64,000 nt of DNA from Chloroflexota bacterium (GTDB lineage: Bacteria; Chloroflexota; Anaerolineae; Aggregatilineales; Phototrophicaceae). This document shows, piece after piece, positions 1 to 64,000 of this stretch. The first letter of the stretch is position 1; the number at the start of each line of letters is the position of its first letter. The stretch covers positions 1 to 64,000 of the forward strand of contig WTGC01000140.1 of the NCBI GenBank assembly GCA_011523705.1. The letters are read 5' to 3'. A model generated the notes under the pieces. The model did no database searches and was not told where the DNA came from. It saw only the letters and a program-made list of their open reading frames with translations. The position numbers and the translations under genes are program-made.

Positions 1-54
1 CCGTTAAGGACACGGCCCTCAACCGTGCGCGTCTGCCAGTTCCGCCATCAGGGC
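1..54 (-). tRNA. tRNA-Leu (anticodon GAG), 3' part missing at window edge
   Basis: Read on the minus strand, the acceptor 5' strand GCCCTGA begins at 54. It is followed by TGGCGGAA and a D-loop with the class II form, then the anticodon arm ACGG-TTGAGGG-CCGT with anticodon GAG, and the start of a long variable arm (GTCCTTAACGG). The long variable arm and GAG anticodon identify a leucine tRNA. The T-arm and 3' acceptor strand lie outside the window, so the gene is partial. It is divergent from plsX. Confidence 0.9.
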
Positions 55-206
55 GCAGAATGCCATCAAGTATAGGCTCTTAGCCGAATATGTCAATGGC
101 ATGCAGCCTTTCCGCCGACGGGCGAATTCATCTTGAGGAAGCGCAATTCCTGCCGTATCATGGCGCCCTAGTCTCAGCGCCTTGCCTTTTGGAAGGTCTT
201 AATCGG

Positions 207-1205
207 ATGCGCATTGCTCTCGATGCGATGGGAACGGACAATCGCCCGCTTAGCGATATTGCCGGCGGTGTTTTGGCGGCCAGAGAATTCGGCGATACCA
301 TCGTCTTGGTCGGGGACAAGCCGATGATTGAGGCGGAGCTCAAGCATCACAGCATCAACAGCGCCAAGGTAGAAATCCTGCACGCGCCGAGCGATATCGC
401 CATGGATGAAAAGCCAACCGATGTGCTCAAGTTGGCGCCGTCGTCTTCTATCCACGTCGCGCTGGACGCGGTAAAAAAGGGCGATGCTGACGCGTTTGTC
501 ACGATGGGCAATACGGGCGCGGTGCATGCGCTGGCGACGCTGAAGACGCTGCGACGAATCCCCGGCGTCAAACGGCCCGTGCTCTCAGCGTTGTTCACGG
601 TAAACGATCACCGCATGATATTTCTGGATGTCGGCGCGAACACCGATGCCAAGCCGGAATGGGTTCAGCAATTCGCCGTGATGGGCAGCATATATGCCGA
701 GCGCGTATTGAGCTGTACCCAGCCGCGCATCGCTCTGCTCTCCAATGGAGCGGAAGAAATCAAGGGCAACTTGCTCATTCGGGAAGCGGCTGACATCCTG
801 CGCCGCAGCAAAATGAACTTCGTCGGCAATGTCGAGCCGGTGCAGCTGATGACGTCTGTCGCCGATGTGATTGTCATGGACGGCTTCGTGGGCAACATCG
901 TACTGAAGATGTTTGAAGCGACCACGCATTATGTGGCGACCTTGATTCGACAGGAGTTTCGCAACGACGCCATTTCCATGTTGGGCGGCGCCTTGGCTCG
1001 GCCCGCCTTCAATCGCATCAGGCGACGAGTGGATACATCGGAAATCGGCGGCGCGCCCCTTCTGGGCGTCAACGGCGTCGTGATTATCGGGCACGGCGGC
1101 AACTCCGCAATCGGCATCAAGAACGCCATTCAGCAAGCGCGCAAGGCGGTAAGAGAAAATGTCATCGGGGCGATACGCAACGGCATCGCCAATGATGCCT
1201 TGTGA
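207..1205 (+). CDS. plsX: Phosphate acyltransferase PlsX
   Basis: This enzyme converts acyl-ACP and phosphate to acyl-phosphate, the acyl donor for PlsY in phospholipid synthesis, and works as a peripheral cytoplasmic protein. The protein begins MRIALDAMGTDNRP, the PlsX N-terminus, and carries the family's TMGNTGA, MDGFVGN and GHGGNS motifs. I chose the ATG at 207 because GGAAGG lies about 10 bases upstream and the product is 332 aa, normal for the family. An in-frame start at 90 would add 39 residues that do not look like PlsX. fabF starts 16 bases after the stop, so the two are probably co-transcribed. fabH, fabD and fabG are not adjacent. Confidence 0.95.
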   Translation: MRIALDAMGTDNRPLSDIAGGVLAAREFGDTIVLVGDKPMIEAELKHHSINSAKVEILHAPSDIAMDEKPTDVLKLAPSSSIHVALDAVKKGDADAFVTMGNTGAVHALATLKTLRRIPGVKRPVLSALFTVNDHRMIFLDVGANTDAKPEWVQQFAVMGSIYAERVLSCTQPRIALLSNGAEEIKGNLLIREAADILRRSKMNFVGNVEPVQLMTSVADVIVMDGFVGNIVLKMFEATTHYVATLIRQEFRNDAISMLGGALARPAFNRIRRRVDTSEIGGAPLLGVNGVVIIGHGGNSAIGIKNAIQQARKAVRENVIGAIRNGIANDAL

Positions 1206-1221
1206 CCCGGAGCTGACCCGC

Positions 1222-2484
1222 ATGGAATTGACGCGAAACGGTCGCAAGCGGGTGGTCATCACCGGATTGGGCGTGGTCTCGCCTTTGGGCAATAAAGACG
1301 AATTCTGGGACGCGATCGCCGCCGGCAAGTCGGGAATACGCAGACTGCAAAACATTGAGACCGAGCATCTCAATGTCAAGATCGGCGGCGAAATCCGCGA
1401 CTTTGACTCTTCCGAAACGATCCCGCCCAAGCAGGCGCGCCGTATGGGCCGGGCAACGCAGTTCGCCATTGTCGCCGCGGTCATGGCTGTCAAAGACGCT
1501 GGCTTGACGGTCGAAAACATCAGCGACATCGGACGGCGCGTCGCCACATTGATCGGCACGACGCTCGGCAGCTATGAGGTGGGCGAATCGGGGATAAAAG
1601 CCTGGCGCGATTCAGGATACAAGCGCGCCAATCCGATGAGCATTGTCAACGCCCTGCCCAATATGCCGGGCCACTATGTGAGCAAAATGCTGAACGCTCT
1701 TGGTCCGCTGGTCACGCCATCGGTCGCCTGCGCCACTGGCATACAGGTGGTCGGCGAGGCTTGCGATCTGATCCAACTGGGCAAATGCGATCTGGCAGTC
1801 GCCGGCGCTGTCGACGCTGTGATGTTTGATTACATCCTGGCCGGTTTCAGCGCGACGCGAGCGCTGACGCGCGATTACAATGACGCGCCCGAACAAGCGA
1901 GCCGACCCTTTGACGCGAATCGCAGCGGATTCGTATTGGGCGAAGGCGGCGCCGTGTTCATCGTCGAAAGCCTCGAGCGCGCCATAGAACGCGGCGCGAA
2001 GATTTACGCTGAAGTGCTGGGCTATGGCGCGTCGTCGGATGCATATCACGTGGCGGCGCCCGATCCAGACGGGGGCGGCGCCAAGAGAGCCATGCAATGG
2101 GCTTTGGACGATGCGAAAACAGCGCCTTCAGAGGTCGAATACATCAATGCGCATGGGTCGTCGACGCAGGCGAATGACGCGATCGAGACGGCGGCGGTGA
2201 AGCATGTCTTCGACGAAGACGCCTATCACATCCCGGTCAGTTCGACCAAGAGCATGATTGGCCACGCGATGGCTGGCTGCGGATCGCTGGAGATATCTGC
2301 CTGCTTAATGAGCCTCGAGCGCGAGCTTCTGCACCCGACTGTGAATTATGAAACGCCCGACCCGGCCTGCGATCTCGACTACGTGCCAAATGAGGCGCGG
2401 CCCGTCCCGGGCATAAGAACGATCATGTCGAACAGTTTCGGATTGGGCGGTCAAAACGCCTCGATCATCCTGCGTAAGATTTAG
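1222..2484 (+). CDS. fabF: 3-oxoacyl-[ACP] synthase II FabF
   Basis: FabF is the elongating condensing enzyme of type II fatty acid synthesis, joining malonyl-ACP to acyl-ACP. The 420-aa product has the thiolase fold with the Cys-His-His triad: the nucleophile in VACATGIQ, a histidine in NAHGSSTQAND, and a second in KSMIGHAMAG. The N-terminus KRVVITGLGVVSPLG is typical. The ATG at 1222 matches the family start; a longer frame from 1159 overlaps plsX and adds unrelated residues. It follows plsX by 16 bases and precedes trmFO by 15, so one operon is likely. Confidence 0.95.
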   Translation: MELTRNGRKRVVITGLGVVSPLGNKDEFWDAIAAGKSGIRRLQNIETEHLNVKIGGEIRDFDSSETIPPKQARRMGRATQFAIVAAVMAVKDAGLTVENISDIGRRVATLIGTTLGSYEVGESGIKAWRDSGYKRANPMSIVNALPNMPGHYVSKMLNALGPLVTPSVACATGIQVVGEACDLIQLGKCDLAVAGAVDAVMFDYILAGFSATRALTRDYNDAPEQASRPFDANRSGFVLGEGGAVFIVESLERAIERGAKIYAEVLGYGASSDAYHVAAPDPDGGGAKRAMQWALDDAKTAPSEVEYINAHGSSTQANDAIETAAVKHVFDEDAYHIPVSSTKSMIGHAMAGCGSLEISACLMSLERELLHPTVNYETPDPACDLDYVPNEARPVPGIRTIMSNSFGLGGQNASIILRKI

Positions 2485-2499
2485 CGCCTGGACAATTGA

Positions 2500-3873
2500 A
2501 TGACACAAGACATCATCGTCATCGGCGGCGGACTGGCTGGCAGCGAAGCGGCTTGGCAGCTGGCGGAACGAGGCCATCAGGTGCGACTCTATGAGATGCG
2601 TCCTGTCAAAATGACTGGCGCGCATGTCAGCCATCAACTGGCTGAATTGGTATGCAGCAACTCGTTGGGTTCCAAGCTGCCAGATCGCGCCACCGGCATA
2701 TTGCAGAACGAAATGAGAATGCTGGGCTCGCTTCTCATGCGCTGCGCCGAACACGCTGCCGTGCCGGCTGGAGGCGCCTTGGCTGTGGATCGGGCGCGCT
2801 TCGCCGACCAAGTGACCAGCCACATCAACGGGCATCCCAATATCGAAGTACTGCGGGAAGAAGCGCGAGAAGCGCCTCGGAATCAACCGGCCATCGTGGC
2901 GACCGGTCCACTCACATCGCCCGCGCTCGCCGAAGATATCGGCCGGCTGACCGGAGAAGACTACTTGTATTTTTACGATGCGATTTCGCCCATCGTGCGA
3001 GCCAGCAGCATCGACATGACGCGCGCCTATCGCGGGAATCGCTATGGCCGCGGTCAAGAAGCGGCGGGAGATTATATCAACTGCCCGCTGGAGCGGGACG
3101 CGTATTATCTGTTCGTTCGCGCCTTGCAGGCGGCCGAGACCATTGAACTTCGCGATTTCGAGCGGGAGGACCCCAACTTCTTTGAAGGCTGCGTACCAAT
3201 CGAGCAATTGGCGAAGCGAGGCGACGACACTTTGGCATTTGGTCCCATGCGACCGGTCGGGTTGACCAATCCGCATACCGGCCGGAGGCCCTACGCTGTT
3301 GTGCAGCTTCGCCAGGATGATCTGGCCGGCGACCTGTATAACATTGTCGGCTTCCAAACGAATATCCGCTGGCCAGTGCAGAAGGAGATTCTGCGCCTGA
3401 TTCCCGGCTTGGAAGACGCCGAATTCATCCGCCTGGGTCAGATGCATCGGAATACCTTCTTGAACGCGCCGGCCCTGCTCCATAACACGATGCGATTTCG
3501 CAATCACGAGCACCTTTACTTCGCGGGCCAAATCACCGGCGTCGAGGGGTATGTCGGCAATATCGCCACCGGATTGCTGGCCGCGCTCAACCTGTCTCGA
3601 CAGCTAAAGGGACTTCGCGCCTGGGTTCCACCGCCGGAAACGATGCTGGGCGCGTTGTGCTATTATGTGACGCATACGGATCCAAAGCATTTCCAGCCGA
3701 TGAAAGCAAACTTGGGCATCTTGCCGCCTCTGGAGACGAAGATCAAAGACAAGGCGGCGCGCAAACGAGCCTATGCAGCGCGGGCGGCAAAGTCGATGCT
3801 GGCTTCGCTGAGTGAATTGCAGGACGACTTGATCATGCAACCAGAAAATCTTCCCGAGCGCGAGACTTTATGA
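2500..3873 (+). CDS. trmFO: Methylenetetrahydrofolate--tRNA-(uracil-5-)-methyltransferase TrmFO
   Basis: TrmFO makes ribothymidine at position 54 of tRNA using methylene-tetrahydrofolate and FAD. The 457-aa product starts with the FAD-binding [16 protein letters not shown]. It has the conserved [17 protein letters not shown] segment and the [14 protein letters not shown] segment that holds the second conserved cysteine, followed by [11 protein letters not shown]. Its length and motif order match the bacterial family. The stop overlaps the hflX start by 4 bases (ATGA), suggesting translational coupling. Confidence 0.96.
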
Positions 3874-5192
3874 CGAATTCTCAGCTGACAAATGACATGG
3901 AATCGGAGCGCGGCTACCTGGTCGGGATTGCCTTGCAGTATGGGCGCGCCTTGCTTTCGATCCACGATTCGCTGGACGAGCTCGCCCTCTTGGCCGAGAC
4001 AGCCGGCATCAAAGTAGTCGGCAGAACCTGGCAGAAGCTGCGGCAGGTGAATTCCAAGTCGCTGATTGGCTCAGGCAAGTTGCAGGAGATCCTCGACGAT
4101 GTGGCATTGCTTGAGGCGACGGTCGTCATATTCGATGAGGAGCTCTCTCCTCGGCATCAGCGCGAATTGGAGAAGCATTTGGGCGAATCGGTGCGCCTCC
4201 TCGATCGCTCTGCGCTCATCCTTGATATTTTCGCCCAGCACGCCCGCACCAGCGAAGGCGCCTTGCAAGTCGAATTGGCGCAATACGAATATCGCTTGCC
4301 ACGCCTGACGCGGCAATGGACGCATTTGGCTCGCCAAGCCGGCGGTGGCGGCGCCCGCGGCGGATCCGGCGGCGTTGGGCTGCGCGGTCCGGGCGAAACC
4401 CAATTGGAAGCCGACCGGCGAGAGATCACGCGAAAAATCACAAAACTAAAGAAAGACTTGGAACATGTGCGCGCGCATCGCCGTCTTCATCGGCAGCGGC
4501 GGCGCAGCTCTGGTCTGCCGCTGGTGGCGCTGGTCGGTTATACCAACGCGGGCAAATCGACGCTGATTAACGCACTGACGGAGGCGCATGTGTACGCCGC
4601 TGACCAGCTTTTCGCCACGCTCGATCCGACGACGCGCCGCGTACAGCTGCCGGATCGTCAAGAGGCGCTGCTCACTGACACGGTCGGTTTCATCCAGAAA
4701 TTGCCGACAACGCTGATCGCGGCTTTTCGCGCCACGCTGGAAGAAGTCATAGAAGCGGACTTGCTGCTTCATGTGGTGGACGTCAGCCATGCCAATGCCG
4801 CGCAGCATATCGAGGCGGTGGAAGACACCTTGGCTGAAATCGACGCGGCCGGCGTGCCGCGCGTACTCGTCTTGAACAAGTCTGATCAGCTAGTTGGACC
4901 GCTCCCTTCCTTCGATCTCATCGACACCTACCAGGGCACAGTGGCGATATCGGCGAAGGATAAACAAGGCCTTGATGAGCTCTTGCAGGCGATGCGTGCG
5001 GCGCTAGCAACGCAGATGACGTCGCTGGAAGTCTTGATTCCCTATCAGACCGGTCGCGTGTATTCGGATCTGTATGACCGGGGCTATATCCAGTCCGAGA
5101 GAACCGGAAGCGATGGCTGGCGGCTGACGCTGCGCCTGCCCCTCGCCCACAGCGAAAGTTATCGCCGATACGCAGTCGCCGGCGGGAAATAG
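3870..5192 (+). CDS. hflX: Ribosome-associated GTPase HflX
   Basis: HflX binds the 50S subunit and rescues stalled or stressed ribosomes. The 440-aa product has the N-terminal HflX domain with the glycine-rich linker and the signature [14 protein letters not shown] near residues 168-186. The GTPase domain follows, with G1 [10 protein letters not shown]3 DTVGFI, G4 NKSD and a C-terminal extension. It is coupled to trmFO by a 4-base overlap and is probably the last gene of the plsX-fabF-trmFO-hflX run. The next gene converges on it. Confidence 0.95.
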
Positions 5193-5221
5193 CTGCGGTT
5201 CTATTCAAGATTCAGCGGTGA

Positions 5222-6193
5222 CTAGTGCGGGAGCTGCGCCCAGTATATCTCCGGACGGTAGCGGCTGTGCAGGAAAAGGCGCAAGTCGTCGGAGAGCGCG
5301 ATGGCGAGCGGCGCCGGCAGATCAGAGAAGACCACCATCTCCACATCTTGATTGCTGCAGCCGCTTGCAAGGCATTGTGATGGGTCAATGCGGCCGACGA
5401 CCCCGCGCGTGCCGAGCGCGTAGGAAAAATACAGATAACCATCGGCGCCCATGACGATATTTGTCGTGTTCTGAAGCCCGGAAACAAGCGGCATGATCTC
5501 TGTGTGGCTTCCATCGTCGGCAAGTTGGAAGAACTCAATGCCCCTTCTGGCGCTGCCGCCATTGGCGAAATAGACGATATCGGCGTCGCGGACGATGCCG
5601 GTCGGCGCGCGCAACTCGCCGTGCATCGTCTCTTGTTCGCCTTCAACTGAGACCGAAATGATGGCGTTCGCGCCCGTGTCTGTCACCAGGAAGGCGTCGT
5701 CATTCAGCCGCGTGATGCCCCAGGGCGCCGGCAACTCGGCGCTTACGCTAGTGGGCGCGGCGCGGCGCTGATCAACCTTCCACAGCGTACCGGTATCGGG
5801 GTCGGGCACGAAGAGATCAAAGCCGGCTTCAGTCGATTCGGCGATCAAGCTGTTGCCGTTGCGCACGCCGAAGACGAAGGTGACGGTATCTCCTGTGCGG
5901 TCGTCGATCTTGTAAATCGTCCAGTCGCCGTTGCAGACGGTGTAGAGCGTATCATCGAACCAGACGAGACCGTTCGGCCGCTGCACGTTGCCGATGATTA
6001 ATTCCAGATCGGATTGGAGGAAGGGGTTCTCCAGCGCGGCAGGCGGCGATTCAACCGCGGTTGTCGGGGAAGGCTCTGTGCTTTCTATTGCCGCCTGATT
6101 TCCAGCTTCGCTTTGCTGAGCGGCCGGCGTGGCATCTTGCGCGTGGCTCAGCGTCGCCAGGGCGAATATAATCATTGATGCGAGTAGTCTCAT
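5222..6193 (-). CDS. Exported beta-propeller protein (SMP-30/NHL-like)
   Basis: The 323-aa product begins with a clear signal peptide (MRLLASMIIFALATLSHA-Q). A 30-40-residue Ala/Glu/Pro-rich linker follows, then repeated blades with motifs such as RPNGLVWFDDTLY, APWGITRLNDDAFLVTDTG and APTGIVRDADIVYFA. These are characteristic of SMP-30, NHL and ScyD/ScyE-type propellers. I chose the start at 6193 because AGGGA lies 7 bases upstream and the signal peptide begins there; an upstream in-frame start at 6223 adds 10 residues. No catalytic residues can be assigned. It is a single gene converging on hflX. Confidence 0.75.
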   Translation of the reverse strand: MRLLASMIIFALATLSHAQDATPAAQQSEAGNQAAIESTEPSPTTAVESPPAALENPFLQSDLELIIGNVQRPNGLVWFDDTLYTVCNGDWTIYKIDDRTGDTVTFVFGVRNGNSLIAESTEAGFDLFVPDPDTGTLWKVDQRRAAPTSVSAELPAPWGITRLNDDAFLVTDTGANAIISVSVEGEQETMHGELRAPTGIVRDADIVYFANGGSARRGIEFFQLADDGSHTEIMPLVSGLQNTTNIVMGADGYLYFSYALGTRGVVGRIDPSQCLASGCSNQDVEMVVFSDLPAPLAIALSDDLRLFLHSRYRPEIYWAQLPH

Positions 6194-6493
6194 GGTGTGT
6201 CCCTGTGAGCGGAGCAAGGTCAAGGTAAAACTCGCCGGTGCAACGGAGGCATTCTACAACAATTGAGAGCATACCTCTAGCGGATTCGCTGCGGCGCAGA
6301 ATTGTGAGCTTGAATAGGATTGGGCGCCGGGGCAGTTCTATTAGAATCAGATTGAAAGCGATTCCAGGTCCGCTCGCAGCGTGATCGTAGGGCGCCTTAT
6401 GCCGCCGGGCAGCAGGGATAGGATGCTCAAATGGAGTTGAGCGCCAGCCATCGCCACGGCAAGCATGTGCATTCACCTGCTTGAGAGCAGCCT
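6194..6493. other. Divergent intergenic region, no feature recognised
   Basis: These 300 bases separate two divergent genes and must hold both promoters. I did not find a convincing -35/-10 pair, RNA gene or repeat. A minus-strand reading frame through part of it is out of keeping with neighbouring proteins and was rejected. Confidence 0.4.
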
Positions 6494-7558
6494 GTGAATA
6501 ATCCAAGGCGAAAAATCAAGTCGCGCGTTTTCGAGGCCGAAGTCATCCCGGGCCTCGAGTCATTTGCAATTGACGAGTTGCACGACAGATTCGGCGCCGA
6601 AGCGTCAAAGGTCAGGCGCGTGCGCGCGGGCTTCATTCGATTTCGATTCAGCGAGCCGGCGCAATTGCTTCTAGCCTTACGGTCGGTCATCGCTGTATAT
6701 CAGGTCCACCATTTCGTGATACCCCGGCCAAAAGCCCTGCTCGGTCATGAACATTTCGCCCGCTTGACGAAAATCTTGAACGAGACAGCGCAATCATTCG
6801 CTGAGCCTCCGCGGACATTTGGTATAGGCGCCGCCGGCGCGCGCACGTCGGTCATGCGCCGTCTGCATCAAGCGCTGTTGGACAAGCTGAATCTGGCGCC
6901 CGCTGAGGATGGCAAAGGGGAGCTCTTCGTCCGCCTGCAGCCCAAGCGGGAAGCCCAGGGCTGGGAATTGCTGATTCGTATATCGCAGCGACCGCTTTCC
7001 GCGCGCGCATACCGCGTCGTCAACATGCCCGGCTCGCTGAACGCGACAGCCGCTTATGCCATGACACAGCTCGAATCGCTGGACAATGGCGCAACCGTGG
7101 TCAATCTTTGCAGCGGCGCCTCCACGATCCTCATCGAACAAGCCTTGGTTCAGCCGCAGCATCAGCTGATCGCGATTGATTGCAGCGAAACCGCACTCAG
7201 TGCGGGCGCGCGAAACGCATCCGCCAGCGGCATTGGGCATCGCATTCTACACATACAGGCAGACGCAGGCCAATCGCCATTGCCCTCGCATTCCGCCGAT
7301 CGGCTGTACGCCGACTTGCCCTTCGGCCACCACGTTGGGTCGCATGAAACCAACAGACGGCTCTATCCGGCGATTCTGGAGGAAGCGGAGCGATTGGCTC
7401 GTTCCCGTGCCCCGTTTATCATTCTTACGCATGAGGTCAAGCTGCTGCGCCGCTGCCTCCAGCAGTCGTCCTGGGCAATATCGAGTGAAATTAGAATCAA
7501 CTTGCGCGGACTTCATCCACGCGTATTTGTGCTCAGGCGAAACTCGACTAGGATATAA
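6494..7558 (+). CDS. THUMP-domain class I methyltransferase (RNA guanine-N2-type)
   Basis: The 354-aa product looks like the Trm14/RlmL/THUMPD family. An N-terminal ferredoxin-like and THUMP region (about 1-165) begins with FEAEVIPGLESFAIDEL and precedes a Rossmann methyltransferase domain. That domain has SAM motif I VVNLCSGASTILIEQA, an acidic loop AIDCSETALSAG, and motif IV YADLPFGHHVGS. DLPFG replaces the common DPPYG and also occurs in eukaryotic and archaeal members. The likely product is m2G in tRNA or rRNA, but the target cannot be read from sequence. The start is GTG at 6494. It may be co-transcribed with the genes from 7593 on. Confidence 0.8.
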   Translation: MNNPRRKIKSRVFEAEVIPGLESFAIDELHDRFGAEASKVRRVRAGFIRFRFSEPAQLLLALRSVIAVYQVHHFVIPRPKALLGHEHFARLTKILNETAQSFAEPPRTFGIGAAGARTSVMRRLHQALLDKLNLAPAEDGKGELFVRLQPKREAQGWELLIRISQRPLSARAYRVVNMPGSLNATAAYAMTQLESLDNGATVVNLCSGASTILIEQALVQPQHQLIAIDCSETALSAGARNASASGIGHRILHIQADAGQSPLPSHSADRLYADLPFGHHVGSHETNRRLYPAILEEAERLARSRAPFIILTHEVKLLRRCLQQSSWAISSEIRINLRGLHPRVFVLRRNSTRI

Positions 7559-7592
7559 GGAGTATTTTGCACGAGAGCGCTGAAGGAATCGA

Positions 7593-9188
7593 ATGCTTTC
7601 ACGGATTGTCGTCTACGCGCTCATCGCTTGCTCGGCGATTGCCTGCCGTTCAGCGCAAGAAGAGATTTCGCTTGAAGTCGCAGTCATTGCCGATGGGCGC
7701 GAAACGACCTTTAGCTTCACGCGCGATCTGACCGTTGACCAGGTGCTATCTGGCGCGCAAATCGAGTTGGGACCGCGCGACCGGATCAGCCACCCCCTGG
7801 TATCGCCCGTCGTCGACGGCATGCGCATAACGATTCGAAGGGTGTCCGAGCGGGATATCTGCGAGCAGGAAGAGATCGCTCATAAGCGGCTCTTGTTGCC
7901 CAAGGAAGGCCTGCAGGCTGGCCAGCGTGAAAAGGGCCAGGCGGGCGTCAATGGCCGGCGCGAGATTTGCTATCGCGTCTTGCTGGAAGATGAGACGGAA
8001 GTGGACCGCGTTCGGCTGGGCAATCCCACAGTGGTGCGAGAACCGATCGATGAGGTCATTTATGTTGGGACGAGCAATACCGTTCAGCCCTTGGATATCC
8101 CCGGCCGTCTCAGCTATATCAATCACGAAAACGCCTGGACAATCGCCAGTAACGCAGCCAACAAAGTCCGCCTGACTCGTGATCACAAGCTGGACGGTTT
8201 TGTATTCCACCAGAATCAAGACGGCTCGCGCTTGATATTCACCAGCGAGACCGATGAGACAGATGACTTCTTCAACGAGCTCTGGATGATCAATCTGGAG
8301 CGCGAATCCGAACCTGTGCGCATGACGCCCACCGATGTGCTCTTCGCCCAGTGGCGCCCGCGCGCGCCAAATGAAATCGCCTATTCGACGGGCGTGCGCA
8401 GCCCAGGCGCAACTGACAAGAAGTCCTTGAACAATCTGTGGCTGATGAGCATCGATTTGGAGAGCGGGCGAACGCTCGACATAGAAGAGGTGTTGCCCGA
8501 ATCGGGCGGCGGTCTTTACGGCTGGTGGGGCAAGAATTTCAGCTGGTCGCCATTTGGAGACAAGCTGGCTTGGGCGCGGGCGGATGGCTTTGGGCTGGTG
8601 GACTTTGAAAGCAAGCGACTGACGCCCCTGACGCAATACGCCGTATTTCACAGCGCGGCGACTTGGGTCTGGCTGTCGCCGCTGTCCTGGTCCTTTGACG
8701 GCCAGTTGCTTGCGGGCATCGCGCATGGCGCGCCGCTCGCGGATGAACCGGCGGAGGCCAGCCCCATCTTCGATATGGTTGTCGCCAGCGCAGACGGGCG
8801 CTTTGTCGCGCCGATCCGTCTGTCCTCCGGCATGTGGTCGTCGCCCTCGTTCTCGCCCGATTTAGCGCGGCCAGGCGCGGAAACCAGAAGCGGATACCTG
8901 GCCTGGCTTCAAGCGCGCGAGCCGCAAAACAGTATGAGCAGCGAATACGATCTGATGCTGGCCGACCGTGACGGCAGCAATCAGCGGCGGCTCTTTCCAG
9001 CAGCCGGCGACCAGGGGATTCGCAAACATGACTTTGGCTCGCGAGCCGGCGACTACGTCTGGAGCCCCGATGGGCGTTTTATCGCCCTGATCTACGCGGG
9101 CAACCTGTGGCTCATTGAAGTTGAGACCTCAGCCGCGCTAGAGCTGACATTTGACGGGCAGTCCTCGAACCCCGTCTGGACAAGATAA
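7593..9188 (+). CDS. Lipoprotein with DUF348, G5 domain and TolB-like propeller
   Basis: The 531-aa product starts with a short signal containing possible lipobox cysteines at residues 13 (LIAC) and 18 (AIAC). Residues about 25-85 resemble the ubiquitin-like DUF348 domain ending in VVDGMRITIRR. Residues about 85-155 resemble a G5 domain ending in PIDEVIYVGT. The rest is a WD40-like/PD40 propeller with blades such as DGSRLIFTSE, LSWSFDGQLLAGIA and YVWSPDGRFIALIY. G5 domains often bind cell-wall or surface glycans, and TolB-like propellers bind proteins. The start has AAGGA upstream. It overlaps the next gene by one base (TAATG), so the two products are probably made together. Confidence 0.7.
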   Translation: MLSRIVVYALIACSAIACRSAQEEISLEVAVIADGRETTFSFTRDLTVDQVLSGAQIELGPRDRISHPLVSPVVDGMRITIRRVSERDICEQEEIAHKRLLLPKEGLQAGQREKGQAGVNGRREICYRVLLEDETEVDRVRLGNPTVVREPIDEVIYVGTSNTVQPLDIPGRLSYINHENAWTIASNAANKVRLTRDHKLDGFVFHQNQDGSRLIFTSETDETDDFFNELWMINLERESEPVRMTPTDVLFAQWRPRAPNEIAYSTGVRSPGATDKKSLNNLWLMSIDLESGRTLDIEEVLPESGGGLYGWWGKNFSWSPFGDKLAWARADGFGLVDFESKRLTPLTQYAVFHSAATWVWLSPLSWSFDGQLLAGIAHGAPLADEPAEASPIFDMVVASADGRFVAPIRLSSGMWSSPSFSPDLARPGAETRSGYLAWLQAREPQNSMSSEYDLMLADRDGSNQRRLFPAAGDQGIRKHDFGSRAGDYVWSPDGRFIALIYAGNLWLIEVETSAALELTFDGQSSNPVWTR

Positions 9189-12100
9189 TGCGCAAACTCA
9201 TTCAACTGATCGTTGCTCTGATGCTGATGACCGGGAGCCTGGTGGCCACCCTTGCCACCATCGATTTGCGCGACTTTGAGCTGCGTGGTTACGTCGACCC
9301 GACCAAAGACAAGAATCTCCCTTTCATGGTTGAGCGGCCCGGCGTCAACGTCGAATTGCTTCTGTACAACGCAACCGACCTGGAAAGCGCGCTGGAGCAG
9401 ATTCGCGGCGCGAGCTTTCGCTGGGTCCGGCAGTTTGCCTATTGGGATGAAATCGAGAGGGAACGGGGCGAGTATGACTGGGACGCTTGGGATCGCGTGG
9501 CGGAGGCTCTGCGCCAGCACCGGGAGCTTGAGCCGGTCGTAGTCTTGATGAATTCGCCGTCCTGGGCGCGGGAAAACCGCGGCGATAATAAATCAACGCG
9601 AACCGCCCCACCCTATTCCCTGGCCGAATTCGCCGCCTTCAGCCGGGAATTCGCCGCGCGCTACGGCGATGTCATCGACTACTATCAAATATGGGACGAA
9701 CCCAACCTCGGCGATGCCTGGGGCGGGGCTGATCCGCGGCCGGCGTCTTATGTCGCTTTGCTCGCTGCTGCGAGAGAAGCGATTTTGCATGCGGATCCCT
9801 CCGCGAGAATCGTCGCCGCTGGCCTCGCGCCTACGGTTGAGACAGCCGGGCGCAACATCAGTGATATCCGCTACCTAGAGGCGATGTATGCGCTTGGCGC
9901 GCGCGAACTGATGGATGTGGTCGCGGGGAAACCTTATGGACAGTTTTCTCCGCCATCCGATAGACGAGTCGACGAAAGCCTGCTGAACTTCTCGCGCATC
10001 ATCGCGCTGCGCGAGGTCATGCTGGCCCATGGCGACGGCAAGAAACCACTATGGGCGAGCAACTACGGTTGGAATGCGCTGCCCGGGGATTGGGATGGCG
10101 ACCCGTCAATCTGGGGCGAAGCTACTGAAGACGAACAAGTGCAATATACGCTGGAGGCGCTGGATCGCGTTCATCGCGAGATGCCCTGGCTTGGTCCGCT
10201 CTTCCTGCAGCATTGGCAGCCGGCGGCAGAGCCGACCAGCGCGCAATGGGGATTTGCGCTTGTCAAGCATGACGACTCGGCTTCCGCGCTCCTCCATGCC
10301 TTGCAGGCGTACCCCTACCCGAACCTGGCCGAGGATGGCTTGTACCATGCGCGCAACCGACACGCCAGCTACAGCGGCGTCTGGGAATTCGGCGAGCTGG
10401 GCGCAGATATCGGTTGGTTGCCGGCTAGCGACAGCCAGTTGTCCTTCGATTTTTTTGGCGCAGACGTCGCCATGCTGCTTAGAGAAGACGAGTACTTCGC
10501 CTTCATTTATCCAACCGTGGACGGAGGGGCGCCCAATGCCGTGCAGCATGACGCCAGCGGCAACGCCTACATATTCCTGCGCAGCAATTCGCGCGCGCCG
10601 GAAGTGAATCTCGTCCCGATCGCGTCCAATCTGCCGCTGGGCGGCCACACGCTTCGCGCCAGCACGCATCAAGGCTGGGACCGCTGGGCGATCGCCGGTT
10701 ACGCCGTCAGCTCGGGCGATCTATTCGCGCCCTACAATCGGCAGATTGCGTTGGGCGCCCTCGCCACCCTGTTGTCATTGATCGTCTTCGCGGTTTCGGT
10801 CGCGAGTGCGCTTTGGAAAGATTGGCTGCCCGGGCTGAGCAATCTGTTCGCTGGGCTCAATGCCACGATCCATTTGTTGATGACCGGCCTTACATCCATC
10901 TTCATGATGCTGGCAATGCTGTGGACCTGGGAAACGCCGAAAGCCTCCATCTTTGTGCGCGACGAGGTGAATATCGCGCTCGCGCTCCTGACTGGCGGTG
11001 CGCTCTATGTTTCCGAGAGCGTACTCATCACGCTAATTCTGGCTGTCCTGCTCTTCATACAGATTTACCACCGGATTTCCAACGGACTCATTCTCACCAT
11101 ATTTTGGGCGCCATTCTTCTTGTCGCCGGTAGAGCTGTACAGCTATGCCTTTCCCCTGGTCGAAGTGATCCTGCTCATATCGGCCGCGGCTGGTTTGGTC
11201 AGAGTAGTGGTCGGCATCGGCCGGAAGCTGCAGATGGACAACGCTGCCTTCCCCGCGCTCTCCCGCCGATCGCTGCGGAGCGTCACAGCGATAGACATTG
11301 CCGTCGGCGGCATGGTGCTTCTCGCGGTAGTTTCGCTCTATTGGACGCGACACTTGGACACGGCGATGACGGAGTTGCGAACGCTGATAATCGAGCCGGC
11401 ACTCTTCTACCTGCTGCTGCGAATGGCGCGCTTGGACCGAAAAACGCTGGTCCATTGCTTCCTGGCAGTCTTATTTGCCGGCGCTGTTGTCTGTTTGGTC
11501 GGTCTTTACGATGTCATTTTGGGTCAAGGGCATCTGCCGTTGAAGAGCGTGTATGGCTCGCCAAACAATGTCGGCTTGCTATTGGGTCGCGCGATTCCGC
11601 TGGCGCTGGCTTTGGCTCTGGTAAGGTTCGATTCGCGCTTGCGCTGGTTTGCCGCGGGCAGCCTCGCGATCATGCTGCCCGCATTAGTGCTGACACAGAG
11701 CATCGGCGCGATACTTCTGGGCGTGCCGGCCGGTATCGCCGCGGTTTTCATTGGGCGATACGGTCGCAAGGCAATCGCGCCTTTGGTAGCGCTCGCCGCG
11801 CTCGGCCTTGCCGCTGTAATGTTGCTGGCGCAGTTTTCAGCCACAATTGCAAACGCCCTCGACTTCACGAGCGGCACGAGTTTCGTGCGGCTTCGCTTGT
11901 GGGAGAGCACGATATCCATGCTTCAAGACCGGCCCGTAACCGGATTCGGGCTTGATCAGTTTCTCTATTATTTCGGCGGCCAGTATATAAGGCCTGACGT
12001 GATATGGGACGCGGATCTCTCTCACCCTCACAACTTTGTCCTGGACTTTTGGACGCGGCTGAGCCTGTTTGGAGTATTCCTATTTGGGCTGATTCAGTTC

Positions 12101-12319
12101 CTGTTTTGGCGCAAGGCGATGGCAGTTTCACGAGCGTTTCGTCAAGGCGACAGCTTGCTCTATGCGCTGGCGCTGGGCTTGAGCGGGAGTATGGCGGCGC
12201 TGCTGGCGCACGGACTGGTCGACAACAGTGTCTTCGTCATTGATTTGGCTTTCCTGTTCATGTTTCAACTCGCGGCCATGATCAGGCTCGGGCAACTCGC
12301 CTCACCGTCAGAAACGTGA
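9188..12319 (+). CDS. Fusion: glycoside-hydrolase-like domain plus O-antigen ligase/Wzy-like membrane domain
   Basis: The 1043-aa product has an N-terminal hydrophobic signal/anchor. A TIM-barrel glycoside-hydrolase-like domain (about 50-400, clan A, GH39/cellulase-like) follows, with the acid/base motif IWDEPNLGD (Glu171). A beta-sandwich-like region spans about 400-510. From about 517 there are many membrane helices, including an O-antigen ligase/polymerase segment with [21 protein letters not shown] and [10 protein letters not shown]. The nucleophile position of the barrel reads [10 protein letters not shown], with Asn292 where related enzymes have Glu, so hydrolysis is doubtful. By topology the barrel should lie on the outer face with the ligase active loops. 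Inference: recognition or processing of an envelope glycan coupled to its ligation. Family call secure for both halves; substrate unknown. Confidence 0.8.
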
Positions 12320-12408
12320 CGCCTGGACAGCAGCCCAGCCTACGCATACACGGTGAAGGCGAACTGTGGTAATATTCCGTCAATTCGACGATGGGAAGGC
12401 GGTTGAAA

Positions 12409-13356
12409 TTGCGCGTCTTGATCACTGGCGGCGCCGGCTTTATTGGCTCACATCTGTGTGACCGATTCTTGCGCGACGGACATCGTGTGGTGGCGATGGA
12501 CAATCTCATCACCGGTTCGCAAGAGAATATCGCGCATCTCGCTGGCAATCGCGATTTCGAGTTTATCTATCACGATGTCAGCAATTTCATTCATGTGCCG
12601 GGACCAGTCAATGCGGTGCTGCATTTTGCCTCGCCGGCCAGCCCAATCGACTACCTCAAATACCCGATACAGACGCTGAAAGTCGGCGCGCTGGGCACCC
12701 ACAACGCTCTCGGTCATGCATTGGCGAAAGGGGCTAAGTTCTTACTCGCTTCGACATCGGAGGTTTACGGCGACCCACTGAAGCATCCGCAGAAAGAGTC
12801 TTATGCGGGCAATGTCGACCCGGTGGGGCCGCGTGGCGTCTATGACGAAGCCAAGCGCTATGCCGAAGCCCTCGTGATGGCTTATCACCGCCAACATCAG
12901 ATGGATACCAGGATCGTGCGCATTTTCAACACGTACGGACCGCGAATGCGTTTGGATGATGGGCGGGTGGTGCCGAACTTTATCGGACAGGCGCTCCGCG
13001 GCGAGGCGCTAAGCGTTTACGGCGATGGCTCGCAGACGCGCAGCTTCCAATATATTGACGATTTGATCGAGGGCGTCGTCCGTCTGTTGCGCAGTGATTT
13101 CGTGGAGCCGGTGAACATTGGCACCTCACGGGAAATCAGCATCCTCGACTTCGCCAAGATCGTGAATCGCGTGGCGAACAACCGCGCCGGCATCGTATTC
13201 GCTGACGGTTCCCGCATTGATGGCGATCCGCAGACGCGCCGACCCGATACCGCACGCGCGCGCGAGGTTTTGAATTGGCGGCCAAGAGTCGAGCTGGAAC
13301 ATGGCCTCGAATGGACGCTAGAGTATTTTCGATCTGTCCTATCCCTGGCCAGCTAA
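12409..13356 (+). CDS. uxs: UDP-glucuronate decarboxylase (UDP-xylose synthase) of the SDR family
   Basis: The enzyme converts UDP-glucuronate to UDP-xylose with bound NAD. The sequence has the Rossmann motif [34 protein letters not shown] and STSEVYGDP. The catalytic YDEAK follows GPRGV, then [12 protein letters not shown]; together these are diagnostic of UXS. I chose TTG at 12409, which gives [10 protein letters not shown] with GGGAAGG 9 bases upstream; an ATG at 12391 would add six residues. The product is 315 aa. It supplies a sugar donor for the surrounding envelope-glycan genes and ends 1 base before the next ORF. Confidence 0.88.
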
Positions 13357-13357
13357 G

Positions 13358-14818
13358 ATGGTCTTGGCGCAATCCAAGAGCCACATTCATTGGTCCTGTG
13401 TAGTTGCCGCAGTCATCGCCGCCGTCGCCACTTCGCTATTGCCCCTGCCCAGTCTGTTGCTCATAGTCGCCTTGAGCCTTTGCCTGCTGCTGATTCCTCT
13501 TACGCCCCTCGCCATGTTGGTCGTGCTATTGTCGCTCGCCCCACTGCGCGCGCTCATCGCGACCGAGTCCGGCATTCATCTGCCGCTCGACATTGGACAG
13601 ATTTTGCTCGCGCTATACCTTGGAATCTGGTTCGCCTACGCCGTAATGAAACGCCGGCCGCTGCCAGGTGTCAGCCGCGAGCCGGTTTTGCTATCGGCCG
13701 CCGCGCTCTGCCTCGTTTTCGCCATTGGCCTTTGGACCAGCGATGGCATCGGCAACTGGCTTACTGAATGGCTGAAGTGGGTTGTGATCGCCATCATGAT
13801 TTGGCATCTGTCGCAGAGCGCCCGCTTCAACTGGCTCTGGCTTGCCTTTGCCGTCCTCGTGAGCGCCGCGGCCAATGCGGTCATAGGCTTGTACATCTTT
13901 TTGGGCGGAAGCGGCGCCGATCACCTGCTCATCCTGGGACGGTTTTTCCGTGCCTTTGGCACCTTCGGCCAGCCGAATCCTTTCGGAGGGTTCATGGGGA
14001 TCGCCCTGCCGCTCGCTCTAATGTGCGCCGCCGTCCAGTCTTATCAGATCGCGCTTGACCTGTGCGCCGGGCGCCGCGTAGTGCCTTCGCGAATTCTTCT
14101 GCTGGCGGCGACCGCGTCGGCTGTGGGCATCATCGCGGCCGCGCTCTTCGCATCCTGGAGCCGGGGCGCGTGGCTGGGCTTCGCCGTATCGCTTGTCGTC
14201 ATGCTGGTCGCCCTGCCCAGACGCCTGCTGAAGGGCATATCCCTCGCTTTCGCTTTGGCGGCGCTCTTCTTTGCCCTGTGGTCGGCGGGACTGCTGCCCA
14301 GCTCGGTCGTCTCTCGCATCACGACCGCGGCGACCGATCTGTTTTCATTCAGCGATGTGCGCGGCGCCAACTTCACGCCGGCGAATTTTGCCGTCATTGA
14401 GCGGCTGGCGCATTGGCAGGCAGCCATCGGCATGGCGCAAGATCACCCGCTCTTCGGCGTCGGATTGGGCAACTATGCCCTTCGCTATGATGATTACCGC
14501 TTGATCAACTGGGAGGCGCCCCTGGGCCACGCGCATAACCTGTATCTGAACTTCCTTGCCGAAACCGGCGTCGTGGGGCTGGCCGCCTATCTCGTCTTTT
14601 GGATTGCCATCTTCCGCGTGACCTGGAGGACGCTCAAGCATCCGGACCGGACTGCGCGCGCCGTCGCCGTCGGCTTGCTCGGCTGCTGGACCTATATCGC
14701 CGTTCACAGCGTCTTTGACAATCTGTATGTGAACAACCTGTTTTTGCATATCGGTGTATTATTGGCTGTGTTGGCGATTCTTCATCGCCAGGTTGCCGCA
14801 TCGCTTGAATTGGATTAG
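13358..14818 (+). CDS. O-antigen ligase family membrane protein
   Basis: The 486-aa polytopic protein has about 11-12 membrane segments and the Wzy_C/WaaL-type region. SWSRGAWLGF is followed by a large loop with WQAAIGMAQDHPLFGVGLGN and LGHAHNLYLNFLAETG. The His-containing periplasmic loop is typical of ligases and polymerases that transfer glycans from undecaprenyl-diphosphate. It lies 1 base after the decarboxylase gene and 2 bases before gtrA. It is the second ligase-like gene in the locus; the membrane half of the gene at 9188 is the first. Ligase versus polymerase cannot be decided from sequence. Confidence 0.85.
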   Translation: MVLAQSKSHIHWSCVVAAVIAAVATSLLPLPSLLLIVALSLCLLLIPLTPLAMLVVLLSLAPLRALIATESGIHLPLDIGQILLALYLGIWFAYAVMKRRPLPGVSREPVLLSAAALCLVFAIGLWTSDGIGNWLTEWLKWVVIAIMIWHLSQSARFNWLWLAFAVLVSAAANAVIGLYIFLGGSGADHLLILGRFFRAFGTFGQPNPFGGFMGIALPLALMCAAVQSYQIALDLCAGRRVVPSRILLLAATASAVGIIAAALFASWSRGAWLGFAVSLVVMLVALPRRLLKGISLAFALAALFFALWSAGLLPSSVVSRITTAATDLFSFSDVRGANFTPANFAVIERLAHWQAAIGMAQDHPLFGVGLGNYALRYDDYRLINWEAPLGHAHNLYLNFLAETGVVGLAAYLVFWIAIFRVTWRTLKHPDRTARAVAVGLLGCWTYIAVHSVFDNLYVNNLFLHIGVLLAVLAILHRQVAASLELD

Positions 14819-14820
14819 CA

Positions 14821-15408
14821 ATGTCCCACGCTGTGACGCCGGACGCGCCCGACCCAACCAGATCGCATCGTCAGTTGAAGACGCCAGTTGATGGTCTCAT
14901 TGCCGCCCTTTCGCTAAAAGTCGGACGGGGCAAGGCGAAGGAAGTTGAGCGATTCATCAAGTTCGCCTTTGTCGGTACATTGGGCTTCGTCATTGATATT
15001 GGCGCCGTGATCATCCTGCAGAATACCGTGCTGCCGCCGGAAAACGATCAGAACGTGCTCATCGCCAACAGCGTCGGCTTTGTTTTGGCCGTCTGCAGCA
15101 ATTTCATCTGGAACCGCGTCTGGACTTATCCGGATTCTCGCAGTTATTCGGTGCGCCGCCAATTGACGCAATTCGCGATTGTCAGCGTCATTGGGCTGAT
15201 TATCCGCAATGTCTGGATCAGCGGCACATACGAGCAATTCGGAGAGCTGTCGACGACTATTCTGAAGGGCGCTAATGCCGGCTATGCGCCGCAATTGGTC
15301 GACCAGAACAAGTTGGGAACAACGATTGCCTTGGTTTTTGGCGTGCTGATTGTGCTGATTTGGAATTTCGTGGCGAATCGATTCTGGACCTATAACGACG
15401 TCGAATAA
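14821..15408 (+). CDS. GtrA family membrane protein
   Basis: The 195-aa protein has four membrane segments of the GtrA type: FIKFAFVGTLGFVIDIG, ANSVGFVLAVCSNFIWNRVW, a third near ITVSVIGL-like residues 115-125, and a last ending in WNFVANRFWTY. GtrA proteins are thought to help flip or deliver undecaprenyl-phosphate-linked sugars for surface glycans. A hydrophilic 45-residue N-terminus precedes the domain. There is an insertion of about 45 residues between helices 3 and 4, longer than in many family members. It sits between the ligase and the glycosyltransferase with 1-2-base gaps, so it belongs to the same operon. Confidence 0.85.
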   Translation: MSHAVTPDAPDPTRSHRQLKTPVDGLIAALSLKVGRGKAKEVERFIKFAFVGTLGFVIDIGAVIILQNTVLPPENDQNVLIANSVGFVLAVCSNFIWNRVWTYPDSRSYSVRRQLTQFAIVSVIGLIIRNVWISGTYEQFGELSTTILKGANAGYAPQLVDQNKLGTTIALVFGVLIVLIWNFVANRFWTYNDVE

Positions 15409-15409
15409 C

Positions 15410-16549
15410 GTGCACCGGATCGCACTGGATTATACCCCCGCGCTCAAACAGACTGGCGGCATCGGGCGTTACGTTCGCGAGCTCACCGACGCTTTGGCGA
15501 CGGTCGATCGGTCCAACGCGTATCGCTTATTCGCTGCGGGCTCGAAAATTGCTGAGCTGCCAGTACTCCCCGGCAAGAATTTCAGTTGGAGATCGACGCG
15601 CGTCAGCAGCAAGTGGCTCGCGCGGCTCTGGCATCGAGCCGGCATTCCGCTTCCGATCGAGACGTTTACCGGTTCCGTCGATTTGTACCACGCGACCGAT
15701 TTTGTATTGCCGCCTGCCCGCAGCGGCACTCGTACCTTGCTAACCGTGCATGACTTGTCTTTCGTGCGCGTTCCGAGCGCGGCCAGCCCGCCACTCAAAG
15801 CTTATTTGGATGCGGTCGTCCCACCGTCGGTCGCGGCGGCGGATCGTATCCTGGCCGATTCTGCAGCGACCAAGGCGGACTTGATTGAGCTTTATCAAAC
15901 GCCCGCAAACAAGATCACGGTTCTTTACAGCGGCGTCAATCCGCGATTCCGCCGCGTCGATGACGCCGACGCGCTTTTGAGCATGCGGCGCAAGTATGGC
16001 TTGTCGAATACGCGCTATTTGCTTTCTGTCGGCACCGTGCAGCCGCGCAAAAACTACAGCCGGGTGGTGGAAGCGCTGTCGGCGCTCCGCCATGCGGGGC
16101 ATGATCTCCATTATGTCATCGCCGGAGGAAGCGGCTGGCTCGAAGATGAACTGGGAGCGACAATTGAGCGCACCGGAACGGGACAATATGTTCACATGCT
16201 TGGATTGGTTGACGATGTCGATTTGCCTGCGCTATACAGCGGCGCGCGCATGCTGGCGATGGTTTCGCTCTACGAGGGCTTTGGGCTGCCGGTGCTGGAA
16301 GCGATGGCTTGCGGCACGCCGGTGATCACCAGCAATTTGTCGTCGCTGCCCGAAGTGGGCGGCAGCGCTGCCCTGCTGGTCGATCCGCACGATAGCGAGG
16401 CCATCCGAGACGCAATCCTCCGGCTTGAGATGGACGGGGCAACCCGTATGCAGTTGATCGAGGCCGGTTATCAGCAAGCGGAAGAATTCTCCTGGGTGCG
16501 CGCGGCCAGGCAACTCAAATCGATATATGATGAAATCCTGGAGGTTTGA
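15410..16549 (+). CDS. Glycosyltransferase family 4 (GT-B fold)
   Basis: The 379-aa product begins MHRIALDYTPALKQTGGIGRY, with the glycine-rich acceptor loop of GT4 enzymes. It carries the donor-site motifs FLLSVGTVQPRKN-like at about 200 and EGFGLPVLEAMACGTPVI with the EX7E pair near 285-293. It probably transfers a hexose or mannose to a lipid-linked glycan at the cytoplasmic face. The start codon is GTG at 15410, one base after the GtrA stop. It closes the tightly packed run that starts at 7593. Confidence 0.9.
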   Translation: MHRIALDYTPALKQTGGIGRYVRELTDALATVDRSNAYRLFAAGSKIAELPVLPGKNFSWRSTRVSSKWLARLWHRAGIPLPIETFTGSVDLYHATDFVLPPARSGTRTLLTVHDLSFVRVPSAASPPLKAYLDAVVPPSVAAADRILADSAATKADLIELYQTPANKITVLYSGVNPRFRRVDDADALLSMRRKYGLSNTRYLLSVGTVQPRKNYSRVVEALSALRHAGHDLHYVIAGGSGWLEDELGATIERTGTGQYVHMLGLVDDVDLPALYSGARMLAMVSLYEGFGLPVLEAMACGTPVITSNLSSLPEVGGSAALLVDPHDSEAIRDAILRLEMDGATRMQLIEAGYQQAEEFSWVRAARQLKSIYDEILEV

Positions 16550-16609
16550 AAGTATTGTTATGACGCGTAGGAAAACCATTACCATCATGTGCTCAAAGGA
16601 ATGATGCCG

Positions 16610-17230
16610 ATGAGCCAGCGAATCCATTCCAATAATTCGTATTTGACGATGCTTGCTCTAATCGCCGTGGCTTGTTGTGGCTATGCGCTGCCGTGGATTG
16701 TCGTTCCCGCCGCGTCCATGACGCTCAATGGGCATGACCTGGCGGAATGGGCGAGCCTCGTCCCGTCACAGCGCGCCACGTCGCCGCCGCTATTGGCGCC
16801 GCTGCTTCTTCGCTTTCAGCTGGTGATGCTGTCTATGCTGCTGGGCGTGATCGCGGCCGGACGCCGAAGGATGGCGATCGCAGCCGTCGCAATTTGCCTG
16901 CTCTGGGCCGCGCAATTGCCGCCCTTCGAGTTTGTCTACGATATCAACAACTTGAATTACCGCCAGCAATTCAGCCTGGCTGCTTTCAGCCTGATTGCGG
17001 GATTGTGCCTGATTCCCTTGCAGACTCGGAGACCGTCTCTATTGGTGTTCCTGTCCATCGCCGCTGCCGGTCTCGTGACCAGCGCTCTCGGGCTTTCAAT
17101 GGCGCTCGGACTATACGGCGCATTCGAACTCGATGCTGTTGCCGGCGCCGGGATCTGGGTTCTGGGCTTGAGCTATGTCGCCCTGATCGCCATCGCCTTT
17201 CGCGAGATGCCAGTTTCGCGCCGGAGATGA
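16610..17230 (+). CDS. Hypothetical polytopic membrane protein
   Basis: I do not recognise a family. The 206-aa product has about five hydrophobic segments: YLTMLALIAVACCGYALPW, FQLVMLSMLLGVIAAG, MAIAAVAICLLWAAQL, FSLAAFSLIAGLCLI and the C-terminal pair. Between the first two is an extracytoplasmic-looking loop of about 40 residues. The ATG at 16610 has AAAGGA 9 bases upstream; in-frame GTG (16589) and ATG codons lie just before it. It follows the glycosyltransferase by 60 bases and may be the last gene of that operon. Confidence 0.6.
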   Translation: MSQRIHSNNSYLTMLALIAVACCGYALPWIVVPAASMTLNGHDLAEWASLVPSQRATSPPLLAPLLLRFQLVMLSMLLGVIAAGRRRMAIAAVAICLLWAAQLPPFEFVYDINNLNYRQQFSLAAFSLIAGLCLIPLQTRRPSLLVFLSIAAAGLVTSALGLSMALGLYGAFELDAVAGAGIWVLGLSYVALIAIAFREMPVSRRR

Positions 17231-17713
17231 CTATGAACGCAGATATTTCGGTCGCTTGCCTAGCAATTCGGCGATCACGGTCATTTGCCCGACATGGTAA
17301 GTTTCATGAAAATGAAAGTAGAGCAAACTATCGAGCACGGTGTTGCTGGCATAGCCTGAGGGACTCGCCAAGCGCTCGCCTGTCGCCCGGCTCAACCCGG
17401 CGATCAAGCGCTTCTGGCTCGCTTCAAACAGCGCCATCAATTCCTGGACTGCGATCACGCCCGGTCCCTCGCCGCCAATTGGATCGCCGCCATCGCGGTA
17501 GCGCGCGCGTGACTCTTCGTCCCAAACTTGAGCTTCTCCCAGCAGCTTCAGCGGATATGTGCGCGAAGAGAGAATATGGCCTAGCAGCCAATTGATGCTG
17601 TGGCTTCCGCTAAAGGGCTGAATCAGACTCTCGCTCGGGGTGAACTCGGAGACTTGCTGACGGATGATCTCAGCTGTGTACTCAAAGCTCTGAATCAAGG
17701 GCTTGCTATTCAA
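17231..17713 (-). CDS. DinB/YfiT-like putative metal-dependent protein
   Basis: The 160-aa product is a four-helix-bundle DinB-family protein. The three usual metal-ligand histidines appear as INWLLGHILSSR and the pair in FHFHETYHVGQM. Members act as thiol-dependent S-transferases or have unknown roles. The gene is convergent with the membrane protein gene and abuts it with no gap. It lies downstream of acpP but is separated from it by an intrinsic terminator. Confidence 0.8.
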   Translation of the reverse strand: MNSKPLIQSFEYTAEIIRQQVSEFTPSESLIQPFSGSHSINWLLGHILSSRTYPLKLLGEAQVWDEESRARYRDGGDPIGGEGPGVIAVQELMALFEASQKRLIAGLSRATGERLASPSGYASNTVLDSLLYFHFHETYHVGQMTVIAELLGKRPKYLRS

Positions 17714-17776
17714 TCGCTTGCCTTGCGGGCGAATTGCGCGCTAGCCGCGTGTTGCCGCTGGCGGCCGCCAAAAAAC

Positions 17777-17799
17777 GAAAAAGGCAGCGAATGCTACCC
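17777..17799 (-). terminator. Intrinsic terminator of acpP
   Basis: On the minus strand the stem GGGTAGC / GCTGCC(T) with loop ATTC is followed directly by TTTTTCGTTTTTT. It lies about 35 bases after the acpP stop and before the DinB-like gene. The stem has one G-U pair. This fits a rho-independent terminator. Confidence 0.75.
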
Positions 17800-17832
17800 T
17801 GTCATCAATGCAAGTTGGCTATGCGGGATAAT

Positions 17833-18069
17833 TCACTCCATATTGGATTTGATATATTCGACGGCTTGCCCAACTGTCTCGATGCGCTGCGCGTCTTCGT
17901 CGCTTATCTCGCCGCCGAATTCCTCTTCAAATGCCATAATCAATTCAACCAGGTCAAGCGAGTCCGCCTCAAGATCTTCGCGAAAACTGGCGCCTTCCAC
18001 GACACGTTCGTCTTCCACGCCCAAGAGCTCGACCACGATGCCCTTCACCCGTTCCTCAATCGATGCCAT
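17833..18069 (-). CDS. acpP: Acyl carrier protein
   Basis: The 78-aa protein carries the growing acyl chain in fatty acid synthesis on a phosphopantetheine arm. The attachment serine is in [19 protein letters not shown], and the acidic helix II is typical. The ATG at 18069 has GGGAGG upstream; a longer reading frame adds eight unrelated residues. It is monocistronic with its own terminator and is about 15 kb from plsX-fabF, whereas many bacteria keep acpP next to fabF. Confidence 0.95.
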
Positions 18070-18171
18070 GTCTGCCCTACCTCCCGAATGCAATCAAACC
18101 GGTTCCCTCATGACAATTCATTATACCGATTTTCACGCACCTTGCTAGGCGATTCGCCGCAGGCGCAATGA

Positions 18172-18200
18172 TTGACAGGCCGCGGCAACATGAGTACGAT
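18172..18200 (+). promoter_or_regulatory. Probable sigma-70-type promoter for fni
   Basis: TTGACA (18172-18177), a 17-base spacer and TACGAT (18195-18200) lie about 50 bases before the fni GTG start. The -35 is perfect and the -10 matches 4 of 6. Confidence 0.55.
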
Positions 18201-18250
18201 ATTGCGACGAAACTGCCGCTGCCGCGCTCTGAAATAAGGAACACCAATTC

Positions 18251-19294
18251 GTGTCAAAAGTGACGGAACAGACAGCCACCGAAAGCCGCAAGGCGGACCA
18301 CATTCGCATCAATCTGGATAGCGATGTGCAGTTTCCTCGGCTGACGACCGGGCTGGAACGATATCGCTTTATGCACCAGGCGTTGCCCGAGCTAAGCCTG
18401 AATGATATCGACACAAGGGCGAGTCTCTTTGGCAAGACACTGGGCGCCCCGATCTTGATCTCGTCCATGACCGGCGGGACCGAGATCGCCCAATCCATTA
18501 ATCGCAACCTCGCCCGCGGCGCGCAAAAGCATCGGATCGCCATGGGTTTGGGATCACAGCGAGCCGCACTTGAAGACCGCGCGCTTGCGAGCAGCTACTG
18601 CATCCGCGATATCGCACCGGATATTCTGCTATTCGCCAATGTAGGCGCGGTGCAGTTGAACTACGGCTACGGACTGCAACAGTGTCAAGAGGCGGTGGAC
18701 ATGGTCGGCGCCGATGCCTTGATCCTCCACTTCAATGTCTTGCAGGAAGCGGTGCAGCCGGAAGGTGATATTGATTTCTCGGGCTTGCTGCGCAAAGTGG
18801 AATCCATTTGCGCCAAAGTTAGCGTACCGGTTGTTGCGAAGGAAGTTGGCTGGGGCTTTTCCGATTCGGCTGTGCGCGACCTTGACAACGCCGGCGTCTC
18901 CGCCATTGATGTCGCTGGCGCCGGCGGCACCTCCTGGAGCGAAGTGGAATATCACCGGGCGCCAAACGCCTTTCACGCCAGGGTGGCGCGCAGCTTCGCC
19001 GATTGGGGCATACCGACTGTTGACGCCATCCAGTATGCCCGTCGCGCCGCGCCCAACTTGCCGGTCATCGCAAGTGGCGGCTTGCGCGATGGCATTGACA
19101 TCGCCAAGAGCATCGCTCTCGGCGCGGATATCGCCGGCTTGGCCAGCCCATTCTTGCGCGCGGCCAGCGAATCGTTTTCAGCGGTCGATGAGTTGATTCA
19201 GGAGCTTGCCGCGCAACTGCGAATCGCGATGCTCTGCACCGCCTCAGGCGATATCGCCGCGCTGAAGCAAGCCGAGCTTCATGTCATAACTTGA
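18251..19294 (+). CDS. fni: Type 2 isopentenyl-diphosphate delta-isomerase
   Basis: This FMN- and NAD(P)H-dependent enzyme interconverts IPP and DMAPP for isoprenoid synthesis. The 347-aa product shows the N-terminal RKADHIRI, the [12 protein letters not shown] loop, [12 protein letters not shown] and the FMN-phosphate site AGAGGTSW. The glycine-rich [22 protein letters not shown] near the C-terminus is also present. The start is GTG at 18251 with AAGGA 10 bases upstream. Its 3' end overlaps hemW by 11 bases in convergent orientation. Confidence 0.95.
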
Positions 19295-20474
19295 TTTGCT
19301 CGACGAACTCTCGAATCACAAGATTGCTCAGCAGGCGTCCTGATTCGCTTAGGACTACGTTTTTTTCTGTGGCAATCAACAGTCCGGCCGCCGTCAGCTT
19401 TTCCGTGGCATCGCGAAACGCGTCGACAAAGTCGCAGCCGAAACGCCGCCTGAAGTTCGCGCGATTGATGCCCTCTTGCGTGAGGCGCAAACCCATCATG
19501 ATCGTTTCGTACATGTCATCGGCCACCGACACTTCGACGGACTTGGCCACCGCCGGCGTCGGCGCCGTGTGCTTACCGCCTGAGACACCGTTTTTCAAAG
19601 CCGCAACATATCGCGCCGGCGACGCAATCGTAGAATAGCGGCAGCCGCCAAAGAATCCGTGGGCGCCCGCGCCGACGCCGATGTACTCTAGGTTGCGCCA
19701 ATATTGCAGGTTATGGCGGCACTCTTTCCCTGGCCGGCGCCAATTGCTGATCTCGTATTGATCGTAGCCGGCAGTCGCCAGCGCCGCCGATGCGAAATCA
19801 TACATATCGGCGAAGACATCGTCGTCCGGTCGTGGCAATTCACCGGCGTCAACCTGCTTTCGCAATTGCGTGCCGCCTTTTAACTCCAGGCCGTACGTGG
19901 ATATGTGATCCGGCGAGAATCCCAGAAGCGCCTGTACCGTCTCTTTCCAGTCTGTTAGCGTCTCGCCGGGCGAGCCGAAGATCACATCGAGATTGATGTT
20001 GTCAAATGTCGCGCGCCTGGCGCAGCTCACGGCAGCGCCGACAGACGCGAGATCGTGCTGCCGATCAAACATTTGCAGAATTGCCGCATTGGCCGATTGC
20101 ATGCCGATGCTCAGTCGATTGAATCCCAAGCGCTGCAAATCGCGCAGATAGGCTTCGCTTAAGTCGTCCGGATTCGCCTCCAGCGACAATTCTGCATCAT
20201 GGTCAACGGGGAAAAGTCCGTTCACTTGGCAGAGGATCTGCTCGAAATGACGCGGGGACAGCAGCGACGGCGTTCCACCGCCGAAATAGATTGTGTGGAC
20301 AGGCTGGTCGCGTACATCTATCGCAACGAAAGCCAACTCGCTGCAAAGCGCGTCGACGTAGTCCGGTATCAGGTGCTCCAAATCAGTATAAGTATTGAAT
20401 GCGCAGTAGCCGCATCGGACGGTGCAGAAGGGGATATGAATATAGATTGAAAGTTTCGAGTCGCTCCGCGGCAC
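19284..20474 (-). CDS. hemW: Radical SAM heme chaperone HemW
   Basis: HemW is the radical-SAM relative of coproporphyrinogen dehydrogenase HemN that delivers heme to membrane enzymes. The 396-aa product has the cluster motif CTVRCGYC near residues 17-24, preceded by IYIHIPF. It also has the [10 protein letters not shown] and EANPDDL motifs and the C-terminal HemN domain. Some members were annotated as oxygen-independent coproporphyrinogen oxidase. The extra N-terminal cysteine of true HemN (CxxxCxxCxC) is replaced: the residue after CxxC is AF, which favours HemW. It is divergent from the PP2C gene. Confidence 0.9.
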
Positions 20475-20500
20475 GACATCAACCCGCCCCTAGCCAATGA

Positions 20501-20529
20501 TTGCGTCATTGTCATTGCTAAAATATAAT
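20501..20529 (+). promoter_or_regulatory. Probable sigma-70-type promoter for the PP2C phosphatase gene
   Basis: TTGCGT (20501-20506), a 17-base spacer and a perfect TATAAT (20524-20529) precede the phosphatase start by about 120 bases, implying a 5' leader of roughly 115 nt. Confidence 0.55.
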
Positions 20530-20583
20530 TGTGCAAGTTGTCTTTCCCTGAAGGCATTAACATACGCGGCGTACTGGCTAAAC

Positions 20584-20640
20584 CTGGTCAGGACCAGTGA
20601 GGGATGGCGCGGTCCCGAGAATTTTCCTTATCATCCCTTA
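20584..20640 (+). promoter_or_regulatory. Structured 5' leader of the PP2C gene
   Basis: Two inverted repeats occur in tandem. One is CTGGTC-AG-GACCAG (20584-20597, a perfect 6-base palindrome arm). The other is TGAGGGATG (20598-20606) with CATCCCTTA (20632-20640), one G-T pair. The second 3' arm ends right at the weak AGG ribosome-binding site, 8 bases before the ATG at 20651, so folding could limit translation. The function is inferred only from the repeats. Confidence 0.35.
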
Positions 20641-20650
20641 GGCATTCGCG

Positions 20651-21829
20651 ATGGACTTCCTCCGACGGCTATTCGGCAAGTCATCCCAAGATTCGAGGCG
20701 CGGCGGTTCGTCTCGGCGGTCGTCGCATGTCACGCCCAGTCGGACGCAGCGCGTCAATATGCCGATAAGGGAGGAGCCGCCTCTTCGAGCGGGTCTCGAA
20801 GGCGAGCCCGAGCTGCCTATTCCGGTGGCCAACGCGCCGGAAGCGGAAGCGACCAATGCTGAGCCGGCGCCGGCCGCAGACATTACTGAGCTCGAACCGG
20901 AGACTGCCTTTACCGGGTCCAGCGCTCATCCACAAGGGGACACAGCGCCGCCCCCTACCGCCGAAGTCGAGGACGACTCGCCGGAATTAACTGCGCCGCC
21001 CCCAACCAGGATACCAAGCCCGCAACCGATTCTGACTCGTCAGCGCCAATCCATGACCTACGGCATCGCCAGCCATGTCGGCATCGTGCGCGACAACAAC
21101 GAGGACGCCTGCTTCGGCATGCAATGGCATTCAATCACGGTGGACGACAGACCGGATTTTGGCTTGTTCATCGTCGCCGATGGCATGGGCGGGCACCTGG
21201 ATGGCGAACGCGCTTCCGGCGTCGCCGTGCAAACGCTGGCGGCGGAAATGATTGACAGCATCTACGTGCCAATGCTGAAAGATTTCAATGCCGGCAGCAG
21301 CCCAACCATCTTGGAAGCGCTCGTCAACGCGTCTGAGAAGGCGAATCAAACGGTCATGAAGCGCGTTCCCGGCGGCGGAACGACTCTCTCCGCGGTCGCC
21401 ATTATAGGCAATTTAGCCTATCTGGTTCACGTTGGCGACAGCCGCGCTTATCTCGTGCACGGCGACAATATCGAACAGCTGACGACCGATCACACTTTGG
21501 TGCAGCGCCTGGTTGAGATGAAGGAACTAACCCTGGAAGAGGCGGAATACTACCCGCAAAAGAACGTTCTTTATCGCGCGATTGGGCAGAACGAACAACT
21601 GAAGATGGAACGCTTGATTCGTACACTGCCGCCAGGAGCGCAGATCTTGCTCTGCACCGACGGACTTTGGGATTTAGTTGAGCCCGATATGATCCGCGAA
21701 GTCGCCTTGGATGCCAGCTCGCCGCAAGAAGCCTGCGACACATTGGTGCGCATCGCCAACGACCGCGGCGGCAGCGACAACATTACGGTCATTGCATTGA
21801 AGGCGCCGAGCGATGAAGACGCGACTTAG
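20651..21829 (+). CDS. PP2C-family serine/threonine phosphatase with disordered N-terminus
   Basis: The 392-aa product has an N-terminal region of about 130 residues that is Pro/Glu/Ala-rich and low in complexity. It is followed by a PP2C (Stp1-like) domain. Metal and catalytic motifs are present: VRDNNEDAC, FIVADGMGGHLDG, VHVGDSRAYL, LLCTDGLWDLV and GGSDNITVI. It should reverse Ser/Thr phosphorylation by Hanks-type kinases. No kinase gene is adjacent, which is unusual because the two are often paired. An orphan response regulator follows. Confidence 0.9.
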   Translation: MDFLRRLFGKSSQDSRRGGSSRRSSHVTPSRTQRVNMPIREEPPLRAGLEGEPELPIPVANAPEAEATNAEPAPAADITELEPETAFTGSSAHPQGDTAPPPTAEVEDDSPELTAPPPTRIPSPQPILTRQRQSMTYGIASHVGIVRDNNEDACFGMQWHSITVDDRPDFGLFIVADGMGGHLDGERASGVAVQTLAAEMIDSIYVPMLKDFNAGSSPTILEALVNASEKANQTVMKRVPGGGTTLSAVAIIGNLAYLVHVGDSRAYLVHGDNIEQLTTDHTLVQRLVEMKELTLEEAEYYPQKNVLYRAIGQNEQLKMERLIRTLPPGAQILLCTDGLWDLVEPDMIREVALDASSPQEACDTLVRIANDRGGSDNITVIALKAPSDEDAT

Positions 21830-21916
21830 ACGCTCGCAGCCGGCAGTGGCTGGTTTCAAACGACTCGCTCTCGCTTCACGCCGCCCTGCCCAAAAGCGAC
21901 GAAATCGGAGACGCGC

Positions 21917-22642
<726 letters not shown>

Positions 22643-22659
22643 ATGCTCGCCAGCCGCGT

Positions 22660-23001
22660 CTAATCCCAAAGAAATCCTAAATCGATGTACAGGCAGGCAT
22701 TCGCGGACGGTATCTTTCCCTGGGCGCCGCAGTCGATCGGACCGTATTGGCGAAAAATGAAGATCGATCGATCGCGTCGTTTAAGCCGTTTCTTCAGCGA
22801 ATTCCACTGTGACTTGCTCGGCATAGCGTCCCCCGCGGCCAGCTGAAAATAACTCATGTCGAATACGGCGCGGAAGTGATGATCATCAAATTCCAGCAGC
22901 TGAAGCAAGGCGGAGCCCCGGGGACCGGAAAGCGCGCTGTGAATAATTGAGGCTGCATAGCGGCGTTTGACCTTGCGAAATGGCGGCAAATCCTTGCGCA
23001 T
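22660..23001 (-). CDS. Hypothetical small basic protein
   Basis: I do not recognise a family. The 113-aa product is basic, begins MRKDLPPFRKVKRRYAAS, contains FDDHHFRAVFDMSYFQL in the centre and has no signal peptide or membrane segment. AAGGA lies 10 bases before the ATG at 23001, which supports it as a real gene. It fills the space between the response regulator, with which it converges, and the flavin reductase, from which it diverges. Confidence 0.55.
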   Translation of the reverse strand: MRKDLPPFRKVKRRYAASIIHSALSGPRGSALLQLLEFDDHHFRAVFDMSYFQLAAGDAMPSKSQWNSLKKRLKRRDRSIFIFRQYGPIDCGAQGKIPSANACLYIDLGFLWD

Positions 23002-23136
23002 GACGGCATGTCCTTTTGCGAATCAGCGCGGCTCCCCGCACGATATCGAGATGTGCTACAAGAGCCGGAAACCAGTTTGACAGATGACAGATTGTCCCTT
23101 TGAGATTATACTCCCGCCGTTGAACAGGGAGGCGCC

Positions 23137-23640
23137 ATGAGCGAAGTTGATGGACAGAGTTTCAAGAATATTCTCGCCTGTTGGGCGGCGGGCATCACCG
23201 TCGCCAGTGTTTCGGCGAATCGCGATTGGCAAGCGATCACCGTCAATTCTTTCGCCAGCGTCAGCATGGTCCCGCCGCTGATCTGTCTGAATGTCGCCAA
23301 TCGGCTGGATATCCGCAAGTACATGGCGAGCGAAGGGCATTTTGCCGTTAGCATACTCTCCGACAAGCAGTTGGAGCTCGGCAAGCGATTCGCCGGATAT
23401 TTCGATGTGCGCCTCAACAATCGATTTGATGGCATGACTTGTAAGACGACAGCAATGGGCGATCCTATCATTCCCGATGCGATGGCGTGGTTGTCATGCA
23501 CGGTAGAAAAGCAAATCAATTTCGGCGAGAACACGATGTTCGTCGGCTTTGTCAGAGAAGGCGCCTGGACCGACGACAAAACTCCCCTACTCTATCACAA
23601 TCGCCGCTGGGGCATCTTCCAGGCGACCGAAGACAAGTGA
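23137..23640 (+). CDS. Flavin reductase-like FMN-binding protein
   Basis: The 167-aa product matches the flavin reductase (RutF/HpaC-like) split-barrel family. ILACWAAGITVASVS is followed by AITVNSFASVSMVPPLICL, NRLDIRKY and FAVSILSDKQLELGKRFAG, with a C-terminal LLYHNRRWGIF. It should bind FMN and reduce it with NAD(P)H, perhaps to supply a monooxygenase. No monooxygenase gene is adjacent. GGGAGG lies 5 bases before the ATG. Confidence 0.88.
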   Translation: MSEVDGQSFKNILACWAAGITVASVSANRDWQAITVNSFASVSMVPPLICLNVANRLDIRKYMASEGHFAVSILSDKQLELGKRFAGYFDVRLNNRFDGMTCKTTAMGDPIIPDAMAWLSCTVEKQINFGENTMFVGFVREGAWTDDKTPLLYHNRRWGIFQATEDK

Positions 23641-23657
23641 CCAGTCATCAGCGTAGC

Positions 23658-24395
23658 CTAGACTAGATCGAGCGCGGCGACGGCCGCGCCGACGATGCCG
23701 GCTCGATTACGCAGCTGCGCCGGAACAATCTCCGTTTTGCATTTGATATATGGAAAGAACTTCTGGTATCGCTTGCTGACACCGCCGCCGATGATGAAAA
23801 GATCTGGCGTAATCAGTGATTCCAGATATTCGAGATACTCGGATACGTGTTTGCCCCACTGTTTCCAGCTGTATCCACGCTCTTGCCGCGCGCGGTCGGT
23901 TGCGCGCTCCTCGGCATCCTTGCCGCGAATGATCAGATGACCCAATTCCGTATTTGGCACCAGTTTGCCGTCAATAAAGAGCGAACTGCCGATGCCGGTG
24001 CCCAGGGTGAGAATCGCAACCAGGCCGTCGCGATCGCGCCCCGCGCCGAATTTCATTTCGGCAATGCCGGCCGCGTCGGCATCGTTAAGCACGATGACCG
24101 GGTTGCCCGTCGCCTTTTCCAGAATGCTCCTGGCATCGGCGCCGATCCAGCCCCGGTCGATGTTGGCCGCGGTCATGGTGATGCCGCGCTTGACAACAGC
24201 CGGCACGGTACAGCCGATGGCGGACTTCCAGTTGAAGTGAGCCGAGATATCGCCGACGACATCGGCAACGGCGGCGGGTGAAGACGGCTGCGGCGTTTCA
24301 ATGCGCAGGCGCTCGGTGACAAATTTGCCGCTTGCGGTATCGACGATTGCGCCCTTGATGCCCGATCCGCCGATATCGACTCCCAACGCTTCCAT
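23658..24395 (-). CDS. ppgK: Polyphosphate glucokinase
   Basis: The enzyme phosphorylates glucose using polyphosphate (and often ATP). The 245-aa ROK-type product has the phosphate loop LGVDIGGSGIKGAIVD, TAANIDRGW, VLNDADAAGIAE, ILTLGTGIGSSLF, LVPNTELGHL and LFIIGGGVSK. These are specific for the PpgK branch; the ROK zinc cysteines are absent, as usual there. I chose the start at 24395 because GGGAG lies 8 bases upstream; an earlier in-frame start at 24425 is possible. It feeds glucose 6-phosphate into glycolysis. Confidence 0.92.
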   Translation of the reverse strand: MEALGVDIGGSGIKGAIVDTASGKFVTERLRIETPQPSSPAAVADVVGDISAHFNWKSAIGCTVPAVVKRGITMTAANIDRGWIGADARSILEKATGNPVIVLNDADAAGIAEMKFGAGRDRDGLVAILTLGTGIGSSLFIDGKLVPNTELGHLIIRGKDAEERATDRARQERGYSWKQWGKHVSEYLEYLESLITPDLFIIGGGVSKRYQKFFPYIKCKTEIVPAQLRNRAGIVGAAVAALDLV

Positions 24396-24568
24396 GGAGT
24401 ACGCTCCCAAATTGCGACTAATCACGCCGATTTTACCATAAGTTCAACCAGTCCAGAGGTATCGTGAGGTCGCGCGCGCCGCTTGACCGTAGCCCGGTCG
24501 GCGATGCCGAGCAATCAGACTCTACCCTGCGATTCGTATGCGATTGCGAGTTTTCGCCGTGCCGCAAA

Positions 24569-24597
24569 TTGAAGTATTTTCCCTTTTGCGCTTTAAT
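24569..24597 (+). promoter_or_regulatory. Probable sigma-70-type promoter for the L,D-transpeptidase gene
   Basis: TTGAAG (24569-24574), a 17-base spacer and TTTAAT (24592-24597) precede the start at 24630. AAAGGA lies 7 bases before the ATG. Confidence 0.55.
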
Positions 24598-24629
24598 GGT
24601 GGGGGAAGCAGGGCACTAAAGGATTTCCT

Positions 24630-25661
24630 ATGCGCTTCGTCTGTCTCACATTCATAGCGGCGCTGTTCACCATAACGAGCCATTCAGTCTTTGCCCAGAG
24701 CGTATGCCCGCCCGACGGCTGCGGATTATCGGCGAGCGCGATCGAAGCGAATCGCTGGCCCGCGGTTCAGCCGCTTCATATCGACGATGCGCTGCTCAAC
24801 GATCGCGAGTATCGGCAGATTGAAGGCAGCTTCAGTGTACACTCAGCGCCGAACAGCGCAGCGAGCGAAACCTACGGAGCCGGTTATACATTTATGACTG
24901 TAGTTGAACAAAGCGGCGATTGGTCGCGAGTTGGTGAAAATCAATGGGTGAAGTCGGCGATTTTGAGCGACGCGATCGCGCCCTCGCGGTTCGCCGGCGC
25001 GCTGCTGCCGGTTGATGGCGCGCTGCCGTATCCCGTCGCCTGGACGCTGTGGCATCTGCGGGGATCCAAGACGCCTGGCGGGCCAGAGGCGGCTGACAAC
25101 CCCTTCCTTTATCGCTACACGCGCGTCTATATCTACTCCACCGTCGAAGTAAATGGCTATTACTGGTACCAGATCGGCGCAAATCAATGGGTGCATCAGT
25201 TCAAGGTCGCCAAGCTGCTGCCGGTGCAAAAGCCAGCCGAGATCGACACGGAAAAGTGGGTCAGCGTCGACTTGTATGAGCAGGTCGCGGTCGCCTACGA
25301 GGGCGACAAGCCCGTATTCGCCACCTTGGTTTCGTCAGGCCTGGAGGAGTGGCCCACCAACGAGGGCGTATTTCACGTCTATGTACGCTTCGAGCGTACG
25401 CGAATGAGCGGCGCCTACAGTCAGCCCGATTTCTACTATCTGCAAGAAGTGCCCTGGACGATGTATTTCGATGATCAGATCGCTCTGCATGGCGCTTACT
25501 GGCATGATGGTTTCGGATTTCGGCGGAGCCATGGCTGCGTCAATCTAACAATCACGGACGCGCACTGGCTGTTCCAGTGGGCGGAAAGCGAATACAACTA
25601 CCGCGTTGGCGATCTGGTCGGTCCAGCAGTTTACGTGTATTCGAGCGGCGTATACGACTGA
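24630..25661 (+). CDS. Exported L,D-transpeptidase (YkuD domain) with SH3-like repeats
   Basis: The 343-aa product starts with a signal peptide ending near VFA-Q22. A short CPPDGC segment follows. Two SH3-like repeats come next, each with a ...W(S/Y)(R/Q)(V/I)G(E/A)NQWV core. A C-terminal YkuD domain carries the catalytic HDGFGFRRSHGCVN. It should crosslink peptidoglycan stem peptides or attach proteins outside the membrane. The repeats probably bind the wall. It is a single gene with its own promoter, convergent with asd. Confidence 0.9.
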   Translation: MRFVCLTFIAALFTITSHSVFAQSVCPPDGCGLSASAIEANRWPAVQPLHIDDALLNDREYRQIEGSFSVHSAPNSAASETYGAGYTFMTVVEQSGDWSRVGENQWVKSAILSDAIAPSRFAGALLPVDGALPYPVAWTLWHLRGSKTPGGPEAADNPFLYRYTRVYIYSTVEVNGYYWYQIGANQWVHQFKVAKLLPVQKPAEIDTEKWVSVDLYEQVAVAYEGDKPVFATLVSSGLEEWPTNEGVFHVYVRFERTRMSGAYSQPDFYYLQEVPWTMYFDDQIALHGAYWHDGFGFRRSHGCVNLTITDAHWLFQWAESEYNYRVGDLVGPAVYVYSSGVYD

Positions 25662-25682
25662 GGCGACTCGGCGCTCGCCTCA
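25659..25682. terminator. Possible bidirectional stem-loop between convergent genes
   Basis: TGAGGCGA and TCGCCTCA form a perfect 8-base stem around an 8-base loop, and the L,D-transpeptidase stop codon is inside it. It lies between convergent genes, but there is no T-run, so termination is uncertain. Confidence 0.35.
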
Positions 25683-25693
25683 AGACCTTACAC

Positions 25694-26776
25694 CTAGGTC
25701 GCGAATGCGGATTCGGCCGGTTGGAAAGCCTCGATATATCCTTGAACAGCCAAGAGTTCAGCATTCATAATGCTGCAGCCTGCGGCGCCACGAACCGTAT
25801 TGTGAGACAGTGCAGCGAATTTGTAGCCAAGAATCGGGCACTCTCTCAAGCGGCCGATACTGGTCATCATGCCGCGGCCGGCTTCGCGGTCGCGCCGGGG
25901 CTGGGGGCGGTCGATATGATCCAGGTATTGCAGCGGGAAAGTCGGCGCGCTGGGCAGGCTGGGAATCGGATCGTGCGCTTGCCAGGTCGTCCAATCGTCC
26001 AGAATCGACGACAGCGCCGGACCTTCTTCCAGTTCCACCGAGATATTGACCAAATGGCCATCAATAACCGGCACGCGCGTGCAAGTCGCGCTCACCACCA
26101 TGTCCAAGGTCTCGATGTCCTGGCCGTTGAAATAGCCAAGCATCTTCCGTGACTCAGTTTCCATCTTCTGCTCATCGCCCGGCACGTACGGGATGATATT
26201 GTCAATCATGTCCATTGACGACAAGCCCGGATAACCGGCGCCGCTTATCGCCTGCTCGCTCACCAGGTGCAGCCGGCGAATTCCATATTTGAGCAGTGGC
26301 TTCAGCGACATCACGACCGGCATCACAGTGCAATTGGAATTGGCGATCAGCGCGCCGCTGGACCAACCGCGCTTGCGCCGCTGCACGTCCACCAGGCCGA
26401 TGTGCTCGGCGTTGACTTCGGGCAAGAGCAGCGGCACATCCGGCAGCATGCGATTGGCGGAGGCGTTGCTGCAGACGACGTGGCCCATGGCCGCCAAGTC
26501 CAACTCACGTGTGATCGCCGCTTCCTTGGGCAATGCCGAAAACACCAGCGGCGAGCGAATGGGATCATCCAGCGCTTTCACCGTAAGTTCGGCGATATCT
26601 GCCGGCGGGCTGTCATTCAGGATCCAATGCGCGGCCTCGCCGTAGGTCTTGCCAGCGCTGCGATGCGAGCCGATGACTTCGCTAACGCGAAACCAGGGAT
26701 GATTCGCCAACAGCTGAATGAAACGCTGGCCCACAGCGCCCGTTGCGCCAAGAATCGCCACTTCGAGTTTCCGCAT
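25694..26776 (-). CDS. asd: Aspartate-semialdehyde dehydrogenase
   Basis: Asd reduces aspartyl-phosphate to the semialdehyde on the path to lysine, threonine and methionine. The 360-aa product has the NADP-binding VAILGATGAVGQRFI and the active-site cysteine in IANSNCTVMPVVM. EQAISGAGYPGL is also present. This arrangement is the archaeal/fungal-type branch rather than the E. coli type. The gene is 14 bases downstream of pheA on the same strand, so the two amino-acid genes probably share a transcript. Confidence 0.94.
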   Translation of the reverse strand: MRKLEVAILGATGAVGQRFIQLLANHPWFRVSEVIGSHRSAGKTYGEAAHWILNDSPPADIAELTVKALDDPIRSPLVFSALPKEAAITRELDLAAMGHVVCSNASANRMLPDVPLLLPEVNAEHIGLVDVQRRKRGWSSGALIANSNCTVMPVVMSLKPLLKYGIRRLHLVSEQAISGAGYPGLSSMDMIDNIIPYVPGDEQKMETESRKMLGYFNGQDIETLDMVVSATCTRVPVIDGHLVNISVELEEGPALSSILDDWTTWQAHDPIPSLPSAPTFPLQYLDHIDRPQPRRDREAGRGMMTSIGRLRECPILGYKFAALSHNTVRGAAGCSIMNAELLAVQGYIEAFQPAESAFAT

Positions 26777-26790
26777 CGCCCTCTCCTGAT

Positions 26791-27624
26791 TTACATGCCC
26801 ACCGCGCCGGACCGTACAGCCGGGTAGGAACCCAGCATCTTGACGAATGATGTCAATTGTAGAAGCTGCGTCAGCAATTCTTGACAGCGCGGCTCATGCC
26901 AATGCCCTTCAAAGTCGAGATAGAATAGCGGCTCCCAGGGACGATTCCGCCGCGGACGCGATTCCAGCTTGGTCAGATTCAAGTCGCGTTTGGCAAACTC
27001 GCCGAGGCAGTGATAGAGCGCCGCCGGGCGGTTGCGGGTGGCGAAGACGATGGATGTCTTGTTGTAGTCTGACGGCTCCGGATCGCCATGCCCCATCAAA
27101 AGAAAGCGCGTATAGTTGTATTGTTCGTCTTCAATCTCGCTCGCCAAAAGATCGAGCTGATAGAGTTCGCCGGCGAGAGTCGAGGCGATTACGCCAACGC
27201 CCGGCTCGGGATTCTCGGCGAGGTCTTGGGCGGCGCCAGCGGTATCGTACCAGCCGACCGCTTCCATATTGTTCCGTTTCAAATAGCGCTCGCATTGCAT
27301 CAGCGCCTGCGGGTGCGAGCGCACTTGTCTGATCTCTGACAGGGTCGCGTCTCGATTCGCCAGCAAGGCATGATGCACGTGCAAGATCACTTCGGCTTGT
27401 ATGCGCACATCGTGATCCAGCAGCAGCTCATAGGCGCCGCTCACTGAGCCGGAAAAAGCATTCTCTATAGGCAGCAAACTGAAGTCGGCGGCGTTGGATT
27501 GCAGCGCGTCAAAAAGGCAGTTGAAATCTTGGCACGGGCAGGTTTCGACGTCATCGCCGAAATGCTGCCTGACCGCGATTTCCGAATTGGCGCCGGGAAT
27601 ACCTTGATACGCGACTTTTATCAT
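26791..27624 (-). CDS. pheA: Prephenate dehydratase
   Basis: The enzyme converts prephenate to phenylpyruvate in phenylalanine synthesis. The 277-aa product begins MIKVAYQGIPGANSE and has the catalytic-domain motifs LLPIENAFSGSV and NYTRFLLMG, including the conserved Thr-Arg-Phe. A C-terminal ACT domain (about 195-265) contains KLESRPRR, the phenylalanine-binding ESRP motif, so feedback inhibition is expected. There is no fused chorismate mutase domain. I chose the ATG at 27624 from the family start; the frame is open for 18 more codons upstream. Confidence 0.93.
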   Translation of the reverse strand: MIKVAYQGIPGANSEIAVRQHFGDDVETCPCQDFNCLFDALQSNAADFSLLPIENAFSGSVSGAYELLLDHDVRIQAEVILHVHHALLANRDATLSEIRQVRSHPQALMQCERYLKRNNMEAVGWYDTAGAAQDLAENPEPGVGVIASTLAGELYQLDLLASEIEDEQYNYTRFLLMGHGDPEPSDYNKTSIVFATRNRPAALYHCLGEFAKRDLNLTKLESRPRRNRPWEPLFYLDFEGHWHEPRCQELLTQLLQLTSFVKMLGSYPAVRSGAVGM

Positions 27625-27752
27625 GCGACTAATGCCCGCTTTTGAGACACTTGGCAAATCATAATCAACGCGCATCAATTATTGAAGTCTCTAGTTTAGA
27701 GCTTCTCAGTAGAAACAAGTCGCACAGCGTGGCTGACGAAGAGTTCTGTTCC

Positions 27753-27781
27753 GCGACAAATTTTGGGCGAATCCGTATAAT
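27753..27781 (+). promoter_or_regulatory. Probable sigma-70-type promoter for the Hsp20 gene
   Basis: GCGACA (27753-27758), a 17-base spacer and a perfect TATAAT (27776-27781) lie about 33 bases before the ATG at 27814. I found no CIRCE-like inverted repeat. Confidence 0.6.
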
Positions 27782-27813
27782 AGTTTGAAAGACCTTGTAC
27801 GCGAGGAGAACCA

Positions 27814-28251
27814 ATGACAAACGAACCGCGCTTCGACCCGATGAAAGAAATCCAGAACATGGGCGAACAGCTTACCAAGGAAATCGAGAAGCGAATTCGC
27901 ACCATTACCAGCAGCCAGGATGCGCTGCTGCTCGATATGTACGAGGCGGACGGCGACCTGCATGTGATATCGCAGCCGGTCGACGGCTTGATCAAAGACA
28001 GCATCGAGATCAGTCTCGAATCCAACATTCTATCGATCTCAGTGCAGACCGAAGCTGAAGCGACGCCGACATCAGCGCGTTATCTGTTGCAAGAGCGGCG
28101 CTTTGGTCCGCTGTCTAGAAGCGTCGAATTGTCCATTCCGGTGAAGGGGCAAGAAGCGCGCGCCAAAGTGGACGGCGGCAATCGACTCTTGATCACTTTG
28201 CCAATTGACGATAGCGTCTATGGCAACATCACGGTTACGCCGGTCGAATAG
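27814..28251 (+). CDS. Hsp20/alpha-crystallin-like small heat-shock protein
   Basis: The 145-aa product has a helical N-terminus and a beta-sandwich of the alpha-crystallin type (about 40-135). LLDMYEADGDLHVISQPVDG and DSIEISLESNILSISVQ are followed by the paired strands ERRFGPLSRSVELSIPV and NRLLITLPI. It probably holds unfolding proteins. Some features are divergent, such as the lack of a clear C-terminal IxI motif (VTPVE end), so oligomer form may differ. AGGAG lies 5-6 bases before the start. Confidence 0.8.
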   Translation: MTNEPRFDPMKEIQNMGEQLTKEIEKRIRTITSSQDALLLDMYEADGDLHVISQPVDGLIKDSIEISLESNILSISVQTEAEATPTSARYLLQERRFGPLSRSVELSIPVKGQEARAKVDGGNRLLITLPIDDSVYGNITVTPVE

Positions 28252-28313
28252 CGAGTCTTCGACGTGAGGACGGCAGACCCCCACCCCCTAAGGTCTATGT
28301 CTACGTGACCCGG

Positions 28314-28340
28314 CCCCCTCCCACATAAAAAGGGAGGGGG
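28314..28340. terminator. Perfect 9-base GC hairpin between convergent genes
   Basis: CCCCCTCCC (28314-28322), loop ACATAAAAA and GGGAGGGGG (28332-28340) form a perfect hairpin between the convergent Hsp20 and adenosine-deaminase-like genes. It may block transcription from both sides, or be a dispersed intergenic repeat. The flanking C-rich runs (28278-28289) are unusual for this window. Confidence 0.5.
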
Positions 28341-28420
28341 AACTGATCGCAGCGGGACGCAAGCTATGTTGCGTCAGCGGCTGCCGCGCAGTGAGTCTGT
28401 CTACAGTGATGCGGCTGGGT

Positions 28421-29464
28421 TTAGTCTTGATCGAGAAAGCGGGCTTGCGGCGAATTGGCCAGAAAATCGAAGTCGCGCAGCATGCTTGTCTTGCGCTCAT
28501 CATCAAGCAAGGACAATTCGATCGAGCGCCGCGCCATTTGAACCAGGATCTCCGGCGATAATCCGCACTCTTCGCGCGCCAATACATATTCATCAACCAG
28601 CGAGCTATGGTAGAGCGAGGGATTGTCGCAAGAAAGCACCAGTTGCGCATTCGCTTCATAAAGGCGCGCCGCCGGAATATCCGGCGCCTTCTCCACCTGC
28701 CCGGTGTTCAGGGCGCGCGTCATTGAATTCACAAGTGGAATGCCAGCCTCCACCACCTGATTGAGCAGTGACTCGTCTTCAGCGAGCCGCCAGGCGTTGA
28801 CCAGCCGACCAGGCTGAAGTTCGTCGATGACTTCGCGGATTTCGTTTGCGCCAGCGCCCTCGCCGGCGCTTGCCGCGGTCGGCAACTCTTTCTTTTGAGC
28901 GGTGGCGAAGGCGCGGTGAAACTGCCCGAGCGGCTGGGCGTCTTCCGGTCCAACCAGCCCAATGGCGACCACGTTACCCATTCGGCCGGCGCTGCCGCTC
29001 GCCCAGCGCGCGACATCATCACCGGCGCGCGGGTTGTCGCGGGGAATGCAGAATATCCAGGACAGGTCGACATTCCAGGCGCGTCGAGAGCGATCTCGAC
29101 CGTCGTTCAGCGCGTCGATGAATGTATCGAAGTTCATTTTGGCGCTGCCGATAAAGTCGGATGGCGCGACGGCAACTTCGGCATAGCGCACATTCTGCTT
29201 GGCCAGCGCCACACCAATATCATAGACGACGAGCGCGATGTCTTCTGGATACATCACCCAACTGCCCGCAACACGGGCGATCTCATCAATGCGCGTCGGG
29301 TCCGGATTGTTGAGCAGTTCCACCCACTGGCTAAAGTCATCCACTTGAGCGGGTATGCCATTCTGATTCGCGATGAGCAGAAGGCTTTCCATGCGCAATG
29401 CGCCCGTCAACTGCAAGTTCAATTCAACTTTGGGCAGCGCCGCTATGAAGTCCCGAAATGACAT
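28421..29464 (-). CDS. Adenosine deaminase-fold protein lacking catalytic histidines (probable pseudoenzyme)
   Basis: The 347-aa product aligns along its whole length to adenosine/adenine deaminase, but key residues are changed. The N-terminal LPKAELHLHLEG motif reads LPKVELNLQLTG (Asn16 and Gln18 for two zinc histidines). The HAGE motif reads SAGE (Ser199, with Glu202 kept). The RIGHG motif reads RLVNA (Asn223). TDDP reads CDNP (Asp280 kept, Asn281 replacing the second Asp). All four usual catalytic or metal histidines are gone while the frame is intact, so it should not bind zinc normally. It may be a binding or regulatory protein. The ATG at 29464 matches the family start; a TTG at 29512 with GGGGAG upstream would add 16 residues. 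Confidence 0.8.
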   Translation of the reverse strand: MSFRDFIAALPKVELNLQLTGALRMESLLLIANQNGIPAQVDDFSQWVELLNNPDPTRIDEIARVAGSWVMYPEDIALVVYDIGVALAKQNVRYAEVAVAPSDFIGSAKMNFDTFIDALNDGRDRSRRAWNVDLSWIFCIPRDNPRAGDDVARWASGSAGRMGNVVAIGLVGPEDAQPLGQFHRAFATAQKKELPTAASAGEGAGANEIREVIDELQPGRLVNAWRLAEDESLLNQVVEAGIPLVNSMTRALNTGQVEKAPDIPAARLYEANAQLVLSCDNPSLYHSSLVDEYVLAREECGLSPEILVQMARRSIELSLLDDERKTSMLRDFDFLANSPQARFLDQD

Positions 29465-29550
29465 GTTTATTTCCACTTCTGCCGACGTTTGGTTTGTAGC
29501 GGGAAGCGACAATGCTGGCTCCCCTGGCTAGCCGGGAGCCACGAACTTGC

Positions 29551-31209
<1,659 letters not shown>

Positions 31210-31292
31210 TAAACCGACCAATCTCCACATCCCTGACGCGCGAGCTCACGAATTCTATCTAGCAGCGCCCAACTATCCGTGGCGGCAGCGCA

Positions 31293-31664
31293 TCACAATA
31301 TTTGGCGCAACTCCATCGCCGCCTGCTTCATATCGAGGAAGACCAACCCTAACTTCGCGTTTTCACTGGCGAGGGCGGTAAGCACCGCGTACTCATTCAC
31401 CGCCATCAGCAGCACATAACCGAACTCGCCCCGAATGTACACCTGGCTGAGCTCGCCGCGTTTTAGGTCATGCGCGATTCGCTCACCAAGAGCCAGCATT
31501 GCCGCCGACATCGACGCCATTAGATCATCGGTCAGCCCGTTCGGCAGGCGCGAGGCGATCATCAGTCCTTCGACGCTGATAACGGCGGTCCCTTCCAGCT
31601 CTGGCGTCAGCGCTTCCAGGGCAATCAGCCGCCGCTCGATCAGATCTTCTCTGGGCGCGCTCAT
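31293..31664 (-). CDS. Roadblock/LC7 domain protein
   Basis: The 123-aa product is a complete roadblock/longin-like domain. GTAVISVEGLMIASRLPNG is followed by ASMSAAMLALGERIAHDL and ending YAVLTALASENAKLGLVFLDM. In bacteria such proteins act as activating partners (MglB-like) of Ras-type GTPases such as MglA. No GTPase gene is adjacent; the neighbours are pyrG and the divergent moxR. A role in polarity or signalling is inference only. Confidence 0.82.
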   Translation of the reverse strand: MSAPREDLIERRLIALEALTPELEGTAVISVEGLMIASRLPNGLTDDLMASMSAAMLALGERIAHDLKRGELSQVYIRGEFGYVLLMAVNEYAVLTALASENAKLGLVFLDMKQAAMELRQIL

Positions 31665-31947
31665 CTATTGCACCCGACGGGTCGCCGCCGCTGGACAAAC
31701 CGAATACCAACATTGTGCAACCACAGACTCATGATACTATCTAAAGGCGACCAAAATGGCGATTGATTTCTAAGCGATGATCTCGGACGGGCGAAGCTGA
31801 CAAAATCCGAATCGCTGGATTTCATTATACTCGCAATAGGCTGGACGGCAAGTTGCCGGGTGAGTGAATGTCAATCGAGCCGCATTCTTTAATCGGCGAT
31901 TCCGCTATACTAGGTTCATAGAATCGGCTCTACCTGAAAGCTGGAGA
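31665..31947. other. Divergent intergenic region with a TATACT -10-like site
   Basis: This gap separates the roadblock gene and moxR. TATACT occurs twice, around 31829 and 31906. The second would place transcription start between the two possible moxR starts and so supports the later one at 31948, but I found no good -35. Nothing else is recognisable. Confidence 0.3.
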
Positions 31948-32946
31948 ATGAGCGAGCAGTTGAGAACGACTAGCCAGACGAGTCATGTTCGGCAAGCCGC
32001 GGAGACGGTGAAGGAAATCACCGAGAGGATCGCGAACAGCGTTGGGCGGGTCATATTGGGCAAAAATAACGAAATCCGTCTGACGATTCTGGGCATGCTT
32101 TGCCGGGGTCATATTCTGCTGGAGGATATTCCCGGCGTCGGCAAGACGATGATGGCAAAGTCGCTGGCGCGCGCCGTTGGCTGTACCTTCAATCGCATTC
32201 AATTCACGCCGGACATGCTGCCTTCGGATATCACCGGCGTGTCGATCTTCAATCCCAAAACCCGCGAATTTGAGTTTCGGCCCGGTCCCATCATGGCACA
32301 GATTGTGCTGGCCGACGAGATTAACCGGGCGACACCCAAGACTCAATCCGCGCTATTGGAGGCGATGGAAGAAGGGCAAATGACCGTTGACGGCGTCACC
32401 TATCGCCTCAGCAACCCCTTCCTCATTATGGCGACGCAAAACCCAATCGAATACGAAGGCACCTTCCCGTTGCCGGAGGCTCAGTTGGATCGTTTCCTGA
32501 TACGCATCCAAATGGGCTATCCGCAGCCACAGGATGAACTGAATATCCTCGCCTCGCAGCAGTATCAGCATCCGATTCAGAATCTGCAGCAGGTTGTCAC
32601 CTTGAAGGAACTGCTGGCCGTCCAACAGTTGATCAAAGACGTCTATGTCGCCAAAGAGGTCCAGCAGTACATTATCAACCTGATTACCGCATCCAGGCGG
32701 CACAGCGATGTCTACCTAGGCAGCAGCCCGCGGGGTTCCCTGGCGTTGTTCCGCACGGCGCAAGCGCGAGCGGCGATGAGCGGACGCGATTTCGCTATCC
32801 CAGACGATGTCAAAGCCTTGGCGGAAGTGACGCTGGCTCACCGCATCATTGTGGGGCCGGCGGCGCGTCTCAAGAACATTACGTCGAGGGCGATCGTGCA
32901 GGACATCCTGCATTCGACGCCGGTTCCCGGTTCTTCCGTTCGTTGA
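31948..32946 (+). CDS. MoxR-family AAA+ ATPase
   Basis: The 332-aa product has the Walker [17 protein letters not shown], Walker [10 protein letters not shown], sensor region [23 protein letters not shown] and the C-terminal lid with [14 protein letters not shown]. MoxR ATPases act as chaperones, often with a DUF58 partner, and the next gene is such a partner 6 bases on. I chose the ATG at 31948 (GGAG close upstream), which gives the usual N-terminus; the frame is open back to 31864. Confidence 0.92.
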
Positions 32947-32952
32947 GTTCCC

Positions 32953-34206
32953 ATGCCCAGCCGCCGTAACGCATTATATTTGTTGGCGATTTTCAGCCTG
33001 TTGATTGGCTTGTTCACCGGGCGCTCCGATCTATTCAACATCAGTTACCTGATCGCGGCGATGATGTTTTTGTCGCTGCTGTGGACTTGGCTATCACTGC
33101 GCGGGATTGCCCTGCGGCGCGCCACGCGGACGCGACGTTCGCAAGTCGGTCGCGTCTTTCAGGAATCCTTTGGCGTTCGCAAGACGGGCGTCTTGCCCAA
33201 GCTCTGGCTTGAAATTCGCGATCATTCGACCTTGCCAGGCCACTTCGCTGGTCATGTCGTGCCTGCTTTAGTGGGCAATCGGGAATACACCTGGGACGCG
33301 GAGACATTGTGCGCGGTTCGCGGCGAATTCCAATTGGGTCCAATGACCGTCGTCAGCGGCGATCCTTTCGGTCTTTTTCAGTCGCCGCGGCGCATTGGGG
33401 CGACCGACCGACTCATCGTTTATCCAATGACGCTGGAAATCAATCGCGTCATTCTGCCGGTCGGCTTCCTCTCTGGCGGAGACGCCCAGCGGCAGTTGAC
33501 GCACCAGATCACGACCAACGCCAGCAGCATACGCGATTACGTATCCGGCGACAGCATGAACCGCATTCATTGGCGCTCGACGGCGCGCACCGGCAACATC
33601 ATGGTGAAAGAGTTCGAGTTGGATCCGCTGGTGGATATCTGGCTGCTCAACGACTTTTCGGCCGATTCGCTCTGCGAAGACGCGAGCGTGCGCCGAGTCG
33701 ATCGAGTTGGCAATATCATCCCCAGCTCGACGCGGATTCCGCCGTCGACTGAAGAATATGGCGTGATCATAGCGGCGTCGCTCGCCAAGCATTTCCTCGA
33801 TGATGAGCGTGTGGTCGGCTACGCCGCTTATACGCCCTACCGACAGGTGTTCCAGCCGGAGCGCGGCAACCGGCAGCTGACGCGCATTCTCGAGGCGTTG
33901 GCTTCGGCGCGCAGCACATCCAATCACTCGCTGAAAGACGTGCTGTCCTTGGAGACGCCTCTCTTCACCAGAGGTACGTCGCTGATGATTATCACGTCGT
34001 CGGTGTCGCAGGATTGGATTAGTGAAGCGCAAGTCTTGCAGCGGCGCGGAATCCGTCTAATATGTGTCTATATCAACCCGAATACATTCGGCAGTGAGCA
34101 GGATTCCAGCGGAATTCGGGGCATGCTGCAGCTGGCGAAGATCCCCACTATCGTCATCAGCAAAGACGACGACCTGGCGGTCGCGCTAGAGCAGCGGCCC
34201 GCATGA
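32953..34206 (+). CDS. DUF58 domain protein
   Basis: The 417-aa product has two N-terminal membrane segments (about 7-25 and 30-50). An extracytoplasmic or cytoplasmic beta region follows with RGEFQLGPMTVVSGDPFGLF. The DUF58 core carries RDYVSGDSMNRIHWRSTARTG and a VWA-like C-terminus. DUF58 proteins pair with MoxR ATPases in a widespread but poorly understood system linked to envelope stress or metal insertion. The tight spacing to moxR supports the pairing. No transglutaminase or VWA genes follow, so this is a minimal set. Confidence 0.9.
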   Translation: MPSRRNALYLLAIFSLLIGLFTGRSDLFNISYLIAAMMFLSLLWTWLSLRGIALRRATRTRRSQVGRVFQESFGVRKTGVLPKLWLEIRDHSTLPGHFAGHVVPALVGNREYTWDAETLCAVRGEFQLGPMTVVSGDPFGLFQSPRRIGATDRLIVYPMTLEINRVILPVGFLSGGDAQRQLTHQITTNASSIRDYVSGDSMNRIHWRSTARTGNIMVKEFELDPLVDIWLLNDFSADSLCEDASVRRVDRVGNIIPSSTRIPPSTEEYGVIIAASLAKHFLDDERVVGYAAYTPYRQVFQPERGNRQLTRILEALASARSTSNHSLKDVLSLETPLFTRGTSLMIITSSVSQDWISEAQVLQRRGIRLICVYINPNTFGSEQDSSGIRGMLQLAKIPTIVISKDDDLAVALEQRPA

Positions 34207-34231
34207 GCGACGACAATCGGAGAGGCTAGGC

Positions 34232-35377
34232 ATGAACGACAGCTACGACATCATCGTGATTGGCGCCGGCGCAATGGGCAGCGCGGCCGCCTATTACCTG
34301 GCCAGACGAGGTCAGCGCGTCTTGCTGCTGGAGCAGTTCGAAATTGATCACCGCAAGGGCAGCTCTTACGGATATTCGCGAATTATCCGCTATTCCTACG
34401 ATCGTCCTGAATACGTCGACCTTATGAAGGACACCTTTCCGCTTTGGTTCGCCTTGGAGGACGAACTGGGAGAAACGCTGTATCACCGAACCGGCGGCAT
34501 TGACTTCGGACCAGCTGATGATCATTCGCTTCAGGCGACCATTGCGGCGGTAAAAGCCAGCGGTATCAGCCACGAACTCATGTCGGCAGACGAGGCGCAT
34601 AAGCGATTCCCTCAGTTTCGCTTCGCCGACGGCTTCCAGGTACTGTATCAGCCCGATAGCGGCTTCGTCGCCGCCTCCAGTGCCGTGCGCGGGCATATCA
34701 AATTGGCCCGGCGTTTTGGCGCCGATGTGCGGGACAAGACACAGGTTCAAAACATCAAAGTCGCTCGCGACAGCGTCGATGTCAGCACTGGGGGCGAGGA
34801 TTTTTCGGCAGGCCGGCTGATCGTCACCGCTGGGTCCTGGGCGAAGGCGCTGCTCACAGAGACCGGGCTTGAATTGCCGCTGACCGTCTTGCGCTGCCAG
34901 TTGAATTTCATGGCGCCGGCCGACTGGGTACCATTCGAATCCGAACGCTGCCCGATTTGGATCGCTCATGTCAGCGAGCGATTTGCGACCTCGCTTTACG
35001 GCATCCCGTCGCACGACGGCTCTGGCTTCAAGATCGCCTTCCACGGCGGCCCGCCAGTAAGCAGCCCGGCGGACATCGACTATGCGCCTGATGCGAGCAA
35101 TGTAGAAGCGCTGCGGCCCTTCATGCGCGCGCATATTCCCGGCATCGCGTCAGCGCCGGCGAAGGAGAGCAGAATCTGCCTTTATACGCGGACGCCCGAC
35201 GAGCATTTCATCGTCGATCGCCATCCGGAGCATGCACATGTCGCAATCGGCGCCGGCTTCAGCGGTCACGGCTTCAAGTTCAGCACGATGATCGGCAAGA
35301 TGCTCACAGATATCGCGCTCGACGGTCAAACGCCACACAATGATCTCTTGTTCAAAATCAGTCGCTTTTCAGATTAA
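34232..35377 (+). CDS. Monomeric sarcosine oxidase/N-methyltryptophan oxidase-like FAD enzyme
   Basis: The 381-aa product has the FAD-binding IIVIGAGAMGSAAAYYLARRG and the SSYGYSRIIRYSY segment of the family. It ends with the motif SRICLYTRTPDEHFIVD, whose cysteine aligns with the residue that binds FAD covalently in monomeric sarcosine oxidase. GAGFSGHGFKFS follows. It should oxidise a secondary N-methyl amine and make H2O2. The substrate is not known. The 3' end overlaps the GNAT gene by 20 bases in convergent orientation. Confidence 0.88.
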   Translation: MNDSYDIIVIGAGAMGSAAAYYLARRGQRVLLLEQFEIDHRKGSSYGYSRIIRYSYDRPEYVDLMKDTFPLWFALEDELGETLYHRTGGIDFGPADDHSLQATIAAVKASGISHELMSADEAHKRFPQFRFADGFQVLYQPDSGFVAASSAVRGHIKLARRFGADVRDKTQVQNIKVARDSVDVSTGGEDFSAGRLIVTAGSWAKALLTETGLELPLTVLRCQLNFMAPADWVPFESERCPIWIAHVSERFATSLYGIPSHDGSGFKIAFHGGPPVSSPADIDYAPDASNVEALRPFMRAHIPGIASAPAKESRICLYTRTPDEHFIVDRHPEHAHVAIGAGFSGHGFKFSTMIGKMLTDIALDGQTPHNDLLFKISRFSD

Positions 35378-36044
35378 TCGTCCACCAATGGTAGGCGCCG
35401 ACTTTTCGGAAACTACTCGCCTGCAACAGCTTACGAGTCTCAAGCGCATTGTTGGGAATCACCGCGCCAATGACCGTTACTTCAATTTGCGAAGCCAGCT
35501 GATGGGCGTCGGCGATCGCTTCGCGGCTCAATTTCCCTTCCAACCACAAGCCGGAGTAGCTGAGCGTCTCCACTGGGATCACCCGCGCCTCGTGAAGACG
35601 CGACTGGTGAGCAACGGGCTGCGGATCGACGATGTGCAACTCGAAGACGTCGGAAGACCGAGCGAAACCGTGACGGCGGCAAAGTCTTTGCATCGCCGCG
35701 TTCTCGCAGCGCACGAGCGCGCGTACCTGCCGCGCTCCCGCATCTGCGGCAAATGATTTGCTCGCCGCCACTAATCTAGTCCCTACGCCGCGCCTCTGCG
35801 CCTCTGGAGCGACCGCCAGCAAGTCGAGTTCAAAGCGGCGTCCGCCCGTCGGATAAGCCGTGAAGAGGCAGCCGACGAAGCCCATGACCGCGGCGTCTTT
35901 GGTCGCGACAAGTGTTTGGCCTTCAGCCAGAACACGGCGCGCTCGCGGCGAGCCAGGGTCAATCGAAGCGACGCCCGTTTCCGAGGCGACGCGCTCGATC
36001 GCAGGGGCGTCTTCGGGTTTGGCGAGCCGGATCTGTACGCTCAT
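35358..36044 (-). CDS. GNAT acetyltransferase with C-terminal extension
   Basis: The 228-aa product begins with a GNAT domain (about 1-135) with LDLLAVAPEAQRRGVGTRLV, the acetyl-CoA-binding A motif. It continues with about 90 residues (VETLSYSGLWLEGKLS to the end) that look like a second degraded half-domain. The ATG at 36044 has AAGG upstream and starts the typical SVQIRLAKPEDAPAIERV; the frame is open to 36134. The substrate is unknown. It is divergent from the spermidine-synthase-like gene. Confidence 0.78.
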   Translation of the reverse strand: MSVQIRLAKPEDAPAIERVASETGVASIDPGSPRARRVLAEGQTLVATKDAAVMGFVGCLFTAYPTGGRRFELDLLAVAPEAQRRGVGTRLVAASKSFAADAGARQVRALVRCENAAMQRLCRRHGFARSSDVFELHIVDPQPVAHQSRLHEARVIPVETLSYSGLWLEGKLSREAIADAHQLASQIEVTVIGAVIPNNALETRKLLQASSFRKVGAYHWWTINLKSD

Positions 36045-36118
36045 TGATTTTTCGCCTTGCGCGACCCATAATGAATCGCTGAAGCCTTGCAGTCCAGCCA
36101 GCATTATCGAGTGTAATC

Positions 36119-37735
36119 TTGTCAGTCGCAACACCCGCGCGACAGCCTGTGGCGCTTAGCAGACCGTATCTCTACCTTATCGCCTTTACCAGCGGCATGG
36201 CGACGCTCGCGATCGAGCTGTCGGCTTCGCGCTTGCTCGGCAGCGTCTTCGGCAACAGCAATCTGGTGTGGGCAAATGTCATCGGCTTGATGCTGCTCTA
36301 TCTGACCGCTGGCTACTTCCTTGGCGGTCGCTTGGCCGATCGCTTCCCGCGAGCGGATGTGCTGCTGCGGCTCATCCTGTGGGCGGCCTTCCTCAGCGCG
36401 CTGATACCGCTCGCGGCGCGCCCCATCATCACACGGGCGGCGCAGGCTGTATTTGGCGCGGAAGCGGCGCTGGCGTTGGGCTCATTCATCGTCATTCTGA
36501 TTCTTTTCTCGGTTCCTGTTACTCTGCTTGGCACCGTTTCGCCCTTTGTCATCCGCCTTGCGATGACCCAAATCGCGGACAGCGGCAAAGTCGCGGGACA
36601 AGTCTACGCGATCAGCACGCTTGGCAGCCTGCTGGGTACATTTCTGCCCGTCCTGGTGACGATTCCCCAGTTAGGCACGACGCGCACTTTCCTATTGTTC
36701 TCGGGCTTGCTATTCGTCGTCGCCTTCGTTGCGCTCTGGCGCAACCATCGGCGAGCCGCCTTGCCCTATGCCCTGCTGCCCCTCATTCTGGCATTGCCCG
36801 CCGGCGGCGTTCTCGGCCGTCCCCTGCGTCCAGCGGCGCCCGGCGCCAGCCTGAAGTACGCCGGCGAAAGCGCATACAACTATATTCAGGTTGAGGAAGA
36901 TCCTGCCGGCTATCGCTATTTGTATCTCAATGAAGGCCAAGGCGTTCACAGTTTGTGGCACGAGACGGAAGTCTTTTACGGCGGGACCTGGGATTATTTC
37001 CTGGCCGCGCCATATTTCAATGAGCCGCCTTTTCGCGCCGACCAAGTTCGCTCCCTCCTCTTGATTGGCTCGGCGGCGGGCACCGTTGCGCGGCAGCACA
37101 CGGCCATTTATGGCGACATCGCTATCGACGGCATCGAACTAGACCCGGAGATTGTCGCGGTCGGCGCCGAGTATTTCGACATGAATGCGTCGGCGATGCC
37201 CCAGTTGACAACGCATATCGGGGACGGACGCTACCTGCTCAATCGTATGGATCAGCGGTACACGGTGATCGCCATCGATGCTTACCGTCCGCCCTATATT
37301 CCCTGGCATCTAACCACCGTCGAATTCTTCACCGAAGCGAAAGCTCGCTTGACGGAAGAAGGAGTCGTCGCCATCAATGTTGGGCGGACGGATTCCGACC
37401 GGCGCCTGGTCGATGCGTTGTCGCGGACACTTTTAGAAGTCTTTCCCAGTGTACACGCGATAGACGTGCCGCAATCTTTCAATTCGATTCTGGTCGCGTC
37501 CAATCTGGCCACCGGCGCAGGCAATCTGCGCGCAAACCTGAACTATCCGGTCGGCAGCTTTGATCCTGTTCTCTATGACATTCTGGCTAAAGCTACCGAC
37601 AACATCGTGCCACTCGGCGAGAGCGACATCGTGTTCACCGACGATCGGGCGCCGGTCGAGACTTTGGTGGATTCCATTGTGCTGGACTTTCTGCTGGCGG
37701 GCCGCGCTGAGGAGTTTCGGCTGGACCATGAGTAA
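36119..37735 (+). CDS. Fused MFS-like membrane domain and spermidine synthase-like protein
   Basis: The 538-aa product has about seven membrane segments (1-220). It is followed by a spermidine-synthase/methyltransferase-type Rossmann domain (about 255-480) with YRYLYLNEGQGVHSLW, LLLIGSAAGTVARQ, IELDPEIVAVGAEYF and the Asp of VIAIDAYRPPYIPWHLTT. Such fusions are common in bacteria and their substrate is unsettled. The start is TTG at 36119. The 3' end overlaps the DUF1461 gene by 8 bases. Confidence 0.85.
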   Translation: MSVATPARQPVALSRPYLYLIAFTSGMATLAIELSASRLLGSVFGNSNLVWANVIGLMLLYLTAGYFLGGRLADRFPRADVLLRLILWAAFLSALIPLAARPIITRAAQAVFGAEAALALGSFIVILILFSVPVTLLGTVSPFVIRLAMTQIADSGKVAGQVYAISTLGSLLGTFLPVLVTIPQLGTTRTFLLFSGLLFVVAFVALWRNHRRAALPYALLPLILALPAGGVLGRPLRPAAPGASLKYAGESAYNYIQVEEDPAGYRYLYLNEGQGVHSLWHETEVFYGGTWDYFLAAPYFNEPPFRADQVRSLLLIGSAAGTVARQHTAIYGDIAIDGIELDPEIVAVGAEYFDMNASAMPQLTTHIGDGRYLLNRMDQRYTVIAIDAYRPPYIPWHLTTVEFFTEAKARLTEEGVVAINVGRTDSDRRLVDALSRTLLEVFPSVHAIDVPQSFNSILVASNLATGAGNLRANLNYPVGSFDPVLYDILAKATDNIVPLGESDIVFTDDRAPVETLVDSIVLDFLLAGRAEEFRLDHE

Positions 37736-38450
37736 CTCGCGCGCATTTCAATACTTCGTCCGCTTGTATTTTGCGCTTGCTGTGCCGCTCTGGCTCGTGT
37801 TATCGGGAGTTAGGCTGCTGCTCGGCGAGCAATTCCTGCAATTGGAATATCGGCGGCCCGGGTTCCCCGCCGATGCCTATGGCTTCGACATTGAAGATCG
37901 CATCGACTATGGTCCATTCGCCGTCAACTTTCTTTTCATTGGCGAGGCCATCGACTACTTGGCTTCCTTGCGCCTTCCGGGTGAAAAGTGCTGGAATCAG
38001 GCGCCCGGCGTGGCTGATTGCCCCTTGTTCAACGAGCGCGAATTAAGGCATATGGCGGATGTCAAGCGCGCGACGACGCTGGCATTCGCGCTCGCGATCA
38101 TCAGCGCGCTCGTCGGCGCCTGTACAGCGCTAGCCAGCCGGCACAATGAGGGGCTGCGATCAGATATGGCCGTCGGCGTGCGGCGCGGCTGCCAGCTCGC
38201 TCTGTTCTCGATCGTATTCCTGGCGATTTTATCATTGACCGCCTGGGATCGAGCATTTGACGCTTTCCATGACGTTTTCTTCGCCGCCGGCACTTGGCGC
38301 TTTCCCTTTTCAGACAGCTTGATTCGGCTCTATCCGGAGCAGCTATTCATTGACGCCGCACTGTTGATCGCCGCATTTGTGTCGCTATCCGCCGTCGCCT
38401 TGCTTCGCCTGTTGGCGCTTCGCGAACGGCGCGCGCGGACGCGTGACTGA
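37728..38450 (+). CDS. DUF1461 (TIGR01906-type) integral membrane protein
   Basis: The 240-aa product has an N-terminal membrane helix, an extracytoplasmic loop with LEYRRPGFPADAYGF and CPLFNERELRHMADVK, and three more helices. The loop motifs NERELRHMADVK are typical of the TIGR01906 family, whose function is unknown. The ATG at 37728 overlaps the upstream gene by 8 bases, so the two are likely translationally coupled. That linkage suggests a shared role for the membrane pair. Confidence 0.8.
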   Translation: MSNSRAFQYFVRLYFALAVPLWLVLSGVRLLLGEQFLQLEYRRPGFPADAYGFDIEDRIDYGPFAVNFLFIGEAIDYLASLRLPGEKCWNQAPGVADCPLFNERELRHMADVKRATTLAFALAIISALVGACTALASRHNEGLRSDMAVGVRRGCQLALFSIVFLAILSLTAWDRAFDAFHDVFFAAGTWRFPFSDSLIRLYPEQLFIDAALLIAAFVSLSAVALLRLLALRERRARTRD

Positions 38451-38589
38451 TAGCTCGCAAGCCGGGAATAACACCACAAGTATACGTCGCAACTCAAAAG
38501 CTCGGCAAAAGTTGTGCTCGACTGTAAGTTGTGTTAGCTTCAGGCGATTGCAGCTTACCGTCCAATAGACATCGAGTTCGGATCCCGAC

Positions 38590-39441
38590 ATGAACGCAAG
38601 CATTTCGCGGCGAGAGTTTTTGCGCAATGGCGCGGGCATTGCGCTTGCTTCGGTCTTGGGCTTGTCCGGCATAGGCGCCAGCGCCAACAGCGCCAAGGTC
38701 ATCCGGCACGTGTACACCAATGCACGGAAAGTTAGTCTCACTTACGATGACCTTTGGAGCGAATACTACACTTTGCGCATCGGGCGCGAATATCACCGGC
38801 GCAACATCCGATTGACCTTGTTCCCCGCAGGCCGCGCCGTGCTGAATAACCTGGAGCGCCCCAACCCCGGCTATGAAAACCTCTACCTCCGGCTGCGCGA
38901 TATGGGGCACGAATTCGGCTGCCATCTCTTTACACACCGCGTCATTGGGGATTTCAGCCTGCAGCAGCTTATCGACGAAGAAATGGAGCCGGCGCTCCAT
39001 ACGATGCGGCGGGCGCTCGGTCCTGGCTTTCGCCCGGTAGGCATCCGGCCTCCCTATGGGCATGTCACCGATGCATTGAAGGAAATGTCGGCCAATTACG
39101 GCATGCCCTTGATCCTCTGGGGGCTGGATTCGCAAGACGCGGTATGTACCAAAAAGTTCGAGGACAAGCCATGCGAATGCGCCGCCCAGGCCATGTACGA
39201 ATCTTACGCGCCGGAATGGCGTCCAAGAATGCCGGAGGAAATCTGCAGCGAAGAGCAATGCGATAGACGCTGCGTGGATGTGATCCTAAAGAATTATGAG
39301 AGCTATTTGCGCCCGGGCACAATCATTCTGCACCATACGATTAAGAGTTCGCTCCAGGCGATTCAACCAACCTTGAACTTCCTCCGGTCTTGGAATATGA
39401 AGCCCGTTCCTCTCTCTGAGCTACTGACGCTTGCGTCCTAA
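38590..39441 (+). CDS. Tat-exported polysaccharide deacetylase (NodB/CE4-like), cysteine-rich
   Basis: The 283-aa product begins with a twin-arginine signal, SRREFLRNGAGIALASV. It carries NodB motifs: VSLTYDD (metal and base), GHEFGCHLFTH (HxxxH), GIRPPYGH, ILWGLDSQD and TIILHHTIKSS. So the metal site looks intact, although motif 1 lacks the usual glycine after TYDD. A cysteine-rich insert (VCTKKF, CECAAQ, EICSEEQCDRRC; about residues 180-240) may bind metal or form disulfides; this is unusual for the family. It should deacetylate a sugar polymer outside the membrane. Confidence 0.8.
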   Translation: MNASISRREFLRNGAGIALASVLGLSGIGASANSAKVIRHVYTNARKVSLTYDDLWSEYYTLRIGREYHRRNIRLTLFPAGRAVLNNLERPNPGYENLYLRLRDMGHEFGCHLFTHRVIGDFSLQQLIDEEMEPALHTMRRALGPGFRPVGIRPPYGHVTDALKEMSANYGMPLILWGLDSQDAVCTKKFEDKPCECAAQAMYESYAPEWRPRMPEEICSEEQCDRRCVDVILKNYESYLRPGTIILHHTIKSSLQAIQPTLNFLRSWNMKPVPLSELLTLAS

Positions 39442-39671
39442 GACTTGTCATTCCGGTTTGGCGGTCAGCTGCCTCCCTTACGATGGACTTAGTGGCCCTG
39501 CTCGCGCCAGCATTCAACTGGAATGGCTGCAGTTTCAAGCCGCTAGCTGGCGCCGCGCAAGCAAGGACCATCGTCCAAATCGCTATTCAGCATTCAATTA
39601 TTCTTTACAGTGTACTAAGCTTTGGGCAACAAATTGAAACCTGATCGCAGGACGTAGAAGGAGAGAAAGAC
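39442..39671. other. Intergenic region before gap
   Basis: This 230-base gap holds the promoter region of the glycolytic genes. An AT-rich stretch at 39583-39620 contains TACTAA as a possible -10, but no good -35 at the right distance. AAGGAG precedes gap. No other feature seen. Confidence 0.3.
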
Positions 39672-40679
39672 ATGACGATTCGCGTCGGCATCAACGGATT
39701 TGGACGCATCGGCCGCCAGGTGCTGAAAGCGATCCGCGAATATTACCCAAACGAGATTGATGTGGTTGCCTTCAACGATCTGGGCGATCTGAATACGATG
39801 GCCCACCTCTTTCGCTACGATTCCAATTACGGCGTCTATCCTGGCTCGGTAGAGGCCACAGACGGCGCGCTGATTGTGGACGGCGATGAGATCAAAGCCT
39901 TGTCGGAGCGGGATCCGGCGCAATTGCCCTGGGGCGATTTGGGGGTCGAAGTCGTCATCGAGAGCACCGGCATCTTCACCGACAAAGCCAGCGCCTCGAA
40001 ACATATCGCTGCCGGCGCCAGCAAGGTCATCATCTCGGCGCCCGCGAAAGGCGAAGACATCACGATTGTCTTGGGTGTCAACCAGGACTGGTACGATCCG
40101 GCGTCGCACCATGTCTTGTCGAACGCGTCTTGCACAACAAACTGTCTGGCGCCCGCTGCCAAAGTCGTCAATGATGCTTTTGGCATTCGGCAAGGGTTCA
40201 TGACGACCATCCACAGCTATACCAACGATCAGCAGATTCTCGACCTGCCCCACAAAGATCTGCGCCGCGCGCGTGCAGCCGCTGTGAACATGATCCCGAC
40301 CAGCACCGGCGCCGCACAAGCTGTCGCGCTAGTCGTGCCGGAGTTGAAGGGGAAATTTGATGGCATGGCTGTTCGCGTGCCGACGCCAACTGGCTCCCTG
40401 GTCGATTTTGTCGCATCGGTGGAGCGGACGCCCGGAAAATCCGAATTGATTGACGCTTTTGAAGAAGCGGCCGCTGGACCCATGCGCGGGTATCTCGACG
40501 TCTCGCACGAGCCGCTGGTATCCAGCGATTACGTTGGCAATCCGCATTCCAGCATCATCGACGCCTTGGCGACAGACGTGGCTGGCGACCTGGTGAAAGT
40601 CATCACCTGGTACGACAACGAGTGGGGTTACTCTTGCCGGACAGCTGATTTGACCAAATTCGTCGGCGACCGCCTGTAG
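39672..40679 (+). CDS. gap: Glyceraldehyde-3-phosphate dehydrogenase, type I
   Basis: The enzyme oxidises glyceraldehyde 3-phosphate to 1,3-bisphosphoglycerate with NAD and phosphate. The 335-aa product has [14 protein letters not shown], the catalytic [12 protein letters not shown] with its cysteine, [11 protein letters not shown] and the C-terminal [12 protein letters not shown] strong AAGGAG lies before the ATG. It heads a run gap-pgk-tpiA, the lower glycolytic trunk. Confidence 0.97.
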
Positions 40680-40702
40680 CGCCAGGGACTGAATCGATGA
40701 AA

Positions 40703-40724
40703 GGGCGAGGGATTTACCCCGCCC
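40703..40724 (+). other. Stem-loop between gap and pgk
   Basis: GGGCG-A-GGG, loop ATTTA, CCC-CGCCC form an 8-base stem with one bulged A, in the 72-base gap between gap and pgk. No T-run follows, so it may stabilise the gap transcript end or tune pgk level rather than terminate. Confidence 0.4.
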
Positions 40725-40751
40725 ATTTCGCCTCAAGCGGAGCGTAGAGAT

Positions 40752-41939
40752 ATGACCAAGATGACCCTACGCGATATCGAGTTGCGCGGCAAACGCGTGC
40801 TCTTGCGGGTCGATTTCAATGTGCCGCTGGACGGCGAAACGATCACGGATATGACGCGATTCCGCGCTGCGCTGCCGACACTTCGGTATATTCTGGACCG
40901 AGAGCCTCAAGCTGTGATTCTGATGTCGCACCTGGGCCGACCCAAAGGCGAACGAGTGGCGAACTTGTCGCTGGCGCCTGTCGCGCCGGCTCTGGCTCAG
41001 CTGCTGGGATGCGATGTCGCTTTCGCCGAGGACTGCATTGGCGCCAAAGCAGAGGCCGCCATCAACGACCTGCCCTCCGGTGGCGTAATCTTGTTGGAGA
41101 ATACGCGCTTTCATGCGGGAGAAACCCAAAATGACTCGCGCTTCGCGGCGGCGCTGGCAGCGCACGGCGATGTCTTTGTCAATGACGCCTTTGGCGCGGC
41201 GCATCGCGCGCACGCGTCAAACGTTGGCGTCTCGGCGCGCCTGACCGCAGTCGCCGGGCTGCTTCTGGAGAACGAAATCAATTGTCTGGCGACAGCGCTG
41301 GAAAAACCGCGGCGGCCCTTCATCGCGATTCTGGGCGGTGCTAAGGTCTCTGGCAAAATCGATGTGATTGACGCGCTCCTGGGCAAAGTGGACAAGCTGT
41401 TGGTTGGGGGCGGGATGGCGAATACATTTTTCGCCGCGCAAGGACGCGACATGGCCGATTCGCTGGTGGAATCCGATGCGCTGGATCTGGCGCGGCGCAT
41501 TCTCGCTGGCGCCGGCGACAAGCTCGTCTTGCCGGTCGACCAAGTCATCGCTGATGCGTTCAGGGACGATGCGGGTCAGCGACTGATCTCGGCGACTGAC
41601 GATGTGCCAGCGGGTTGGCAATCGCTGGATATTGGTCCGGCGACCGTTGCCGCCTACGCTCAAGCTCTGGATGGGGCGAAGACGGTCGTCTGGAATGGAC
41701 CGATGGGTGTTTTCGAGTTGCCGTCTTTCGCTGTGGGCACGGTCGCTGTGGCGCGGGCGCTGGCGGATGCGACCGCCATGGGCGCGACGACGATCATCGG
41801 CGGCGGCGACTCGGCAGCGGCAATTGAGCAAGCCGGTCTGGCGGCGCAGATGTCGCACATATCGACCGGCGGCGGCGCCAGCCTGGAATTGCTCGAAGGC
41901 AAGGCGCTACCAGGCATCGAATCGCTATCGCACCGCTAA
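40752..41939 (+). CDS. pgk: Phosphoglycerate kinase
   Basis: Pgk transfers the phosphate of 1,3-bisphosphoglycerate to ADP. The 395-aa product has [50 protein letters not shown] and [12 protein letters not shown]. The ADP site [11 protein letters not shown] and [14 protein letters not shown] are also present, in the normal order. It is 72 bases after gap and 102 before tpiA. Confidence 0.97.
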
Positions 41940-42041
41940 CCCTGCGGGATCTTTCGCAGTCCAAACATGCGCATTTCGTTGGCGCTTCATACACTCGCGT
42001 TGTAAAAATAGAACTGAGGGTTCACTTCTCTCGAGGAGCAA

Positions 42042-42818
42042 ATGATGGCGAGAAGGCCGATCATCGCGGGCAACTGGAAGATGAACAAGTCGCCGGACGA
42101 GTCAGTCGCATTCGCGCGCGAATTGTCGCCGAAAATCGCGGCTTACAGCGAGGTCGAGCGAGTGGTCGCGCCGACCTTCCTGGCTATGACAGCAGTCGCC
42201 TCTGAACTGAAAGATTCGCCGGTCAAGGTTGCGGCGCAAGATAGCCACTGGCAGGCGGACGGCGCCTACACATCGCAAGTATCGGCAGCGATGCTGAAAC
42301 CATTCGTCGATTACGTCATCATCGGCCACTCGGAATGCCGCGCTTATCTCGGCGAGTCTGACGAAAATGTAAACCGCAAAGCGAAGGCGATCCTGGCGGA
42401 GGGCTTGCAGCCGATCATCGCCGTCGGCGAGAGCCTGGCGCAATATGAAGCCGGCGAAACCGTGCCCTTTGTTCGTTTTCAGGTGATTGCCGCGCAGGAC
42501 GGCATCGCAGCTGCGGACATGGCTCGCGTCGTTATCGCTTACGAGCCGATTTGGGCGATTGGAACTGGCAAAAGCGCGAGCGGCGATTTGGCGGACGATA
42601 TCATACGAACTGCCGTACGGGCTACCATTGCCGAGCTACACGGGGACAATACTGCTGAATCGGTTCGCATTCAATACGGCGGCAGCGTAAAGCCGGGCAA
42701 TATGGAAGAGTTCTTGTCACAGCCGAATATCGATGGCGCCTTGGTCGGCGGCGCTTCGCTTGATGTTGAAGACTTCGCCGCCCTGGTTGAAATCGCCGCT
42801 CGCGTGAAAGGACACTGA
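42042..42818 (+). CDS. tpiA: Triose-phosphate isomerase
   Basis: TpiA interconverts dihydroxyacetone phosphate and glyceraldehyde 3-phosphate. The 258-aa product has RPIIAGNWKMNKS (catalytic Lys), YVIIGHSECRAYL (His), VIAYEPIWAIGTGK (catalytic Glu) and RIQYGGSVKPGN. GAGGAG lies just before tandem ATG codons. The next gene's ribosome-binding site lies in its 3' end. Confidence 0.97.
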   Translation: MMARRPIIAGNWKMNKSPDESVAFARELSPKIAAYSEVERVVAPTFLAMTAVASELKDSPVKVAAQDSHWQADGAYTSQVSAAMLKPFVDYVIIGHSECRAYLGESDENVNRKAKAILAEGLQPIIAVGESLAQYEAGETVPFVRFQVIAAQDGIAAADMARVVIAYEPIWAIGTGKSASGDLADDIIRTAVRATIAELHGDNTAESVRIQYGGSVKPGNMEEFLSQPNIDGALVGGASLDVEDFAALVEIAARVKGH

Positions 42819-42819
42819 T

Positions 42820-44412
42820 CTGCAAGCGCTGGATTTTCTTGCCCTCGTCTCCCTGCTCGGTCTCTTATTCGTCCTGTTTCGCCAAATTGAACGCTGGCTG
42901 CATCAACACATCTTCAAAGTCGGCTGGCTGCTCACGAACAATTTTCAAATCACCACGATTCTTTATTACACCTTGTTCCTGCCCGGCATTCTGCTGCACG
43001 AATTGTCGCTTTGGCTGGCGGCAGGCATCTTAAACGTGCGTGCGGAACGCGCCATCGCGTTTCCCGCGGAACAAGAAATCGGCGAGCTCCGCCTAAATTT
43101 CATTCGCGTTTCCCCGCAAGCGGGCGCCTTACGCTATTCGTTAAGCAAGTTGGCGCCGGTATTTGCGGGGCTGGTCTGCTTGTGGATGATCGCCGCGCGA
43201 ATTTTCAACTGGCAAGACGCCGCCGCCATCGTTGCATCCGGCAGTATCGACGACTTGGCGCGCGCCCTGACCCGCGTGACCAGGACAGCCGACTTCTGGC
43301 TCTGGTTCTATCTGGCGTTCACGGTTGCCAACACGATGTTCCCGGCGCTTCAAAGGGAGTTAAGCGCGGTCCATAAAGCCGCCGCTTTCGCCACGACAGG
43401 CGCGCTGATGATGGTCGCCTGGTGGATTGGCGGCCGGTTTGAGGCGTCCATCGCCGGGGGAATCGAGAGCCTGGCCGGCAGCCTCGCGCTGGTTATGCTA
43501 CAGATGATTCTCATAAACGCCTTGGCCGTACTCGTATTGGGCGCCCTGGAGAGTCTGGTCGAACGGGTCACCGGCAAGAGCGCAACCTTTGCGGCGGGCA
43601 AGATGATTGCGATGTCGCGGCGACAAGCGCAGGAACATAAGGCGATGCGAGGGCGGGAGCGACGGGCGACACGCCGGGAGCAGCCGGGCAAAGAGTCAAA
43701 GGCGGTGATTCGATCTGTGTATGATCTGAAGCTGCCGATACCGGGACCGCCGGGGCGAGAACCGGTGAGCCGGAGCGCTGTCGCCGTCGTTAACCTTGAT
43801 GAACAGCATACAGACGCGGCGCCAGGCAATGTAACGAAGGCGAAGCCGACGAGCTTGCCGTCCCAAGCATCGGCGCAACTTGAGCGGCCGTCTCCAACTC
43901 GCGGGGAGTCGGCGGAAATCGACAGCGCCTCTCCCCGTGCAGCCGACTTATCGCAGCAGCCGAAAGAAGATCTCTGGCAGGCAAAACCTGATGTCGTTAA
44001 TCATGCGGCAACTGACGGCGAGAATGCGCCATTCAGCCGTCCGTTCGTCAATGCAGGGGCAAGCAAGAATGATGACGAATCTGGCTCACACGATGCCGGA
44101 CAATCCGCCAAAGATGCTTATTTCCCGCGTCCATTCGCCATGAAGACTCGCGCGGAGGACGCGCCTGACATCAGCGACTCGTCGCCTGTTTTGCCGAATG
44201 CAGACGCCATGCAACAAGATGGGGTCAAACGCGATGCCTCCGAACCTCGGGCTTTCACCACGAGGACAAAGCCGGCGCCGAAACCGTCCACGCGCTCTCC
44301 AAAGAAGACGCCGCGGCCGAGCGGCAACGAACTTACATACGAGCCGTTGGATGCAGGAGAGGTCTACAATGACGGCGAAGACGACGAGGACCTGGCGCCA
44401 ACATCGTCTTGA
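42820..44412 (+). CDS. Membrane protein with degenerate HExxH motif and long disordered tail; CTG start
   Basis: The frame is open from just after the tpiA stop. AAAGGA (42807-42812) lies 7 bases before a CTG at 42820, and there is no ATG, GTG or TTG until 42973, well inside a first membrane helix region. CTG is therefore the likely start and gives 530 aa. The protein has about five membrane segments (1-250). LPGILLHELSLWL (residues 60-64 HELSL) resembles the HExxH of M50-like membrane proteins with the second His lost. A disordered charged C-terminus of about 270 residues follows. The 3' end overlaps the next gene by 49 bases, convergent. Family uncertain. Confidence 0.6.
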   Translation: MQALDFLALVSLLGLLFVLFRQIERWLHQHIFKVGWLLTNNFQITTILYYTLFLPGILLHELSLWLAAGILNVRAERAIAFPAEQEIGELRLNFIRVSPQAGALRYSLSKLAPVFAGLVCLWMIAARIFNWQDAAAIVASGSIDDLARALTRVTRTADFWLWFYLAFTVANTMFPALQRELSAVHKAAAFATTGALMMVAWWIGGRFEASIAGGIESLAGSLALVMLQMILINALAVLVLGALESLVERVTGKSATFAAGKMIAMSRRQAQEHKAMRGRERRATRREQPGKESKAVIRSVYDLKLPIPGPPGREPVSRSAVAVVNLDEQHTDAAPGNVTKAKPTSLPSQASAQLERPSPTRGESAEIDSASPRAADLSQQPKEDLWQAKPDVVNHAATDGENAPFSRPFVNAGASKNDDESGSHDAGQSAKDAYFPRPFAMKTRAEDAPDISDSSPVLPNADAMQQDGVKRDASEPRAFTTRTKPAPKPSTRSPKKTPRPSGNELTYEPLDAGEVYNDGEDDEDLAPTSS

Positions 44413-45449
44413 AGCGCCGAAATCCGCCCCACCGCGACAAAACCGATCGCAATGCAAATCAGCATGAAGGCAAAGGCGATGAACTTGAAGATCTGACTGG
44501 TGGTCACTAGCGTCAGAAAACCGAAAAAGGCGCAAATCGAATAATAGACGAGCGCCATCTGCCGCGGGCTGAAGATGCCACTGTCCAGCAGGCGGAAATG
44601 CAGATGCCCGCGGTCGCCGCGAAATGGATTGTTGCCATGACGGACGCGATTGACGATCTGCCAACCCAAATCCATCAGCGGCAAACCCATCACGAGCAGG
44701 ATCGTCGCCATTTTGGCACCGCCGATGATGCTCAAGGTGCCCAGCGCATAGCCAAGAAACCAGGCGCTGCCGCCCATATAAAGGCGCGCGGGATAAAAGT
44801 TGTGGATCAGGAAGCCCAGCAGCGCGCCGGCCAGCGCTAGCGGCAGAAGGCTGATGCTCGTCTGCGGCGGCGACTGGCGGACAGCGCTATTGAGGAAGAG
44901 CACAATCGCGGCAATCAAGGCGATGCCGGCGGCCAGCCCGTCCGACCCATCAAGGAGATTGACGGTATTCATCATCAGAACCAGCCAGAACATGGTCAGC
45001 GCAACCGTCACGATCGGCGACCATTCGGCCGTCTGGGCGCCAGTGAAGGGATTATTGAAGAAAGCAATAAAGATTTGAAAGACAATCGCGATCGCCGACG
45101 TGAAGATCTGTCCCAGAAATATCTGAAACCAGTTCAAGCCAAAGATGTCATCAACGAGGCCGAGGGCGAATATCGCCGCGCTGCCCGCAACAAGACCAAC
45201 GAGACGGAAAATCTCATAAGGATCGCTGCGTTCAATTGGGATGAATTGCGCCAGAATGACGGCGACGGTGAAGCCGCCGAAGATGACCATGCCGCCAAGT
45301 TTGGGCATCGCCACCCGTTCCTGACGGCGGCCGCCGGGCACAGAGGTCACGCCAAAGCGCATGCTGAAGTGGCGCGCCAGGGGCACGATTAACAGAGCCG
45401 CTGCCAGCGCCGTGTTAAAGACGATGATGAATGCGTACAGTCGCAGCAT
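44364..45449 (-). CDS. Undecaprenyl-phosphate GlcNAc-1-phosphate transferase (WecA/TagO/MraY family)
   Basis: The 361-aa polytopic enzyme attaches a UDP-sugar phosphate to undecaprenyl phosphate, the first step of envelope glycan or peptidoglycan synthesis. It has about ten membrane segments. Motifs are MPKLGGMVIF, FALGLVDDIFGL, NTVNLLDGSDGLAAG (usually NLxDGxDGL), HNFYPARLYMGGSAW and GDRGHLHFRLLD. The GDRGHLHFRL loop points to WecA/TagO rather than MraY. The ATG shares one base with the upp stop (TGATG), so the two are coupled. It probably supplies the lipid carrier for glycans made at 7593-16549. Confidence 0.88.
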   Translation of the reverse strand: MLRLYAFIIVFNTALAAALLIVPLARHFSMRFGVTSVPGGRRQERVAMPKLGGMVIFGGFTVAVILAQFIPIERSDPYEIFRLVGLVAGSAAIFALGLVDDIFGLNWFQIFLGQIFTSAIAIVFQIFIAFFNNPFTGAQTAEWSPIVTVALTMFWLVLMMNTVNLLDGSDGLAAGIALIAAIVLFLNSAVRQSPPQTSISLLPLALAGALLGFLIHNFYPARLYMGGSAWFLGYALGTLSIIGGAKMATILLVMGLPLMDLGWQIVNRVRHGNNPFRGDRGHLHFRLLDSGIFSPRQMALVYYSICAFFGFLTLVTTSQIFKFIAFAFMLICIAIGFVAVGRISALQDDVGARSSSSSPSL

Positions 45450-46069
45450 CAGGTTCCGAACATTCGGTCGCCGGCATCACCGAGACCGGGAACTATAAAG
45501 CCGATATCGTTGAGCCGTTCATCCAGCTCGGTCACGTGTATCGGCACATCCGGATGAGAGGCGGAGAGCGCCTCGACGCCTTCGGGCGCCGCCAGGATGC
45601 CGAGGAATTTGATGCGCCGGGCGCCCCAACGCTTCAAGATATTGATGGTGGCGATGGCGGAGCCGCCGGTCGCCAGCATGGGGTCCAGCACCAGGCATAC
45701 TTGCACCGTCGGCGCCGCCGGCAGCTTGTTGTAATACTCCACCGGACGCAGGGTCTCTTCATCGCGATAGAGCCCGATATGCCAGACCTGCACAGTTGGC
45801 AGCAGTTCCTGGATGCCGTCAACCAGTCCCAAGCCGGCGCGCATGATTGGCACCAAGCCGATGACTTCACTGGCTGCCCAGCCGGCCGCTTCGCCCATCG
45901 GCGTAATAACTGTTGTGGGCTCCAACTGCAGATCCTGCGTCGCTTCGTAACAAAGCAGCAGCGCCAACTCTCGCACCAATTCGCGGAACTTGCGATGATC
46001 GGTGCTGGTGTCTCGCAGCACGGTCAGTTTGTGTTTGGCCAATGGATGGGACGAAACGTGCAACTGCAT
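45449..46069 (-). CDS. upp: Uracil phosphoribosyltransferase
   Basis: Upp salvages uracil to UMP with PRPP. The 206-aa product begins [20 protein letters not shown], and the PRPP loop is [18 protein letters not shown]. It ends in the typical [15 protein letters not shown]. The ATG at 46069 has AAAGGA 6 bases upstream; the frame is open further, but the added residues are unrelated. It is divergent from ruvB and coupled to the downstream WecA-like gene. Confidence 0.94.
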
Positions 46070-46133
46070 AGGCGTCCTTTCTGCTCGGCGCGGTCGCGAA
46101 AGATGGACAGACTCCCATTCTATAAAGCGAGCA

Positions 46134-46161
46134 TTGAAACCGCAAACCGCTCGTCTATACT
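46134..46161 (+). promoter_or_regulatory. Probable sigma-70-type promoter for ruvB-queA
   Basis: TTGAAA (46134-46139), a 16-base spacer and TATACT (46156-46161) lie 35 bases before the ruvB ATG. I saw no clear LexA-type inverted repeat. Confidence 0.6.
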
Positions 46162-46196
46162 GGCGTGGAATCGTAGGGGAACCGACTGCGCAATCG

Positions 46197-47228
46197 ATGT
46201 CTGAGGATGGGCGCGTCGTCAGCGGGCGACCAAAGCAATCTGAGCGAGACAATATCGCCCTGCGTCCACAGCGCCTGGCTGACATCGTCGGTCAAGACCG
46301 CGTGCGCGAGAATCTGAGCATTATCATCGACGCAGCGGCCGCGCGCGAAGAAGCGATCGATCATGTCTTGTTTTACGGTCCGCCGGGCTTGGGCAAGACG
46401 TCGCTCGCTTATGTCATCGCCAATGAAGTCGGCGCCAATATTCGGGTGACGGCCGGACCGGCGATTGAACGCCCGGGCGATCTGGCGGCTATTCTGACCC
46501 ACCTCAAACAAGGTGACATTCTCTTTATCGATGAAGTGCATCGACTTGGCAAAGCGGTCGAAGAGATCCTCTACCCGGCGATGGAAGATTTCGTGCTCGA
46601 TATCGTCATCGGCAAGGGACCGGCGGCGAAGACCTTGCGCTTAAACTTGCCGCGCTTTACCGTCATCGGCGCCACGACGCGTCTGGCGCTGCTGGCCTCG
46701 CCCTTGCGCGATCGCTTCGGCGCCCGCTTTAGGCTCGACTTTTATGAACCGCCAGCGATTGAAAGCATCGTCCTGCGCGCCGCGCGCCTGCTCAATGTCG
46801 AGATCCAGGGCGACGCCGCGGTCGAGATTGCGCGGCGTGCTCGCGGGACGCCTCGCGTCGGTTTGCGTCTCTTGCGGCGCGTGCGTGATTACGCCGAAGC
46901 GCGGGCCGATGGCGTCATCACCCTGGCGGTCACGCAAGAAGCGCTGGAATTGATGGAGATTGATCATCTAGGCTTGGACGATGTAGATCGGCGTATCCTG
47001 ACAACCATCATCGAGAAGTTCGGCGGCGGTCCCGTGGGGCTGGATACGATAGGCGCCGCCATCAGCGAAGATAGAGCCACAATCATGGACGTTTATGAGC
47101 CCTACCTGATTCAGCTCGGCTTCATCGATCGCACGCCGCGCGGGCGCACTTGCACGGAACACGCCTATCGTCACCTCGGCATCGACTACCCCGTCGACCC
47201 AGACGACGGCCAGCAGCGCCTGCTATGA
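46197..47228 (+). CDS. ruvB: Holliday junction DNA helicase RuvB
   Basis: RuvB drives branch migration of Holliday junctions with RuvA. The 343-aa product has Walker [14 protein letters not shown], Walker [12 protein letters not shown], sensor [10 protein letters not shown], the arginine-finger region [14 protein letters not shown] and a C-terminal winged helix ending [13 protein letters not shown]. ruvA and ruvC are not in the window. The stop overlaps queA by 4 bases. The ATG at 46197 follows a good promoter; the frame is open upstream but without family similarity. Confidence 0.96.
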
Positions 47229-48292
47229 ATGTCGCCGACTTCGATTACGATTTGCCCCCACGCTACATTGCGCAGAAGCCCACCGAGCCACGAGATTCGG
47301 CAAAGCTGCTGCGAATGGACCGAAAAACGGGCGCGCTTTCGCACCACGAATTCCGCGATATCGTCGACATGGTGACGGCAGACGATGTCCTCGTTCTCAA
47401 TAATTCGCGCGTGATTCCGGCCCGCCTGCATGCCATCAAGGCGAAGAGCGGCGGCAAGGCGGAAATCTTGCTCTTGAAGCAACTGACGGATCGACGCTGG
47501 CAGGCGCTGGTAGGCGGTAGAAATATAACGCCAGGCTCGATTTTGAAGCTCCCTGGCAGCGACGCCACGTGTACCGTCATCCACAAGCTGGAGCGGTCCC
47601 AGCGCGTCATCGAATTCAGCCAACCGGCGCGCGAGCTCTTGGCGGAGCACGGTGAAACCCCGCTGCCACCGTACATCCGTGAGCGACTTGAAGATAGCGA
47701 GCGCTATCAGACGGTGTACAGCGAGATTGAGGGTTCGGCGGCGGCGCCAACCGCCGGGCTGCATTTCACGCGGGAGCTGCTGGACAAACTGAAGCGGAAA
47801 GGCACAAAGCTCGCCAGCTGCACCTTGCATATCGGCCTCGACACCTTTCAACCAGTGTCGGTCGAGCGCGTGCGCGATCACAAGATTCATCGCGAATACG
47901 CCGCGCTCGACCAGCACAATGTTTCAATCATCAACGAAGCCAGGCGAGCGGGCGGACGCGTCATCGCTGTCGGCACCACCGCCGCGCGCACGCTTGAGAC
48001 GAGCGCGATCTTTGCCGCCGGCGGCGATCCAGCCCGGCCGAGCTCAATTGCCCCACCCGATAAATGTCAGCCGCTCGCGGCATTTGAGGCGGAGACGGGC
48101 TTGTTCATCTACCCCGGCTACCAATGGCGCGCGGTCAATGCGCTGATTACCAACTTTCACCTGCCGCGCTCGACGCTGCTGATGATGCTCAGCGCCTTCG
48201 TCGGCCGCGATGTTTTGCTCGCCTCTTATGAAACGGCGTTAGGGATGAATTATCGTTTCTATTCCTTTGGCGACGCGATGTTCATCACTTGA
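47225..48292 (+). CDS. queA: tRNA preQ1(34) S-adenosylmethionine ribosyltransferase-isomerase QueA
   Basis: QueA adds the ribosyl part of SAM to preQ1 in tRNA to form epoxyqueuosine. The 355-aa product begins [19 protein letters not shown] and has [35 protein letters not shown] and [16 protein letters not shown]. The ATG at 47225 overlaps the ruvB stop (ATGA). It includes the extra central insertion typical of full-length QueA (around 245-275, KCQP region). Confidence 0.95.
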
Positions 48293-48325
48293 TAAGAGTC
48301 CGCCTCTCGCGCCCTGAACTTGGAC

Positions 48326-48355
48326 TTGACTTATGGCATTTGAACTGTATACAAT
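48326..48355 (+). promoter_or_regulatory. Probable sigma-70-type promoter for the rplU-rpmA-rpmE operon
   Basis: TTGACT (48326-48331), an 18-base spacer and TACAAT (48350-48355) precede rplU by about 122 bases. The GC-rich leader (48362-48470) may hold an L21-type autoregulatory leader, but I could not confirm a fold. Confidence 0.6.
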
Positions 48356-48477
48356 GCTCGGCGGCCTATTGAATGCAGTGGGGCAATTTAGGCCAAGACC
48401 AATTTTCCCCGTGAGCGGAGCCCTTGAAAAATGGCTTTTGCTGCGGAGAAGTCAAGTGAAGATTGGAGCAAGTAAGC

Positions 48478-48789
48478 ATGTACGCAATCATCCGCAGTGG
48501 CGGCAAGCAGTATCGAGCGGAAGTCGGCGGGACGATTGATGTGGATCGACTGCCGCAAGACGTGGGCGAATCGATAGAAATTGCCGATGTTCTCCTTATT
48601 GCCGATGGCGATGACACCCGCATCGGGCAGCCACTGGTAGACGGCGCGATGGTCAGAGCGACTGTCGTAGACCAATTCCGCGGCAAGAAGATCATCGTGT
48701 ACAAGTACCGTCAGCGCACCAACTATCGCCGCAAACAGGGACATCGCCAATATTACACGCGGCTCCGCATTGAAGAGATTCAGATGTAG
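48478..48789 (+). CDS. rplU: 50S ribosomal protein L21
   Basis: The 103-aa product begins [17 protein letters not shown], the L21 start. It ends with [21 protein letters not shown], the conserved rRNA-binding segment. GGAG lies 9 bases before the ATG at 48478; an in-frame start at 48463 adds five residues. It is 25 bases before rpmA, the usual pairing. Confidence 0.97.
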
Positions 48790-48814
48790 GTCCCGTTAGA
48801 GGAGGCAAACTGCA

Positions 48815-49102
48815 ATGGCGCACAAAAAGGGCGGCGGCTCATCCAGCAACGGGCGCGACAGCAATTCAAAACGACTCGGCGTCAAGAACTTCGGCGGCGA
48901 ATTTGTCATCCCCGGCAACATCATCGTTCGCCAGCGCGGCAGCAAGTTTCACCCGGGCGAAGGCGTCGGCATGGGCAAGGATTACACGATCTTCGCCACG
49001 CGGGCTGGTTTCGTCACCTTTGAGAAAATCCGCGGTCGTAAAGGGCAGAAACGGATTTCTGTTTACGATACGCATGCGAAGACGGGCCAGTCCGTCAGTT
49101 AA
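48815..49102 (+). CDS. rpmA: 50S ribosomal protein L27
   Basis: The 95-aa product begins [19 protein letters not shown] with the flexible basic N-terminus that reaches the peptidyl-transferase centre. It continues with [20 protein letters not shown]. There is no N-terminal processing extension of the Firmicutes type. AGGAGG lies before the start. It follows rplU directly. Confidence 0.97.
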
Positions 49103-49160
49103 GCCGGCAGCACAAGTCATTTGCGCCACTCCTATGAGCCGCAAATGCGCGGAGGAATCC

Positions 49161-49619
49161 ATGAGAGAAGGCATCCACCCGGTATGGCATGAGACGCCGG
49201 TGCGCTGCATGACCTGCGGCACCACCTGGACGACCGGATCGACCGTTGAGTCGCTGACGGTCGAAATTTGTTCGAATTGTCATCCCTTTTATACCGGCGA
49301 GCAGCGCATCGTCGATACCGAAGGCCGCGTCGACAAATTCATGAAGCGCTTGCAGCAGCGCGACGAGATCCGAACCGCGCTCGACAATGCCGCGGCGGAG
49401 CGCACGCCGCTTGATCTGCCGATTGAGGACCTTGATATCGGCGCGCGCTACGCCAGTATCCTGGAAGCGAATGGCATCACTGTCGTCTCCGATGTGCTTG
49501 ATCGCCTGGGCGATGAAGACGACGAGAACAGCATTTTGGCGATCCAGGGCATCGGGCGCAAAGTAGTTAGCGACATGAAGAAGAACCTGCGCGCGCGCGG
49601 CTACCAACTCAGCAACTGA
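49161..49619 (+). CDS. rpmE: 50S ribosomal protein L31 with C-terminal helix-hairpin-helix extension
   Basis: Residues 1-66 of this 152-aa product are a zinc-type L31: [28 protein letters not shown] and [10 protein letters not shown], with Cys16, Cys19, Cys37 and Cys40. L31 is normally about 70 aa. Here about 85 more residues follow: a linker, then a domain (about 85-150) resembling the RNA polymerase alpha C-terminal domain. [20 protein letters not shown] leads to a helix-hairpin-helix [17 protein letters not shown]. The frame is intact and a perfect GGAGGAATCC precedes the ATG. The tail may bind rRNA or DNA. The L31 call is sure; the tail role is unknown. Confidence 0.92.
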
Positions 49620-49639
49620 TCGGAAAACACATCGCGTTG

Positions 49640-49658
49640 GAGCTCGTCAAGACGGCTC
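49640..49658 (+). terminator. Possible terminator after rpmE
   Basis: GAGC-T-CGTC-AA-GACG-GCTC forms an 8-base hairpin with one bulge, followed by TTGGCTTTCTTGC. The T-tract is imperfect, so this is weak. Confidence 0.3.
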
Positions 49659-49744
49659 TTGGCTTTCTTGCTGTTCCCATCAGTTGTTCACGATAAACTT
49701 GCATTTGAGCTTCCTCCAGTGCATTCACGCGAGGTATCGAGGCG

Positions 49745-50326
49745 ATGAATCATCATTCCGGTCGCATTGAAGTCATTTGCGGCAGCATGTTTTGTGGCAA
49801 GACCGAAGAACTGATTCGCCGCGTTCGCCGCGCCATCATCGCCCGGCAGAAGGTCAAGGTCTTCAAGCCGGAAATCGATGACCGCTACGGCATTCAGCGG
49901 ATCACCAGCCATACGGGCCAATCGGTAGACGCCATACCGGTCAAGGCAACCGGCGACATTCTTGAGCAGGCCAATGGCGATACCACGGTGGTCGCGATTG
50001 ACGAAGCGCAGTTTTTCGATGAGGGCATCGTAAGCGTTGCACAGCGTCTGGCAGACGATTATGCGATCCGCGTGATCGTCGCCGGGCTGGATACCGACTT
50101 CCGCGGGCAGCCCTTCGGCGCCATGCCGCATCTTTTGAGCATTGCCGAGGAGGTGCTGAAGCTGCAGGCGATATGTGTAGTCTGCGGCGAAGCGGCGAGC
50201 CGCACGCAGCGCCTGGTAAATGGCCGCCCGGCCGCCCTTGACGATCCGATTATTATGGTTGGCGCGCAAGAGTCTTACGAAGCGCGCTGCCGACAGCACC
50301 ACGAAGTGCGGCCTGCCAGCCACTAA
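49745..50326 (+). CDS. tdk: Thymidine kinase (type II)
   Basis: Tdk phosphorylates thymidine in DNA precursor salvage. The 193-aa product has the P-loop [26 protein letters not shown] and a structural-zinc lasso region [14 protein letters not shown]. The lasso ends in [11 protein letters not shown], where the second pair is Cys-His, common in the family. GAGG lies just before the ATG. It is convergent with sucD. Confidence 0.95.
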
Positions 50327-50448
50327 GCGCCTGCCCGCGGCGCGACTCTTGCCGCAGCCCAGTCAGTCATACGAAAAGTAATATCAAGTTGTTCTCAAGA
50401 GAGGACGAGCCGCCAGGTCGCCCGTACGAATTTCTGACCCAGCACAGC

Positions 50449-51306
50449 TTAGGCAAGCAAGCCCGGAATCTCTTCGGGGTTGGCGGCGACGCGCGCCCCG
50501 GCCGCTTCCAGCGCCTGAATCTTCTCATCAGCCGAGCCTTCGCCACCATCGACGATGGCGCCGGCGTGGCCCATGCGCTTGCCGGGAGGCGCGCTGCGAC
50601 CGGCGATGAAAGCGGCGACTGGCTTGGTCATCGCATTCTTGATGAAGTCGGCGGCGGCGATCTCCGCGCTGCCGCCGATCTCGCCGAGCAAGGCGACTTT
50701 CTCCGTCTCCGGGTCGTTCTCGAACATCTCCAGCACATCGACGAAGGTCGTGCCGATCACCGGATCGCCACCAATGCCGACTATGGTCGAAATCCCAATG
50801 CCATGATTCTTCATAGCGAAGCCAACTTCATAGGTCAAGGTGCCGCTCTTGGATACGACGCCGACGTTGCCCGGCGTGGCGACCATCGCCGGAATAATGC
50901 CGACCTTGGCCTGCCCCGGCGTCATTACACCCGGACAATTCGGCCCGATCAGGCGCGTGCCGCGCGCCCGGCAGAAGGCGAGCACCGTCATCATGTCCGA
51001 GACGGGAATATGCTCCGTCAAGCAAATCACCAGCGCGACGCCAGCATCCGCCGCTTCCATGATGGCGTCGGCGGCGAAGCGCGCCGGAACCGTCACCAGG
51101 CTGACATCGGCATTGGTCGCCTCCACCGCCATGCGCATGGTATCGAAGACGGGTGCCCCCTCGAACCATTCGCCGCCTTTGCCGGGCGTGACGCCGCCCA
51201 CTACATCGGTGCCATATTCCATCATCAGCTTGGAGTGGAAGCCGCCTTGCCGGCCGGTGATGCCCTGTACCAGAACGCGCGCGCTCCTGTCGATGAGGAT
51301 TGCCAT
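50449..51306 (-). CDS. sucD: Succinate--CoA ligase alpha subunit
   Basis: SucD binds CoA and carries the phosphohistidine of succinyl-CoA synthetase in the TCA cycle. The 285-aa product has [28 protein letters not shown] and the phospho-His region [17 protein letters not shown]. One base separates it from the upstream sucC, so both subunits are made together. Confidence 0.96.
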
Positions 51307-51307
51307 A

Positions 51308-52468
51308 TCAGCCTTGCTCCTTTACCGCGGCCACCGCTTGCTGCGCGGCCTCGGTCAGCGTATTCGCGCTTGTGATATTGGGAATTCGCGCTTCATTGAT
51401 AATTTGGCTGCCTTCGGCGGCATTGGTGCCCTGCAGCCGAATCACCATCGGCACATCGGGGTTCACTTCATTGTAGGCGGTCAAAATGCCTTGCGCGACT
51501 TCATCACAGCGGGTGATGCCGCCGAAGATATTGAAGAGCACACATTTGACGTTGTCGTCCGAGAGAATTATGCGAAGGGCGGCCGCCACTTGCTCGGGCG
51601 ATGCGCCGCCGCCGATATCCAGGAAATTCGCCGGACCAATGCCGTCAGCGTCGCCGTAGAGCTTGGTCATGTCCATCGTGGTCATGGCCAAGCCCGCGCC
51701 GTTCACCATGCAGCCAATCTGTCCCTCGAGCTTGATATAGGTGATGCCGGCTTCGCGCGCCTCTCGTTCCGAGCTCGGTTCGCCGCTGATATCGCGCTGC
51801 TCAGTCAAGGCCGGCTGCCGAAAAAGCGCGTTGTCATCAATGATCACTTTGCCGTCGACCGCCAGCAATTCGCCTTCGCCGGTGATGACGAGTGGATTGA
51901 TCTCCGCCAGCTCGGCATCGCTTTCGCGATAGCACCGGTACAGCCCGCTGAGGATCTTGGCGAAACTCCGCCAATGCGCCCTTGGCATGCCCATGGCGCT
52001 GGCGATAACAGTCATCTGATAATTCTGCAAACCCATAATCGGGTCAACGTGCTCGCGAATGATAGCGTCGGGGCGTTCGCGATTCAGCTCTTCAATATCC
52101 ATGCCACCTTCCATCGATGTCATGATGAGCGGCTTGCCCTCGGCGCGATCGTTGGTGACCGCCAGATAGATTTCCTGTCGAATATCAGCGCCGGGGTCAA
52201 CGAGCACGCGTTCGACCGTGAGTCCCTTAATGTCCATCCCAAGAATATGCTCGGCATGAGATTTCGCTTCATCCGCGTTGCGCGCTACTTTGACGCCGCC
52301 AGCTTTGCCGCGGCCGCCGACATGCACCTGCGCCTTCACCACAACGACGCCGCCGAGCTCCCGCGCGATGTCGTATGCCTCCTGCGGGCTTGTCGCGACC
52401 TTGCCTTGCGGAATGGGAACGCCATATTCGGCAAAAAGAAACTTCGACTGATACTCGTGCAAATTCAA
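51308..52468 (-). CDS. sucC: Succinate--CoA ligase beta subunit
   Basis: SucC holds the ATP-grasp nucleotide site and the phosphate dock. The 386-aa product begins [16 protein letters not shown] and has [36 protein letters not shown] and [17 protein letters not shown] chose TTG at 52468: GGAGG lies 9 bases upstream and the family starts MNLHEYQ. A TTG two codons earlier would have a spacing of only 3. A structured leader lies just upstream at 52507-52558. Confidence 0.96.
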
Positions 52469-52506
52469 AATCAATGACCTCCATGACTCTTCCGATGGGG
52501 TATTCG

Positions 52507-52558
52507 GTCAGCCAGGCATAACTGCCAACAGTTGAGTTTTCACAGCTGTTTGGCTGAC
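52507..52558 (-). promoter_or_regulatory. Perfect three-way-junction RNA in the sucCD leader
   Basis: The 52 bases fold completely. Stem P1 pairs 52507-52514 with 52551-52558 (GTCAGCCA/TGGCTGAC, 8 bases). Stem P2 is GGCA-TAAC-TGCC (52515-52526). Stem P3 pairs 52527-52534 with 52543-52550 (AACAGTTG/CAGCTGTT, one G-U) around an 8-base loop. There are no unpaired junction bases. It ends 38 bases before the sucC start and about 20 before its ribosome-binding site. It could be a cis-regulatory RNA or a repeat; I do not recognise it as a known riboswitch or ribozyme. Confidence 0.55.
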
Positions 52559-52874
52559 TCCGCTGTGTCGAGTCCGATGCTTGAAAGACGAAGCTCTAGC
52601 ATGATGAAACGTGAACAAACGGTCTTCTGGGTCTTCTTTTGGCGCGTTACGCTTAAGACAGGCGGCGGGCGAACCGCTTCGGCTGGCGGCTCCATACGAC
52701 CTCACCGAAACTGCGCGCGGGCGTGGCTAGATTACGATATCGGCGGCTTATTCTCAAGTGAGAATTCCACAGCGCGGAATGCCGTCATTTTGCTTTGTGC
52801 GCTATGCCGAATCTGAGTAGACTATACAAAAGTGATCGCCACCGAGCCATGTTTCACGGTAACAGGAGAAGACG
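52559..52874. other. Divergent intergenic region, no gene recognised
   Basis: This region holds the promoters of sucCD and the LysM gene. TATACA at 52823-52828 is a fair -10 for the LysM gene, but no -35 fits. No RNA gene or coding frame was supported. Confidence 0.3.
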
Positions 52875-54692
52875 ATGAAAAAACGACTGTCGATTATTTT
52901 CATCACGTCGTTGTTGCTAATCATCAGCATATCATTCAGCCAAGAAAACTCCGTCACCAACCTTCTGGATAACGGCGACTTTGAAGGAAACTTTGTTGAA
53001 TTGACTGGCGCGGACCCGCGGAACGTGGCCGAATCCTGGACGCCTTGGCATATCGCCGCATCAGACACAAGCCCGTCCTTTGCCAATCACAATCCGAATT
53101 ACGATGAAGAGACGGACCGCGTTCGGTTGGACGAAGCTGGCAAGGCGCAGAAGTATTTCACACTGTTCGCCACGCATCAAGGCGGCATCTATCAAGAAGT
53201 GGATTCGCTGACGAACGGCACGACCTATCGCTTCAGTGTCTATGCCTACGTCTGGTCGTCCAGCTTTGAGGACGTCGATGTCAGCGAAGATCCCGGCGAT
53301 GTCGTGATTCGCGTCGGCATTGATCCGAATGGCGGCACGGATGGCGCCAGCGAGGACATTATCTGGTCGACTGCGGCAACTTTCTTCTATGACGCCTATC
53401 GCCAATACGCGGTGATTGCCACGGCTGAAAGCACGACCGTCACCGTTTTTGTCGAATCGACCGTTGGCGAGCCGCGCGCCAATAACTACATCTATTTGGA
53501 TGATGCCGTGCTTGAGGTGGCCAGCGAAACGGTGGTGGTGGTCGAACATACGCCGACCTCGGAAACCAACACCGGGCTTGTTGATGACACAGCGACGCCG
53601 ACTCCTTCGCCAACCGAAGACGATCAGCAGAATGGCGCCACCGGACAAGAAGGGCGCAGCGAACAGCAGCAAGCGACTGCAACGCCAACGCCGACTGCAA
53701 CGGCAACCCCAACGGCAACTGCGACGGCAACGCCCTCGCCCGTTCCAGCCACGGAGGAAGACAATTCGACCCCAGCCGCCACCGAATCTGGCGAGTTCCC
53801 GGATACGGTTGTGCATATCGTGGTGGCCGAAGACACGGTCAGCGGGCTGGCGGTTCAGTACGGCAGCACCGTGGATGCGATACGGCGGGCGAACGATCTG
53901 GATGCGAACAGTCTAATCGTAGTCGGGCAACGGCTCATTATTCCGGTGAACTTGCCGCCCGCCTCAGCCGTGGTTGGCGCGGGCGACACTGCCCCCACCT
54001 TCACTCCAACGCCGTCGCTAACCCCAACGCCGACGCATACGCCTACGTCGACCCCAACAACAACGCCATCGCCGACAGCGACGCCGATAACCTACCAAAT
54101 CCAGCCGGGCGATACATTGGTGAATATCGCGCAGCAGTATGGCACCACCGTAGACTTGTTGGTCGCAGCCAATAACATTCCAAATCCTGATCAAATTTCA
54201 GTAGGTCAAATTCTGTTGATTCCTACGGCGATCCCGCCGACGCCTGACGAAAATCTGCGCCCGACAGTGACCTTGTTTCCGACCGACGGACCGACGCCGG
54301 ATCCGGCGGCCACCGAAGCGCCTCCTTGGTACACGATTTATGTCGTGCAGGTTGGCGACACGCTGGATGAGATCGCGCGGGAACATGGCACGACCGTCCA
54401 GGCCTTGGTGGACCTAAATGATATTTCCGATCCTGGCAGAATTGATCCGGGTCAGGAAATCAAGATCCCGTCACCCTACCCGACGCCGACGCTCACGCCT
54501 ACGATTACGCCGCAGCCGACTTTCACGCCGCTGCCTACGTATTTTCCGGTCACGTATACCGTGCAGGCGGGCGACACGCTCTTCAGTATCGCCGCGCTTT
54601 ACGGCCTCAGCGTCGTTGAATTGGCGCAGGTAAACGGGATCGTCGATTACGAAGACCTGACCGTTGGCCAGGTATTAACCATCCCCGGCTGA
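52875..54692 (+). CDS. Exported protein with N-terminal carbohydrate-binding-like domain and four LysM repeats
   Basis: The 605-aa product starts with a signal peptide. Residues about 30-215 form a beta-sandwich-like region (NLLDNGDFEGNF, GIYQEVDSLTNGTTYRFSVYAYVW) of the carbohydrate-binding type. Four LysM modules follow (starts near 310, 405, 490, 560), each with (V/Q)xxGDTLxxIAxxxG and xVGQxLxIP cores. Modules are joined by Thr/Pro/Ala-rich linkers. LysM modules bind peptidoglycan or chitin-like glycans. No enzyme domain is visible, so it is probably a wall-bound scaffold. The second half is close in type to the next gene. Confidence 0.85.
   Translation: MKKRLSIIFITSLLLIISISFSQENSVTNLLDNGDFEGNFVELTGADPRNVAESWTPWHIAASDTSPSFANHNPNYDEETDRVRLDEAGKAQKYFTLFATHQGGIYQEVDSLTNGTTYRFSVYAYVWSSSFEDVDVSEDPGDVVIRVGIDPNGGTDGASEDIIWSTAATFFYDAYRQYAVIATAESTTVTVFVESTVGEPRANNYIYLDDAVLEVASETVVVVEHTPTSETNTGLVDDTATPTPSPTEDDQQNGATGQEGRSEQQQATATPTPTATATPTATATATPSPVPATEEDNSTPAATESGEFPDTVVHIVVAEDTVSGLAVQYGSTVDAIRRANDLDANSLIVVGQRLIIPVNLPPASAVVGAGDTAPTFTPTPSLTPTPTHTPTSTPTTTPSPTATPITYQIQPGDTLVNIAQQYGTTVDLLVAANNIPNPDQISVGQILLIPTAIPPTPDENLRPTVTLFPTDGPTPDPAATEAPPWYTIYVVQVGDTLDEIAREHGTTVQALVDLNDISDPGRIDPGQEIKIPSPYPTPTLTPTITPQPTFTPLPTYFPVTYTVQAGDTLFSIAALYGLSVVELAQVNGIVDYEDLTVGQVLTIPG
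53675..53735 (+). repeat. Low-complexity Thr/Pro/Ala coding repeat
   Basis: A run of ACNGCNACNCC-like triplet repeats encodes a Thr-Pro-Thr-Ala linker in the LysM protein. Such tracts can vary in length between strains by slippage or recombination. A second shorter T-P tract lies at about 53998-54090. Confidence 0.6.
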
Positions 54693-54738
54693 GTCAAATC
54701 GGGGCGTTTCACGGATTTCGACTGACTCTCAACATCGT

Positions 54739-54773
54739 AGCTCGCGCAAGACCAGGCGCGGGCTGCTTTTTTT
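54739..54773 (+). terminator. Intrinsic terminator after the first LysM gene
   Basis: AGCTCGCGC (54739-54747), loop AAGACCAG and GCGCGGGCT (54756-54764) form a 9-base stem with one G-U pair. It is followed by GC and seven T (54767-54773), a strong rho-independent terminator 47 bases past the stop. It separates the two LysM genes. Confidence 0.85.
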
Positions 54774-55017
54774 GACGGACGGCATTACAATTTGGCGACT
54801 GGCGAGCGGGCCTGACTAGCTGGGAACACATTGCCGCTTCAACAGCTTGATAGTGTCATCAAGTTCGTTTTGGGCAGCCGAGACAACTGAAGTCTTTTGC
54901 CGCGCCAAGATGATCCCAATTGCCGGATTGCGGACCGAAGCATTTGTGACGCTCCTTAGCCCGCGAACGATATACTTGACGCCACATCAATGAGCGGTAT
55001 ACGGTTCGGATCGTCAC
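54774..55017 (+). other. Intergenic region before the M23/LysM gene
   Basis: After the terminator there is no coding frame or RNA gene that I can support. The only recognisable site is the promoter near its end. Confidence 0.35.
54976..55003 (+). promoter_or_regulatory. Probable sigma-70-type promoter for the M23/LysM gene
   Basis: TTGACG (54976-54981), a 16-base spacer and TATACG (54998-55003). The implied transcript start near 55010 leaves only about 8 bases before the ATG at 55018 but a normal leader before the TTG at 55045, supporting the later start. Confidence 0.55.
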
Positions 55018-55044
55018 ATGAGCGAAGGCGCAAAAGGATGTCTC

Positions 55045-56562
55045 TTGAATGAGTCATTAAGAAATTGTCTGATAATTCTGTTGGCATTGCTCCTATTCTT
55101 GCCTGCCCCACATGCCGCGCAAGAGTCCAGCGATGAGGCATTTGCCGTGCACGTCGTTCAGCGTGGCGAAAACCTTTTTCGGATCGCGCTGAAATACAAC
55201 CGATTCGCCGAGGAAATCGCCGAAGCCAATGGCATTGCCGATAGCGATACGATATCCGTTGGTCAACGCCTGATCATACCGCTGGCGGCGGGGGTTCCGC
55301 AGCAGCGCATCACGCATATCGTTGCCGCTGGCGATACGCTCGCCAGTATCGCCTCGGTTTATGGCAAGAACTTGGCGGAACTCAGTTCGCTAAACCGATT
55401 GACCTCAGCCGACCTCATTTATGTCGGACAGGAACTGACAATCGTCGCCGGGGATGATGAAGCTGAAAACGAGCGTTTGGACGACACGCAAAAGAGCGCG
55501 CCGACGGAAAGCCAAGTTTCGCTTGTGCCCACAGTCGCTCCCAGTTTGGGCATCCGCCATATATTTTCTCGTTCTGGAGATCCGGCCCAAGTCTTTATTC
55601 ATGCGGTGAAATCTGGCGAGACGCTGTCGGAGATTGGGCTGCGCTACCACCAGACGATCGACGCCCTGGCGCGCGCCAACAATATGGCGGACCCGAGTTT
55701 CCTCAGCGTGGGCCAGCGCCTGACAATACCGGGAATCCTATTGCCGCAACTGACCCTGGAACTGCCGGAATCGGTCATGGCATTCACCATCGATCCGCTG
55801 GTCTTTGAGGCGGGGCGAAGCGGGCGAGTCGAATTGCTCACCAGCGAACCGGCGACGATCACCGGTCAATTTCTTGGGCGAGAGCTGCGTGTCATAGAGA
55901 GCGAGGGCGGTCTGCGTCACAATATGCTGATCGGCATCCCCATGTTCACGAAGATGAGCGTCTACCCCTTGACGCTCGAGCTCACCGATGAACAGGGACA
56001 AGTCAGACCGGTTGCCGCCAACGTGCAAGTGATCAGCGGCGGCTACGGTCGCCAAACGATTAAAATCGCTGACAGCGAGTTGTTGGCGCCAGCGGTGGAA
56101 GAAGAGGAGTTTTCTCGGCTGGCGGGCGCAACAGGCGGCTTCAACCCGGAGCGTTCCTGGAGCGATGGGCTCAGTTTACCAGCTACCGCGCCGATCAACG
56201 CCGTTTTTGGCACGCTGCGCTCCTATAACGGCAGCCCCTTCAATCGCTATCACGGTGGCGTGGACTTCGCTGGCGCGCCCGGCACGTCAATTTTGGCGGC
56301 GGCCGACGGCACGGTGATCATGGTGGATCGCCTGCAGATCCGCGGCAACACGACCCTAATTGACCACGGTTGGGGACTGTACACGCTATACGCACATCAA
56401 GACGAAACGCTGGTCGCGGCAGGGGCGGATGTCACAACTGGCCAAGTGATCGGCACTGTTGGCTCAACCGGACGGAGCACGGGACCGCATTTGCATTGGG
56501 AAGCTTGGCTGAATGGTGTCAACGTCGACCCGATGCAATGGGTGGAGGAAGCCTTTCCCTAG
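55045..56562 (+). CDS. Exported LysM-M23 peptidase (murein hydrolase)
   Basis: The 505-aa product has a signal peptide (LIILLALLLFLPAPHA). Three LysM modules (starts near 35, 90, 195 with GENLFRIAL, GDTLASIAS and GETLSEIGL) are followed by a beta-rich linker. A C-terminal M23 domain carries HGGVDFAGAPGT, LYAHQDETLV and HLHWEAW, the His and Asp zinc ligands. It should cut peptidoglycan peptide crosslinks outside the membrane. I chose TTG at 55045 because AAAAGGA lies 6 bases upstream and a promoter fits; an ATG at 55018 is the alternative and adds nine residues. Confidence 0.88.
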   Translation: MNESLRNCLIILLALLLFLPAPHAAQESSDEAFAVHVVQRGENLFRIALKYNRFAEEIAEANGIADSDTISVGQRLIIPLAAGVPQQRITHIVAAGDTLASIASVYGKNLAELSSLNRLTSADLIYVGQELTIVAGDDEAENERLDDTQKSAPTESQVSLVPTVAPSLGIRHIFSRSGDPAQVFIHAVKSGETLSEIGLRYHQTIDALARANNMADPSFLSVGQRLTIPGILLPQLTLELPESVMAFTIDPLVFEAGRSGRVELLTSEPATITGQFLGRELRVIESEGGLRHNMLIGIPMFTKMSVYPLTLELTDEQGQVRPVAANVQVISGGYGRQTIKIADSELLAPAVEEEEFSRLAGATGGFNPERSWSDGLSLPATAPINAVFGTLRSYNGSPFNRYHGGVDFAGAPGTSILAAADGTVIMVDRLQIRGNTTLIDHGWGLYTLYAHQDETLVAAGADVTTGQVIGTVGSTGRSTGPHLHWEAWLNGVNVDPMQWVEEAFP

Positions 56563-56588
56563 TCACGCAAGGACACTACGCTGGCGCA

Positions 56589-57740
56589 TTAGTTGACGTA
56601 GGCGCCGTCCAGGGCTTCAAAGTCGGTGAAGAGAAAATGATCGTGATAATAGTGTATCCACAAGAATGACAGAATCGCCGTGTAATAGGCGATGTCAAAA
56701 TGGCTGTTGCCGTCAATGCCGGGTCGTACAATGGCAGCCAGCACATAGACCAGCACGAAAATAAGAGCCGATCCAACGAGCAGAGCGGCGCTAAAGCCGT
56801 AGAGAGCGCGCGCGTCTTTCGTGCGCCGGCTGTATCGGGCGACCAGGGGCGCATCCTTGTCCAATTCGCCCGCCATCTGCCTGATCTTGATGATATAGAA
56901 GGTGATCGCCAAGTACTGAAAAGAGTGCCAGGTGTTAAGCCCTTGGAACGCCGTGTCAAGATTTGGCAGGAAGGGCGTGAAAAACGCCACTAAGACAGTT
57001 AGCGAAATGAAGCTGAATTTGGGAAGGTTCAGCACACCGTGATAGTACTCGTAAATGCTCTTGACCACAAAAGACAAAAGCGCGCAGCCGAACACGACAG
57101 ACACCAGGACGAAGAACCAGGGATTGTCCGGCTGCTGAAATAAATCGGGGATTGCTTCACCCAGATCATTCTGCCCGATTTCAAAAGCGCCCTGGCTGAT
57201 TTTCCACATTGCGACGGGAAAGAGGCTGGTCAAAACGATCGCGTAGTCTACAAGGCGCGATACCGGACTCAGCGTGCTTCTGCGCACAAAATTCGCCTCT
57301 TTGTGGTTGTAAAGTTCGACGATATAGGTCACCTGGTGCAAGACATGCAAAGACGCCCAAAAGAAGAAAAACGTGAGCATCAAATTCAGATTCAGGAATG
57401 CGAGCGAAATCACCAGGATTGGAATGATGATCGAAGAACGAACCAGCGTCGGATAGCGCTCCTTGAAGCGTTCATCCAGACCGGTACGCAAAAAGGTGGA
57501 CATCATGTGCGGACCGCCGATAGCGACCGCAACGAAGGTATTCACCAAGTTGCGACTGATATCGTCTTCCAGCCCTAATTGAATGCCGAGCAGGTACATC
57601 AGATAAGGAAGCGGCACGACGACAACGCTGAGCGTGATAAAGAACAGGTCCCAGCGCTTGTTGCGCAGCCAATAATTGCGCTTGTCGATTTCAGCCGTAT
57701 ACAGATCGGCGTTTGACAGTGGAATGGCAGTGCTGGCCAT
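56589..57740 (-). CDS. Histidine-rich polytopic membrane protein of unknown function
   Basis: I do not recognise a named family. The 383-aa product has about nine membrane segments. Histidines sit at membrane edges: IGGPHMMST (78), LHVLHQV (132, 135), YNHKE (146), TWHSFQY (272) and a C-terminal WIHYYHDHFLF (363, 366, 368). The pattern is reminiscent of membrane di-iron enzymes (desaturase, hydroxylase or carotenoid oxygenase types), but no standard HxxxH-HxxHH set is present. GGAG lies 7 bases before the ATG at 57740. It is a single gene, convergent with the M23 gene. Confidence 0.7.
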   Translation of the reverse strand: MASTAIPLSNADLYTAEIDKRNYWLRNKRWDLFFITLSVVVVPLPYLMYLLGIQLGLEDDISRNLVNTFVAVAIGGPHMMSTFLRTGLDERFKERYPTLVRSSIIIPILVISLAFLNLNLMLTFFFFWASLHVLHQVTYIVELYNHKEANFVRRSTLSPVSRLVDYAIVLTSLFPVAMWKISQGAFEIGQNDLGEAIPDLFQQPDNPWFFVLVSVVFGCALLSFVVKSIYEYYHGVLNLPKFSFISLTVLVAFFTPFLPNLDTAFQGLNTWHSFQYLAITFYIIKIRQMAGELDKDAPLVARYSRRTKDARALYGFSAALLVGSALIFVLVYVLAAIVRPGIDGNSHFDIAYYTAILSFLWIHYYHDHFLFTDFEALDGAYVN

Positions 57741-57838
57741 GAAGGATCTCCAACGCCCTTAGCTCACCCAATTATACAAGATTTATTTAGCAACGCAAAG
57801 TAAATCCTTTGGGAGAACGCTGAATTGCGTTGAGACTA

Positions 57839-58153
57839 TCAGGGAAGGAAGCCGAACCACTGGCAGAAATTCGTCGGATTTTGGGCGCAGCTCTCGGGCG
57901 CGTTCAGGTACAGAAAGGTAAATCCGGCGCAAGCGAGCAATCCGACGATGAGCAGCGCGCAGCCGCACCAGGCGACGGGACCTCCCTGCACAATCTCGAC
58001 CAGGACCTCGATTAAGCCAGCGATGACGTCGAATATGCTGCTGACCGCCTGAAGCACGAAGCCGATGACCACAAGCGCGACGCAGAGCAAGGCGCATCCG
58101 ACCGCGATGAATGGCAAATGCGTGGGATCTATGTTTTGTAACAGGTCCATCAT
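57839..58153 (-). CDS. Small two-helix membrane protein, unknown
   Basis: The 104-aa product has two hydrophobic segments (about 14-40 and 58-82) with Gly/Ala-rich cores and a short C-terminal tail containing two cysteines (ESCAQNPTNFCQW). I recognise no family. It is downstream of another small membrane protein on the same strand. Confidence 0.5.
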   Translation of the reverse strand: MMDLLQNIDPTHLPFIAVGCALLCVALVVIGFVLQAVSSIFDVIAGLIEVLVEIVQGGPVAWCGCALLIVGLLACAGFTFLYLNAPESCAQNPTNFCQWFGFLP

Positions 58154-58192
58154 CCCGTTTTCTAGGCGAGGCGCTGCATCCGGGCGATCCGC

Positions 58193-58654
58193 TTAGCAAA
58201 CCCCGCCATAAGTCCTGACCAATTCCCAATTTGCGTCTACGTCTTGGCGCCGGTAGCAGTCGCAAAAACTGACATTTTGGTTGCCACCACTGTACTGCCA
58301 TAGCAAGAATCGCACCGCCGTTTCCACGCAGAGCAATCCCTCTTCCCCTTGAGAATCCGCTATCCAGGAGGTTTCGATGCGCAGGCCCCGATCGTCGGTT
58401 TCGCTCACCAGCGATACCAGCAGAAGCGGATGCGCGTAAGGCTGCGGGATCTCTCGATGCTGAAGTCGAATCTCGCCCTTGGCCGCCAGATAAAAGAGCG
58501 CGCAAGGGGTCAACAGAATCGCAAACCAGAATAGCAAGCCCAATCCACAGCCGAGCCGCCGCGCGATACCAGGTCTTGGAGGACGCGGCGACATTTCGCT
58601 TTGCGACTCTCGATCCAGTTCGGCTGCCCTCGCTTGCAACTCTGATTCAGACAT
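58193..58654 (-). CDS. Single-pass membrane protein, unknown
   Basis: The 153-aa product has a charged N-terminus, one strong membrane helix (about 36-62, LGCGLGLLFWFAILLTPCALF) and an outer domain of about 90 residues with four cysteines (LLCVETAVRF, NVSFCDCYRR, YGGVC) that may form disulfides. The ATG at 58654 has AGGA 6 bases upstream; the frame is open to 58705. Its neighbour at 57839 is also a small membrane protein and may be co-transcribed. Confidence 0.6.
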   Translation of the reverse strand: MSESELQARAAELDRESQSEMSPRPPRPGIARRLGCGLGLLFWFAILLTPCALFYLAAKGEIRLQHREIPQPYAHPLLLVSLVSETDDRGLRIETSWIADSQGEEGLLCVETAVRFLLWQYSGGNQNVSFCDCYRRQDVDANWELVRTYGGVC

Positions 58655-58718
58655 TCGGTGTCCTGTCGTATGTACGGTAAACGACGTGCGCTGTTTCGCA
58701 GCCACTTAGCCGCGGCGC

Positions 58719-59240
58719 TCAGCTTCGATCTTCACAAAAGCGGAGCACGATGCTGTCGGCGACATCGTAGCTGACATGCGCGTTCATGGGCGGCTGGCTG
58801 TCATCCATCGCGAAGATCCTTGCCAGAAGCTCGGGCAGGTCTTCGACCAGGTCAAGTTCAAACACCCGATCTTTCGCGATCCATTCCAGCTTTCCCTCGG
58901 GGCAATCTTTGCGCGTCTCTCTCGAATCGCTGATTGCCGTGTAGACAAAAAGCAGGATTCCCGTCGCCCCGCCCGCATCGATATTGTGAATGCTGCGCAG
59001 GCGGAGCGAATGCACGCGCAAACCGCTCTCCTCCGCAATTTCCCGCAGGGCGCCGCTATTCGGGTCTTCATCACGCTCAATATGGCCGCCCAGCCCGTTG
59101 TATTGATTGGGAAAGATCCGTTTGTTAGCCGCTCGTCTCATCAGCAGCACATCGTCGCCGTTCATCACGAAGGACAATGTGCGCGGCATAGTCAGCCAGC
59201 GATCCTCCGTCAGGTCCGCGCCCTGTTCGCTTGCCCCCAT
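58719..59240 (-). CDS. Nudix hydrolase
   Basis: The 173-aa product carries a complete Nudix box, GHIERDEDPNSGALREIAEESGL. It is preceded by LSFVMNGDDVLLMRRAANKRIFPNQYNGLGG, as in MutT-like 8-oxo-dGTP hydrolases. The substrate is not fixed by the box. I chose ATG at 59240 (GGGGAG 7 bases upstream); starts at 59258 and 59189 are possible. It is divergent from the serine-kinase-like cassette. Confidence 0.82.
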   Translation of the reverse strand: MGASEQGADLTEDRWLTMPRTLSFVMNGDDVLLMRRAANKRIFPNQYNGLGGHIERDEDPNSGALREIAEESGLRVHSLRLRSIHNIDAGGATGILLFVYTAISDSRETRKDCPEGKLEWIAKDRVFELDLVEDLPELLARIFAMDDSQPPMNAHVSYDVADSIVLRFCEDRS

Positions 59241-59340
59241 GCCAAAGCTCCCCGCCATTCGCGCCGCCCGCGGACAGTTGTCCCAGAGCCGCCTTGATGT
59301 TACGCTATGCTAATCAATTGTCATTTTACTCGGTATATTG

Positions 59341-60159
59341 ATGATTTCGAATCCGGTAAGCGTGCCGCCGCCAAACCTGCGCATTGTAGACATAGAAGAT
59401 GTGCTGCCGCACGAAAAAGGCGATTTTCAGCGCTCGCGGCCTCTGATGAAGCTACTCAAGCGCGCCGAAACCTTCACCAATCCGCCCGTTGTGGCGGACC
59501 TCGCTGGCGACAAATATATCATCATGGATGGCTCCAATCGCCATATTTCGCTGAAGTCGCTCGGATTCGAGCATATCATGGTTCAGATCGCGGATTACGA
59601 ATCCGATTTCGTGGAGCTCGGCGTCTGGCAGCACATCGTCGCCGACTGGGACGCCCAAAGATTCCTGCGAATGCTGGACGACCTGGATCAGATTGAGGTA
59701 CGAGACGGCTGGGATTCAAAGGCGGCGGCGCAGATACTACTGCGCGGCGGACCCGCCTATAGCATTCACGCTGTCGTGGACAGCCTGGCGCAGCGCAACG
59801 CCACTTTGCGTCGCGTGGTCGAGTCTTATCACAGCAATGCATCTCTCTACCGAACACCGCTGACAGATCCCGGACAAATCTGGCCGCTTTTTCCCAGCGG
59901 CGTCGCCCTGGTGATGTTTCCCCCCTATCAGCCACGAGACATCATTGAAGCGGCGCTGCAAGCCGCCTACTTGCCGCCAGGCGTCAGCCGCCATATCATT
60001 CACGGCCGCGCGCTTAATCTCAATTATCCGATGGAGAAATTGCGCGCGCCCCTGCCGCTCTCCACCAAGAACGAGCAGCTGCAAGAATGGCTGCGGGAAC
60101 AGTTCGCCAGGCGCAGCGTCCGCTATTACGCCGAAGGGACCTATCATTTTGATGAGTAA
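59341..60159 (+). CDS. ParB/SbnI-fold protein, likely free-serine-kinase-like
   Basis: The 272-aa product has a ParB/Srx-like N-terminal domain. RIVDIEDVLPHEKGDF contains a PHE motif (Pro23-His24-Glu25), and YIIMDGSNRHISLKSLGF holds DGSNRH (about 63-68). These resemble the SerK/SbnI free L-serine kinases, which use DGxHR and a PHE glutamate, rather than the GERR-type box of true ParB partition proteins. There is no helix-turn-helix. It would make O-phosphoserine; substrate and kinase activity are inferred. ATG at 59341 follows a TTG at 59338; the upstream region has no clear ribosome-binding site, so a leaderless or weakly translated transcript is possible. It heads a five-gene run. Confidence 0.6.
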   Translation: MISNPVSVPPPNLRIVDIEDVLPHEKGDFQRSRPLMKLLKRAETFTNPPVVADLAGDKYIIMDGSNRHISLKSLGFEHIMVQIADYESDFVELGVWQHIVADWDAQRFLRMLDDLDQIEVRDGWDSKAAAQILLRGGPAYSIHAVVDSLAQRNATLRRVVESYHSNASLYRTPLTDPGQIWPLFPSGVALVMFPPYQPRDIIEAALQAAYLPPGVSRHIIHGRALNLNYPMEKLRAPLPLSTKNEQLQEWLREQFARRSVRYYAEGTYHFDE

Positions 60160-60165
60160 TCTCAA

Positions 60166-60603
60166 ATGAGCCATTCGATCGACGAGGTTTTGCGCGGCGC
60201 CAGCCTGTATAGCGACGGGCTGTCGTATCGCATCCTGAAGCTGCCGCCGAATGCGATCACGCTGGCCGCCGGCGTGGTGGCGGAAATCGGAGAGCCCCTC
60301 TGCGCCTTAATTGCGGACAAAGACGAAGTGACTCTGATGATTCCGGAGGGAGCGCATAAGGCTTATAGCGCGAGTCTGCGCGAGGTAAGCGCCAGCGATG
60401 AAGCATATTGCTTGATCACATTAGAGGCAGTGCTGGCACTGGATCTTGTCGGCTTGCTGGCGCGGATCGCCCAAGCGCTAGCCGCAGCCGGGATCCCTAT
60501 TCTGACCTTCGCCGCCTATTCGCGCGACCATATCTTCGTCCCGAAGGACGACTTCGACAAAGCAATACTTGCGCTGCGAGCGCTCCAGGGGCAACGAGCA
60601 TAG
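60166..60603 (+). CDS. ACT-domain protein (CASTOR/ACT_7-like)
   Basis: The 145-aa product has two ACT-like halves. The C-terminal one reads LDLVGLLARIAQALAAAGI, then ILTFAAYSRDHIFVPKDDFDKAILAL, which is the ACT_7 pattern of amino-acid sensors. ACT domains bind amino acids such as serine or arginine. It lies 6 bases after the kinase-like gene. It may sense the amino acid that the neighbour acts on; this is inference. Confidence 0.75.
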   Translation: MSHSIDEVLRGASLYSDGLSYRILKLPPNAITLAAGVVAEIGEPLCALIADKDEVTLMIPEGAHKAYSASLREVSASDEAYCLITLEAVLALDLVGLLARIAQALAAAGIPILTFAAYSRDHIFVPKDDFDKAILALRALQGQRA

Positions 60604-60605
60604 AC

Positions 60606-60968
60606 ATGGAAATCAACCTGTTTAATGACGCCAGCCTGGCGCCGCAGCCCCGGCATAAAGTCAGAATCGAAGACTTTCAGGTCGCGCCCTACAGCGATCG
60701 ATTTCGCGTCAAGGTCAATCTCAAGCTGACGCCTTTTCAAGAACGCCCCAATCTTGCAATCAGCGCCCGCCGGTCCGATGGGCTGCTGGTGAGCGACCTG
60801 GACGTCATCGCCACGATGCACTTTGACAATGAGTTCACCATGCACCTTCGTGGGATTGACGATCCAGCAGGCGTTTATACGCTGACCGCCGAACTCTATT
60901 ACGAGACGCGGAATCCGCCGCAAGACAAGCGCCAGATTGACTTCGCAGTGCCTTCAGACAGCGCATGA
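60606..60968 (+). CDS. Small beta-rich protein, unknown
   Basis: The 120-aa product shows alternating beta-strand-like segments (KVRIEDFQVAPYSDRFRVKV, LLVSDLDVIATMHFD and VYTLTAELYYETRN), resembling an Ig-like sandwich. There is no signal peptide or Gly-Gly end, so it is not an obvious ubiquitin-like modifier. I recognise no family. ATG at 60606 follows the ACT gene by 2 bases, and its stop overlaps the JAMM gene by 4 bases. Confidence 0.6.
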   Translation: MEINLFNDASLAPQPRHKVRIEDFQVAPYSDRFRVKVNLKLTPFQERPNLAISARRSDGLLVSDLDVIATMHFDNEFTMHLRGIDDPAGVYTLTAELYYETRNPPQDKRQIDFAVPSDSA

Positions 60969-61516
60969 TGATGACGTCAACGATTTCTTATCCGGTCGCG
61001 CGCCAGATTGTGGACCATGCCCGCAATCAAATGCCTTGCGAAGCTTGTGGGCTGCTGGCGGGAAGGGACGCTCAGATTCTGGCGGCGCATCCAATGCGCA
61101 ACGTGGCCGATTCCCCGCAGACGCAATTTCAGATTGACGCGCGAGAGCAACTGCTGGCACTAAAAGCGATCGACCAGGCGGAGATGGATTGGCTCGGCGT
61201 CTACCATTCGCATCCGCGCAGCGCGCCGATTCCCTCGCAGTCGGACATGGAAGAGTGCGCCGATAGCGGACTGCTCCAGCTTATCGTTTCGCTCGAAGGG
61301 CTCAAACCGCAGCTGAAACTGTGGCGCGTCGACCGTGATTCCGCGATCCCTATAGAGCTGGTATTTGAAACGGAAAACGTGGGGGACGATGAACCGGCGC
61401 TCTCGCCTTCGCAGCAAGCGGCCATCGTGATTGTCGCGGTCGCTGCCATTCTGATCTTGCTGATTATCTCGTTTACGCTGCTGCCTCCCGCCCCCGAAAT
61501 CAGGCCAGTGTCCTGA
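60965..61516 (+). CDS. JAMM/MPN (M67-type) metalloprotease with C-terminal membrane anchor
   Basis: The 183-aa product has the JAMM zinc motif: Glu26 in MPCEACGLL and GVYHSHPRSAPIPSQSD, with His81, His83 and Asp94 spaced HxHx10D. Soluble bacterial M67 proteins are about 140 aa; here residues 152-174 are a hydrophobic helix with a short tail, so the enzyme is probably tail-anchored with its active site in the cytoplasm. Known relatives cut ubiquitin-like protein conjugates, for example Mec of mycobacteria, which releases cysteine from CysO-cysteine. No CysO-like protein is in this operon. Confidence 0.8.
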   Translation: MMMTSTISYPVARQIVDHARNQMPCEACGLLAGRDAQILAAHPMRNVADSPQTQFQIDAREQLLALKAIDQAEMDWLGVYHSHPRSAPIPSQSDMEECADSGLLQLIVSLEGLKPQLKLWRVDRDSAIPIELVFETENVGDDEPALSPSQQAAIVIVAVAAILILLIISFTLLPPAPEIRPVS

Positions 61517-61537
61517 CAGGTCGAGAGTCGCAAACGG

Positions 61538-62380
61538 GTGGACGTTCTGCTGGCGGCGCTTTTCGGTCTATTGGCGGGCGGCATCGTGAATGCGCTGGCG
61601 GATGACCTGCCCACTGGCAGAAGGCCCCGGCTGCCACGATATACCGACGGAAGCAGACGCCCGCTGCTCGCCTGGCTGGGCATCGGCGCCTTCGCGCTGC
61701 GGCTGCGCTGCCCGCCCCCGTCGGTCGCGGACAATCCAATCTACGCCTGCCGACCGGCATTTCTGTCTTGGCGCTATCCATTGGTAGAGCTTGCACTGTC
61801 GGCTCTGACGACATTTACCTACGTAGTCGCGAGATTCCGGCTATCGCTGTCCAGCGAGGAGACCCTGATCTATCTGATTTGGGTCGTCTTGTTTGTTCTG
61901 ATTGCCGTCATTGATATCGAACACATGCGCATTTCGATTCCGCCGCTTTTGGCTTGCGTCATGCTCGCAGTTGTCCGCGCGCTCGCCTTCCCGCAGTCTC
62001 CGCCAACTTTCGCGTCTACGCTAGCTGGCGCCTTTTGCGCCTGTGTTGTCTTCTCACTAATTTATCTTGTTGGGCGCTCATTCGCGCAACTCGCTGCGAG
62101 ACGCCATCATCAGTCGTCTCCTCTGACCGCTCTAGGACGCGGCGATGTGCATCTAATGACTGTGGGCGGGCTTATCGTCGGGTTTCCTCATGCGCTGGTC
62201 GTGATGGCGATGACGATACTGTTGGGCGGAATCGCAGCGGCTGGCTATATGCTGGCCAAGCGCAGGTCCGGCGGCTACCAGCGGTTCAGCGCCATTCCTT
62301 ACGCGCCTTGCATATTGGCGGCGGTCTATGCCGTCTTGCTGTTACGCGCTGAACTGAGCCAGCTGATCTTCGGGCTCTAG
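61538..62380 (+). CDS. Prepilin peptidase-like (A24) membrane protein
   Basis: The 280-aa product has about seven membrane helices and both A24 aspartates: AVIDIEHMRIS (first Asp) and GRGDVHLMTVGGLIVG (second Asp). The N-terminal cytoplasmic domain is altered: the usual two CxxC pairs are reduced to isolated cysteines (RCPPPS and YACRP), so zinc binding is doubtful. Start is GTG at 61538. No pilin, pilQ or secretin genes are nearby. It overlaps mnmA by 39 bases, convergent. Confidence 0.7.
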   Translation: MDVLLAALFGLLAGGIVNALADDLPTGRRPRLPRYTDGSRRPLLAWLGIGAFALRLRCPPPSVADNPIYACRPAFLSWRYPLVELALSALTTFTYVVARFRLSLSSEETLIYLIWVVLFVLIAVIDIEHMRISIPPLLACVMLAVVRALAFPQSPPTFASTLAGAFCACVVFSLIYLVGRSFAQLAARRHHQSSPLTALGRGDVHLMTVGGLIVGFPHALVVMAMTILLGGIAAAGYMLAKRRSGGYQRFSAIPYAPCILAAVYAVLLLRAELSQLIFGL

Positions 62381-63481
62381 GTGATCCGCCGCTTCGTCGA
62401 ATTTGGCGATTAAGCCGCCGCCGAGGCAGACATCGCCTTGATAGACGACCGCCGCTTGGCCTGGCGTGATGTCGCGCTGCGGTTCATCAAAGTCAACGCG
62501 CGCGCGTCCGTCGCCCAAGGGCTGCACCAGCGCGCCTTGCGGCCGCGAGCGATAGCGGATTTTGACCTCGGCGCGGAATGGCTGGGCCGGCGGGGCGCCG
62601 CTAACCCAGTTGACGCGCTCCGTGAACAGATGGTCGCGCCCAAGTTCAGCGCGCGTGCCGACGACCAGCGCGTTCTTGAACGGGTTCATCGCCAAAACAT
62701 ACAGCGGCTCGTGATGCGAAAGGCCGAGCCCTTTGCGCTGCCCGATCGTATAATTCGCCAAGCCCCGGTGTTCACCCAAGACGGCGCCCGCCGTCGTCAT
62801 GATGGGTCCCTTGCTCATCACATCGGAGGCATGCGCCGTCAAGAAATCGCGATAGTCGCTCTTGCCCAGGAAGCACAGATCCTGGCTGTCCTTCCGATTG
62901 GCAAGGTCCAAGCCCAATTCGATCGCGATGCGGCGGACTTCGGCTTTGGGATATTCACCAACGGGGAACAGCGTTTTGGCTAACTGCTCCTGCCCCATGA
63001 CGCTGAGGACATAACTCTGATCTTTGCCGGGATCCAGCCCCTTCATCAACAGCCGCTTTCCCGCGGAATCCTCCGAGATGCGCGCGTAGTGGCCGGTCGC
63101 CAGGTAATCCGCGTCCAAGGCGAGCGCGTGGCGCAGCAGCCAATCGAAGCGAATATGCCGATTGCATTCGAGGCAGGGGTTGGGCGTGAAGCCGGCACGG
63201 TGCTGGTCGATGAAATACTGGACGACCGTGTCGCGAAATACCGCTTTGCTGTCAAGCACATAGAAGGGAATGCCGAGCTTGTCAGCCACCGTCCGCGCGA
63301 TGAGCATCTGATCCGGCGTGCAGCAGCGATTATGCTCAGCGCCGCCCAGTGCTTCATCCGACCACAAGCGCATCATCATGCCGACGACATCGTAGCCCGC
63401 GCGCACCAGAAGCGCCGCCGCCACCGAGCTGTCTACGCCGCCGCTCATGGCGACGACGACGCGGTTATCGCTCAGGCTCAT
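62342..63481 (-). CDS. mnmA: tRNA-specific 2-thiouridylase MnmA
   Basis: MnmA makes 2-thiouridine at the tRNA wobble position using sulfur from a cysteine desulfurase. The 379-aa product has the PP-loop AMSGGVDSSVAAALL, the catalytic Cys in NPCLECNRHIRF and the second Cys in DSQDLCFLG. The C-terminal domain is complete. The start overlaps the upstream cysteine desulfurase by 4 bases. Confidence 0.96.
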   Translation of the reverse strand: MSLSDNRVVVAMSGGVDSSVAAALLVRAGYDVVGMMMRLWSDEALGGAEHNRCCTPDQMLIARTVADKLGIPFYVLDSKAVFRDTVVQYFIDQHRAGFTPNPCLECNRHIRFDWLLRHALALDADYLATGHYARISEDSAGKRLLMKGLDPGKDQSYVLSVMGQEQLAKTLFPVGEYPKAEVRRIAIELGLDLANRKDSQDLCFLGKSDYRDFLTAHASDVMSKGPIMTTAGAVLGEHRGLANYTIGQRKGLGLSHHEPLYVLAMNPFKNALVVGTRAELGRDHLFTERVNWVSGAPPAQPFRAEVKIRYRSRPQGALVQPLGDGRARVDFDEPQRDITPGQAAVVYQGDVCLGGGLIAKFDEAADHLEPEDQLAQFSA

Positions 63482-64000
63482 GTGACGAATTCTCGCCTCA
63501 GGCTGCGCAGCTTGCCCACTGAATCGACCAGGATATCCATAACATATTCAATGTCCGCTTCGGTTGTCTGGATGCCGACCGAAAGGCGCAGCCCGCATAG
63601 AGCCTCTTCGGACGAATATTCCAGCGCCAAGAGCACATCCGATGGTTCAGGATGGCCGGTCTTGCAGGCGGAACCGCTGCTGGCGGCAATGCCATTCATG
63701 TCCAAGTGCATCAGCAGGGAATTCGCGTCAATGCCGGGCAAGACAAAGCTGGCAAGCGATGGCAGGCGTTCAGCAGGATGACCCGTTAATTGAGCGCTGG
63801 CCACGCGCGAAATCAGTCCGTTGATCAATTGGTCGCGCCTGTTTTGAAAATGCCTCAGACGCTCATCTGTCTCCGTGTAGGCCAGTTCCAGCGCCGTGGC
63901 CAAGCCAACGATGAAGGCGGTATTATGCGTACCGGCTCGCCGCCCGCCTTCGTGACCGCCGCCGGTGAGCACGCTGGGCAATTCGATGCCGTCCTTAACG
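63478..64000 (-). CDS. iscS: Cysteine desulfurase (IscS/NifS family), 3' part only
   Basis: This is the C-terminal 173 residues or so; the 5' end is outside the window. The frame is open to the window edge, reading VKDGIELPSVLTGGGHEGGRRAGT. Motifs include GIAASSGSACKTGHPEPS, with the catalytic Cys. The enzyme takes sulfur from cysteine for MnmA and Fe-S assembly. It overlaps mnmA by 4 bases and is in its usual order. Confidence 0.93.
   Translation of the reverse strand, partial: VKDGIELPSVLTGGGHEGGRRAGTHNTAFIVGLATALELAYTETDERLRHFQNRRDQLINGLISRVASAQLTGHPAERLPSLASFVLPGIDANSLLMHLDMNGIAASSGSACKTGHPEPSDVLLALEYSSEEALCGLRLSVGIQTTEADIEYVMDILVDSVGKLRSLRREFVT

Follow-up and report, generated by a model that had tools for sequence, protein, structure and literature searches.

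Within the window (the whole 64,000-nucleotide stretch of DNA analysed here), one intact open reading frame encodes a 1043-residue protein in which a barrel resembling the endoglycosidase PslG, with asparagine at the position of the PslG nucleophile, is joined to a membrane domain of the O-antigen ligase (WaaL) type. The reading that we prefer, and to which we give about an even chance, is that of a WaaL-type ligase with a built-in, catalytically silenced barrel that would hold or select glycan. An N-terminal membrane anchor is followed by a PslG/GH39-like barrel, a jelly-roll-like middle and a WaaL-type GT-C domain, with the following features:

9188–12319, plus strand: fused gene, ATG start, single intact ORF, 1043 aa
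9191–9286, plus strand: N-terminal hydrophobic anchor helix, residues 2–33 (hydropathy and predicted helix)
9329–10312, plus strand: clan-A (beta/alpha)8 barrel like PslG, residues 48–375 (phmmer, fold match, purifying selection)
9695–9700, plus strand: Asp170-Glu171, aligned with PslG Asn164 and acid/base Glu165
9929–9931, plus strand: Lys248, aligned with PslG His237; occurs together with Asp170
10061–10063, plus strand: Asn292, at the position of PslG nucleophile Glu276
10433–10717, plus strand: beta-sandwich or jelly-roll-like domain, residues 416–510 (predicted strands, sub-threshold CE2_N, dN/dS)
10865–12307, plus strand: polytopic WaaL/Wzy_C GT-C domain, residues 560–1040 (Pfam Wzy_C, 7TPG profile, fold)
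11888–11890, plus strand: Arg901, equivalent to WaaL Arg265 (undecaprenyl-diphosphate contact)
12029–12031, plus strand: His948, equivalent to WaaL His313 (acceptor activation)

Periplasmic glycosidases such as PslG, BcsZ, AlgL and PgaB occur in many polysaccharide operons, where their role in synthesis is debated, and the surface polymers of Chloroflexota are poorly known. Here such a domain has become part of a ligase, and one large lineage has lost its standard catalytic machinery while the pocket stays under selection: the fusion separates binding from cutting, a question that can thereby be addressed in one protein, and it also draws attention to a widely conserved, so far uncharacterised system for envelope glycans in this phylum. 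PslG, WaaL and the bimodular WadA are the closest known counterparts of the fused protein, and a text search of the open-access literature found no report of a glycoside hydrolase–ligase fusion.

Identity and catalytic residues of the barrel

The preliminary description had placed a clan-A barrel in the N-terminal half on the strength of an IWDEPN motif at residue 171, and a glycosidase fold does lie within residues 50–400: a Pfam search of this half gave no match in the window protein, yet phmmer linked the barrel to PslG (E = 3.4e-13, residues 51–308) and to GH39 xylosidases (E = 2e-5), and its predicted fold matches PslG (4zn2) with a Z score of 31.6 over 323 residues at 2.9 Å, with GH39 xylosidases among the nearest folds (Z about 26). 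In profile searches, Wzy_C was found above its cut-off in the ligase half and the Pfam GH39 profile stayed below its curated cut-off, the best value among 21 relatives being E = 0.017; an NCBIfam search of the fused protein gave nothing useful. By sequence and fold alike, the nearest solved barrel is PslG, a GH39-like endoglycosidase of Pseudomonas aeruginosa (PDB 4zn2, 5bx9, 9g17). The GH39 beta-xylosidases (2bs9, 1px8) share the clan-A barrel but, unlike the window protein, are soluble active retaining enzymes with both glutamates.

The functions assigned here to PslG Asn164 (in contact with the −1 sugar), Glu165 and Glu276 follow published work (PMC11912335), and the PslG alignment has the same numbering offset for all three. 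The acid/base glutamate, which in GH39/PslG enzymes follows an asparagine on strand 4 (WNEP), is retained as Glu171, and the clan-A asparagine that precedes it is replaced by Asp170. Asn292 stands where these enzymes have their nucleophile glutamate on strand 7. Because Trp289, Gly294 and Trp295 around position 292 are invariant, misalignment of Asn292 is unlikely; Asp170, Glu171 and Lys248 are, like this frame, invariant in alignment A1. Across 91 fused proteins, the acid/base position is Glu in all but one (90/91), and position 292 is Asn in 45, His in 23 and Glu in 17, with other residues in the remainder, so that most of these barrels have Asn, His, Gln, Ser, Ala or Asp there. Asn and His swap repeatedly at this position, with 16 letter changes.

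After reduction of redundancy (56 fused and 20 stand-alone barrels, the frameshifted L076 being excluded), at least one catalytic glutamate is missing from 44 of the 56 fused proteins and both are present in 12, as against all 20 distinct stand-alone barrels, which keep the Asn-Glu pair plus the nucleophile glutamate. Nucleophile loss corresponds to few independent events on the tree, so the link between fusion and catalytic loss is not statistically independent, and a pairwise-independent test of it had no power. Asp170 and Lys248 also occur together in nucleophile-bearing fused proteins (L055, L056, L057, L103), which suggests that both arose before the nucleophile was lost. One related fused group (L121, L124, L125) dropped the acid/base glutamate instead, with DQ or DA at the acid/base motif, so loss of hydrolysis by either route would appear to be tolerated.

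Between close relatives, dN/dS calculated by the Nei-Gojobori method was 0.14–0.24 for the barrel, 0.08–0.17 for the middle and 0.14–0.18 for the ligase half: purifying selection is strongest on the middle domain in most genome pairs, and that on the barrel resembles that on the ligase half. Such values rule out the barrel as a degenerating relic. Because the nucleophile is lost yet the barrel remains under purifying selection, the barrel is unlikely to trim glycan by the standard mechanism, and holding or selection is favoured.

A rival view sees the barrel as a working but re-modelled enzyme, in which Glu171 would serve as acid and Asp170, Lys248 and Asn/His292 would aid inverting or substrate-assisted cleavage or glycan transfer. 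The near-universal Glu171, with Asp170 and Lys248 conserved together after nucleophile loss, speaks for this possibility because such constraint exceeds what a dead site would need, as does the repeated interchange of Asn and His at position 292 rather than free drift. However, the group with DQ or DA lost Glu171 instead, four further residues (Ala, Ser, Gln and Asp) also occur at position 292, and the GH39 family is known to be retaining (PMC11912335); we consider a re-modelled enzyme unlikely. Somewhat less probable again is the specific proposal that a new non-retaining centre (Asp170-Glu171-Lys248 with Asn/His292) processes the lipid-linked glycan and is coupled to its transfer. Against our preferred reading of a silenced, glycan-holding barrel, the retained Glu171 could mean that the domain still performs some chemistry.

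Middle domain, ligase half and topology

Two AlphaFold models were made: that of the full-length protein (mean pLDDT 66.6, pTM 0.51) supports the individual domains but not their relative placement, and that of barrel plus middle has a mean pLDDT of 75.9 and a pTM of 0.69. Both predict beta strands in residues 416–510, and sub-threshold matches to the CE2_N jelly roll cover the middle in 11 of 21 relatives, in keeping with the beta-sandwich-like domain proposed earlier; a sequence search of the middle against the PDB gave no significant match. Transmembrane structure begins near residue 513 in the full-length model, close to the residue 517 first estimated for the polytopic domain.

The assignment of this domain rests on Pfam Wzy_C (PF04932) at residues 825–966 (score 55.2 bits, cut-off 31.7 bits; E = 9e-15), on a profile of the C-terminal half that matches WaaL (7TPG) with E = 6e-10, and on the predicted fold of residues 624–1040, which aligns with the same structure with a Z score of 21.7 over 370 residues at 4.6 Å. 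With WaaL (GT121; PDB 7TPG) the domain shares the GT-C fold, the Wzy_C profile, a large outer loop and the equivalents of Arg265 and His313, Arg901 and His948 being present in all 91 fused proteins; the fused protein differs in its added N-terminal anchor, barrel and jelly-roll-like domain and in having Ile839 at the position of WaaL Arg191 (for the roles of Arg191, Arg265 and His313, see PMC10920833). Arginine occupies this last position in 22 of the 91 fused relatives, including every one of the 13 whose barrel has an intact Asn-Glu pair and nucleophile glutamate, and in the clade of the window protein the residue is mostly Val, Ile or Ala. With Ile839 at this site, the transferase half may be atypical too. 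Precedent for a ligase with a second carbohydrate-active module exists in WadA, a bimodular O-ligase (GT121 plus GT25; PMC10920833), but there the partner is a GT25 glycosyltransferase, whereas the window protein has a glycosidase-like clan-A barrel and no GT25.

A single N-terminal anchor precedes the barrel, which would therefore lie outside, and homology to WaaL would likewise put the loop of residues 884–958, with Arg901 and His948, outside. Barrel and catalytic loop thus plausibly occupy the same outer face.

Gene neighbourhood and proposed function

The fused gene lies in a tightly spaced series, in which the neighbours listed in the preliminary description (a separate ligase, UXS, GtrA and GT4) were all recovered:

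7593–9188, plus strand: DUF348-G5 protein with putative lipobox and propeller-like C-terminal part; its stop overlaps the start of the fusion by one base
12391–13356, plus strand: homologue of UDP-glucuronate decarboxylase (UDP-xylose synthase, UXS; human UXS1, E = 2e-102)
13358–14818, plus strand: second, stand-alone Wzy_C protein (Pfam), in which inspection shows all three WaaL-type motifs
14821–15408, plus strand: GtrA-like membrane protein (Pfam)
15410–16549, plus strand: GT4 glycosyltransferase (Pfam)

With few exceptions, the order G5 lipoprotein-like gene, fusion, UXS, Wzy_C, GtrA, GT4 is kept across the order, and UXS lies directly downstream of the fusion at most loci. The UXS neighbour and the relationship of the barrel to GH39 suggest that the glycan may contain xylose.

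We propose that the fused protein acts as a WaaL-type (Wzy_C, GT-C) membrane glycan ligase or oligosaccharyltransferase, whose outward-facing N-terminal domain would have as its ancestor an endoglycosidase of the PslG kind, bound to the membrane and acting in the same pathway. For PslG itself, a hydrolase associated with the inner membrane, a contribution to Psl synthesis has been reported (PMC6813494). PslG works in exopolysaccharide synthesis and is associated with the inner membrane at its outer face, a setting that the window barrel would share, and the acid/base glutamate is common to both; PslG is, however, a separate protein with Glu276 and Asn164, where the window barrel has Asn292 and Asp170 and is fused to a ligase. 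Without its retaining nucleophile but with a constrained, re-modelled pocket (Asp170, Glu171, Lys248, Tyr250), the barrel would bind a segment of a lipid-linked, probably xylose-containing glycan and either select it or present it to the catalytic loop with Arg901 and His948, which would transfer it to an acceptor. The architecture, its conservation, the residue changes, the purifying selection and the operon are observed; substrate, acceptor, gripping role and outer-face location are all features that we infer.

An alternative is that the fused protein as a whole serves as a non-catalytic scaffold or chain-length regulator for the second Wzy_C protein, encoded two genes downstream. Both the barrel nucleophile and the Arg191 equivalent are altered in the window protein, the arginine persists wherever the Asn-Glu/Glu barrel is intact, the second Wzy_C protein has a full set of motifs, and the two genes stay together. 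Nevertheless, the invariance of Arg901 and His948 tells against a protein without transferase activity, and related families function with a single conserved arginine (PMC10920833); we therefore regard a purely non-catalytic partner as rather improbable.

A barrel that actively edits the product, trimming or releasing glycan before or during ligation as PslG might, is very doubtful for this protein. Of the functions first put forward for it (choosing, holding or trimming the glycan), trimming is at odds with Asn292 in place of PslG Glu276, between flanks that are unambiguous, and the absent nucleophile speaks against an active retaining hydrolase in the window protein. Some distant fused proteins of other classes (e.g., L128–L133) have both catalytic glutamates, and an editing role may apply to those. 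For the window protein, a silenced barrel on a WaaL-type ligase remains the reading that we prefer.

Spread and origin of the fusion

Both halves occur in one open reading frame in at least 38 of 400 sampled Chloroflexota genomes, representing 15 family codes, a count that is a lower bound at the search cut-off of E = 1e-60; most of the families sampled within the order have the fusion, and public relatives are labelled as Anaerolineae or Chloroflexi MAGs. The 1043-residue reading frame noted at the outset, supported by both domain matches, is thus neither strain-specific nor an assembly error, which is ruled out by fused relatives in independent assemblies at 86% down to about 30% identity. 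Within the genus, 32 of 33 genomes encode the full-length or near-full-length protein, and the remaining one (G003) shows its first 233 residues only. Searches of plasmid records returned barrel-only matches and no fusion.

Chance read-through or an assembly artefact is a negligible prospect against this recurrence, even with the disrupted gene of L076 and the separate genes of L127. The apparent split in L076 reflects a frameshift in a G-rich run and not two genes. Separate genes, which the preliminary description had raised as a challenge to the fusion, do exist in one relative, G079 (L127), where the barrel (593 aa, with a C-terminal anchor) and a Wzy protein (477 aa) are encoded by separate neighbouring genes, UXS and a further Wzy gene making up the four. 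Because the L127 barrel clusters with stand-alone barrels, duplication of an adjacent barrel gene, with the copy then fused to the ligase gene, is a plausible origin, which we draw from layouts with an unfused barrel or with two barrels. In L126, L128–L133 and L143, from other classes, the fusion is preceded by a stand-alone barrel gene of the active type, and UXS and a second Wzy_C gene are again found downstream in L126, L132 and L143.

Barrels in relatives and in the window's own genome

Barrel-bearing loci of relatives:
L075, 6140-9328: fused barrel in which Asp170 and Lys248 occur alongside a nucleophile-position Glu
L127 (genome G079), 4039-7251: unfused layout, a gene for a membrane-anchored barrel and then a separate Wzy gene
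L134, 2613-6008: barrel-bearing ORF, 1132 aa
L131, 3215-6256: barrel-bearing ORF, 1014 aa

The fused barrel of L075 is nested among Asn/His forms, and its Glu at the nucleophile position could be either retained or regained. Neither the L134 nor the L131 barrel ORF contains a Wzy match. Elsewhere in the window's own genome (C214 and other places; L002-L006) there are several stand-alone barrel paralogues with the catalytic Glu intact, two of which lie near each other in C214.

Genes on either side of the fusion

7593-9188: DUF348-G5 protein; putative lipobox, C part propeller-like
18251-19294: FMN-dependent dehydrogenase-family protein

The stop of the DUF348-G5 gene overlaps the start of the fused gene, and the two are conserved together. 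Downstream of GT4, most same-genus loci retain the dehydrogenase-family gene, whose product resembles type 2 isopentenyl-diphosphate isomerase and could feed lipid-carrier supply.

Other genes of the window

5222-6223 (-): conserved, secreted-looking protein, 333 aa
52875-54692: LysM-repeat protein
55018-56562: LysM and M23 peptidase protein

The 333-aa protein returned no Pfam match, and its identity among same-genus loci is 60-84%. The two LysM genes adjoin each other.
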